From NCBI GenBank assembly GCA_004402915.1, contig SORU01000012.1, positions 1 to 44,967 of the forward strand: a stretch of 44,967 nt of DNA. The letters run 5' to 3'. The notes under the pieces are model-generated. The model was not told the origin of the DNA and did not search any database. It worked only from the letters and a program-made list of their open reading frames with translations. Shown here piece by piece: positions 1-44,967 of the stretch (its first letter is position 1; every line of letters begins with the position of its first letter). Made by a program: the position numbers and the translations under genes. Source of the DNA: Fidelibacterota bacterium MT.SAG.2. GTDB taxonomy: Bacteria > Fidelibacterota > SORT01.

Positions 1-24
1 ACGCTTTTGAGGAAAGAATTATGA
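1..24 (+). CDS. 3' end of an upstream gene (unidentified)
   Basis: The first reading frame is open from base 1 and ends in TGA at 22-24, overlapping the moaE ATG at 21 in an ATGA arrangement typical of coupled genes in one operon. Only seven residues are visible (ending LLRKEL), too few to name the product. The tail does not end in Gly-Gly, so it does not look like MoaD. It could also be a chance open frame. Confidence 0.35.
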   Translation, partial: TLLRKEL

Positions 25-446
25 AAGTAGCGATAACCGATAAAACTTTAGACCCTACCGAGATCTCCTCATCGGTAAAAAATATCGAGGCAGGCGCCGT
101 TCTTACTTTTCTCGGGACCGCAAGAAAAACATCACGAGGTAGAGAAGTGACTTATTTGGAATATGATGCCTATCCCGAGATGGCGGAGAAAAAGATGACC
201 GTTATATTGAACGAGCTGAAAGAAAAATACAACATAACAGATGGAGTGTTTATCCACCGGATCGGCAGAGTAGAGTTGGGAGAGAATATTGTCGTGATCG
301 CAGTCAGCGCTCCGCACAGCAATGAGGCGTTTGATGCCTGTAGATATGCGGTTAAACGGTTAAAATCCATAGTGCCGATATGGAAAAAAGAGGTGTGGGC
401 GGATGGTGATGAATGGATCGGCTACGAGGGCGAGCCTGATGAATAG
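21..446 (+). CDS. moaE: Molybdopterin synthase catalytic subunit MoaE
   Basis: MoaE is the large subunit of molybdopterin synthase. With thiocarboxylated MoaD it inserts the dithiolene sulfurs into precursor Z (cPMP) in cytosolic molybdenum cofactor synthesis. The 141-residue length is normal for the family. Family signatures are present: FLGTARKTSRGREV near residue 30, the LEYDAYPEMA stretch that follows, HRIGRVELGE near 80, and the C-terminal IVPIWKKEVW segment carrying the conserved substrate-binding lysines. A GAGG ribosome site sits about 7 bases before the ATG. The 3' end overlaps tilS by 8 bases. No moaD, moaA or moaC is in the window, so the rest of the pathway must lie upstream or elsewhere. 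Confidence 0.95.
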   Translation: MKVAITDKTLDPTEISSSVKNIEAGAVLTFLGTARKTSRGREVTYLEYDAYPEMAEKKMTVILNELKEKYNITDGVFIHRIGRVELGENIVVIAVSAPHSNEAFDACRYAVKRLKSIVPIWKKEVWADGDEWIGYEGEPDE

Positions 447-1833
447 ATATTCGTTTCGGAACAATTTTCATAAATTCATCAAGAAGAATCAACTGCTGAA
501 AAAAGGTGATAAAGTTCTTGCTGCCGTCTCAGGGGGAGTGGATTCAACTCTGATGCTTCATTTACTTTGTGACAATATTGGAAAATACGGGATAGAGTTA
601 TCTGTGATACATTTCAATCATCAGCTGCGGGGTAAAGAGGCGGAACGCGACGCGAAATTTGTTGAGAAATTGACAACGGAACTAAATATTCCTTTTTATT
701 TCGAGAAGTTGAACGTTAAGGGTGAGGCGAAGAAACTCGGCACATCAATTCAAGATGCAGGACATATTTTAAGGCGTAAAAAGTATGCCGATTATGTCGA
801 GAAATATAAATTCAATAAAATTGCGACTGCGCATCACAGGGACGATCAGCTTGAGACGCTCCTCATGCGGCTGATCGGGGGAGCGGGTCCGGTCGGAATG
901 TCGGGCATAAGCATAAAAGACGGCTATTATATACGGCCTTTATTATTCTGCGACAGATCAGAGATAGAAGAGTATGCAAAATCCCAAAAGATCGAATGGG
1001 TGGAAGACAGCTCGAACAAAAAAGGCAATTACGTGCGAAACAGACTCAGAAATGATGTTATTCCTGTATTGAAACTGCTGAACCCATCTGCGGCGGATGT
1101 AGCATCAAGATCAGCCCGGATGTTCGGACAACTTTCTGAGGAGCTGCAAAAGTTCTCTAAGGAGATTTTTGATAAATCTCTGATTTCCAAGAAGAAGTCG
1201 GAAATTATTCTTGCTATTCCTCCGATGAGCAATTATTTTAATATGATAGGGTATTATGTGATAGATAACGCTCTTAAATGCATTGATAAGGAGTCACCTA
1301 CAGTTTTAAGCCGACAATTCGACGATTTATTCGATTTAGTTCAAACCGGTGATACCGGAATGGAAATTTCCCTCTCAAACGGATTTAAAGTGTTAAAGGA
1401 CAGAAGCAGTATTGTAATCTATAAGGATTTGGATGTTTCAGAAGCAATCCCTCTGTGTATAGGCGATTCTGTAGAATTTGGAGATATGATATTAGAGACA
1501 AGCGTTACCGGTTGGAAGAAAAACTCCAAGTTACCGGAAGGAAACGATCATGAAGTCGTCGATCACAAATTGATCTACGGGAATCTGCTTAAGATTCGTT
1601 CGTGGAAAGATGGTGATAGATTCCAGCCTTTAGGATTTAACGGTACGAAAAATATAAGTGATTTGCTGACTGAAAAGAAAATTCGTCTCAATAAAAAAAG
1701 AAGAATTTCTGTTTTGGAATGTGGTGACGAAATTATCTGGGTATGCGGTGTTAGATTGAGCGAAAAATTTAAGGTTAGTGAAACTACTAAAGAGGTGGTT
1801 CATCTTAAAATTAAAAGCATAAATTTGAATTAG
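439..1833 (+). CDS. tilS: tRNA(Ile)-lysidine synthetase TilS
   Basis: TilS ATP-dependently attaches lysine to C34 of tRNA-Ile(CAU), switching its decoding from AUG to AUA. The PP-loop SGGVDS is at residues 31-36, followed by family blocks HFNHQLRGKEAERDA and TAHHRDDQLET. The C-terminal substrate-binding domain is recognisable by RSWKDGDRFQPLGF and ISDLLTEKKI. I place the start at ATG 439 (MNRYSF). The frame is open back to an ATG at 403, but that would overlap moaE by 44 bases and add residues unlike family N termini. Product 464 aa, normal for a two-domain TilS. The order tilS-hpt-ftsH is also found in Bacillus and many other bacteria. This gene is relevant to the possible AUA start of addB at 38083. 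Confidence 0.93.
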   Translation: MNRYSFRNNFHKFIKKNQLLKKGDKVLAAVSGGVDSTLMLHLLCDNIGKYGIELSVIHFNHQLRGKEAERDAKFVEKLTTELNIPFYFEKLNVKGEAKKLGTSIQDAGHILRRKKYADYVEKYKFNKIATAHHRDDQLETLLMRLIGGAGPVGMSGISIKDGYYIRPLLFCDRSEIEEYAKSQKIEWVEDSSNKKGNYVRNRLRNDVIPVLKLLNPSAADVASRSARMFGQLSEELQKFSKEIFDKSLISKKKSEIILAIPPMSNYFNMIGYYVIDNALKCIDKESPTVLSRQFDDLFDLVQTGDTGMEISLSNGFKVLKDRSSIVIYKDLDVSEAIPLCIGDSVEFGDMILETSVTGWKKNSKLPEGNDHEVVDHKLIYGNLLKIRSWKDGDRFQPLGFNGTKNISDLLTEKKIRLNKKRRISVLECGDEIIWVCGVRLSEKFKVSETTKEVVHLKIKSINLN

Positions 1834-1837
1834 GTTG

Positions 1838-2404
1838 ATGGATAAGAAAGAAACAATAAAATATTTTTCCAGAATGGAAAATCTCGAGATGGTAATCACT
1901 AAAGAAGAAATACAGACGAAAATTACTGATATAGCTACTGTAATAAACAATGATTACGCTGATAAAGATCCGATATTTATCGGAGTTTTGAACGGTTCAT
2001 TCATGTTTATGGCTGATTTGTTAAGAAAGATCAAACTCAATTGCGAAGTTGATTTTATAAAGATATCAAGCTATGCGGATGCAACAAGAACAAGCGGAAC
2101 TGTGAGATTGATAAAAGATATTTCAGCGGATATCAATGGAAGACATGTTATCATAGTTGAGGATATTGTCGATACGGGACTCACTGTTAGATTTTTAAAA
2201 AGAAGGATGCAAGACAGTGGAACACTGTCCGTTGAATTTATCTCATTACTATTCAAGGAAACCGAAGCAAGCGTGGGCGTGAAAATAAAATATGTCGGAT
2301 TTAATATACCTAATAAGTATGTTGTAGGGTATGGACTGGATTACGCGCAGAAATTAAGGAGCTTAGAGTCTATTTATACAATGAGGGAACTTCCTCCTGA
2401 ATAA
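1838..2404 (+). CDS. hpt: Hypoxanthine phosphoribosyltransferase
   Basis: Salvage enzyme converting hypoxanthine (and usually guanine) plus PRPP to IMP/GMP in the cytosol. The PRPP-binding motif of type I phosphoribosyltransferases, VIIVEDIVDTGLT, lies mid-protein, and the family blocks FIGVLNGSFMFMADL and VDFIKISSY precede it. The start is uncertain: TTG 1835, ATG 1838 or ATG 1874 (MENLEMVITK). The last gives the more usual N terminus, but no start has a strong ribosome site. The gene begins a few bases after tilS and is followed by ftsH after about 20 bases, an order conserved in many phyla, so the three are probably cotranscribed. Confidence 0.92.
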   Translation: MDKKETIKYFSRMENLEMVITKEEIQTKITDIATVINNDYADKDPIFIGVLNGSFMFMADLLRKIKLNCEVDFIKISSYADATRTSGTVRLIKDISADINGRHVIIVEDIVDTGLTVRFLKRRMQDSGTLSVEFISLLFKETEASVGVKIKYVGFNIPNKYVVGYGLDYAQKLRSLESIYTMRELPPE

Positions 2405-2424
2405 ATAGCGTATAATAGAAAAAG

Positions 2425-4518
2425 ATGAATGCAAAAGATAAAAATGAAAACGATGACAAAATGAAACGAAAGATGGGCAGCGGCAAAAATCCGCTAAAAA
2501 AACTAAAACTCCGTCCGAAGGGATCCTCGAACGGTGCAAAATCTCCCGATGGAGAGAACCAGCCGGGCAAAAAAGCTGTCCGGAACTTAATGCTTTGGTT
2601 GATGATTGCAGTAGGATTCATCATTCTCGCACAAATATTGGCTTTTGACCAAAAAGAAGAAATTGAAATAAGCTTTTCCGAATTCAGATCATTTTTGCTT
2701 GGCGGGATCATACAACAAGCTACCATCATTGAAAATGAGTTTCACGGTGAACTGTATTCTCCTGTCACTGTGATGAGGCTATCGAAAAGAGGCGGGGCAG
2801 GGGATTCCACTACTGTCGTAATAGAAGAGAAATTTAAAGTGATCCTGCCCGAAAATTACGCTGATCCTGAAGTTCTTGCAGAGTGGGACGGGGTGGGTCT
2901 AAAATATAATTTCAAAGTTAAATCGATGGATTGGGTTGGATATCTTCTACAGTTAAGCCCCTGGATACTGATATTTGCTTTTTGGTTCATAATGATGAGA
3001 AGGATGCAAGGGGGCGGTCAAAAGGGAATATTCTCGTTTGGGAAGAGTAAAGCGCGCATTATAACAGACAAAGATAAAAAAGTGACTTTTGATGATATTG
3101 CAGGAGCTGACGAAGCGAAGCATGAGCTTCAAGAGGTGATAGGATTTTTAAAGAACCCGGATAAATTCGGTCGCCTTGGAGGTAGGATACCAAGAGGAGT
3201 TCTTCTAACCGGACCTCCCGGTACAGGGAAAACTCTGCTTGCCAAAGCGGTAGCCGGAGAAGCGGGAGTGCCGTTCTACAGTATCAGCGGCGCAGATTTT
3301 GTCGAAATGTTTGTAGGTGTCGGGGCTTCAAGAGTCAGGGACCTTTTTGAACAAGGTAGAAAGAACGCGCCGTGTATTATATTTATCGATGAACTTGATG
3401 CGGTCGGAAGAACGAGAGGAGCGGGACTTGGCGGAGGTCATGACGAAAGAGAACAGACTCTAAATCAATTGTTGGTTGAAATGGACGGATTTGAATCTAC
3501 CGAAGGCGTAATTCTACTCTCAGCTACAAATCGAGCGGATGTCTTGGATAAAGCTCTGCTTCGGCCGGGAAGATTTGACAGATTAGTGGTTGTTGGAAAT
3601 CCCGATGTTCGGGGCAGAAAAGGGATATTGGAGATCCATACTCGTAATATTGAGATGGCTAAAAATATAGATCTATCTGTTCTTGCGAAAGGAACGCCGG
3701 GTTTGTCAGGCGCAGATTTGGCTAATCTGGTCAACGAAGCGGCGCTTTTGGCGGCAAGCAAAGACAAGGATGTGGTCGAAGTCGAAGATTTTGAAGACGC
3801 TAAGGACAAGGTAATGATGGGGGTTGCCCGAACGAGTATGATAATTAGCGACACTGAACGGATGATCACTGCCTACCATGAAGCGGGACATGCTTTAGTT
3901 GCGAGGTCTATTCCGGAAGCCGATCCGATTCATAAGGTAACTATAATACCGAGAGGGGGAGCGTTAGGAGTGACCCACCAACTGCCTATTGATGAAAGAC
4001 ACAACTATTCCAGAACACTGATAAACATTCAACTTGCTATACTGCTCGGTGGAAGAGCTGCGGAAAAACTTATCTATAATGATTATACGACGGGCGCCGG
4101 AAACGACATCGAACGAGCGACCGAACTGGCAAGAAGAATGGTTTGCGAATGGGGAATGAGCGATAAACTCGGACCGCTCACATTCGGCAAAAAAGCCGAA
4201 GAAATATTTCTCGCCAGGGAGATATCGCAGCATAGGGACTATAGTGAACAGACGGCGAAGGAGATTGACAGCGAAGTGCGCGCAATCGTCTTGAAAGCCG
4301 AAGAGAGAGCAACAACTATCCTGAAGAAGAGGACACCTGCTCTCAAACGGATTGCCGCAGGATTGTTAGAAAGAGAAATTATAGACAGCAAAGAGCTTGA
4401 CGCTCTCATAGCGGGTAAAAAACTTGCACCCTTGAACAGAGGGAATGGAAAACAAAAAACTAAACGTAAGAAGGTAACTTCGGCAAGCAAAAAAGCGAAA
4501 GAGGGGAAAGAAAAGTAA
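2425..4518 (+). CDS. ftsH: ATP-dependent zinc metalloprotease FtsH
   Basis: Membrane-anchored hexameric AAA+ protease that extracts and degrades membrane and unstable cytosolic proteins. Order of parts: a lysine-rich cytoplasmic leader of about 50 residues, TM1 (about 54-72), a short periplasmic domain, TM2 near 175-190, then the AAA module with Walker A GPPGTGKT at 263-270 and Walker B IIFIDE at 318-323. The M41 protease domain has HEAGH at 485-489 and the third zinc ligand Asp561 in GNDIERAT. The 697-residue product is complete, with a Lys-rich tail. The N-terminal leader is longer than in E. coli; ATG 2461 (MKRKMG) is a possible alternative start. Confidence 0.97.
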
Positions 4519-4557
4519 AACAAATGACGGACTGTCTGCCGTACCGGGAATAAGAAA

Positions 4558-5427
4558 TTGAGCGAACAGAAGGTAAGCCCACTCGCAATTCAAACGGGTG
4601 ATTATCTTCTCAAATTTAACGGGCGAACACTTGTGATGGGAATTCTCAACGTGACGCCCGATTCTTTTTCTGATGGCGGTATGTTCCTCGAAAAAGATAA
4701 AGCCGTTGCAAGAGGAATAGCTTTGGCAAATGAGGGAGCTGATATTATCGACATTGGCGGCGAATCCACTCGTCCGGGGGCTGACCCTGTATCGCTTCAA
4801 GAAGAGCTCGATAGAGTTATTCCGGTTATCAGTGAATTAACCAACTCAATTGACGTTCCGATTTCTGTAGATACATACAAATCAGACGTAGCAAGGGAAG
4901 CAATCAGCGCGGGAGCGTCGATGATTAATGATATCAGCGGGTTAAGGTTCGACAAGGAAATGGCGAACTTAGCTGCCGAGAAGGAGGTTCCGGTCGTTCT
5001 GATGCATATCAAAGGGTCTCCACGAGATATGCAATCAGATCCTCAGTATGATGATATGCTTGAAGAAATCAAAAATTATCTGTCAGAATCTATAGATATC
5101 GGGATTCAGGCAGGAATTGACGAGAGTAAGATCATAGTCGATCCGGGGATCGGATTCGGGAAGAAGATCGAAGACAACTTTGAACTGATAAAAAATCTCG
5201 GTTTTTTCCGCTCATTGGGTCACCCGATCTTGGTAGGTCCCTCGCGGAAATCGTTTTTGTGGAAAACGCTGTCACGCGCGCCAAGCGATACGCTCGAAGC
5301 GACTACGGCCGCTGTTACGGCAAGTATTCTGTTTGGGGCTGATATCGTTCGTGTGCACGATGTAAAGGAGATTTCCGGCGCGATAAAGATAGCCGATCTG
5401 ATATCTAATTCTCCGGAGCTGAATTAA
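4558..5427 (+). CDS. folP: Dihydropteroate synthase
   Basis: Condenses p-aminobenzoate with 6-hydroxymethyl-dihydropterin pyrophosphate in folate synthesis; the target of sulfonamides. Both DHPS signatures are present: MGILNVTPDSFSDGG near residue 27 and IDIGGESTRPGA near 62. Downstream blocks include ISVDTYKSDVA, the pterin-binding DPGIGFGK and LVGPSRKSF. At 289 residues it is a standard single-domain TIM barrel. The only usable start ahead of the conserved region is TTG 4558; an in-frame stop lies just upstream at 4525 and no strong ribosome site is visible. It is followed after one base by cdaA, an adjacency familiar from Bacteroidota and relatives. Confidence 0.96.
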   Translation: MSEQKVSPLAIQTGDYLLKFNGRTLVMGILNVTPDSFSDGGMFLEKDKAVARGIALANEGADIIDIGGESTRPGADPVSLQEELDRVIPVISELTNSIDVPISVDTYKSDVAREAISAGASMINDISGLRFDKEMANLAAEKEVPVVLMHIKGSPRDMQSDPQYDDMLEEIKNYLSESIDIGIQAGIDESKIIVDPGIGFGKKIEDNFELIKNLGFFRSLGHPILVGPSRKSFLWKTLSRAPSDTLEATTAAVTASILFGADIVRVHDVKEISGAIKIADLISNSPELN

Positions 5428-5428
5428 G

Positions 5429-6196
5429 TTGGAACTATTTAAGATAGGTTTTCTCACGGTATCTCTCATCGACGTATTGGATGTTTTAGCCGTTAGCTTC
5501 ATCTTTTATAAGCTATATCAAGCGCTGAGCGGGTCACGCGCAGCTCAGATGATGATCGGATTAGCAGTTATACTCATGGTATCGGTCATAGTTCAATTCC
5601 TGAATATGAGTGGAATGTCATGGCTGATAGAAAACATCAGGACGGTATGGGTAATAGCATTCGTTATACTCTTTCAGCCTGAATTAAGGCGTATTCTTCT
5701 GACGCTCGGGCAGAGCAGATTGGCTCGAAAGCTTTTTCAGGTGGAGGGAATACGAGCCATCGATACGGTCATAGAAACAGTATTTGAATTGTCGAAGAGA
5801 CGGTATGGCGGGCTTATTGTCATCCAACGGGATGCCGGGTTGAAATCAATTGTTGAAAACGGAGTTCGCTTGAATGCGCGCGCCGCGCCGGAACTGTTAG
5901 TATCGATCTTTAATCCGCAATCGCCTCTACATGATGGAGCCGTGGTAATCTCGGGAGAAACGATCGAGGCGGCAAAATGTATTCTCCCTCTCTCTGAAAA
6001 CCCGACTATTGATAAAAGGATGGGAACGCGTCATTTAGCGGCGTTGGGATTATCAGAAGAATCAGATGCCGTGGTCGTGGTCGTATCGGAAGAAACGGGA
6101 AGAGTCGCGCTTGCGCATAAGGGAGTCTTTCAAAGAGGATTGGAAGAGAGCACGTTAAGGGGATTCCTGAATAAGCTGTTACTGCCGGCTGTGTAA
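5429..6196 (+). CDS. cdaA: Membrane diadenylate cyclase CdaA (DisA_N domain)
   Basis: Makes the second messenger c-di-AMP from two ATP, controlling potassium, osmolyte and wall homeostasis in organisms studied. The protein has three N-terminal membrane segments (about 8-32, 38-60 and 68-86) followed by a cytosolic DisA_N catalytic domain. The DGA motif is intact at residues 169-171. The second motif, normally RHR, reads R201-H202-L203 in GTRHLAALG. TTG is the start, one base after folP. glnB follows 12 bases downstream, suggesting a folP-cdaA-glnB-glnA transcript. No cdaR regulator gene is adjacent, unlike in Firmicutes. Family assignment is firm; full activity with the altered motif is inferred. 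Confidence 0.92.
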   Translation: MELFKIGFLTVSLIDVLDVLAVSFIFYKLYQALSGSRAAQMMIGLAVILMVSVIVQFLNMSGMSWLIENIRTVWVIAFVILFQPELRRILLTLGQSRLARKLFQVEGIRAIDTVIETVFELSKRRYGGLIVIQRDAGLKSIVENGVRLNARAAPELLVSIFNPQSPLHDGAVVISGETIEAAKCILPLSENPTIDKRMGTRHLAALGLSEESDAVVVVVSEETGRVALAHKGVFQRGLEESTLRGFLNKLLLPAV

Positions 6197-6550
<354 letters not shown>

Positions 6551-6568
6551 CAAAAAAGGAGGTAATTA

Positions 6569-7987
6569 ATGGCAGACAGTCGCGCTGAAGTTTACAAATT
6601 AGCCAAAGAATCGGGAGCGGAATTGGTGGACCTGAAATTTATGGATTTCCCCGGCATATGGCAGCATTTCACAGTTCCTATAAGTCAATTAGGCGATGAA
6701 ATGTTTGAAGAGGGGCTCGGATTTGATGGTTCGAGTATAAGAGGTTGGCAGAAGATCAATGAATCTGATATGCTCGTAATTCCCGACCCGTCAACCGCAA
6801 TCATCGATCCCATTTTAAGCGATCCGACTATCAGCATGGTTTGCGATGTGCACGATCCGATTACGAGAGAGAGGTACAGCAGATGCCCGCGTTTTGTCGC
6901 TCAGAAAGCAGAAAATTATCTTAAGTCTACCGGCATAGCCGATATCGTATATGTTGGTCCCGAAGCGGAATTTTTTATTTTTGATGATGTTCGGTTCGAC
7001 CAAACTGAAAATTCAAGTTTTTATATAGTGGATTCTATAGAAGGAAGGTGGAATTCGGGAAGTGATGAAGGTCCTAATCTTGGGCATAAGCCACGATATA
7101 AAGAGGGATATTTCCCGGTGCCGCCGACTGATTCTTTAGTGGATCTTCGTAGCGAAATGATGTTGACCATGATAGAATGCGGTCTTCATCCTGAAACGCA
7201 GCATCATGAAGTTGCCTCAGGAGGGCAGTCGGAAATTGACCTCAAATATGATTCTCTCGTGAAAATGGCTGACGGCATTCTATTATTCAAGTATATCGTC
7301 AAAAATATTGCGAAAAAACATAACAAAACGGTTACTTTCATGCCGAAACCTATCTATGGGGACAACGGGTCCGGTATGCATACTCATTTTAGCCTGTGGA
7401 AGAGTGATGAAAACCTATTCGCAGGGACTGAATATGCCGGTTTGAGTGAGATGGGGATGCATTTTATGGGCGGAATATTGAAACACGCACCGGCTGTTGT
7501 GGCGTTCACAAATCCCACTACAAACTCCTTCAAACGATTGGTACCGGGATTTGAAGCGCCTGTAAATTTAGCATACTCTCAACGGAATAGAAGCGCGGTC
7601 ATTCGAATTCCGATGTACTCTTCAAATCCGAAATCAAAGAGGATTGAGTTCAGGGTACCTGATTCGGCATGCAATCCGTACCTCGCTTTCACGGCGATAT
7701 TGATGGCAGGTCTCGACGGAATACAGAATAAGATCGATCCGGGCGAGCCTCTCGACAGGAATATTTATGATCTGGAACCGGAAGAATTGGCTAAAGTACC
7801 TTCAACTCCCGGTTCGTTAGAAGAGGCGTTGAACGCGCTGCAAGACGATCATGAATTTCTTCTTAAAGGGGATGTGATGACGGAGGACGTTTTAACAACC
7901 TGGATAGAATATAAGATGGAGAATGAGGTAAATGAAATGCGAATGAGACCTCATCCGTATGAGTTCGCGTTATACTACGATATTTAG
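6569..7987 (+). CDS. glnA: Type I glutamine synthetase
   Basis: ATP-dependent ligation of ammonia to glutamate, the main nitrogen assimilation step; the family forms cytosolic dodecamers. The protein has 472 residues, the GSI size. Visible blocks: [11 protein letters not shown] near 50, metal-binding [10 protein letters not shown], the ATP-binding region with [11 protein letters not shown], and NRSAVIRIP with RIEFRVPDS. Tyr400 in NIYDL occupies the adenylylation position of the GSI-beta subtype, so control by GlnE is possible, although no glnE is seen here. A strong AAGGAGG ribosome site precedes the ATG. It lies 18 bases after glnB and is probably cotranscribed with it. Confidence 0.97.
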
Positions 7988-7998
7988 CGGTGTAATAT

Positions 7999-8034
7999 AT
8001 TCGGCAGTCGGGGATGTAGCCGAATAAATATTTT
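7999..8034 (+). terminator. Possible terminator after glnA
   Basis: A perfect 7-base inverted repeat (ATTCGGC at 7999-8005, GCCGAAT at 8019-8025) with a 13-base loop lies 11 bases after the glnA stop and is followed by an A/T-rich stretch ending in TTTT. The loop is long and the T run is not adjacent to the stem, so this is a moderate candidate only. Confidence 0.35.
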
Positions 8035-8074
8035 GATAGATCTCAGGGTAACCGCTGACACTGTTACGCAAGCA

Positions 8075-8103
8075 TTGACATGGTAGTAAATTATAATTAA
8101 GTT
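8075..8103 (+). promoter_or_regulatory. Candidate promoter for prfB
   Basis: TTGACA at 8075-8080 matches a -35 hexamer exactly. At the usual 17-base spacing the -10 would be TAAGTT (8098-8103), a poor match; a perfect TATAAT at 8092-8097 is only 11 bases away. The 145-base gap between glnA and prfB is AT-rich and is the natural place for a promoter, but the exact boxes are uncertain. Confidence 0.3.
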
Positions 8104-8132
8104 TACATTTCAATTTAATTTTAAGGAATAAG

Positions 8133-9234
8133 ATGCTCGATTTAGAAAAAGATAAAGCAAAAGAACTTACCAAACGGTTGGAAGACCTTCGGGGGTATCT
8201 TTGATATATCCTCAAAAAACACTGAACTCGACAAATTAAGAGAATTTACGGCTGACACTAATTTCTGGAATAACAGCGAGAATGCTCAATCAACTCTGAA
8301 AAAGATCTCTAACCTCGAAAAAGCGATCAAATCGATAGAAAAAATTGACCGATTGAAAGATGACACGAATACCCTCATCGAGCTTACGGAAGAGGATGGA
8401 AGCGGGGAGTTCAGCGCCGAGTTAAAATCTATACTTGAAGAGTTTTCAAATGACGTAGAGGATCTCGAATTCAAACGGATGCTCGGTAAAGAGGAAGACG
8501 TTAAGGATGCTATTCTCGCTATCAATCCGGGCGCCGGCGGGACTGAGGCTCAGGATTGGGTTGAGATGCTGCTGAGGATGTACGAACGTTGGGCTTCCGA
8601 CAGTGGTTTTGAGACGGGAATTTTGGATTATCAGTCAGGCGACGAAGCTGGAATCAAATCTGTTACTATCGAAGTTAAGGGAGAATACGCATATGGCTAC
8701 TTGAAAGCGGAAGCGGGCGTTCACAGGTTAGTGAGATTGTCTCCGTTTGATTCAGCGAATCGGCGGCACACGTCGTTCGCATCCGTATTCGTGTATCCTC
8801 AGGTTGACGAAGATATTGAAATAGAGATAGACGTTTCAGACCTTCGGATCGATACTTACAGAGCCAGCGGAGCGGGTGGTCAGCATGTAAATAAGACCGA
8901 CTCCGCAATAAGGATAACTCACCTGCCGACAGGCATAGTGGTTCAATGCCAGAACGAGCGTTCGCAGCATAAGAACAAAGCCACTGCAATGAAGATGCTG
9001 AAAGCACGGCTATATACATTAAAATTAGAAGAGAAAGCAAGTAAAATGAAAGAGATGGAGTCTACCAAACAGGAGATCGGTTTCGGGAGTCAGATTCGTT
9101 CGTATGTTTTTCATCCGTATAATATGGTCAAAGACCATCGGACAGGAACGGAGACAGGGAATATCCAGGCTGTGATGAACGGCAAAATAGACGAATTTAT
9201 TAAATCTTATTTGTTGAATAATGCGGGACAATAA
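8133..9234 (+). CDS. prfB: Peptide chain release factor 2, expressed by +1 frameshift
   Basis: RF2 reads UGA and UAA stop codons and triggers release of the finished peptide. The first 23 codons run from ATG 8133 (AAGGA site at 8123) to an in-frame TGA at 8202-8204. The rest of the protein, beginning with Asp from GAT at 8203, lies in the +1 frame. The shifted product is about 366 residues, the normal RF2 length. The peptide-release motif GGQ is at about 248-250, and the stop-recognition tripeptide SPF lies in VRLSPFDSANRRH. A frame starting at ATG 8353 would lack the conserved N-terminal helices. lysS follows with a TAATG overlap, the same order as in E. coli. Confidence 0.95.
8190..8205 (+). 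other. Programmed +1 frameshift site in prfB
   Basis: The bases CGGGGGTATCTTTGAT carry every element of the classic RF2 autoregulatory site: a G-rich Shine-Dalgarno-like run, slippery CTT, then T-GA. When RF2 is scarce, ribosomes pause at UGA and slip from CUU to UUU, restoring the frame. Two details differ from the E. coli site: CGGGGG replaces AGGGGG, and the base after TGA is T, not C. Confidence 0.95.
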
Positions 9235-10748
9235 TGGCAGAAGAGAGCAAACATAAAACACTCGAGCAGTTAAGACAGACTCGTATAGACAAAATAGATG
9301 AGTTACGCGAAAAAGGGATAAATCCTTATCCGTACGAATTTGACGTATCTAAGCATGTGAACGATCTTTTAAAAGAATTTGACACACTCACTGAATCAAA
9401 AGAGATAGTCTCCGTTGCGGGACGGTTAATGTCAAATCGACGAATGGGAAAAGTAGCCTTCTCGCATCTCCAGGATCAAACCGGACGAATACAGATTCAC
9501 ATCAGGAAAGACGGAATAGGTGATGACAGTTATGATCTGTTCAAGCTTTTAGACATAGGTGATTTCATTGGTGTAAAAGGTTATCTCTTTACTACCAAAA
9601 CGGGTGAAAAGACCATATGGGTCAATGAACTTACGCTGCTGTCCAAATCAATTCGTCCGCTTCCGGTGATAAAATCTAAAGAAGAAGAGGGTGAGACGAA
9701 GGTATTTCAAGAATTCACCGATAAGGAGCAGCGATACCGACAGCGTTATGCCGATCTTGCCGTTCATCCTGATGTAAGAGAAATATTCCTAAAACGAACG
9801 AAGATCGTATCAACGATGAGGAAATTTCTTGACGATAATTCCTGCTTAGAAGTTGATACGCCTGTATTACAGCCTATGTACGGCGGCGCTATGGCAGAAC
9901 CGTTCGTTACTCACCATAATGCTCTGGATCGGAAATTATATCTCCGGATAGCCGACGAGCTGTATTTGAAAAGGCTGCTCGTTGGCGGATTTGAACGCGT
10001 ATATGAATTTTCCAAAGATTTCAGAAACGAGGGGATGGACCGGTCCCACAACCCCGAGTTCACAATGCTTGAATTGTATGTTGCTTACTGGGATTATAAC
10101 GATATGCTAAAATTTGTCGAAGAGATGATCTCGCATATTGCGTTGGAATTGAACGGGACGACCGAGGTGACGTATAGAGGGGTCAAAATCGATCTGAAAG
10201 CTCCCTGGAAGGTGCAAGGTTATTACGATGCGCTGAAAGAATATGGCGGAATTGACCTCTACGGCGCCTCTAAAGATGAGATAATTAAGGCAATAGACAA
10301 AAAAGACGTGGATGTGGACAGAAAACTGCCCGAAGGGAAGCTGCTTGATAAGTATTTCGGCGCCGTAGTTGAGCCTCATCTCGATGGTCCTATATTCATT
10401 AAGGATTATCCGTTAGTTCTTTCTCCATTAGCAAAAAAACATCGGGATGATCCCAATTTGGTCGAACGATTTGAACCCTTTCTTTTCGGAATGGAGATAG
10501 GAAACGCATTCACCGAGCTCAATGATCCGATAGATCAGCGGGAGCGGTTCGAAATGCAATCCGTTGCGCGCGCTGAAGGGGATGTTGAAGCGCAGCAATT
10601 AGATGAGGATTACATCAGAGCAATGGAGTATGGAATGCCGCCGAATGCCGGTCTTGGAGTAGGCATCGAGCGGTTGGTAATGATATTAACAGACTCTCCT
10701 TCCATAAAAGACGTGATACTCTTCCCGCTTCTAAAATCGGAAGATTAA
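9234..10748 (+). CDS. lysS: Lysyl-tRNA synthetase, class II
   Basis: Charges tRNA-Lys. It has an N-terminal OB-fold anticodon-binding domain (about residues 55-150, including VAGRLMSNRRMGKVAF) and a class II catalytic core. Motif 2 is RNEGMDRSHNPEFT, and motif 3 is GLGVGIERLVMIL near the C terminus. At 504 residues it is the standard bacterial length, with no C-terminal membrane extension. The ATG overlaps the prfB stop by one base (TAATG), indicating translational coupling. Confidence 0.97.
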   Translation: MAEESKHKTLEQLRQTRIDKIDELREKGINPYPYEFDVSKHVNDLLKEFDTLTESKEIVSVAGRLMSNRRMGKVAFSHLQDQTGRIQIHIRKDGIGDDSYDLFKLLDIGDFIGVKGYLFTTKTGEKTIWVNELTLLSKSIRPLPVIKSKEEEGETKVFQEFTDKEQRYRQRYADLAVHPDVREIFLKRTKIVSTMRKFLDDNSCLEVDTPVLQPMYGGAMAEPFVTHHNALDRKLYLRIADELYLKRLLVGGFERVYEFSKDFRNEGMDRSHNPEFTMLELYVAYWDYNDMLKFVEEMISHIALELNGTTEVTYRGVKIDLKAPWKVQGYYDALKEYGGIDLYGASKDEIIKAIDKKDVDVDRKLPEGKLLDKYFGAVVEPHLDGPIFIKDYPLVLSPLAKKHRDDPNLVERFEPFLFGMEIGNAFTELNDPIDQRERFEMQSVARAEGDVEAQQLDEDYIRAMEYGMPPNAGLGVGIERLVMILTDSPSIKDVILFPLLKSED

Positions 10749-10749
10749 T

Positions 10750-11976
10750 TTGTCGGTTGAACTTTTCATCGCTCGACGGCATCTCCTCTCTCATAAAAAA
10801 GTCGGCTTCATTTCATTTATTTCCATACTGAGCATAGTAGGAATCGCGATCGGTGTCGCTTCACTGATACTTACGCTTTCAGTCGTCAACGGTTTTGAAA
10901 CCGAAATTGTTGAACGGATCATCGGTTTCGATTCGCATATACGGATAAGACAGTACCATTTCCAACCGATGCAGGATTATGAGGCTGTCGATAAAAAGAT
11001 CGAGCAAGTTGACGGGGTACGCGTTTCATACCCGTATATTCTGCACGAAGCGATTATCCGGTCCAAAACGAACCTTGATGGAATTATAGTGGAAGGCGTG
11101 GTCAGTGAGGATGAAACATTCAGAAAACAGGTAGGTGAAGAATTTAATCGGATCGGTTTTACCTCTTCAGCAATAGAAGAAGGTTTCCCGGCAATAGTAT
11201 TGGGTTCGAAATTGGCAGCGCGATTAGAGGTTGAGACCGGAGACAGTCTGACTCTAATGGTGTTCAAAGGGATTCCGGGTCCGTTCAACTCTCCTTATCT
11301 GAAGCGGTTCAGACTAACGGGAACATTTGAAACAGGGATGGTGGAATACGACGATGTGTTCGCATATATACCTCTTAGTTCTGCTCAGCGATTGTTCGAT
11401 ATGTCATCTGCAGTTACGGGAATGAAAGTCTTTATCAATGAATTTGAGGATGCGGGTCTGCTCTCAGAAGAGATCGAAGAGCGGCTCGGCGGTTATCCGT
11501 TCTTTCCTCTTACATGGAAGGAACGACATCGAAATCTATTTAAATGGCTCGACACGCAACGGCTTCCAATGGTGTTGGTATTCGGTTTGATCGCTATCGT
11601 AGCGATATTCAACATCACGAGCACGCTTGTTATGATCGTTATGGATAAGAAGCGGGATATCGGATTATTGAAAGCCTTGGGATTCAGGACGAAGCAGATA
11701 TTACGGATTTTTCTCATCGAAGGAGCGTTAATCGGGATTACCGGAACGTTGTTCGGCGTGATGATAGCCTACGGTTTAGGCAGTTTGCAGCAAAATATGA
11801 AACTTATATCGATTCCGCCGGATGTTTACTTTATGGATTCGCTGCCTGTTTCCATGCAACCGGAATATTTTATACTGATAGGAGGCGCTGCCGTCTTATT
11901 ATGTGTACTCGCGACTCTCTATCCTTCCCTGAAAGCATCAGTGTTAGAGCCCGCGACCGCATTACGGGAAGAATAA
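10750..11976 (+). CDS. LolC/LolE-family lipoprotein-releasing permease (first copy)
   Basis: Inner-membrane subunit of the ABC complex that releases mature lipoproteins from the inner membrane for transfer to LolA. The 408-residue protein has TM1 at about 22-46 (ISFISILSIVGIAIGVASL), a large periplasmic domain (about 50-265) and three C-terminal TMs within an FtsX fold, the MacB/LolCE topology. The conserved cytosolic motif KKRDIGLLKALGF follows TM2. The start is TTG 10750, one base after the lysS stop; no ATG precedes the family N terminus (VELFIARRHL). The next gene is a paralogue, so a LolC/LolE heterodimer is likely. Which copy corresponds to LolC or LolE cannot be told by reading. Confidence 0.88.
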   Translation: MSVELFIARRHLLSHKKVGFISFISILSIVGIAIGVASLILTLSVVNGFETEIVERIIGFDSHIRIRQYHFQPMQDYEAVDKKIEQVDGVRVSYPYILHEAIIRSKTNLDGIIVEGVVSEDETFRKQVGEEFNRIGFTSSAIEEGFPAIVLGSKLAARLEVETGDSLTLMVFKGIPGPFNSPYLKRFRLTGTFETGMVEYDDVFAYIPLSSAQRLFDMSSAVTGMKVFINEFEDAGLLSEEIEERLGGYPFFPLTWKERHRNLFKWLDTQRLPMVLVFGLIAIVAIFNITSTLVMIVMDKKRDIGLLKALGFRTKQILRIFLIEGALIGITGTLFGVMIAYGLGSLQQNMKLISIPPDVYFMDSLPVSMQPEYFILIGGAAVLLCVLATLYPSLKASVLEPATALREE

Positions 11977-11977
11977 A

Positions 11978-13195
11978 ATGGCAGGTGAATTCTTTATAGC
12001 AAAAAAGTATTTTTTCTCCAAGAAGAAAGTGGGATTGATATCCGCAACGGCGTTTATTTCTATTTCGGGATTTGCCATAGGGGTCTGGGCGCTGATAATA
12101 GCTCTGTCTGTCTTGGGTGGATTTGAACGTGAAGTCAGAGATAAAATATTGAGCTTCGACTCCCACATTAAAATCGAAAGTTCTCTTGGGGAAGGAATTT
12201 CGGATTGGGAAGAACTTGAAACCGAACTGTCCGGGTTGGCGAACCCGATCGCCATCGCTCCGTATGTAATGGGGAAAGCCATTATCTTAAAAGATGAAAA
12301 GCAGAGTGTGGTCGTATTAAAAGGGACAAACGAAACGGGACTGTCTGAGGTGTCCAAATTATCTTCAAGCCTGATAGAAGGTAATATAGAGCTGGAGCAT
12401 AAGGATATCGGCGGAATAGTCGTCGGACGAAATATTGCTGAACGGTTATTGGTAGGTATAGGAGACACAGTAGTGGTGCTGAACCCGCTTATTGCGAGTT
12501 CACCCTTTAGCGTGCCTTATTCGACGAGGTTTGTAGTTACGGGGATCTTCTCCGCCAATATTTTTAATTATGATGACGTGTATACATATGTACATTATAA
12601 ATATGCGCAGAAATTCAGACGAATGGCAGATAAAGTGACAGGAATTGAAATGAGTTTCGAAGATTTTAATGAATCGTTTCAAACCGCAGAACTACTCCGA
12701 GAAAGCGGTTTGGACGGGATAAAGGTTCTGACCTGGTTCGATATTCACAGAGACCTCTTAGGCGCCATGAAATTAGAAAAATTGGGCGCATTTGTGGTTC
12801 TAAGTCTTATAATACTTGTAGCGGCTTTCAATGTTGTAAGTTCATTGGTTATGATGGTCATGGAGAAACGAAGAGAGATAGGTATACTTAAAGCAATTGG
12901 CGCTAAGGACCGAAGCGTAGCTAAAATTTTTATTTTATCGGGTATGTTCTCGGGGATAATCGGAATATCGCTTGGAGCAGTCTCGGGACTACTCATAATT
13001 TGGATACAGAAAAGTTACGGTTTAGTGAAATTGCCTTCCGATATTTATTTTATCGACGTGCTTCCCGTGGAACTCGATGCATTTGAGTTATTGGCTGTGA
13101 TACTGGTATCGCTGACTTTGGCTTTTTTGGCGACTCTCTATCCGGCGCTTAAAGCCGCAGATCTTCAACCCGTAGAATCAATCCGAAATGACTGA
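11978..13195 (+). CDS. LolC/LolE-family lipoprotein-releasing permease (second copy)
   Basis: Paralogue of the preceding gene with the same layout: EFFIAKKYFFSKKKVGLIS N terminus, TM1 at about 24-47, a periplasmic domain, then three TMs with the motif KRREIGILKAIGAKD. It has 405 residues. It starts one base after the first copy and its end overlaps lolD by 8 bases, so the three genes are one transcription unit. The two permeases share start and end motifs but differ in the periplasmic domain, consistent with specialised halves of a heterodimer. Many non-proteobacterial lineages have only a single LolF-type permease, so a tandem pair is informative. Confidence 0.88.
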   Translation: MAGEFFIAKKYFFSKKKVGLISATAFISISGFAIGVWALIIALSVLGGFEREVRDKILSFDSHIKIESSLGEGISDWEELETELSGLANPIAIAPYVMGKAIILKDEKQSVVVLKGTNETGLSEVSKLSSSLIEGNIELEHKDIGGIVVGRNIAERLLVGIGDTVVVLNPLIASSPFSVPYSTRFVVTGIFSANIFNYDDVYTYVHYKYAQKFRRMADKVTGIEMSFEDFNESFQTAELLRESGLDGIKVLTWFDIHRDLLGAMKLEKLGAFVVLSLIILVAAFNVVSSLVMMVMEKRREIGILKAIGAKDRSVAKIFILSGMFSGIIGISLGAVSGLLIIWIQKSYGLVKLPSDIYFIDVLPVELDAFELLAVILVSLTLAFLATLYPALKAADLQPVESIRND

Positions 13196-13871
13196 AAATA
13201 ATATACTGCTCAACGCACGGGACTTGACTAAAACATACTTCTCTACGGTAGGTGAGGTGCAGGTGCTTCACGGGATCACGATGCAGGTCTTCAGTAAGGA
13301 GATTGTGGCTATAGTCGGCGCCTCAGGAGTGGGTAAAAGTACTCTTTTGAATATATTGGGGACGCTTGATAAGCCGACTTCAGGCACGATAGAGATTGAG
13401 GGGACAGATTTGTCTACTATGGATGACAGTGAATTATCGGAATTTCGTAACAAAACGATGGGCTTTATATTTCAATTCCATCACCTTTTACCGGAATTGA
13501 GCGCGACAGAAAATGTGATGCTTCCTGCTCTGCTGAAAGGGGAATCAAAAAAAATCATCGTGAGTAGAGCATCTATGCTGCTGAGCGATGTCGGATTATC
13601 TCATAGGCTGAATCATAAGCCTTCGGAGCTGTCAGGGGGAGAAAGGCAGCGAGTGGCCGTGGCGCGCTCCTTGATGAACGAACCAAAACTGATTTTGGCC
13701 GATGAACCGGCAGGAAACCTTGACAGCGGCAATGCCGAAGCGTTGTATGAATCGATGTGGAAGCTCAAAGAAGAGAGAGGACAATCGTTCGTGATCGTTA
13801 CTCATAATGAAGAACTTGCAAAAAGAGCCGACCGGACGATTCGCATGGAAGATGGACTGATAGTAGACTGA
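13188..13871 (+). CDS. lolD: Lipoprotein-releasing ABC transporter ATPase LolD
   Basis: Cytosolic ATPase that powers the preceding two permeases. Walker A GASGVGKST is near residue 43, the Q-loop is in FIFQFHHLLPEL, the signature LSGGERQRVAVARSL is near 145, Walker B LILADEPAGNLD is near 167, and the H-loop is in VIVTHNEEL. The 227-residue size and the QFHHLLPELSATENVMLP block match LolD/MacB-type ATPases. The 8-base overlap with the second permease supports the pairing. LolA and LolB are not in the window. Confidence 0.92.
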   Translation: MTENNILLNARDLTKTYFSTVGEVQVLHGITMQVFSKEIVAIVGASGVGKSTLLNILGTLDKPTSGTIEIEGTDLSTMDDSELSEFRNKTMGFIFQFHHLLPELSATENVMLPALLKGESKKIIVSRASMLLSDVGLSHRLNHKPSELSGGERQRVAVARSLMNEPKLILADEPAGNLDSGNAEALYESMWKLKEERGQSFVIVTHNEELAKRADRTIRMEDGLIVD

Positions 13872-13983
13872 TTTTCGCTCAATACGTAACAGAACTCACA
13901 TTCTTTTTAATTTTCACTGAACTTATTGCAGCTAACAGCCGTTATATATAGTACAGAGATGAATGAAAATATGGGAAAATAAA

Positions 13984-14070
13984 ATGAAATATCGCTCTAT
14001 TCGGTTATTTAAAGCCTGTTTTGGCTTGACTATTCATCCTAATCTACTTAACTTTCAGGCGCACAGATGA
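13984..14070 (+). CDS. Small ORF ahead of clpC (28 aa), doubtful
   Basis: An ATG frame of 28 codons in the 242-base gap between lolD and clpC, preceded by GGGAAA. Its TGA (14068-14070) overlaps the ATG of the next mini-ORF (14067) as ATGA. Nothing in the peptide (start MKYRSIRLFK) is recognisable. It may be a leader ORF or chance. Confidence 0.2.
   Translation: MKYRSIRLFKACFGLTIHPNLLNFQAHR
14026..14054 (+). promoter_or_regulatory. Weak candidate promoter for clpC
   Basis: TTGACT at 14026-14031 is a good -35, with TAACTT at 14049-14054 after 17 bases as a poor -10. The wider gap 13872-14113 holds no recognisable CtsR or CIRCE operator. If this promoter is used, the 28-codon ORF lies partly upstream of the transcript. 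Confidence 0.25.
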
Positions 14071-14117
14071 GCAAAATAATATTTAAGCTAACTGATAAGG
14101 AGCAGAACAGCTATTGA
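14067..14117 (+). CDS. Small ORF (16 aa) overlapping the clpC start, doubtful
   Basis: ATG 14067 opens a 16-codon frame whose TGA (14115-14117) overlaps the TTG start of clpC (14114), giving a TTGA coupling junction. The AAGGAG that serves clpC (14097-14102) lies inside this mini-ORF. It could work as a leader that couples translation to clpC. No homology is recognisable. Confidence 0.25.
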   Translation: MSKIIFKLTDKEQNSY

Positions 14118-16609
14118 AAAATAATTTTTCCAAACGAGTACAAATGGTCATCCAGTTTTCCCGTGAAGAAGCCCTAAGGCTTGGGCATAATTACATCGGC
14201 GCCGAACACCTGATGCTTGGAATTATCAGACAGGGAGATGGTCTTGCCATTGAAATTTTAAACAACCTCGGAATTGAGATGAATGAACTCAAACGTTCGA
14301 TAGAGGATGCTGTTAGAACTTCTGGCGGGACGATGACTCTCGGGAATTTACCATTGACCAAACGCGCGGAAAAGATATTAAAATCCACTTATACAGAGGC
14401 AAAGAATTTTAAATCTGATATTATCGATACAGAGCATTTACTCCTTTCTATTACGGAAGAAGTTGACAGTGTCGCTGCTGAGGTTTTAGGCACTTTAGGA
14501 GTTGATTACGATCTCATCTACACGGAACTCGAACGTATTCTTGATGGAGTGGACGATGAAACCACTCCCCGAAGCAAAAAGGGAGCCAAGACTCCGGCTC
14601 TTGATCATTTTGGAAGAGACATCACTAAGATGGCGGCGGATGGCGAACTCGACCCTGTCATCGGCAGAGAGATGGAGATAGAACGCGTCGCTCAGATATT
14701 ATCACGGAGAAAGAAAAATAATCCGGTATTGATCGGTGAACCGGGTGTCGGAAAAACGGCAATTGCCGAAGGACTTGCTATAAGGATCATCGAAAAAACG
14801 GTTCCGAGAGTCCTATTCGGTAAAAAGATAGTTACGTTGGATCTTTCGTCTATGGTAGCAGGCACAAAATATCGTGGGCAGTTCGAAGAGCGGATGAAAG
14901 CGATAATGACGGAACTTGAGAAAAATGAAGAGATAATAATTTTCATTGATGAGTTGCATACTATTGTCGGCGCAGGAGCCGCTTCAGGTTCTTTGGATGC
15001 ATCCAACATGTTCAAACCGGCGCTGGCGAGAGGGGAGATTCAATGTATCGGCGCTACAACCCTTGATGAGTACAGAAAGTATATCGAAAAAGACGGCGCC
15101 CTTGAAAGACGGTTTCAGAAGATTATGGTAAATCCGCCTTCGGTGGAAGAGTCGATAAAGATTCTTGAAGGTCTCCAATCCCGTTATGAAGATCACCATC
15201 GTGTGAAGTACACGCAAGAGGCGATAGAGGCGGCAGTTAAGCTGAGTGAACGGTATATCACAGATAAGTTTTTACCCGATAAGGCGATAGATGTGATGGA
15301 CGAAACCGGATCACGGGTTCACCTTTCAAATATCGTGGTGCCTGATGAGGTAGTTCGGCTTGAAGGAGAGATAGACGACCTGCGCAAAAACAAAGATGAA
15401 GTCGTTAAGAGCCAAAACTTTGAGAAAGCGGCCGAAATTAGAGATAAAGAACGCAAACTTACTAATGAGCTGGAGACGCACAGGAACACCTGGAATAAGG
15501 AACAAGAAGAGAAGATGGTGGTGGTCAAGGTAGAGGACATTGCCGATGTTGTCGCCATAATGACGGGTATCCCCGTGAACAGAGTTGCCGAATCGGAGAC
15601 ACATAAGTTCAATAAGATCGATGAAGAATTAAAGAAAAAGATCGTTGGACAAGACGAAGTTATTGCTCATCTCTCAAAATCGATCAGAAGGGCGAGAGCG
15701 GGGCTTAAAGACCCTAAACGACCTATCGGATCATTTATCTTTCTCGGACCGACAGGAGTGGGTAAAACTGAATTAGCAAAAGTGCTGGCTAATTACTTAT
15801 TCGAAGACAAAGAATCCTTCATCAGAATCGACATGTCCGAGTACATGGAAAAATTCAGCGTTTCGAGACTTGTAGGAGCTCCTCCCGGTTATGTAGGGTA
15901 TGAAGAAGGCGGCGATCTCACTGAAAAAGTACGGCGCAGACCTTACTCTGTGGTTCTCTTTGACGAAATAGAGAAGGCACATTATGATATATTTAATATA
16001 CTTCTGCAAATATTGGATGATGGTTCACTGACAGACAGTTTTGGCAGGCGAGTAGATTTCAGAAATACCATTCTAATTTTGACCTCCAATATCGGAGCGC
16101 GTATGCTGAGGTCAAAGAATCTTGGATTCGGAAATAATGATAAAAATTCGCGTAATGAAGAGATTAAAAAGAAGGTGGAAGAGGAAGCAAAGAAGATATT
16201 TAATCCTGAATTTCTTAACAGAATCGATGAAATAGTATCTTTTAAAGAACTTGATAAGAAAAGTGTTCTCCAAATAGTAGATATTATGATGGAACAAGTG
16301 CGTGGCAGGTTGAAGGAAAGGCATATTGAGCTGAAGATGTCGAGCGCTGCCAAAAACCTGCTATTGGAAAAAGGCTATAACAGAGAGATGGGCGCAAGAC
16401 CGATGAGGCGAACAATTGAAAAAGAGATCGAGGATGCAATTGCCGAGCGGCTATTATCGGGGAAATTTGGAGAGGGAAGCGTTATTAAAGTTGCGGTTTC
16501 TAAAGGTGAACTTACCTTTAATGAGGTTGATCGAAAGAAAGTAGCGTCTGAAAAGATTAAATCGGCGCCGAAGAAAGATACCAAAGTCAAAGAAGATCCT
16601 GTAACATAA
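14114..16609 (+). CDS. clpC: ATP-dependent Clp protease ATP-binding subunit ClpC
   Basis: Double-ring AAA+ unfoldase that feeds proteins to ClpP. The N-terminal Clp_N repeat pair spans about 1-150 (LGHNYIGAEHLMLGII). D1 has Walker A GEPGVGKT near 211. A UVR motif (SQNFEKAAEIRDKERKL, near 433) within a short middle domain marks ClpC rather than ClpA or ClpB. D2 has GPTGVGKT near 548 and the family block [13 protein letters not shown]. The product has 831 residues with a Lys-rich tail. TTG 14114 is the start: an in-frame stop at 14096 blocks longer forms and the N terminus NFSKRVQMV fits the family. AAGGAG lies 11 bases upstream. No ctsR, mcsA or mcsB adjoins it, unlike in Firmicutes. Confidence 0.95.
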   Translation: MKNNFSKRVQMVIQFSREEALRLGHNYIGAEHLMLGIIRQGDGLAIEILNNLGIEMNELKRSIEDAVRTSGGTMTLGNLPLTKRAEKILKSTYTEAKNFKSDIIDTEHLLLSITEEVDSVAAEVLGTLGVDYDLIYTELERILDGVDDETTPRSKKGAKTPALDHFGRDITKMAADGELDPVIGREMEIERVAQILSRRKKNNPVLIGEPGVGKTAIAEGLAIRIIEKTVPRVLFGKKIVTLDLSSMVAGTKYRGQFEERMKAIMTELEKNEEIIIFIDELHTIVGAGAASGSLDASNMFKPALARGEIQCIGATTLDEYRKYIEKDGALERRFQKIMVNPPSVEESIKILEGLQSRYEDHHRVKYTQEAIEAAVKLSERYITDKFLPDKAIDVMDETGSRVHLSNIVVPDEVVRLEGEIDDLRKNKDEVVKSQNFEKAAEIRDKERKLTNELETHRNTWNKEQEEKMVVVKVEDIADVVAIMTGIPVNRVAESETHKFNKIDEELKKKIVGQDEVIAHLSKSIRRARAGLKDPKRPIGSFIFLGPTGVGKTELAKVLANYLFEDKESFIRIDMSEYMEKFSVSRLVGAPPGYVGYEEGGDLTEKVRRRPYSVVLFDEIEKAHYDIFNILLQILDDGSLTDSFGRRVDFRNTILILTSNIGARMLRSKNLGFGNNDKNSRNEEIKKKVEEEAKKIFNPEFLNRIDEIVSFKELDKKSVLQIVDIMMEQVRGRLKERHIELKMSSAAKNLLLEKGYNREMGARPMRRTIEKEIEDAIAERLLSGKFGEGSVIKVAVSKGELTFNEVDRKKVASEKIKSAPKKDTKVKEDPVT

Positions 16610-16629
16610 ACCGCAGTTTTACGTAGATT

Positions 16630-16660
16630 AACCCGATGACGAAATAGTTATCGGGTTTTT
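16630..16660 (+). terminator. Rho-independent terminator of clpC
   Basis: AACCCGAT (16630-16637) pairs perfectly with ATCGGGTT (16650-16657). Three further inner pairs (one G-U) extend the stem to 11, with a six-base loop GAAATA, and the stem runs straight into a T tract. It lies about 20 bases after the clpC stop. Confidence 0.85.
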
Positions 16661-16691
16661 GATTTAAATTTAAAAGCAGAGGAGTGTATAT

Positions 16692-17375
16692 ATGCCGTTT
16701 TTCTTTTGGGATTCGACTATGTTATTGCTTATACCTGCCCTGTTATTTGGAATATGGGCTCAATGGAAGGTGAAGAGTACATTTAAAAGGTATAGTAAAA
16801 TTCCTTCTAATTCAGGTATGACAGGGTATCAAGTCGCTAAAAACCTCCTTGAACGGAACAATATTTTCGATGTTGAGGTAGAAGAAATTCAAGGGAGCTT
16901 GACCGACCATTATGATTCTAAAGAGAAAAAGTTACGATTATCCGAACAGAATTTTAGAGGCAGTTCTGTGGCGTCCATAGGAGTCGCCGCCCATGAAGTC
17001 GGACATGCGATACAAGACAACAGAGGTTATGCCCCTCTAAGATGGAGGCTGGCTTTCTATCCTGTTGCGCGGCTTGGATCCGGTTTGTGGTTTTGGCTCT
17101 TTTTAGCGGGAATGATCCTTACGATACCGGCTCTCATTGATGTAGGAATAATTTTCTTTGCAACAACACTGGTGTTTCAAATTGTGACACTGCCGGTAGA
17201 GTTCAACGCGAGCAGCAGAGCGCTTGCCCAATTGAGCAGCGGGGGATTCATAACGAAAGATGATTCTGACGGCGCAAAAGCTGTTCTTAACGCGGCTGCC
17301 ATGACGTATCTTGCAGCGGCGGCAATGGCGCTGTCCCAATTAGTAAGATTATTGATACTTAGAGGAAGAAATTAA
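16692..17375 (+). CDS. YugP-type membrane zinc metallopeptidase (Zn_peptidase_2)
   Basis: The 227-residue protein begins with a membrane segment (about 8-24), followed by a cytosolic stretch with the zinc-binding HEVGH motif at about residue 102 in GVAAHEVGHAIQDN, then two to three further membrane segments. The conserved LPVEFNASSRAL after TM3 is a hallmark of the YugP family (PF04298-like) and supplies the probable third metal ligand Glu. Substrates are not known with certainty for this family. GAGGAG precedes the ATG. It sits between clpC and an htrA-type protease, in a proteolysis neighbourhood, but a terminator separates it from clpC. Confidence 0.88.
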   Translation: MPFFFWDSTMLLLIPALLFGIWAQWKVKSTFKRYSKIPSNSGMTGYQVAKNLLERNNIFDVEVEEIQGSLTDHYDSKEKKLRLSEQNFRGSSVASIGVAAHEVGHAIQDNRGYAPLRWRLAFYPVARLGSGLWFWLFLAGMILTIPALIDVGIIFFATTLVFQIVTLPVEFNASSRALAQLSSGGFITKDDSDGAKAVLNAAAMTYLAAAAMALSQLVRLLILRGRN

Positions 17376-17410
17376 AAATAGATGAATCGAGTGACGAGAT
17401 AATAGGAGAT

Positions 17411-18865
17411 ATGCTGAACATGGATAGAGTAAGAATTCGAGGCGGTACAAATTATTTAGTTATAGGATTGATGATGCTGTTTTTGTCCGCAGCTGAACCC
17501 CTTCGGGCACAAATGTCTAAAGAATTTTCATTTTCTACTACAGTAGAAAAAACGATGGCATCAGTTGTGAGCATTGAAGCAATAAAGATAATAAAAGCGA
17601 GGGATATGCGTCAATTCCACTTGTTCAGAGATTTCGATGATAGCGAGATAGACGAAGATATTCCCAGTATCGGCGGCGGTTCAGGTTTTGTAGTGACTAA
17701 GGACGGTTACATTCTCACTAATTTCCACGTTGTAGCGGGAGCTCATCAACTGAAGGTAACGTTTTCCAATCATAAAGCATACGATGCAAAAATAATGGGT
17801 CTTGATTCATTAACAGATATAGCTTTGATAAAGATCGATGCTAAAGGATTGAAGCCGGTAAAATTTGCAGATTCGGAAAAAGCCAAGATTGGAGATTGGG
17901 TCATAGCTTTAGGAAACCCGCTTGGATTGGAAGCCACTGTTACGGCAGGAATCATCAGTGCAAAGGGAAGGGACATAAATATAGTAGGCAGAGATCTCAG
18001 CGCATCGACCCGCGGATATGCCGTGGAAAATTTCATCCAAACGGATGCGGTCATCAATCCGGGAAATAGCGGCGGACCATTGATAAATACAAGCGGAGAA
18101 GTTGTAGGAATCAATACAGCGATTGCGAGTCGAACGGGAGTATATGCCGGCTATGGCTTTGCAATACCTTCAAACCTTGCTCATCATGTCATGGAAGATC
18201 TTATGACTTATGGAGAGGTAAAGCGTGGATATATCGGTATCAATATTGGAAACGTTGACGAGGATCTTGCCGAATATTTAAGATTAGACGGCGTAAAAGG
18301 AGTAATAGTTAATAATTTTGTACCGGGCGGAGCGGCTGAAAGTTCCGATCTCGAGATCGGGGATGTGATAACTCATGTAGATAAAAAAAGAGTTGACAGA
18401 GCCAATGAACTGCAAGCGATCATAGCGGGTTTCGGTCCCGATGAAAAAATTATTCTTACGGTCGTTCGAAGAGGAAATACACGGAAAATACCGGTTACTT
18501 TAAAGGAAAGGGAAGTGCAGCGTAAGCCAATTATGCGCAGCACGGAAAGGAGCGTTAATAAACCTCGTTTAGGGCTTTTACTTGAGGACAGGATAAAAGA
18601 ACAGGAAAGCTGGAACCCGTTCGGTGCGAGTCGAAATAACGCCGCATTGGGCGTGGAAGTGGTTGGTGTGAAAAGGCGGAGCGCCGCCGCAGAAAAATTT
18701 ATCCAAAAAGGAAGTATTATAGAGTCTCTAAATAATAAACCTATTCACAGCGTCCGCGATTTTCGAAATGAATTGGATAAAATCAATGAGGGTGATATTC
18801 TCCTTTTAAGAGTAACATCAAGGGGAAACAGCAGATTTGTAGCGCTTCGCTATTGGGGTGAATAA
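17411..18865 (+). CDS. Periplasmic serine protease HtrA/DegP family
   Basis: Envelope quality-control protease/chaperone. It has a signal peptide (hydrophobic core about 15-30, likely cleaved after LRA before Gln), a trypsin-like domain with the triad His106 (NFHVV), Asp136 (LTDIALIKID) and Ser220 (NPGNSGGPL), then two PDZ domains (about 270-370 and 400-480). The 484 residues match DegP/DegQ length. The short activation loop region (FRDFDDSEIDED) is acidic. ATG 17411 has AGGAG only 2 bases upstream and ATG 17420 has it at 11, so the true start is either. The gene follows the YugP-type peptidase by 35 bases and may be cotranscribed. Confidence 0.94.
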   Translation: MLNMDRVRIRGGTNYLVIGLMMLFLSAAEPLRAQMSKEFSFSTTVEKTMASVVSIEAIKIIKARDMRQFHLFRDFDDSEIDEDIPSIGGGSGFVVTKDGYILTNFHVVAGAHQLKVTFSNHKAYDAKIMGLDSLTDIALIKIDAKGLKPVKFADSEKAKIGDWVIALGNPLGLEATVTAGIISAKGRDINIVGRDLSASTRGYAVENFIQTDAVINPGNSGGPLINTSGEVVGINTAIASRTGVYAGYGFAIPSNLAHHVMEDLMTYGEVKRGYIGINIGNVDEDLAEYLRLDGVKGVIVNNFVPGGAAESSDLEIGDVITHVDKKRVDRANELQAIIAGFGPDEKIILTVVRRGNTRKIPVTLKEREVQRKPIMRSTERSVNKPRLGLLLEDRIKEQESWNPFGASRNNAALGVEVVGVKRRSAAAEKFIQKGSIIESLNNKPIHSVRDFRNELDKINEGDILLLRVTSRGNSRFVALRYWGE

Positions 18866-18972
18866 TAGGCAGATATTACAGACATAATGTCAGGTATCGT
18901 TGTCCCCGCTAAATCGTTTTAACAACTCCTAACTCGATAAATATCAAATAGATAAAGCATATTAGTTCAATG

Positions 18973-18990
18973 CTGGTATGCTTCTTGCAT
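18973..18990 (+). promoter_or_regulatory. Sigma-54-like -24/-12 element ahead of dnaK
   Basis: CTGGTATG-CTTC-TTGCAT matches the sigma-54 consensus YTGGCACG-N4-TTGCW at nearly all key positions. The invariant GG (18975-18976) and GC (18987-18988) are exactly 10 bases apart. Transcription would begin near 19000, about 48 bases before the dnaK ATG. A TATAAT follows at once (18991-18996) and could instead be a -10 box, but no good -35 is seen at 17 bases. The rest of the 182-base gap (18866-19047) has no CIRCE repeat. Confidence 0.4.
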
Positions 18991-19047
18991 TATAATAAGA
19001 AAATAGACTAAAACACTGACTTTTGAATTAAGAAGAAGGAGATATAA

Positions 19048-20982
19048 ATGGGTAAAATTATTGGAATCGATCTTGGAACTACAAATTCATGTGTAGCCGT
19101 AATGGAGGGGAGCGAAGCTACCGTCATAACAAATTCTGAGGGAGGTCGAACTACTCCATCCGTAGTTGGATTTACTAAAGACGGCGAACGCTTGGTCGGA
19201 CAAGCTGCGAAGCGGCAGGCTATCACAAATCCCGAGCACACTCTCTTTTCAATTAAGCGGTTTATGGGTAGAGACCATAAAGAGGTTACAGATGAAATGA
19301 AGCAGGTGCCTTATAAAGTTATTAAGGGTAAAGGCGGAATCGCGCGAATAAAAATTGATGAGAAACAATACTCGCCGCCGGAAATTAGCGCGATGGTTTT
19401 GCAGAAAATGAAACAAACTGCTGAAGATTATCTCGGCGAAAAGGTTACTGAAGCTGTTATAACAGTACCCGCTTATTTTAACGATTCGCAGCGTCAGGCA
19501 ACAAAGGACGCCGGCAAAATAGCCGGACTTAAAGTAAAACGAATCATAAATGAACCGACAGCAGCAGCTTTAGCATACGGTCTCGATAAAGGGAAGGAAA
19601 ACAGAAAAGACGAAAAGATCGCGGTATTCGACCTTGGCGGTGGAACATTCGATGTATCAATCCTTCAATTAGATCCCGAAATAGGAACGTTTGAAGTTCT
19701 CGCCACTAATGGCGATACGCATCTCGGTGGAGACGATTTTGACCAAAAGATAATTCTTTGGTTAGTTGCCGAGTTTAAAAAACAGGAAGGGATCGACCTT
19801 TCTGCAGATCCGATGGCTTTGCAGCGCTTAAAAGAAGCTGCCGAAAAAGCTAAGGTTGAGTTGTCGAATACTCCGAAGACGACTTTGAACCTGCCTTTCA
19901 TTACCGCAGACGCCGCCGGACCGAAACACCTTAATCTTGATTTAACAAGAGCTAAGTTTGAGGAGTTGGTTGATGAAGATATTGAAAGGCTAAAAGCTCC
20001 TTCTCTCAATGCTTTAAAAGACGCTAAACTGAAAGCTTCTGATATCGATCAGGTAGTGCTTGTGGGAGGTTCTTCACGTATTCCGAAGGTTCAGGAGGTT
20101 GTGAAGGAGTTGTTCGGGAAGGAGCCGAGCAAAGGGGTTAATGCCGATGAAGTAGTGGCGATCGGTGCAGCCATTCAAGGAGGCATTCTTGCAGGAGATG
20201 TAACAGATGTGCTGCTGATGGACGTAACACCTCTGTCATTAGGCATAGAGACTCTTGGCGGGGTTTTTACAAAATTAATAGAGAAGAACACAACTATTCC
20301 CACGCAGAAATCGGAAATATTCTCTACGGCGACAGATAATCAATCCAGCGTTGAGATCCATGTTCTTCAGGGCGAAAGGGATATGGCTGTTCATAACCGG
20401 ACGATAGGGAGATTTCATTTGGAGGGGATGCCGCCTGCTCCGAGAGGCATACCTCAAATAGACGTAGCGTTTGATATTGACGCTAACGGTATTTTGCATG
20501 TCTCGGCGGCAGATAAAGCAACCGGAAAAGAACAAAGTATCAAGATCGAGGCATCCAGCGGATTATCTGATGAAGAGATCGCTAAAATGGTTGATGACGC
20601 CAAGGTTCATGAATCGGAAGATAAGAAAACTCGCGAGGAAATTAATATCAGGAACAATGCTGATCAACTTATCTATCAAACAGAAAAAAATATAAAAGAG
20701 ATGGAATCAAAATTAGACGAAGATTCCAAAGCGAAATTGGAGGCGGGACGCGATCGTCTGAAGAAAGCGCTCGAAGGCAGCGAGATAGACGAATTGAAAT
20801 CTGCTTCAGATGATCTGAACACGATTTGGAACGAAGTATCGGCTGCTATGTATGACAAGTATAAAGATGAAGAAGCTTCGGCTGAGCAGGATACGGGTCC
20901 GGACAGCGCTGATAAAGGTGCTGAAAAGGGCGAAGAAGAAGTAGAAGAAGCGGATTTTGAGGAGGTTGATCCTAAAAAGTAA
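19048..20982 (+). CDS. dnaK: Chaperone protein DnaK (Hsp70)
   Basis: ATP-driven folding chaperone. The nucleotide-binding domain (1 to about 385) shows [14 protein letters not shown] at the N terminus, [13 protein letters not shown] near 195 and the adenosine-site [13 protein letters not shown] near 338. The linker [15 protein letters not shown] is followed by the substrate-binding domain and a helical lid. The acidic C-terminal tail ends EEVDPKK, close to the bacterial DnaK tail. It has 644 residues, complete. AAGGAG precedes the ATG. It stands alone: no grpE, dnaJ or hrcA adjoins it, unlike in many genomes, and a strong hairpin follows the stop. Confidence 0.98.
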
Positions 20983-21016
20983 TTTTTTTCGCAACTTTTT
21001 GTGTTTAAAGTAGTTA

Positions 21017-21045
21017 AAAGGCGAGAGGTATGACCTCTCGCCTTT
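21017..21045 (+). terminator. Strong hairpin after dnaK, probable terminator
   Basis: A perfect 13-base-pair stem (AAAGGCGAGAGGT at 21017-21029 with its complement at 21033-21045) closes a three-base loop. The stem ends in TTT but is not followed by a long T tract, so it is less typical than the clpC terminator. A second smaller inverted repeat (CTCGA 21058-21062, TCGAG 21068-21072) follows. Confidence 0.6.
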
Positions 21046-21089
21046 CGCAATTAATGCCTCGACGAGATCGAGTGAAGGGCGTTATACAC

Positions 21090-21118
21090 TTGCGACAAAA
21101 GGAAAAATATGATAATAT
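21090..21118 (+). promoter_or_regulatory. Candidate promoter for tamB
   Basis: TTGCGA (21090-21095) and TAATAT (21113-21118) are separated by 17 bases and each match four of six consensus positions. The start of transcription would fall about 25 bases ahead of the tamB ATG. The position downstream of the dnaK hairpin is what a new transcription unit would need. Confidence 0.35.
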
Positions 21119-21149
21119 GTATAAAATGGGAGTATGCGCCAAATAAAAG

Positions 21150-24100
21150 ATGAAAAAGCATCTTAAACTGTTTTTTACTTCATTAAGTTTGGTTCTATTA
21201 GTAGGACTCATAGGATCGCTGTTTTTTATATTTCAACCGAATTTATATAAGAGTCAGATCTTAACAACATTGAACCAAGAATTCGCTCTTGAAAGAGGTT
21301 CACAAATCTTTATTGAAAGCATTTCAGGAAATCTATTAAAGGGTTTTTCATTAAATGGATTGAGCTTTTCAGACTCGGCAAAATCATATGAAATCTATTC
21401 TGAAAATCTGAGATTGAGCTATAGTATAAAAAATCTTTTGATGGGAGATTTTGAGCTGCACGAACTGAATTTGAACAAGCCGTACATATATTTGAATCTT
21501 AATAAGAAAATAATTTCTGAAACCAAGCCGGACAGTTCCGGGAAGAGAGATAGAGTATTCGAATTATCATCTATGAACATCGTAGACGGTACAATAGAGA
21601 TTGTTGAGGGTAAATTCAAATATCTCATAAATAATTTGAATATCAGCGGTTCATTTCTCTTGGAAGGAAAGGATATGACGATCGGAGTGAGAAAGGGCGA
21701 ATTTTATTATCCTTCAAGAGATCTGTACCTGGAAGCTCTCTCCGGTAAGATAAGTCATACAGAAAACGGCTGGAGTTTTGAATCACTTCAATTTACGGCG
21801 CTTGATTGTGATGTCTTTGCCACCGGTTGGATGGAGACGACAGATAATTTTCAAATGGGTTTTGATATGGCGGCGGATATCAATTCGTTTGGTAAAATAT
21901 TCAAATTTTTGGGTCAGAATGCCCGTCTTGAAGGGAAGGTTTCTATCGTGGGAAACGTCGGTGGCTCATTATCGGATCTTGGTTTCAACTTCTCCGCATA
22001 TGGAGAGGCAGGCGGAAGAAAATTCAATGAATTGAATCTATCCGGAGGATATACAGGCGACCTCCTTGAATTGGTCAATATTGATGGAAATATAGCGGGT
22101 ACATCACTTGAAGGAAGAGCCAGTGTTACAAGAGAAGGTAATTTCGATGTCTCAATAAAGGTGAGAGATCTTGACTTACATGAATTATCTTTAAGCGATT
22201 TTCCAACCGATATCAACGGAGCTATTCGATTTAGAGGTAAAGGCTACACGAAAGAGAAATTGGTCATGGAGGGAGAAATCGAAGTGACATCCTCCGAGAT
22301 AAACAATTTGCAGATAGAAAGCGCTTTAGGCGTTTTTAACATTAAAAACGAAAAATTGGTGGTTGATTCCGTCACGGTGAAAATGAAGGAATCGAGCTTA
22401 GTCGCGACAGGAACATTTGGTTTTGACGGATCAGTAAATTCAGCTGTTAAAGCTGAATCAAATAATTTGAATGAAATTACCTCTTTGTTCAACGTGAGAG
22501 AGATCAACGGAAATATATCTGCTAATCTAACTCTGAGCGGAAATTTAAGAGATCTCAACGTGGCAGGAAATTTCGAGATCAATGATCTCGTCGGGAGAAG
22601 AGGCAATTTTGAAAGCGCAAAAGGAATATTTGTATTGAATAATATCAGTTCCCGTCAGCAAGGCAACGGATACTTCCACCTTGTAAATGGAACGGTAGGT
22701 AAGTTGAAAATCGAATCCGTAGATCTTTCTACAATCTTAGAAGACGGAAAGCTGACGATTCAAAATTTCAGCGCGGAAAATGGCAAAGATTACGTGAAAT
22801 TTATCGGTTGGATCAATGAAGACGGTCAATTTGAGATTGATTCATTAACGGGTGAATTTAGGAATTACAAGATAAGCAGCAATGACGTTCTGAGAGGTTC
22901 AAGAGAGGGCAACGTTTTCTCCATAAGACCTGTTTCGTTAAATTTAATCGGTGGAAGTATAGATATTTCAGCTGAATGGAATAAACAAACGGATAGCTTA
23001 ACGAGTACATTCCTCTTAAAGTCCGTAGATCTTGCGCCAATTTCCGATCTTATCGACTATAATACATCATTCGGAGGAAAAGTGAGTGGAGCGCTTATAC
23101 TTTCGAATACTTTATCCAAGCCGAATTTAAAAGCAGTTATCAACATCAATGAAGCTTCACACGGAAATTACGCATTAAAAGAAATATCTACTAACCTGTT
23201 CTATGAAAACGGTCTTTTGATCATTGACAAATTACACATACTTGAAAAAGAGAATTCCTGGGTAAACCTACATGGCTCAGTGGAGTTGACGCTGAGTAAT
23301 CTCAATAAGAGAGAAAGTGTTTTAACACCGGATAATGAAATTGAGCTGTTTATCGGACTCAATAATGTAAATTTATTCACATATAAAAAATTCAATCCGT
23401 TTAAACAGGAAATAGGTGGGATCGCTTCGGGCAGTATAAATATTTCTAAAACTTTTTCCGACCCTGAAATGAGTTTCGATTTGGATATTACTGACGGATG
23501 GTTTGACAAGATCTTATTCGATAGAATTCAAACAATTGCCAGTTATGCCGATACTCTGCTTCAATTTGAAAGTATCGCCGCAACCGTAGAAAAGGGTGAA
23601 TATACGGGTTCGGGATATTTGCCGTTTAATATGGCTCTTTGGAAGGTTGAAGGGAGAAAGCTTGACCGGGAGATGTTATTGAATGTGAAGGGCGAGAGTC
23701 GGGATATTCAATTTTTCACGGTATATTTTGCGGATATTGATGATATACAAGGTGATTTTAATATAGAATTAAATCTCTCCGGCAAATTTCATAATCCGAT
23801 CCGAGATGGTTATATAAGGGTGAAAAACGGTCGGATTGACAGCAATTTACTGCAAAACTCTGCCACTGAGATTGAAGGCGAATTGGTAGTTGTAGAGAAC
23901 ATGGGAAGAATCGAATTATTGACCGGTATGATGAAAGGGGGAAAGAAAAAGGGACTGCTTGATAAGGTTTTAGACAAATTTTCCGGTTTCAGCGATATTT
24001 TTGCAAAAGATGATAATGCAAATCCACGGCATTTCACAATGTCAGGGGAGGTAGATATAACTTCCTTCTTCAGACCTATATTCAATATGACGTTCAAAGG

Positions 24101-25016
24101 AGAGCAGTTGTACGTACTGAGTATTTTAGGAGAATTGGAATCTGTGACTGATGTAGACCTCAAGATTACAGGACAGGATACTATTGTTATCACGGGAGAG
24201 CTTTTGCCCGATTTCGTTACGATAAGATCGGAGTTTGTCGAGGAGCTCGAAGAGGAAATTATCGTAGAGACTGTTCCATACTTTGACTATAATATTCACG
24301 CGGTGATGACGGATAAGTTTTATCTGAAAAACAGTCAAGCGGACATAGAATTTAGCGCGGACATATGGATCATAAAAATTCCTCAGGAAGAATATAATTT
24401 TTCCGGCAATATTTCATCTATCAAAGGTAAATTCTTTTATATCAACGATACATTCGTCATAGAAAGAGCGGATATTGAATTCGATCCGTATGAATTCAAT
24501 CCCAGATTTGACATATTGGCGACCACCTCGATAGGAATTGGAGATGATCCAATTGAGATCATAGTCGAAATGGGTGGAACTTTGGAAAAACCTACTTTCA
24601 TTTTTTCGGATGCTAATGGTGACTTCAGCGAAAGCGATATACTTGCTTTAATTAACTTTAAGCAAACTGGCAGCAATTTAACAGCCACCGGGATCACTAA
24701 GGGAGTGCAGTATATGGCTGAAAGCTATCTCGAAAAAAGTTTTGAAGATATAGGCAGCGAATTGGCGGGTTTAGACATTTTCGATCTTCAAACAGAATCG
24801 GGGACCTTCCAGGATATTAAAAATGTAGAATTGCTGGTAGGCAGACAGATCTCAAGAAGCTTCTATGTTACCTATCAGAGAGGATTACAGCGGCTTGCCG
24901 CATCCCAGAAAGTGGGAGTGGAATATAAAATAAATCAAAATAGCTCACTTACAGGTAACGTGGATACAGCAGAGGGATTGTTAAACGTTAGCTATAAATT
25001 GCGGCTGCAATACTGA
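21150..25016 (+). CDS. tamB: Translocation and assembly module protein TamB (AsmA-like, DUF490)
   Basis: Very long envelope protein, 1288 residues, anchored by one N-terminal membrane helix (about 8-28). The long body, made of repeated beta-rich segments, would span the periplasm as a hydrophobic groove; the family is linked to outer-membrane protein assembly and phospholipid transport. The C-terminal TamB domain (about 950-1288) is recognisable by the GTLEKPTFIFSD motif and DILALINF. The next gene encodes a BamA/TamA barrel 22 bases downstream, the expected partner. The ribosome site is weak. Lys/Asn/Ser richness is as in neighbouring genes, with no sign of transfer. Confidence 0.9.
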   Translation: MKKHLKLFFTSLSLVLLVGLIGSLFFIFQPNLYKSQILTTLNQEFALERGSQIFIESISGNLLKGFSLNGLSFSDSAKSYEIYSENLRLSYSIKNLLMGDFELHELNLNKPYIYLNLNKKIISETKPDSSGKRDRVFELSSMNIVDGTIEIVEGKFKYLINNLNISGSFLLEGKDMTIGVRKGEFYYPSRDLYLEALSGKISHTENGWSFESLQFTALDCDVFATGWMETTDNFQMGFDMAADINSFGKIFKFLGQNARLEGKVSIVGNVGGSLSDLGFNFSAYGEAGGRKFNELNLSGGYTGDLLELVNIDGNIAGTSLEGRASVTREGNFDVSIKVRDLDLHELSLSDFPTDINGAIRFRGKGYTKEKLVMEGEIEVTSSEINNLQIESALGVFNIKNEKLVVDSVTVKMKESSLVATGTFGFDGSVNSAVKAESNNLNEITSLFNVREINGNISANLTLSGNLRDLNVAGNFEINDLVGRRGNFESAKGIFVLNNISSRQQGNGYFHLVNGTVGKLKIESVDLSTILEDGKLTIQNFSAENGKDYVKFIGWINEDGQFEIDSLTGEFRNYKISSNDVLRGSREGNVFSIRPVSLNLIGGSIDISAEWNKQTDSLTSTFLLKSVDLAPISDLIDYNTSFGGKVSGALILSNTLSKPNLKAVININEASHGNYALKEISTNLFYENGLLIIDKLHILEKENSWVNLHGSVELTLSNLNKRESVLTPDNEIELFIGLNNVNLFTYKKFNPFKQEIGGIASGSINISKTFSDPEMSFDLDITDGWFDKILFDRIQTIASYADTLLQFESIAATVEKGEYTGSGYLPFNMALWKVEGRKLDREMLLNVKGESRDIQFFTVYFADIDDIQGDFNIELNLSGKFHNPIRDGYIRVKNGRIDSNLLQNSATEIEGELVVVENMGRIELLTGMMKGGKKKGLLDKVLDKFSGFSDIFAKDDNANPRHFTMSGEVDITSFFRPIFNMTFKGEQLYVLSILGELESVTDVDLKITGQDTIVITGELLPDFVTIRSEFVEELEEEIIVETVPYFDYNIHAVMTDKFYLKNSQADIEFSADIWIIKIPQEEYNFSGNISSIKGKFFYINDTFVIERADIEFDPYEFNPRFDILATTSIGIGDDPIEIIVEMGGTLEKPTFIFSDANGDFSESDILALINFKQTGSNLTATGITKGVQYMAESYLEKSFEDIGSELAGLDIFDLQTESGTFQDIKNVELLVGRQISRSFYVTYQRGLQRLAASQKVGVEYKINQNSSLTGNVDTAEGLLNVSYKLRLQY

Positions 25017-25037
25017 TAGGAGCTGTTCATATTTAAT

Positions 25038-26912
25038 TTGAATAATTATCATCCTTTTAATTTCAGTCATACTTTGAAATGTCTTGCAGTTCTTCTGATT
25101 TTTTTCGGTATTCTCGGAAATGGAAATGCCCAAACTCTTTTGAAGGTCAAGGAGATCAAGATACAGGGTAATGAAAATATTTCTGACGGAAAGCTCAAAT
25201 CTCAAATGAATCTGAGGGAACCGGGTTTTCTCTCTTTTTTCAAAAGCGGTTCCGAGTTCAATGCGAGAATCCTGAAACTTGACCGCACAGCTGTTCGCAA
25301 ATACTATGAGAGTAAAGGATACGTTTATGCGGTTGTAAAGGATTCCTTTGAGATAGTTAATAAGAAGGAAATTATTATTCATTTGACCGTTTCGGAAGGC
25401 AAGCGGGTAACGATCAAAGAGATAAATATAAGGGGAAACGATCTTATAGCGGATACGGAAATCCTTAGAATGTTTGAATCAAAATTAGGCGAACCTCTAA
25501 ATCCCTACCTGTTAAGAAAAGATTTGGCGGCAGTGAGAACGGCTTACCAAAACAGAGGAAAACCTTTTGCCCAAATACAAAATAATCTGATCGGCGACGA
25601 GGATGTCATAGTATTAATAGATGTGAAAGAAAATGATACGGTCTTTATAGACAGTATCATTGTACAGGGGGCGAGTAAAGTAATTCCGAATCTTGTAAGG
25701 CGTGAATTATCATTCAAGCCAAGCGAAAAATATAGTATCAGCAAGATCGAAGAGAGTCAGAAACGGTTATTTGAAACGGGATTGTTCTCTAACGTGCTGA
25801 TCACCGCCGTACGAACAGACACAGTCAACAGAAGACTGAATCTCATCGTCAGTGTGCGGGAACGCCGTATGAAACAGATCGGCGGTGAGCTCGGGTTCAA
25901 ACAAAGAAAAATTGCCAACTCAACTGCAACAACAACCGATTTTAACATAGTTGCCGAATGGTACAACAGGAATCTGTTTTCTACCGGACGTCTTATTAGG
26001 TTTAAGGGGAATATATCCGCCGGTATCAGCGATATTTCGAGTGGGGAAACGGGTTTCGAGATAAGCTATACGGAACCATGGATATTCGGTCAAAGAGCTC
26101 CGACAACATTCAGAACATTTATTGAACGGGAGCAGCTGAAAGAACCTGATATTCCTTTGACACGGTTTGGAGCTGATATCGCCGTATATAAAAAATATAG
26201 TGAACAGTTCTCCACCCGATTGTCTCAAGGAATAACTATAACACAAGTAGATGTGTCCAAAATCCCCGCTACCGTGATCGAATCTCTTAAATTATTCGAG
26301 AGCAGGCAACGTTCAATTAATCTGCTCATCATCAATGACAAGCGTAAAAATATCTTCTTCCCGACAAATGGTTCGCTACTCTCTCTTGATTTTAAGTATG
26401 CGGGAGGAATTTTAGGAGGAAACAGTGATCTATACAGAGCTGAATTATCGTGGAGCAGGTATCAGCCGTTTCTGTTTAATAAATCATGGACACTCTCAAC
26501 GCGGATAAAAAGCGGATTTATCAAATCATTCGGAGATACGGAAGAAATTCCGTTTTTTGATTGGTTCTTCCTCGGGGGAGGTACATCTGTAAGGGGATAT
26601 AAAGACCAGGAATTAAGAGATTTCAATATTAGTCAAACAGTTACAGAAATATATGAATTAACGACAAATATGGAGCTGAGAATTCCAATGTTCTGGCGGT
26701 TCGGCGCTGAACTGTTTTTGGATGGCGGTAATCTATGGCAGGAGCTCGGGCAGCTGTCGCCGGCAAAGATGCTATATGCCGGAGGAGCCGGATTATACTT
26801 CATGACTCCGATGGGACCCGCAAGGTTAGATTACGGTTATAAATTAAATCCTTCGGAGAGTGATATTACCTCTCGCGGGAGGCTGCATTTCGGATTCCTT
26901 TTCGCATTTTAA
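25038..26912 (+). CDS. BamA/TamA-family outer membrane assembly protein
   Basis: Outer-membrane insertase-type barrel of 624 residues. It has a signal peptide (hydrophobic stretch about 16-29, likely cleaved after GNA), three POTRA domains (about 35-275) and a 16-strand type barrel. The lid-loop motif (V/I)RG(Y/F) is seen in GGGTSVRGYKDQ, and the chain ends in Phe (FGFLFAF), the usual recognition signal for Bam-dependent insertion. Three POTRAs and adjacency to tamB favour a TamA role over BamA, which normally has five. The start must be TTG 25038: a stop at 25017 blocks extension and no in-frame ATG precedes the signal peptide. The AGGAG is 16 bases away, which is long. It is not a TamL lipoprotein, as no lipobox is visible. 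Confidence 0.88.
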   Translation: MNNYHPFNFSHTLKCLAVLLIFFGILGNGNAQTLLKVKEIKIQGNENISDGKLKSQMNLREPGFLSFFKSGSEFNARILKLDRTAVRKYYESKGYVYAVVKDSFEIVNKKEIIIHLTVSEGKRVTIKEINIRGNDLIADTEILRMFESKLGEPLNPYLLRKDLAAVRTAYQNRGKPFAQIQNNLIGDEDVIVLIDVKENDTVFIDSIIVQGASKVIPNLVRRELSFKPSEKYSISKIEESQKRLFETGLFSNVLITAVRTDTVNRRLNLIVSVRERRMKQIGGELGFKQRKIANSTATTTDFNIVAEWYNRNLFSTGRLIRFKGNISAGISDISSGETGFEISYTEPWIFGQRAPTTFRTFIEREQLKEPDIPLTRFGADIAVYKKYSEQFSTRLSQGITITQVDVSKIPATVIESLKLFESRQRSINLLIINDKRKNIFFPTNGSLLSLDFKYAGGILGGNSDLYRAELSWSRYQPFLFNKSWTLSTRIKSGFIKSFGDTEEIPFFDWFFLGGGTSVRGYKDQELRDFNISQTVTEIYELTTNMELRIPMFWRFGAELFLDGGNLWQELGQLSPAKMLYAGGAGLYFMTPMGPARLDYGYKLNPSESDITSRGRLHFGFLFAF

Positions 26913-26931
26913 TTACGATGAGTGAATTTAA

Positions 26932-29541
26932 ATGATATCCTTCGATAAATTTACAATAAGAGCGCAGGAATCGTTCAGGCGGGCTCAGGAGCTTGCGGCA
27001 GAATTCAGAAACCCCGAGCTGAAGAGTGGGCATCTGCTCATGGCAATGCTTACTGATGAAAAAAACACGGCTATTGCCATTATCAGTAAATTGGGAATTT
27101 CGGTGAAGGAAGTTAACGAATCGATTGAAGGTGTATTATCCAAGTTACCTAAGGCTACCGGTGGCGGTATCGGTGAACCGCAGCTGTCAAAAGAGCTTGA
27201 TGGTATAATAAATTCGGCGTTAGAAGAATCGAAAGCGCTTAAAGACGAATATATCAGTAACGAACATCTGATCATTGCCATGGCTGAATCGAATTCCAGC
27301 AGTGTGAAGTCGGAGTTGAATCGTCTCGGAATAACCAAGGAATCTATTCTGAGCGTATTGCAGGATATCAGGGGGAGCCAGAGAGTGACCGACCAAAACC
27401 CTGAAGACAAGTATCAGGCTTTGGAACGATACGGAAAAGATCTGAATGAACTTGCGCGTCTCAATAAGCTAGATCCTGTGATCGGGCGGGAAGAGGAAAT
27501 ACGCAGGATAATGCAAATATTATCACGCCGTTCAAAAAATAATCCTGTGCTTATCGGTGACCCCGGAGTAGGTAAGACAGCAATTGTCGAGGGTTTAGCA
27601 TTCAGGATAGTCAAGAGCGATGTACCGGATGGAATGAAAGATAAGCGTATAGTAGCTTTAGACATGGGTAGTCTTCTTGCAGGGGCAAAGTTTCGCGGAG
27701 AGTTTGAAGAGAGGCTGAAAGCCGTGATAAAGGAAGTTGAAGATTCCAATGGAGAAGTTATTCTTTTCATTGATGAACTTCATACGGTGGTAGGCGCAGG
27801 CGCAGCGGAAGGCGCAGTGGATGCGAGTAATATTCTCAAGCCGTCGCTCGCAAGAGGTGAGTTGAAGGTCATAGGGGCTACCACGATCGACGAGTATCGG
27901 AAATATATCGAAAAAGACGCTGCCCTTGAACGAAGATTCCAGCCGAATTACATAGCAGAGCCTTCCATCGAAGATGCGATAAGCATAATGCGTGGATTGC
28001 GTGAACGATATGAAATTCATCATGGAATTAAAATAAAAGATTCTGCCCTCGTCGCACCGGTAAATCTGTCTCACAGATATATTCCGGACCGTTTTCTGCC
28101 TGACAAGGCTATCGACCTGATAGACGAAGCCGCAAGTAAGTTACGGATCGACATCGACAGCATGCCTGCTGAGCTCGATGAATTAGAGCGCAAGATCAAG
28201 CAGTTGGAAATCGAAAAAGCGGCGATCTCGAAAGAAGAGGATTCTAACAAAAGAGTAAAAGAAATTGAAGATCAATTGAAAAAGATTGTTAAAGAGGCTG
28301 AAGCGCTTAGAGGACAATGGACGGCGGAAAAGGTGGCTATCGGAAGATTGAGGGAGGTTAAGGAGGAAATAGAAAAAACAAGGACTGCTTATGACGCAGC
28401 TGAACTCGAAAGCGATTACGAGAAAGCGGCGGAGCTGAAACACGGTAAATTGGTTGAACTCAAATTAACGGAAGAGAAGCTGGAAGAAAATCTCAAAAAA
28501 CTCCAAAAGGGAAAAAGACTGCTTAAAGAAGAGATCGATGAAACGGATATTGCCGGAATCGTGGCTCAGTGGACAAATATCCCTGTGACACGAATGATGG
28601 AAGGCGAGCGGGACAAACTTCTTCAAATGGAGGAGCGGCTTAAAGAGCGAGTCATCGGTCAGCAAGAGGCGATAAAAGCGGTCTCCGATGCGGTGAAGCG
28701 TTCCCGCGCCGGACTACAGGATGAATCGCGACCGTTAGGCTCGTTTATTTTTATCGGTTCTACGGGAGTAGGTAAGACCGAGCTCGCGAAAGGCTTGGCT
28801 GAATTTCTTTTCGATGATGAAAATGCGATGATCAGAATCGATATGTCGGAATATATGGAAAAACATTCCGTATCACGCCTTATCGGCGCTCCACCCGGAT
28901 ATGTGGGTTATGAGGAAGGCGGGCAGCTCACCGAGGCTGTGCGAAGGAAACCTTACTCGGTGATCCTGCTCGACGAGATTGAAAAAGCTCATCACGATGT
29001 GTTCAACGTTCTCCTCCAGGTTTTGGATGACGGAAGAATGACAGACGGTCAGGGGCGAGTCGTGAATTTCAGGAATACGATAATTATCATGACTTCAAAC
29101 CTCGGGTCATCGCTCGTTGTAGAAAAATCCGAAAAAATCAATCCAGAAAATGAAGCGGAGATCTATGAAGAGATAAAAAGCGAAATAAACAAGATGCTCC
29201 AATCAAACTTCAGACCGGAATTTTTGAACAGGATTGATGATATAATAGTTTTCCATCCGTTAACGCCTGAGAACGTGAAAGAGATCGTAAACCTTCAATT
29301 GAAGGAATTGATCGGTAAGGTCGATGAAAAAGGAATGAAATTGGAGCTCAGCGATGACGCAATTCTGCTGTTAGCGGAGAAAGGTTATGAACCGGCTTAC
29401 GGCGCGCGTCCTTTGAAACGGTTGCTTCAAAAGGAGATAACTGACAGGATCGCCAATCTTCTGCTGAGCGGTGAGGCGAAAGAGGGAGACAGACTTGACG
29501 TTCGAGTTAACGGTTCAGGTCTTGAAGTTCTGATCGATTAA
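26932..29541 (+). CDS. clpB: Chaperone disaggregase ClpB
   Basis: Hexameric AAA+ disaggregase that works with DnaK to rescue aggregated proteins. The Clp_N domain spans about 1-145. D1 has Walker A GDPGVGKT near 206 and Walker [11 protein letters not shown] long coiled-coil M domain (about 405-530, dense in Glu/Lys) separates it from D2. D2 has GSTGVGKT near 607 (Ser replaces the usual Pro) and [13 protein letters not shown]. The long M domain and lack of a UVR motif and ClpP-loop distinguish it from the ClpC at 14114. Product 869 residues, complete. It begins 19 bases after the barrel gene with only a weak ribosome site. Confidence 0.96.
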
Positions 29542-29586
29542 TATTATCGTACTGATTAATTGATTATAGATAATATTAATTTTTTC
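29537..29586 (+). terminator. Rho-independent terminator after clpB
   Basis: ATTAATATTATC (29537-29548, overlapping the clpB stop codon) and GATAATATTAAT (29569-29580) form a perfect 12-base-pair inverted repeat with a 20-base loop, followed at once by a run of six T. The stem is AT-only apart from one pair and the loop is long, so strength is uncertain. Confidence 0.5.
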
Positions 29587-29724
29587 GGATGAGGGCTTGC
29601 TTTTATTTTAAAAGGTGATAAATTTTCCACGCCAAAGAGAGCTATCAAACGTCAATATATATTGAAATGGCTGTCGAAGGTTGAATGGGAATATAAGCTA
29701 TTGTAATTAAGGAGGATGAAGGTA

Positions 29725-30228
29725 ATGAAGTCGTTTCACAAAATAGGTTTATTATTAACGATAACAGTGATTTTCGTCTCGTGCGGGACAACAGAATCCG
29801 CTGACGAACTTTGGACAAAAATCAGGACACTGCAAGGTCAGGAAAAGCTTGACGAAGCGCTGGTAACGCTCGAAAAGTTTCTTGATAATTATCCCGAGGA
29901 TGAAAATGCCGCCGAGGGAAGGTTTATGTTAGCGGATGGATATGCAAATGTTAAAAAAGATTATGCCAATGCGGTAACAGAATACAGGCGCGTTATCCTT
30001 TTATATCCCGATTTGCCGTTGGCGTCAAAAGCGCAATTCATGATCGGGTATATTTACGCCAATTATGTTAAGGAGTACGATAAGGCGCGGGCGGCGTATC
30101 TTGAATTTCAGGAAAAGTATAAAGATAACAGCCTCTCACAAGCCGTCGCGTTCGAATTACAATATCTCGGAAAAGATTTGGATGAGATAACTGAATTGAA
30201 AGGAATTACGAATCCGGACGGAATTTAA
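29725..30228 (+). CDS. TPR-repeat lipoprotein, function unknown
   Basis: A 167-residue exported protein. The signal peptide ends in a lipobox-like FVSC with Cys20 as the lipidation site. The mature part is helical, with three TPR-like units: a DEALVTLEKFLDNYP-type motif near 42, a DYANAVTEYRRVILLYPDLP-type motif near 78, and an EYDKARAAYLEFQEKY-type motif near 115. This layout resembles BamD/YbgF-type periplasmic TPR proteins, but the protein is shorter than BamD. ATG 29716 is in frame but lies directly on AAGGAGG (29709-29715); ATG 29725 has proper spacing and I prefer it. It is the first gene after the clpB terminator and 35 bases ahead of moxR. Function not recognised. Confidence 0.75.
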   Translation: MKSFHKIGLLLTITVIFVSCGTTESADELWTKIRTLQGQEKLDEALVTLEKFLDNYPEDENAAEGRFMLADGYANVKKDYANAVTEYRRVILLYPDLPLASKAQFMIGYIYANYVKEYDKARAAYLEFQEKYKDNSLSQAVAFELQYLGKDLDEITELKGITNPDGI

Positions 30229-30263
30229 AAACGGAGTCAGTGGTGAATCCGAGGAGGTAGTCA

Positions 30264-31256
30264 ATGGCGGTTGACCTTGAAATATTACAAGCGAAGATCG
30301 AGTCTGAAAGTCAATTCATCGATAAGATCATCAAGGAGATGGATAAGGTCATTGTCGGTCAGAAACCGCTTATCAGGCGGCTGCTTATAGGGATATTGGC
30401 TGATGGTCATATCCTCCTCGAGGGTGTTCCCGGGTTAGCCAAAACTCTGACCGTAAGTACATTGGCGAAGATACTGGATATCGATTTCCAACGGATACAG
30501 TTCACTCCAGACCTGCTTCCCGCAGATCTGTTAGGCACTTTGATCTTCAATCAGAAGGACGGTAAATTCACCACGAGGAAGGGTCCTATATTTTCAAATC
30601 TCATTCTCGCCGATGAAATCAACAGGTCACCCGCAAAGGTGCAGAGCGCCTTATTAGAAGCCATGCAGGAGAGGCAGGTGACTATAGGTTCCGAGACTTT
30701 TCCGCTTGATAAACCGTTTTTAGTTTTAGCGACACAAAATCCTATAGAGCAGGAAGGAACTTATCCACTACCCGAGGCGCAGGTGGACAGGTTTATGCTC
30801 AAGGTCATCGTCGATTATCCGGAGAAGGCTGAAGAATTGGAAATTATGCAGAGGATGGCAACGACCGGTGATTTACCTGAGGTAAAAGCGGTAGTCGGCG
30901 CGAAAGAGATTCTATCCGCCCGGAAGGTAGTGGATGAAGTTTATATGGATGAGAAAGTGCAGAGATATATCGTTGACCTGATTTTCGCAACGAGAGATCC
31001 GGAATCAGTGGGATTGAAAGAATTGAAGGGGTTAATTTCCTTCGGAGCTTCCCCGAGAGCCTCAATTTACCTTTGCTTAGCGTCCAAAGCGCACGCATTT
31101 ATCATGCGGCGTGGATATGTCACGCCGGAAGATATAAGGGCAATAGGCATGGATGTTTTGAGGCACAGAATAATCCTTACCTACGAAGCCGAAGCAGAAG
31201 AGATGACAACAGAAACAATAGTCGAACGCATATTCGACAAAGTGGAAGTTCCTTAA
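30264..31256 (+). CDS. MoxR-family AAA+ ATPase
   Basis: MoxR ATPases act as chaperone-like partners of von Willebrand A-domain proteins. The 330-residue protein has the family form of Walker A (GVPGLAKT, near 55), Walker B LILADEINR near 117, the block SALLEAMQERQVTIG that follows, sensor 1 ATQNPIEQEGTYPLPEAQ, and an arginine finger region in QVDRFMLK. GAGGAGG lies 8 bases before the ATG. It is followed by DUF58 and a BatD-like gene, the standard MoxR partners, so it probably belongs to the aerotolerance (Bat)-type family. Client proteins are unknown. Confidence 0.93.
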   Translation: MAVDLEILQAKIESESQFIDKIIKEMDKVIVGQKPLIRRLLIGILADGHILLEGVPGLAKTLTVSTLAKILDIDFQRIQFTPDLLPADLLGTLIFNQKDGKFTTRKGPIFSNLILADEINRSPAKVQSALLEAMQERQVTIGSETFPLDKPFLVLATQNPIEQEGTYPLPEAQVDRFMLKVIVDYPEKAEELEIMQRMATTGDLPEVKAVVGAKEILSARKVVDEVYMDEKVQRYIVDLIFATRDPESVGLKELKGLISFGASPRASIYLCLASKAHAFIMRRGYVTPEDIRAIGMDVLRHRIILTYEAEAEEMTTETIVERIFDKVEVP

Positions 31257-31293
31257 AAACTTAGCGCCGAATTAAACCGATCAATTTATAAAT

Positions 31294-32172
31294 ATGCTGC
31301 CGAAAGAAGTACTCGAAAATGTCCGTCGTTTGGAGATAGGAACCAAAGGTCTAGTCAATGAGATCTTCAGCGGGGAATATCATACAGTTTTTAAGGGCAG
31401 GGGAATGGAATTCGCCGAAGTGCGGGAATACGTTCCCGGTGACGACATTCGCCTTATCGACTGGAACGTCAGCGCGCGAACAGGCTCTCCGTTCATAAAA
31501 GTCTTCAGCGAAGAACGGGAACTCTCCATGATGCTCGTTGTGGACATGAGCCGTTCAGGAACGTTCGGAACGTCTTACCGGATGAAAGATGAGGTAGCGA
31601 TCGAGATATGCGCATTGCTGGCATTTTCCGCCATGAAAAACAATGACAAGGTCGGTCTGCTGATTTTTACTGACAGGGTGGAAAAATTCATACCGCCCCG
31701 GAAGGGACGCCAGCACGTTCTGCGGGTACTCAGAGAGATTGTTTATCACGAGCCTGAAAACAAAGGCACGAATATGAGCTCCGCGCTCGAGTATCTTCTT
31801 AGGGTTATCAGGAGAAATTCGGTTGTGTTCATTCTTTCCGACTTTATGGATGATGGATTTCAAAAATCGCTGAGAGTGGTCTCCTCCAAGCATGACGTGA
31901 TAGCCATTAAGGTAACGGATAAACTCGAAATTCAGCTTCCTGATGCAGGTCTGATTTCTCTCGTGGACGCTGAAACGGGTGAAAATGTCGTGGTTGACAC
32001 TTCTGATGAGAAAATAAGAAATTCTTACTCTGCTCTAAGGCAAGCTCAACAAGAGGGGCTTGAAAAGATGTTCAAGAAGATTAATCTCGATTATATTAAC
32101 ATCAAGACCGGAGAATCTTACGTTGAGCCTCTTTATAAGTTTTTTAGAAAGCGGGCAAAGAGGTTCCATTGA
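31294..32172 (+). CDS. DUF58 domain protein (vWA-like)
   Basis: DUF58 proteins have a von Willebrand A-like fold and are nearly always encoded after MoxR. The conserved core GRGMEFAEVREYVPGDDIRLIDWNVSARTG (given here as blocks GRGMEFAEVREY and GDDIRLIDWN) lies near 37-70. A DxSxS metal-site motif, DMSRSGTFG, is near 89, and a Thr-Asn-Met-Ser stretch near 156 may complete the MIDAS. There is no membrane segment, so this is the soluble 292-residue form. No clear ribosome site precedes ATG 31294. The stop overlaps the next ATG by one base (TGATG). Confidence 0.9.
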   Translation: MLPKEVLENVRRLEIGTKGLVNEIFSGEYHTVFKGRGMEFAEVREYVPGDDIRLIDWNVSARTGSPFIKVFSEERELSMMLVVDMSRSGTFGTSYRMKDEVAIEICALLAFSAMKNNDKVGLLIFTDRVEKFIPPRKGRQHVLRVLREIVYHEPENKGTNMSSALEYLLRVIRRNSVVFILSDFMDDGFQKSLRVVSSKHDVIAIKVTDKLEIQLPDAGLISLVDAETGENVVVDTSDEKIRNSYSALRQAQQEGLEKMFKKINLDYINIKTGESYVEPLYKFFRKRAKRFH

Positions 32173-33158
32173 TGAAACAAGGATTTCCGGTTTCAATTTT
32201 TATAATACTCTTCCTTTTCAATATAGATTACTCAAACGCTCAAAAGATGAGAGCGGAGCTGTTCGCCGAGCCTGAATCACTCCGCATCGGCGACCGCTTG
32301 ACGATAACTCTTGAACTGCGATTCGATGATGACACCCAATTTCAACTCCCCGATATGCGGGTGGAGCTATTACCTATCGAACTCGGGGATGAGTCTATTT
32401 CACGGGAACGCGGCAAAAAGGGCATGACAATTGAAAGGCACAGATTCGAGAGTTTCGTTTTTGATACGGGGCAAGTCGTAATTCCCTCGCAGAAAATCGT
32501 TTATTGGCGTTCTTCGGACTCTACTACCCAGCTCAAGACCTATACGGACAGCCTCTGGTTGCATGTACGAAGCGTTCTCAGCGCTGATGCCGTGGAAATC
32601 AGAGATATAAAAGAACCGAACGAAATTCCTCAGCCGTTCGACAATTGGGGAACCGTTATAGCGATATTCGCTTTGCTGCTGGTTATTGGAATAGCCTATT
32701 ATATGTGGCGTAAGAAGGCGGATAAACCGATCATCCCATTCAGAAAACCTGTTGAAATCCGTCCTGCGCATGAAATCGCAATAGAATCTCTTAAACATCT
32801 GATTAACGAAAATCTGATCGAGAAAAAACAAATAGACCGGTATTATATGGGTTTATCGAGGATATTAAGAGAATACATCGAGAACAGATACTTTTTGAAG
32901 GCTCTCGAGATGACGACGACCGAGATGTTAGCTGTTTTAGAGAAAGACGGACTTTACGAAACTATAGGTGATACGGTTCAAGAAGTGCTGACAAAAAGCG
33001 ATCTCGTAAAATTCGCCCGTTATATTCCAAAGGATAGTTTTGCAAAAACTTTAATGGAAAAGACGATGAAATTTGTCGAGGATACAAAAATAGTTACACA
33101 GATAGCTGAATCGGCAGAGGAACCTGTTGCCGACATATCGGAGGAGAAGAAAGATTGA
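32172..33158 (+). CDS. BatD-like / DUF4381-type membrane protein of the MoxR cluster
   Basis: This 328-residue protein has a signal peptide (hydrophobic core about 6-18, ending SNAQ), a periplasmic beta-rich domain of about 150 residues, one membrane helix near 160-178, and a cytosolic helical domain. The layout (exported beta domain, TM, cytosolic helices with HEIAIESLKHL) matches proteins that follow DUF58 genes in Bacteroidota and relatives. The vWA proteins BatA and BatB that usually come next are missing; an ABC transporter follows with a 4-base overlap instead. ATG 32172 is preferred to TTG 32169. Function is inferred from context only. Confidence 0.7.
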   Translation: MKQGFPVSIFIILFLFNIDYSNAQKMRAELFAEPESLRIGDRLTITLELRFDDDTQFQLPDMRVELLPIELGDESISRERGKKGMTIERHRFESFVFDTGQVVIPSQKIVYWRSSDSTTQLKTYTDSLWLHVRSVLSADAVEIRDIKEPNEIPQPFDNWGTVIAIFALLLVIGIAYYMWRKKADKPIIPFRKPVEIRPAHEIAIESLKHLINENLIEKKQIDRYYMGLSRILREYIENRYFLKALEMTTTEMLAVLEKDGLYETIGDTVQEVLTKSDLVKFARYIPKDSFAKTLMEKTMKFVEDTKIVTQIAESAEEPVADISEEKKD

Positions 33159-34096
33159 TTGATGTGAAAAATTTAAGTAAAAACTACGGCTCCTTTGAAG
33201 CGGTAAAAGACGTTTCGTTTTTTATTGACAAAGGAGAAGTAGTCGGGTTTCTTGGTCCGAATGCCGCCGGCAAGACGACCACCATGAGGATATTGACCTG
33301 TTACATGCCGGCGACGCAAGGAAGTGTCTCCGTAGCGGGATTTGATGTTTTTGACAACCCGATGAGTGTCAAAAAGAGAGTAGGATATCTTCCCGAGCAT
33401 CCTCCGCTCTATCCGGAGATGACAGTGGAATCATACCTCTCTTTTGTCGGGAAGATCAAAGGATTAAGCGGTAAGATTCTGAAGATGAAACTCGATAAGG
33501 TATTGGAAAGGACGAGTACGGCTGAAGTCAGAAGTAACCTGATAGCGAATCTTTCTAAGGGTTTCAAGCAAAGGGTGGGATTAGCGCAAGCGCTTATTCA
33601 TGACCCTGAAGTACTTGTCTTGGATGAACCTACCGTGGGTCTCGACCCGAAACAGATAATCGAGGTGAGAGAGCTTATAAAAGAGCTCGGAGAAGATCAT
33701 ACTATTATATTATCCACCCACATCTTACCGGAGGTGAGCGCTACCTGCGGGCGGGTAATAATCATAAACAAAGGTAAAATTGTCGCAGAGGATACTCCTG
33801 AAAACCTTACAAGCGGTTTACAGGGACAGGAACGGATAGAAATTGAGGTCGACGGACCCTCTAAAAAAGTTTTAGCTGCTCTGTCGAAGATCAAAGGGGT
33901 CTTAAAAGTATCAGAAGATGGTGACGGATCGATCAAGCGGTATAAGATCGAATTGGAAAAAGAGCCTGATGTAAGAAAGGCGGTCGCCGCATCAGTAGTA
34001 AACAATGGATGGGGACTTCTTGAGATGAAATCATCCGGTTTGAGTTTAGAAGAGATATTCCTTCAGCTCACGACAGATGAGGGGGTGGAAGTATGA
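33155..34096 (+). CDS. ABC transporter ATPase, GldA-like
   Basis: ATPase of an ABC-2 type exporter. Walker A GPNAAGKT is at 34-41, the Q-loop region is GYLPEHPPLYPEMTV, the signature is LSKGFKQRVGLAQAL near 134, and Walker B is VLVLDEPTVGLDP near 155. A C-terminal regulatory extension of about 85 residues follows. The closest type is GldA of the gliding-associated exporter or NatA/CcmA-like ATPases. The start is TTG 33155, overlapping the previous stop as TTGA, with GGAGGAG upstream. The next two genes supply the permease and auxiliary subunit. Gliding motility itself cannot be inferred, as no gldK-N genes are seen. Confidence 0.9.
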   Translation: MIDVKNLSKNYGSFEAVKDVSFFIDKGEVVGFLGPNAAGKTTTMRILTCYMPATQGSVSVAGFDVFDNPMSVKKRVGYLPEHPPLYPEMTVESYLSFVGKIKGLSGKILKMKLDKVLERTSTAEVRSNLIANLSKGFKQRVGLAQALIHDPEVLVLDEPTVGLDPKQIIEVRELIKELGEDHTIILSTHILPEVSATCGRVIIINKGKIVAEDTPENLTSGLQGQERIEIEVDGPSKKVLAALSKIKGVLKVSEDGDGSIKRYKIELEKEPDVRKAVAASVVNNGWGLLEMKSSGLSLEEIFLQLTTDEGVEV

Positions 34097-34875
34097 GAAA
34101 CTCCTATCATATTTACATGCGGGAGCTTCGTTCATATTTCGTCTCCCCGATAGCATATGTGGTAATAGCCTTATTCCTGGCTATCAGCGGAATATTCTTC
34201 TACCTGCTGCTTCAAAGTTTTATTCAGATGAGTTTCCGGATGATGATGCAGGCTCAACAATTTCAGATGCAGGTTCCGGCGATGAACATAAATCAGATGG
34301 TGATACGCTCACTGTTTCTTAATATGAGTATCATCACGCTGTTCATGCTGCCTATGATAACGATGAAACTGTTTTCTGAAGAAAAGCGAAGCGGAACCAT
34401 CGAGCTGTTGTTTACCTCGCCCATAACAAATTGGGAGATAGTGATAGGTAAATTTTTCGCCGCTCTCACGGTTTACATTGCAATGATCTTGGGAACCGTG
34501 AGTTACGTCTCGGTACTGTTCATCTACGGCAACCCCGAGCTGATGCCGGTAATTTCGGGATATTTGGGACTCATACTGATGGGCGCAATGACAGTGGCTA
34601 TCGGAGGATTGATATCCGCGCTCACCGAGAATCAGATCATTGCTGCCGTGGGTTGTTTCGGGACGATGATGATACTCTGGTTCGTAGGATTCGCGTCGGG
34701 TTTTGTTGGTCCGGAGCTCGGGGCGATCATAAAATATCTCTCTGTCATGGAGCATTTCACTGATTTTGCCAAGGGAGTGATAGACAGTTCTCACATGGTT
34801 TTTTATCTTTCGTTTGCGTTCTTCAGCCTTTTCCTCACTTATCAAGCGGTAGAATCCGCCAAATGGAGGGGATAG
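34093..34875 (+). CDS. ABC-2 type permease, GldF-like
   Basis: A 260-residue integral membrane protein with six predicted helices, starting with SPIAYVVIALFLAISGIFFY. The motif LFSEEKRSGTIELLFTSPI after TM2 is diagnostic of ABC-2 permeases of the GldF/NosY type. A Met/Gln-rich loop (about 42-65) lies between the first two helices. The ATG overlaps the ATPase stop (ATGA), so the two are translationally coupled. Confidence 0.9.
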   Translation: MRNSYHIYMRELRSYFVSPIAYVVIALFLAISGIFFYLLLQSFIQMSFRMMMQAQQFQMQVPAMNINQMVIRSLFLNMSIITLFMLPMITMKLFSEEKRSGTIELLFTSPITNWEIVIGKFFAALTVYIAMILGTVSYVSVLFIYGNPELMPVISGYLGLILMGAMTVAIGGLISALTENQIIAAVGCFGTMMILWFVGFASGFVGPELGAIIKYLSVMEHFTDFAKGVIDSSHMVFYLSFAFFSLFLTYQAVESAKWRG

Positions 34876-34878
34876 GAG

Positions 34879-36432
34879 ATGACTACTGTTTATAAATACC
34901 TTCCGATAACAGCTGTCGCATCTCTTTTAACAGGTCTATTCCTCTTTTTGGTGAATAATATTTGGACGACACCGAGCAAGGTATTTCTTGCTTCCGGAGC
35001 GTTGATCCTTATAATTTTAGCTCTCATTAAGCGAGACAGCGTTTTCCGGTTTTTTAGAAAGCGGTCGACAAAATACGGATTTAACGCGATTGTGTTGAGT
35101 CTTATAGTGCTGGGAATTCTCGCTCTGGCGAATTACACGCTGAACAGACACAGCTGGCGGTTTGATACCACCGCTTCAGGTCAGTATAGCATCGCCGCTC
35201 AAACCGTTAAAATTCTTGAAGCTCTTGAAGAAGAAGTCAAGGTGACCGCATTTCAAACCCAAATCGAATCAGGTAGGTTGGATGACCTGTTAAAAGAATA
35301 TTCGTATTACTCGGACAATTTCAGATATGAAGTTGTAGATCCGGATAAGAATCCCGATCTCGCCAAGAGTTTAGGCGTGAAGAAATACGGCGAATTGTTT
35401 TTACAATCCCGCGGCAGAACGGAGCGAATTGAGGATGTAACGGAAGAAAAAATCACAAACGCGCTGATAAAAATCAGCAGCAGAAAAGAGCGTAATATTT
35501 ACTTCCTTTCCGGGCATGGTGAGAATAGTTTCGAGATTTCAGCGGGTGAAAGAGAATCTTATTCTCTCGCAGCCGCGGAACTCCGTAAGGTAAATTACCG
35601 TCTGAGTCAATTAGAACTCTTTCAAACCGATTCCGTTCCCGAAGATGCTTCTCTTGTAGTGTTAGCAGGTCCGTCGAAGAATCTCTTACAGAGGGAGATT
35701 AACGCCCTGAATGTTTTTCTTTCAAACGGCGGCAGTCTTCTTCTACTCGTTGAACCGAGAGTAAATGATCCCGGTTTAGAGGAATTTATTTTGGGATTAG
35801 GCGTGAAACTGCAGAACGATATCATCCTTGAACAGAGCGCGTCATTTATTATTTCGGGTGGCGGATTGAAGAGAGATACACGAATCTCAATTGAACCGAC
35901 CGCCGCGGCGTATGGAGTGCATCGGATCACGGAAGATTTCCGGTTAGCCAGCGTTTATCCCACCGTCCGTTCTTTGCTTGTCCGGACAGAAAACGATTCA
36001 GGCGACTATGATATTACCGAACTCATCTTTTCGAGCAAGAGTTCATGGGGCGAAACTGATTTAGCGCTGTTAGACAAAAGTCAAACGAGTTTTGATAAGA
36101 ACCGTGACCATCCCGGTCCATTGGTGATCGGTGTAGTCGGTAAGATAAAAGAAGGTAAAAGAGGCGGCAGGTTTATTATAGTCGGCGATTCGGAATTCGC
36201 TTCAAATCCGTATATAGAACGCGCTCCCGGTAATAAGGATCTGTTTTTGAATATGGTTTCATGGTTGCTTGAGGATGAATCATTGATATCTATCCGTCCG
36301 AGAGACCCGGAAGATAGGCGGGTGAATATGACGCTCAAAGAGAGTCAGATCGTATTCTGGCTGTTGATCGTCACTCTTCCGATAGCGATACTCGGTTTCG
36401 GCATTACCATTTATTTCAGACGAAGAAGATAA
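34879..36432 (+). CDS. GldG-like ABC auxiliary protein (ABC_transp_aux)
   Basis: This 517-residue protein has N-terminal membrane helices (about 10-28, 38-53 and 70-88), a large extracytoplasmic domain and a C-terminal helix (about 488-508) followed by Arg residues. Family features include the RFDTTASGQYSIAAQTVKIL-type segment after TM3, then the FLSGHGENSF and LLVEPR blocks and IVGDSEFASNP near 437. GldG proteins pair with GldF/GldA-type transporters across FCB bacteria and beyond. It starts three bases after the permease stop, with GGAG ahead. Confidence 0.88.
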   Translation: MTTVYKYLPITAVASLLTGLFLFLVNNIWTTPSKVFLASGALILIILALIKRDSVFRFFRKRSTKYGFNAIVLSLIVLGILALANYTLNRHSWRFDTTASGQYSIAAQTVKILEALEEEVKVTAFQTQIESGRLDDLLKEYSYYSDNFRYEVVDPDKNPDLAKSLGVKKYGELFLQSRGRTERIEDVTEEKITNALIKISSRKERNIYFLSGHGENSFEISAGERESYSLAAAELRKVNYRLSQLELFQTDSVPEDASLVVLAGPSKNLLQREINALNVFLSNGGSLLLLVEPRVNDPGLEEFILGLGVKLQNDIILEQSASFIISGGGLKRDTRISIEPTAAAYGVHRITEDFRLASVYPTVRSLLVRTENDSGDYDITELIFSSKSSWGETDLALLDKSQTSFDKNRDHPGPLVIGVVGKIKEGKRGGRFIIVGDSEFASNPYIERAPGNKDLFLNMVSWLLEDESLISIRPRDPEDRRVNMTLKESQIVFWLLIVTLPIAILGFGITIYFRRRR

Positions 36433-36435
36433 GAA

Positions 36436-37791
36436 ATGAAGTTTAAATCTACCTTTATTTTAGGGATATTACTCCTTGTGGGAATTGTCGCAGTTTATCT
36501 TCTCGATTACAAGGCGGGCGAAGAAAAAAAAGCTATAGAAAAGCTTTCGAGCAAACTGATTCAACTCGATACTGAAAATATTGCGGAGATAAAACTCACT
36601 TCGGAGTATGGATCGGTTTCTTTAACAAAAACCGCTAAAAACGGTTTTACAATCAGTTCTCCGGTAATTGAAAAGGGAGATAAAAACGCAATAAACAGTC
36701 TAATCAGAGCTGCTGAGAATATTAAGAAGGAACGGGAGATCGCTTCTGGGGAGAACCTGAATCTCGCGCCGTATGGATTGGAATCACCACTCGTTGAAAT
36801 GCAATTTCTCCTAAAAGACGGTTCTGTGACAGGATTTTCTTTGGGCGAAGAAAGCCCAACGGGTGAATATCTGTTCGCTTCGGCGCTTATGGATAATAAG
36901 GTCTTTACAGTGCCCAAGTCTGTATTTCCTCAAACGAATAAAAAGTTATTTGATCTTAGGAATAAAAAAATCCTTTCATTCAAGCGCAATGATATCAGCA
37001 AAATATTCGTTAAAACTAAAGATTATGAGTATGAAATCAACAGGCTTGGCAGTGAATTTATGATGACGAAACCCGTTTCATTGATCCTTGAGACAAATAA
37101 AGTAAATTCTTTACTGTCAAGACTATCGAGCGAGAGAGTAAAAAAGTTTATAGACAGTGAGCAGCCTGAATCGAATGTTACCGGACTTGCCGAATCGGGA
37201 ACAGAGATAACATTGGAGAGTTCCAACCCGCCGTCACAATTACGGCTGACGATAGGAAAATCGCTGAATGAAGAGGGAAAAGCCTTTAGGTATGCTAAAG
37301 AAAGCTCTCGCTCGACTATTCTGTTAATTGATTCCGGCTTCGCCGCATTCCTTGAGAAGAAACCTTTTGAGTTGATAAAGAAAGAGGTGTTCAGTTTTGA
37401 TATAATCAAAGTCGATGCGTTTGATATCAGGTATGCCGGTGTAGAATTGAAATTGACTAAAGATGACACTCTGTGGCATGTGACTCATCCCGAAAATTTC
37501 ATGGCAGATACCGATAAAGTGGATGATTTGTTAGAAAAATTCCACAGTCTAAAAGCAAGCGCCGTTGAAGAATATGATCCGAAGAGTTTTAAAGAGTATG
37601 TCGATCAAATTCCCGGTCTAACAATAGTGTTATATCAGAACAGTATCGAGGCAAATTCAATCAGAGTAGGGAAAAAAGTCGGTGACGAATCATTTCTCAA
37701 ATCGGGAGGAAGTCCTCCTGTTTACAAGGTTTTGAGCAGCGCGATAGAAGAGTTAAAGGTAACAGCGGACTATTTCCGGAAAGAGGAGTAG
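36436..37791 (+). CDS. DUF4340 domain protein
   Basis: This 451-residue protein has one N-terminal membrane helix (about 8-26) and a long extracytoplasmic domain made of repeated units, each with a Leu-rich strand and a SLLSRLSS-like helix. The features PYGLESPLVEMQFLL and EKGDKNAINSLI fit DUF4340, a family commonly encoded right after GldG-like genes. It probably forms the last part of this ABC export system. The role is not known. It is the last gene of the run starting at moxR; a repeat-bearing gap follows. Confidence 0.82.
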   Translation: MKFKSTFILGILLLVGIVAVYLLDYKAGEEKKAIEKLSSKLIQLDTENIAEIKLTSEYGSVSLTKTAKNGFTISSPVIEKGDKNAINSLIRAAENIKKEREIASGENLNLAPYGLESPLVEMQFLLKDGSVTGFSLGEESPTGEYLFASALMDNKVFTVPKSVFPQTNKKLFDLRNKKILSFKRNDISKIFVKTKDYEYEINRLGSEFMMTKPVSLILETNKVNSLLSRLSSERVKKFIDSEQPESNVTGLAESGTEITLESSNPPSQLRLTIGKSLNEEGKAFRYAKESSRSTILLIDSGFAAFLEKKPFELIKKEVFSFDIIKVDAFDIRYAGVELKLTKDDTLWHVTHPENFMADTDKVDDLLEKFHSLKASAVEEYDPKSFKEYVDQIPGLTIVLYQNSIEANSIRVGKKVGDESFLKSGGSPPVYKVLSSAIEELKVTADYFRKEE

Positions 37792-37800
37792 TGATGAAGA

Positions 37801-37870
37801 TTATCGTCACTGCGAGAAAAAGAGCAAACTGCCCCTCCTTTCAAAGGAGGGGATTACAGGGGTGGTTGTC
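37801..37870. repeat. REP-like palindromic repeat
   Basis: CCCCTCCTTT (37832-37841) and AAAGGAGGGG (37843-37852) form a near-perfect palindrome around a single C, followed by the tail GGATTACAGGGGTGGTT. It resembles the short GC-rich REP elements scattered between genes in many bacteria. The preceding CGTCACTGCGAG looks like part of another common intergenic repeat. Only one copy lies in this window. The rest of the 291-base gap (37792-38082) holds a terminator and AT-rich sequence without genes. Confidence 0.6.
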
Positions 37871-37918
37871 TTACGCATGCCGATTAGGGCTATTCCTGAG
37901 CACCACATAGAATATTCC

Positions 37919-37947
37919 AAAAGCCGTCTGTTGATGACGGCTTTTTT
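37919..37947 (+). terminator. Rho-independent terminator between DUF4340 gene and addB
   Basis: AAAAGCCGTC (37919-37928) and GACGGCTTTT (37936-37945) form a perfect 10-base-pair stem with a seven-base loop, ending in a run of six T. It would end the moxR-to-DUF4340 transcript. Confidence 0.85.
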
Positions 37948-38082
37948 CTTATCATTACAATTGAAGAAGTAAACGATATAGTGTATATTGCGATGACAAA
38001 AAAATGGTAGTTTGAGTAATTAGAATTAACCCGGAAAGTATTCTGAACTTGGTTTTTCTCGTAACATCGGTGGAGGTTAAAA

Positions 38083-41000
38083 ATAGCCGTCAATAATCTG
38101 AACGAAGTCGCGAAACGGAAAGAACTTATTTTAGGTCCTACTCGGACAGGAAAAAGTGAACAGCTTCTTGATCGGATAGGATCACTCAAAAAAGCAGGTA
38201 AAAAATTCATTCTGCTCCTGCCCACAAAAGACCACGTCGATCATTACAAGCGTCAGATAGCGTTGAAACACGGCGGAATATTCGGTTCATCGATTGTCGA
38301 CTTGAACGGTCTGGTGAATATGATCGATTTGCGATCTGAATCAGATTTACCACAAATTATCCCCAATTATGTAGTTACTTTTATGCTGCAGAATATAATA
38401 CGTGATAGAGTCTCAAGCGGTGATTTATTGTATTTCAAGAAGGCTGCGGAACTGAAAAGCTTTGCGTCTGAATTCAGCTCTCTGATAGATGAATTAATTC
38501 AATCAAACGTAAAGCCGGAAGATCTTACCGGGTTGGAATTAGGAAGGAGTCAGGAATTGAAATTATCCGAAATCAGACTCCTATATAGCGATTATTTAGA
38601 AAACTGCGCTGATCTGAAAGGGAATAAGCACCAACGGTTAGAGTCGGCTCTGAATTTCCTGGAATCCGATAAGAATATTTTAAAAGATTTTGATACTCTT
38701 ATAGTTGACGGGTTCTATGATTATACTCCGCTGCAATCGCGGCTGTTCAAAACTCTGTTTGAAAGAATAGGCAACGTTTTAACAGCGCAACTGTATGAAG
38801 AAGGACGGGGAGAAGTCTTTGATTATACAAAAAGGAGCGAAAAACTCTTTAACGGTTTTGAGCCTATCGCTCCTAAATTAGGTAAGTGGGATAGCTCTCC
38901 CATAGCGCAAATAAGAGAGAAAATATTCGATACAAGCAGCGCTGCTGAAAAGTCTCGGAAGCCTGTTCCACTCAAGATCATAGTTGAATCGGGCGCGAGA
39001 AAGTTGGTGGAGGAGATTGCGAGGCGGGTAAAATATGAGCTGGTTAAAAATAAAACTACTCCTTCCAGTATCGGTATAATGTATAAGAGAGGGGAACTGT
39101 ATCCGATCTTGATCAAACGGATATTCCCTCGATTCGGGATCCCTGTCACACTCCAACAGAAGGGAACGCTGATAGATAATCCGGTGGTTGCTCTTTTTAT
39201 GAAAATTTTAATGCTCAACCCTGAACGAAATTTCGGGTTTGAGTTCAGGAGTATACTCCGCTCGAATTCGGTGAGTATTATACTCGATGATGAAAAAATT
39301 GACGCTGATTCGATAGTCAGACTATTGCAGACTGCTGGCGCTAACGATGGAAAGGGGGATTGTCTTAAACGGCTTGAGGCTCATCGAATAGATTTGAATG
39401 CAGAGCCGCGATTTTCGGCGGCTGATAAAGCAGAGATGCAAAAAACATTGTCTCGAATCATCGAAATATTTGAAAAATTTACTCATCCTCAGGGAGCCGA
39501 CAAACCTGAATTCTACAAAAATTATATAGAAAATCTGCTTAAATTTTCAGGAATACGAAGAGAGGTGGAGAAGGAGCCTATAGATAAAAACGCTCTGAAC
39601 ATGATGATGACGCAAGCAGATAAAGCGGTAACGCAAATTGGGGAAAAAGAACTCTCATTCTCAGATTTTAGAAGGATATTCAGCGATGCTGTCGGCGAAC
39701 AGAAAACAGAGAGTGAATTCAACTTACCCGGAGGCGTTGTAGTAGTCGATGTTGAGAATGCAAGGTGGAGGCGATTTGACACTTTGTTTATATGTGGAAT
39801 GGTTGACGGAGTTTTTCCTGAAACCGGGCGTCCGGCTCGATTGATAGACAGCGGTATAAGGGAAAAATTGGACGCCAAAATTAATTCTTCTCTGAACAGC
39901 AGCGTTGATCTGATCCAACAAAAAGAAAGGCTCTTGTATTATATCGCCTTGAGCCGGGCAGATGAAAAAATATTCCTCTGTTACCCGTCGGAGGATAGCG
40001 ACGGGAGGGAGCTGATCCGTTCAAATTTTGTTGACAGAACTGAAGAAACCTACAGAATGCTCACAGGCGAAGAATTCATTCCTACATTTTACGGCGATAT
40101 TAAAAAGTTTACGAGCGGCCAAATGCCTTTCACCTCGGAAGACGAATTACTAAGAGCAATGGCGCACGATGCGGTCCGGAAGTTCGGAAGTGATTCCGAT
40201 TTTCAATTAAAACAATCATTTAATTTGATGAGAGAAGCTGACGGAAGACAATCCGGAAAAGCGCCGGCATACTCGGGACTGATTGAAAAACCTTCTGCTT
40301 TGACCGTATTGAATGAGCTCTTAGAGAGGAAGAACGCGTGGTCGGCTACGGAACTTGAGAGATACGGGAAGTGCCCATTTTTGTTTTTGATCGAAAAGCT
40401 GTACAAAATAGAAAAATCGGAGGAATATTCGGAACAAATTTCTCCGTTGGAGAGAGGAAGTTTTTATCATGATGTTCTTAAAAACTTTTATGAGGGATTG
40501 ATAGAAGACCCGCTTTTGCAAGATAATACAAAGTATAAAAAGAGGCTTTCTAACGTTATAAAAGATGTTCTGAAAAATCCGAATTATAAAAAGCATAATA
40601 TTGCTCCGATACTGTGGGAGATCGAGCTGAAAGAAGCCGGAGAAAATTTATTGCGCTACATCGAAAATGATCTCCAGCCTTCGGAGGATAAACTACTGCC
40701 GTTAGCTGTTGAAGTAGGATTCGGGGCGGCATCTGAATCTACTGAGGGGTCATATTCAACAGAACAACCGCTTATCATAGAAAAAGAGGGTATCAAGGTA
40801 ATCTTAAAAGGAAGGATAGACCGTATAGACGGTAACGAGGACCGGACCGAGTTTTCCGTTATAGATTATAAATCGGGAGGAATACCGGTCAGGCGCGACG
40901 TTGAAGACGGCATAAATCTCCAATTGCCGATTTACTTAGAAGCTGTAAGGCAGTTGATACTGAATAAGCATAAGTCCAAACCGCGGACAGGCTATTATTA

Positions 41001-41196
41001 TAGCCTGAAGAGTTCGAGAAAGCTATCGATCTACGATAATGATAAAGGGATCGACTGGGAGAGTGCATTTAAGCCGACCAAAGACTATATTATTGAGTAT
41101 GTTGATAATATAGGGAAAGGACGATTCCCCGTTGAACCGAAGGATTGTAAAAAGCCATGTGATTTTTCCGATTTATGCAGGCAAAACATTGATTAA
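38083..41196 (+). CDS. addB: AddB-type helicase/nuclease subunit with PD-(D/E)XK and Fe-S cluster
   Basis: Subunit of the AddAB (RecBCD-like) enzyme that processes double-strand breaks. With the start placed at 38083 the protein has 1037 residues. A Walker A motif GPTRTGKS lies at 18-25. The UvrD-like body has RFDTLFICGMVDGVFPE and LLYYIALSRADEKIFL. A RecB-type nuclease at about 880-970 carries D928-Y929-K930 (VIDYKSGG). Four cysteines for an iron-sulfur clamp are present: Cys764, Cys1022, Cys1026 and Cys1032 (C-X3-C-X5-C). The first standard start is TTG 38263, which would delete the Walker A. The frame is open from 38065, and TGGAGGT at 38071-38077 sits six bases from an ATA at 38083, so an AUA start (or a sequence error) is likely. 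addA is not adjacent. Confidence 0.85.
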   Translation: MAVNNLNEVAKRKELILGPTRTGKSEQLLDRIGSLKKAGKKFILLLPTKDHVDHYKRQIALKHGGIFGSSIVDLNGLVNMIDLRSESDLPQIIPNYVVTFMLQNIIRDRVSSGDLLYFKKAAELKSFASEFSSLIDELIQSNVKPEDLTGLELGRSQELKLSEIRLLYSDYLENCADLKGNKHQRLESALNFLESDKNILKDFDTLIVDGFYDYTPLQSRLFKTLFERIGNVLTAQLYEEGRGEVFDYTKRSEKLFNGFEPIAPKLGKWDSSPIAQIREKIFDTSSAAEKSRKPVPLKIIVESGARKLVEEIARRVKYELVKNKTTPSSIGIMYKRGELYPILIKRIFPRFGIPVTLQQKGTLIDNPVVALFMKILMLNPERNFGFEFRSILRSNSVSIILDDEKIDADSIVRLLQTAGANDGKGDCLKRLEAHRIDLNAEPRFSAADKAEMQKTLSRIIEIFEKFTHPQGADKPEFYKNYIENLLKFSGIRREVEKEPIDKNALNMMMTQADKAVTQIGEKELSFSDFRRIFSDAVGEQKTESEFNLPGGVVVVDVENARWRRFDTLFICGMVDGVFPETGRPARLIDSGIREKLDAKINSSLNSSVDLIQQKERLLYYIALSRADEKIFLCYPSEDSDGRELIRSNFVDRTEETYRMLTGEEFIPTFYGDIKKFTSGQMPFTSEDELLRAMAHDAVRKFGSDSDFQLKQSFNLMREADGRQSGKAPAYSGLIEKPSALTVLNELLERKNAWSATELERYGKCPFLFLIEKLYKIEKSEEYSEQISPLERGSFYHDVLKNFYEGLIEDPLLQDNTKYKKRLSNVIKDVLKNPNYKKHNIAPILWEIELKEAGENLLRYIENDLQPSEDKLLPLAVEVGFGAASESTEGSYSTEQPLIIEKEGIKVILKGRIDRIDGNEDRTEFSVIDYKSGGIPVRRDVEDGINLQLPIYLEAVRQLILNKHKSKPRTGYYYSLKSSRKLSIYDNDKGIDWESAFKPTKDYIIEYVDNIGKGRFPVEPKDCKKPCDFSDLCRQNID

Positions 41197-41308
41197 TCAT
41201 GAATTCATGCGGCATTAAACAGCAGTTGTAATGTGGGTTACAGAATGAAAAGGCACTTACTCGTAATATGCGCACATAAAATCAACACATAAATTAAAGG
41301 AATATAAA

Positions 41309-41680
41309 ATGAATAAATTCAAATCAGCAGCGGTAGTGATGCTCGTAATACTTTCGGTTGTCTCGCTCTACGCTAAAGACAAGACAGTTGAAGGCGAACT
41401 TGTTGACGTCACCTGCAATATGAAGGGCGCAGGCGGTGAAAAGCATCTAATGTGCGCAATTTCATGCGCTAAGAATGGGCAGCCTATCGGCGTTGCGGCT
41501 AAAGATGGTAAGATATATACCTTATTGACAATGGCTCCGAAACTTGCGGATCTAATGCAAAAAAAGGTTAAAGTTACGGGAGCATACGATGCTGCCTCAC
41601 AGTCGATCAAACCAAGCAAGATTTTTGTTAAAGAAGGCAGGAAATGGAAAGAAGTTGATGTACCTGGTTTAATGATGTAA
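41309..41680 (+). CDS. Small secreted protein with conserved-looking Cys/His residues, function unknown
   Basis: This 123-residue protein has a cleavable signal peptide (hydrophobic 7-20, probable cut after LYA at 22). The mature domain has Cys36, His46, Cys49 and Cys53, then alternating beta-like segments (GKIYTLL, KKVKVTGAYD, IKPSKIFVKEG) suggestive of a small barrel. The Cys/His set could bind a metal or form a disulfide. Layouts of this kind (G-x-V-D-x-x-C, a Cys pair, then an OB-like tail) occur in uncharacterised secreted proteins of many environmental bacteria. AAAGGA precedes the ATG and a terminator follows. No link to addB or addA is evident. Confidence 0.75.
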   Translation: MNKFKSAAVVMLVILSVVSLYAKDKTVEGELVDVTCNMKGAGGEKHLMCAISCAKNGQPIGVAAKDGKIYTLLTMAPKLADLMQKKVKVTGAYDAASQSIKPSKIFVKEGRKWKEVDVPGLMM

Positions 41681-41696
41681 GCTTCTATGATTTCTT

Positions 41697-41730
41697 AAGG
41701 CCCGTAGACAAATGTTTACGGGCTTTTTTT
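41697..41730 (+). terminator. Rho-independent terminator after the small secreted protein gene
   Basis: GCCCGTA (41700-41706) pairs with TACGGGC (41717-41723), extended by three inner pairs (one G-U) to a four-base loop, and is followed by seven T. It lies 20 bases after the stop. Its T tract overlaps the stop codon of the convergent DUF92 gene. Confidence 0.85.
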
Positions 41731-42547
41731 ATAGATTTTGTGCTGCAATAAAAGCAAACACTCCTCCCGAAAGAGCACAAACGAAATTCACAACCTCGTT
41801 ATCAATGAAAATTATTCCGGATTTATGTGTCGTTGGTTCGTCGCAATGGAGTCTATGTTCAGTCATAGTTGCACAAACTCCACAAACGAATTTAGACTGA
41901 AGCAGCGCGCCTACCAAACTGTCGATGATATTTCCGAACAGACCTGCGAATATTACAATGTAGATCGCTATGGAAGTATAATAAGAAAGAGAATCACCGG
42001 TGAATATCAGCATACCGCTGAGTCCGAGTAAAAGAGCGCCCCCTATTCCACCGGCGCTGCCGGTCAGTGTGATTCCTCCTGAAGCGCCTTTATCGACTCT
42101 TCTGAAAGTAGTTATCATCCGCGGTTTTCTTTTAGAGAACGAACCGATCTCAGTGCTCCATGTATCGGACGTTGCTGCAGCGAGACTTCCGAGAAACAAC
42201 AGCTGCATTCCTGTCTCCGGATAAAACAGATAGCCGAGCGCCGCCGCTGCGGCTACACCGCCGTTGGCAAATACTTGTTTAGCCGTGCGGGGAGAATGCT
42301 CAACCTTTCGACTTTTTTGACTGGAAGCGGCTAAACGAGTCAGGATGCTCGACAGCAGAAAAAACAATACCAATGGCGCTATCCATCTTAGTCCGCCTGA
42401 GATGAAAATGATCGTGCCTATCATCATGGCGGCGACCAAACCGCCAAGATCAAGAAACTTGGCTTCGTAAGAGTAAACCCCTATCACCGAAGCGACGATT
42501 AGCCAGATCATGAGTTTGTATGCAAATGTAATAGTGATAAAATCCAT
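41729..42547 (-). CDS. DUF92 family integral membrane protein
   Basis: The only minus-strand gene here. About 272 residues with six or seven membrane helices. Family blocks: QVFANGGVAAAAAL near 90, SLAAATSDTWSTEIG near 120, and GASGGITLTGSAGG near 155, with a conserved GLFGNIIDSLVGALLQ later. Plant members of this family (VTE6-type) phosphorylate phytyl phosphate; in bacteria the role is not established, and a polyprenyl or phytyl phosphate kinase activity is only inferred. TTG 42556 would add three residues; ATG 42547 with GGGG just upstream is a more ordinary start. It is convergent with the small secreted protein gene and divergent from addA. Confidence 0.88.
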   Translation of the reverse strand: MDFITITFAYKLMIWLIVASVIGVYSYEAKFLDLGGLVAAMMIGTIIFISGGLRWIAPLVLFFLLSSILTRLAASSQKSRKVEHSPRTAKQVFANGGVAAAAALGYLFYPETGMQLLFLGSLAAATSDTWSTEIGSFSKRKPRMITTFRRVDKGASGGITLTGSAGGIGGALLLGLSGMLIFTGDSLSYYTSIAIYIVIFAGLFGNIIDSLVGALLQSKFVCGVCATMTEHRLHCDEPTTHKSGIIFIDNEVVNFVCALSGGVFAFIAAQNL

Positions 42548-42556
42548 TTTCCCCAA

Positions 42557-42581
42557 GTTCGCTTATCAGCGAACCTGATAA
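42557..42581. promoter_or_regulatory. Two overlapping, mutually exclusive hairpins between DUF92 gene and addA
   Basis: GTTCGCT (42557-42563) pairs with AGCGAAC (42568-42574) around TATC. TTATCAG (42563-42569; shares bases with the first hairpin) pairs with CTGATAA (42575-42581) around CGAAC. The two perfect 7-base stems cannot form together. The site sits just upstream of the DUF92 start and about 100 bases ahead of addA. It may be an operator, an RNA switch, or chance. Confidence 0.35.
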
Positions 42582-42683
42582 TAAGTTAAATAGAAGAAAT
42601 TGAAAGGGCTACTCATTTCCTGAATTCGCGTAAGGTTGAAGCAATTGCAACCAGCTACCGCACAGAGTATATTGAAACTCGAT

Positions 42684-44967
42684 ATGGAATTAGATTCTCA
42701 ACAAAAAAAGGCTGTAGATAATCCGACCATTCCGATGGCAATCTCTGCCGGAGCGGGTTCCGGAAAAACAAGGGTACTCGTCGAACGATATATTAAAGTA
42801 ATAATCGATGGGCTGGCGGAAACCGAAGAGATTCTCGCCATTACTTTTACCATAAAAGCCGCTGCCGAGTTGAAGCTTAGAATTCGGGAACGGTTGAATG
42901 AGATACAATTCGAGAAGCCGGAGACAGATGAGGGCTTGAACGCTCAAAAAGCGCTTTTGACCATTGAATCCGCTCCAATTTCTACAATACACAGCTTTTG
43001 TCAGTCGATTCTGAAGAAATATGCGATTGAAGCGGAAATCGAACCCGACTTTCAGATTTTAGAATCTAACGAATCAAGCTTAGTGTATAAAGAGATCATT
43101 CAGCGGGTGACAGCGCAGTTTCTTCGGACAAACAATGAAAAAGAAAAAAAGTTGATTCACACTCTTGGACTAAACGATCTGCGATCCATAGCTGAAAACA
43201 TGTTGAATGACAGATACAAATTTTCAAATGCCGTCAACAGCACTCTGTTTCTTCATCGAAACGGCAAGTTTGAAGAAACGATTGAGAATATGCTCGAAGA
43301 TGAGTTAAGCATTCTATTGAACAGCGTAGAAATGAAAAGCTCGATCGATGATCTGAAAAAATGCATTCCATTGGATAAGAGTGATGCAATGGCGATGATA
43401 CGGGAGAACGTGCTTGATCTGTTTGACGAAATTTCAGCACAGAAGAGCAACGGAGAAAAATTATCCAAGTTGTTGGAGTTGGGGAATTCGATAGATTTAA
43501 GAGGAGGCAGAAAAACTTCATGGGATGAAGGCGAAAAAGATAGAGTCAAATCTTCTTTAAAAACAATTAGAGCGGTTATTGATGATTTATTCGGAGGCGA
43601 GAAAGAGCTCAATTTCATGAATAATGAAACCGCGGAGAAGCTGCTTGAGGGTTTAGAGCTGTATATGAGCCGGCTTTTCAAAGAATATGACTACACAATG
43701 AGCTCTTTAGGCGTTCTTGATTATGATGGTCTGCTGTTCCGGGCGATGAATCTACTAAGTGAAAGAAAGGATATTGCCGCTTTTTACAGACAACAGTATA
43801 AGCAAATTCTTGTAGATGAGTTTCAGGACACGGATGATCTTCAGATGAATATTATCAAAATTTTAACAACAGACGACGAAAATGTTCCTGTCCTTTTTCT
43901 TGTCGGAGATGAAAACCAATCGATATATAAATTCCGCGGCGCAGAGGTTTCCAATTTCCAAAAAATGATTGAAACAACCGGCATCAAAGGACCTTTATAC
44001 ATCACAAAGAATTATAGAAGTCAACCGGATATGATAAAGTTTTTTAATTCTTTCTTCAGTTCATTTCTCGGTGATACGGATAACGGGTATGAAGTTTCTC
44101 AAACATTCCGCGAGAAACTCGGCGACACTCCGAACGTACAATTCCTGCTGCCTATAGCAAATAACGGTAAAGGCGTCTCAAACAGAGAATTGGAAGCGGA
44201 CCTGATGGCAAGACAACTGCTTTTGTTTGTGGGATCAGAAAGCATATCTGACGGCGAGGGTGGAGAAAGAATATTGAAGTTCAGCGATATCGGAATCCTA
44301 TTCCAAAAAATGACTTCAGTTGCGGAATACTTGGACAAATTTGAACAATTGGGAATTCCTTATTACATGAAAACCCGCAGTGGATTCTATGACAGGCTTG
44401 AGATCCTCGATCTGCTGAATTTTTTCAGGGCAATTGAAAAGCCGAAGGATGATTATGTCCATGCCGCTTGGCTCCGCTCTCCGATAGTAGGATTATCAGA
44501 TAACGCTTTATTCTTGATCGGTACGGGTGTCGGATTTTCGGCGTCACTGAGCAGCGAAATCGGCGACAACTATTCTCAGGAAGATCAAGAGCGGTTGAGT
44601 AGAGCTGGAGAATTGATGTTCAAATACCGGAAATTAAAAGACAGAATGGGTGTCTCGGATTTTGTGCAAAAGATAGTTGATGAGATCGCCTATATCCCCT
44701 TTCTTCTTTCTACAGAAAATGGTACGCAGAAGGCACTGAATATTTATAAACTCCTCGATAAAATTGCGAGTTTTGAGAAAACAGGAGTTAAAACTTTTGG
44801 TGATCTTGTAGAACAAATGGACACTATTCAGAGCGGAAATGTGAAAGAAGGTCAAGCTCAAGCATCTTCCGAAGAGGATGATGTAGTTACGATAACGACG
44901 GTGCATGGCTCAAAGGGATTACAATTTCCGGTGGTATTTCTCCCCGATTTAGAAGCTTCATTCCCTC
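42684..44967 (+). CDS. addA: AddA-type UvrD/Rep helicase, 3' end beyond window (partial)
   Basis: Superfamily 1 helicase subunit of the AddAB break-repair enzyme, open from ATG 42684 to the window end (761 complete codons). The N terminus MELDSQQKKAVDNP is followed by motif I AGAGSGKT at 22-29. Motif Ia reads AITFTIKAAAEL, motif II LVDEFQDTD, motif III LVGDENQSIYKFRGA, motif IV NYRSQPD, and motif V TTVHGSKGLQFPVV close to the edge. Motif VI and the C-terminal nuclease domain should lie beyond 44967. No good ribosome site is seen; TTG 42672 in frame is an alternative. It is separated from addB by two unrelated genes, one on the opposite strand. Confidence 0.93.
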   Translation, partial: MELDSQQKKAVDNPTIPMAISAGAGSGKTRVLVERYIKVIIDGLAETEEILAITFTIKAAAELKLRIRERLNEIQFEKPETDEGLNAQKALLTIESAPISTIHSFCQSILKKYAIEAEIEPDFQILESNESSLVYKEIIQRVTAQFLRTNNEKEKKLIHTLGLNDLRSIAENMLNDRYKFSNAVNSTLFLHRNGKFEETIENMLEDELSILLNSVEMKSSIDDLKKCIPLDKSDAMAMIRENVLDLFDEISAQKSNGEKLSKLLELGNSIDLRGGRKTSWDEGEKDRVKSSLKTIRAVIDDLFGGEKELNFMNNETAEKLLEGLELYMSRLFKEYDYTMSSLGVLDYDGLLFRAMNLLSERKDIAAFYRQQYKQILVDEFQDTDDLQMNIIKILTTDDENVPVLFLVGDENQSIYKFRGAEVSNFQKMIETTGIKGPLYITKNYRSQPDMIKFFNSFFSSFLGDTDNGYEVSQTFREKLGDTPNVQFLLPIANNGKGVSNRELEADLMARQLLLFVGSESISDGEGGERILKFSDIGILFQKMTSVAEYLDKFEQLGIPYYMKTRSGFYDRLEILDLLNFFRAIEKPKDDYVHAAWLRSPIVGLSDNALFLIGTGVGFSASLSSEIGDNYSQEDQERLSRAGELMFKYRKLKDRMGVSDFVQKIVDEIAYIPFLLSTENGTQKALNIYKLLDKIASFEKTGVKTFGDLVEQMDTIQSGNVKEGQAQASSEEDDVVTITTVHGSKGLQFPVVFLPDLEASFP

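Follow-up and report, generated by a model that had tools for sequence, protein, structure and literature searches.

The addB gene of a deep-sea Marinimicrobia bacterium, located in the window, by which we mean the whole 44,967-nucleotide stretch of DNA that was analysed, is probably translated from an AUA codon at 38083–38085, which codon would descend from an ancestral ATG and would support weak initiation; to this reading, deduced from the comparison of sequences, we assign a probability of somewhat more than three in four. AUA starts are already known, and addB adds one more case; the recurrence of unusual starts in the genus is a less expected observation and, for that matter, the more interesting lead.

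Start region of addB

The addB frame, located on the + strand as are all the features of this region, is open past the in-frame TAA at 38062–38064—its upstream limit—and reaches its stop at 41196. The preliminary description had claimed that no ATG, GTG, or TTG lay between that TAA and the TTG at 38263, and the reading of the sequence bears this out: 66 codons past the TAA are free of all three, TTG 38263 being the earliest canonical start codon of the frame. Counted from ATA 38083, the gene (38083–41196) encodes 1037 aa, and the translation of the 60 codons from that ATA (IAVNNLNEVAKRKELILGPTRTGKS etc.) includes the Walker A motif (GPTRTGKS), the conserved N terminus being thus encoded inside the canonical-start-free stretch. 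Canonical start codons constitute 5.5% of the codons in 224 orthologue-backed genes of the own genome (G000), where the chance of finding 60 coding codons without any of them is 3.5%; the gap by itself is unremarkable, and its weight would lie in the start having to fall within it, which argument rests on homology.

As to that homology, the ADDB_N domain (PF21445; 68.8 bits, cut-off 26.6) matched residues 15–239 of addB at profile positions 1–234, and the PDDEXK_1 nuclease domain (PF12705; 112.5 bits, cut-off 22) matched residues 753–1033, with a UvrD_C-like match remaining below the cut-off. The one distinct solved sequence matched at an E of 0.001 or better was 3u44_B, the AddB of B. subtilis, in whose alignment residue 14 of addB pairs with residue 4. 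From these domains and the 3u44_B match we call the gene AddB-like; the NCBIfam equivalog model for AddB, TIGR02773 (addB_Gpos), gave 189.5 bits, below its cut-off of 903.7, and TIGR02786 and TIGR02774 were likewise under theirs. A candidate for the addA partner lies close by, at 42684–44966 and running past the window end, with two other genes in between; its best NCBIfam match was addA_Gpos at 341.5 bits, under the equivalog cut-off of 707.65. Since ADDB_N begins at residue 15 with profile position 1, and since the pairing with 3u44_B already involves residue 4 of that structure, the start should be located at or upstream of approximately codon 38122, which placement excludes TTG 38263; a start at this TTG would drop the Walker A motif, whose encoding ahead of the TTG had been recognized beforehand and is substantiated by both alignments.

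A Shine–Dalgarno (SD) sequence GGAGGT (38072–38077, within TGGAGGT 38071–38077) precedes the ATA, and the spacing from GGAGG (38072–38076) to ATA 38083 is 6 nt, in agreement with the good SD six bases away that had been noted previously; the 16S anti-SD GGATCACCTCCTTT is intact in G002, a congener. Further upstream there is a promoter-like sequence TTGAAG-17-TATATT (37961–37989; 9/12 positions, three such sites versus 1.0 expected in shuffles), conserved in the three congeners, and a terminator-like hairpin (37919–37945; one versus 0.3 expected in shuffles) that closes the upstream operon and has a similar sequence in the alignment of G002 and G001, from which hairpin it follows that addB is probably transcribed alone. 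An intergenic palindrome, CCCCTCCTTTCAAAGGAGGGG, was also observed at 37832–37891, with similar copies (82–88% identity) in C2 (two) and C26 (one) of G000.

The search for addB in 61 genomes, namely the own plus 60 others, gave matches in 24 of them, the own included. Two of these, G001 and G002—the latter being Candidatus Marinimicrobia bacterium MT.SAG.3 (SORT01000008.1)—belong to the same genus, and G003 and G004 to the same family; the amino-acid identities of addB were 91% (G002), 73% (G001), and 43% (G003 and G004). In the alignment G001 carries ATG exactly at the ATA codon, the start region reading TCA ATA ATG GTC GGC AAT AAT in G001 versus TTA AAA ATA GCC GTC AAT AAT in G000. At the SD position, AAAGG in G001 stands against GGAGG in G000, which difference is in line with the compensation between start and SD reported for GUG and UUG, weaker starts that are accompanied by stronger SDs (PMC5622118). 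G004 has an ATG near the start position, and G003 a GTG followed by an ATG three codons on. In G002, about 80 bases are deleted between the promoter-like region and approximately codon 4, so that both the SD and the start are gone; the promoter-like sequence is retained, and two in-frame GTG codons precede the Walker A motif, neither with a clear SD as judged by eye. This deletion might reflect a genuine further change of the start, or else a fault of the assembly. The ATA is therefore absent from the relatives, with ATG at or near the site in G001, G003, and G004 and the site deleted in G002; and the ancestral start is missing in both close species (G000 and G002), being seen within the genus in G001 only. 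The alignment of relatives that the preliminary description had proposed accordingly gave ATG in G001 and not a conserved ATA, with G002 undecidable owing to the deletion, and AddB in G001, G003, and G004 starts near the ATA site rather than at a TTG near 38263, which positions support the AUA as a true start.

We propose that the ancestral start of addB was ATG, which G001 would still keep, and that a G-to-A change at the third base (38085) turned it into AUA. This AUA would be read by the ordinary fMet-tRNA (anticodon CAU) and positioned by the GGAGG sequence six bases upstream; as IF3 should discriminate against AUA, AddB would probably be produced at a reduced level, which reduction may be tolerated in a low-copy repair nuclease. 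The direction of the change we infer, as we do the AUA initiation and the low yield.

Sequence error, decay, and other starts

That an ATG might have been misread as ATA had also been considered, in which circumstance the cell would have ATG at 38083–38085 and the A at 38085 would be a sequencing or single-cell-amplification artefact of the G-to-A kind. G001 does have ATG, a single transition apart, and with the nearest relative named as a SAG and an assembly completeness of 67%, G-to-A amplification damage is conceivable; such an error nevertheless appears unlikely to us. When 173 G001 genes were mapped on G000 DNA, the interior nonsense codons amounted to 0 in 63,435 aligned residues: the stops in five alignments were each at most 12 residues from an alignment end, and two alignments had a frameshift-like second match. 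The mapping of 105 G002 genes on G000 (38,179 residues) gave three stops at most about 11 residues from the end and a frameshift whose position the G001 genes had shown as well. In the other directions some stops lay deeper inside: a stop in the DNA of G001 fell at residue 199 of 310, and the DNA of G002 had two, at residues 44 of 514 and 42 of 179. Nonsense changes represent 4.6% of random substitutions, so that 16–21 of them would be expected per randomly lost start; by the same arithmetic, the absence of interior nonsense places the error rate of G000 below about 3.5e-4 per base, a rate at which no more than about 0.2 starts would be expected to be lost by error among 224 genes.

Against that figure stand the frames flagged by the orthologue comparison. 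The G000 starts without a canonical codon within five codons of the start picked in the partner were 7 of 111 (G002) and 12 of 165 (G001), the corresponding counts being 7/110 and 5/187 for G002 and 5/166 and 9/188 for G001, although many of the partner picks are internal codons. We consequently filtered by hand, retaining only those frames that lacked any canonical codon upstream and whose next one lay at least 15 codons downstream, which filter left 4 of the 16 flagged frames in G000 (addB, iolG, GH130, and the frame at G0 C1 61431, of 328 aa), 2 of 13 in G001 (Omp85 and gatB), and 1 of 11 in G002 (a lipoprotein). In iolG, GH130, and the 328-aa frame, the canonical start of the orthologue is missing in G000 while the frame is kept; the change in iolG and that in the 328-aa frame may have gone in either direction. 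Base error would, moreover, hardly explain those non-canonical starts that are conserved in two or three genomes. The misreading is thus disfavored by the lack of interior nonsense as well as by the other G000 genes devoid of their orthologue's canonical start.

The loss of the ancestral start region in two of the three congeners fits a slow decay of addB too, in which G000 would have a broken start and G002 a deleted one, the frame staying open only because these losses are recent. Over 1036 codons the omega of addB was 0.15 with G001 and 0.28 with G002, with no frame loss; the latter value, though the highest among the 17 genes of the syntenic block compared between G000 and G002, is far below 1. 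Within the N-terminal segment, G000 and G001 differ over 60 aligned codons at 5 first, 7 second, and 22 third positions, with 18 synonymous and 9 other codon changes (dN 0.087, dS 0.96), as compared to a dN of 0.164 and a dS of 1.07 for addB outside of that segment, which pattern of purifying selection counts in favor of the AUA start; the differences with G002 (1, 2, and 4 at the three positions; 4 synonymous and 3 other changes) are too few to judge. With the 1037-codon frame intact in both G000 and G002, the promoter-like sequence conserved, and the ADDB_N and nuclease domains above their cut-offs, decay is very improbable; some mild relaxation of selection is possible, but the gene is not drifting freely. 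Initiation at CTG 38098 (38098–38100), which would make the N terminus five codons shorter, had been put forward as a poorer option: the codon is common to both close species, and in G002 a GGTGAT complementary to the extended anti-SD precedes it after the deletion (by eye), but in G001 it is CAG, in G000 it lies 21 nt from GGAGG, and CUG accounts for 0.024% of bacterial starts (PMC11497404), all of which makes this start improbable, if slightly less so than decay. Finally, a start in another frame might be followed by a programmed +1 frameshift as in prfB. The window itself contains a prfB-like frame, named by eye (8146–9231, + strand), whose want of a usable in-frame start is explained by the classic +1 site GGGGGTATCTTTGA at 8191–8204, so that the device seems present in the genome. 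Around the addB start, however, the out-of-frame GTG 38070 shares bases with the SD and lacks one of its own, inspection by eye gave no slippery or prfB-like site, and G001, with its in-frame ATG, needs none; we give this explanation hardly any credence.

Probable unusual starts elsewhere in the genus

To place the AUA of addB in context, we surveyed stretches of the three congeners that amount to 2.06 Mb, with 1522 frames no shorter than 150 codons, and curated the resulting list of genes by hand. In the window, an Omp85/BamA-like gene (25029–26912, + strand) has a probable AUA start at 25029 behind an AGGAG SD (25018–25022, + strand), and that ATA is conserved in the three congeners; G000 and G002 each have a TTG three codons past the ATA, and for G001 the earliest ATG, GTG, or TTG is an ATG within the signal-peptide core. 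The gatB of G001 has AGGAG and then ATC, the NCBIfam GatB models matching from residues 2–8 and the first canonical codon being 46 codons on, whereas gatB in G002 starts with ATG. The ruvC of G001 has AGGAG followed by ATT, with TIGR00228 above its cut-off from residue 4; nine genomes yielded six ruvC genes, of which three (G001, G003, and G006) show no ATG, GTG, or TTG from the in-frame stop up to the GIDPG motif, and since G003 and G006 are outside the genus, starts of this kind may be more widely spread in the phylum. In G000, iolG (TIGR04380 above cut-off) has AGGAGG and then ATA or ATT, with ATG in G001; GH130 reads ATC GTA AAA in G000 versus ATC ATG AAA in G002 and GTG AAA in G001; and an M14 peptidase has ATA versus ATG in G001, another possibility being a small indel close to an ATG that is out of frame.

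Homology is strong for gatB, ruvC, iolG, GH130, and the GDPD gene given below; signal peptides or conservation mark the Omp85/BamA-like gene, the M14 peptidase, the lipoprotein, and the secreted proteins. A PpiA-like lipoprotein, named by eye, has ATC in the three species (with an ATG four codons later in G001 and an upstream TTG in G000), a 620-aa secreted protein has ATT directly after the stop in G000 and G001, and a 135-aa secreted protein has ATT in G002 and ATC in G001. By eye, a creatinase-like gene of G001 has ATT and a UbiA-like gene of G001 and G002 a probable CTG behind GAGG. Three more had no orthologue in the congener DNA examined: a GDPD gene of G000 (AAGGAG, with ATA at nine bases), a 364-aa secreted protein of G001 (ATA), and a CMP-sugar synthetase-like gene of G002 (ACG). 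Two G000 candidates are ambiguous, namely the frame at G0 C7 20091, in which ATA stands directly before a TTG, and a SIR2-like gene. What look by eye like non-canonical starts were also noted in other families of the phylum, with GGGAGG and then ATT in the Omp85 of G011 and GGAGG and then ATA in the infC of G007. A headless-looking frame of G018—a single-contig genome from another family of the phylum—was rejected, an in-frame stop following its ATG.

In the stretch that leads up to the first canonical codon, a good SD preceded 18 of 327 AUA, AUU, or AUC codons, as against 74 of 3699 for the remaining codons (odds ratio 2.85, p = 3e-4). These statistics are modest, and the hypothesis was formed after part of the data had been seen; by our own reading, about 6 of the 18 cases are questionable or duplicated, a low-complexity G002 frame and a G001 gene each contributing two, and others having a likely downstream ATG. 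By genome the counts were 5/67 (G000), 9/139 (G001), and 4/121 (G002, not significant, p 0.27), and in the controls 1/85 for E. coli K-12 (350 kb), that one not being a true start, and 0/91 for G018 (400 kb). The scan is incomplete: the infC of E. coli, with its true AUU, was in the sample and went unlisted, apparently displaced by a longer antisense frame. Over the first 60 codons, ATA showed no enrichment behind an SD (133/2244, or 5.9%, a share that falls in the range spanned by other codons), which result implies that such starts are a small minority. The scoring of 5' extensions by codon usage was too weak, as 506 frames passed the body filter and the 19 listed did not include addB; nor was the genus favored in the count of frames with at least 20 codons from the stop to the first canonical codon (E. 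coli 43/238, G018 40/269, G000 21/283, G002 36/464, G001 44/544). By an uncertain hand count, the rate of non-canonical starts in the genus ranges from about 0.7% (G002) to 3% (G000) of frames. AUA and AUU starts, which the preliminary description had termed very rare, deserve that qualification for bacteria generally; within this genus they seem less rare.

Concerning the initiation machinery, the initiator tRNA in G000, G001, and G002 has the anticodon CAU and GGG/CCC in the anticodon stem; IF3 was present in the nine genomes searched, with its FRGREM segment kept in the congeners; infC has an apparent TTG start in the genus, and probably ATA or ATT, by eye, in G007 and G004; and the 16S, found in one of five genomes searched (G002, and not in G000), has the anti-SD intact and the CATGAAGT segment as well. 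We thus found nothing abnormal when looking for a relaxed machinery in the initiator tRNA, the IF3 alignment, and the G002 16S, so that, on the plain reading, initiation is ordinary and SDs assist it at weak codons. We give even odds to the proposition that start-codon selection is relaxed in the genus and perhaps more widely in the phylum, in which case AUA, AUU, and AUC (with some CUG) would be normal and partly stable starts for about 1% of the genes, including the likely essential gatB and the Omp85/BamA-like gene, alongside an ordinary-looking initiator tRNA, 16S landmarks, and IF3.

Significance and known systems

Taken alone, addB would be one more rare AUA start, in a DNA-repair nuclease whose ATG version survives in a congener, and its wider value is methodological: gene finders restricted to ATG, GTG, and TTG would cut 60 residues, the Walker A motif included, off AddB, and would make similar errors in the gatB, ruvC, iolG, GH130, and Omp85 genes of the genus. 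If about 1% of the genes of the genus do use AUA, AUU, or AUC, such gene callers would mis-start or miss them, and the genus would offer a natural system in which to ask what sets the strictness of IF3 in the choice of start codons. Among the publications that a search on AUA start codons in bacteria returned, none was on addB by its title and the start of its abstract, and a search on start codons in Marinimicrobia returned nothing relevant.

The E. coli infC is annotated with an AUU start, and pcnB of the same species is said to have AUU as well; both resemble addB in the possession of a near-cognate start with an SD. The infC gene is autoregulated by IF3, which loop is a feature of infC, no such loop being evident for addB.

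AUU, AUC, and AUA starts occur in bacteria, and IF3 discriminates against them (PMC4611024). In the part available to us of a study on S. aureus (PMC13009471), infC, ccpN, and citZ start with AUA, with the ccpN and citZ AUA reporters yielding about 10% of the AUG level and ccpN up to 30% in rich medium; addB does not figure among the genes named there. Like addB, these three genes have the AUA behind an SD, extend beyond infC to ordinary genes, and are either conserved or lineage-specific; they differ in that the S. aureus starts were documented by ribosome profiling, plus reporters for ccpN and citZ, whereas addB is known from sequence alone. For L. monocytogenes, another study (PMC13068326) gives fixed non-canonical starts in 6 of 2265 conserved genes, or about 0.26%, as compared to approximately 0.7–3% of the sampled frames in our hand count, and describes rsbW as ATG > ATA > ATT. 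Those rsbW variants, unlike addB, were selected by acid in the laboratory (two related natural strains also having them) and were measured with reporters; but, as would be the case for addB, the ATG changed to ATA in one lineage with the frame kept, and the translation of rsbW was lowered, not lost.
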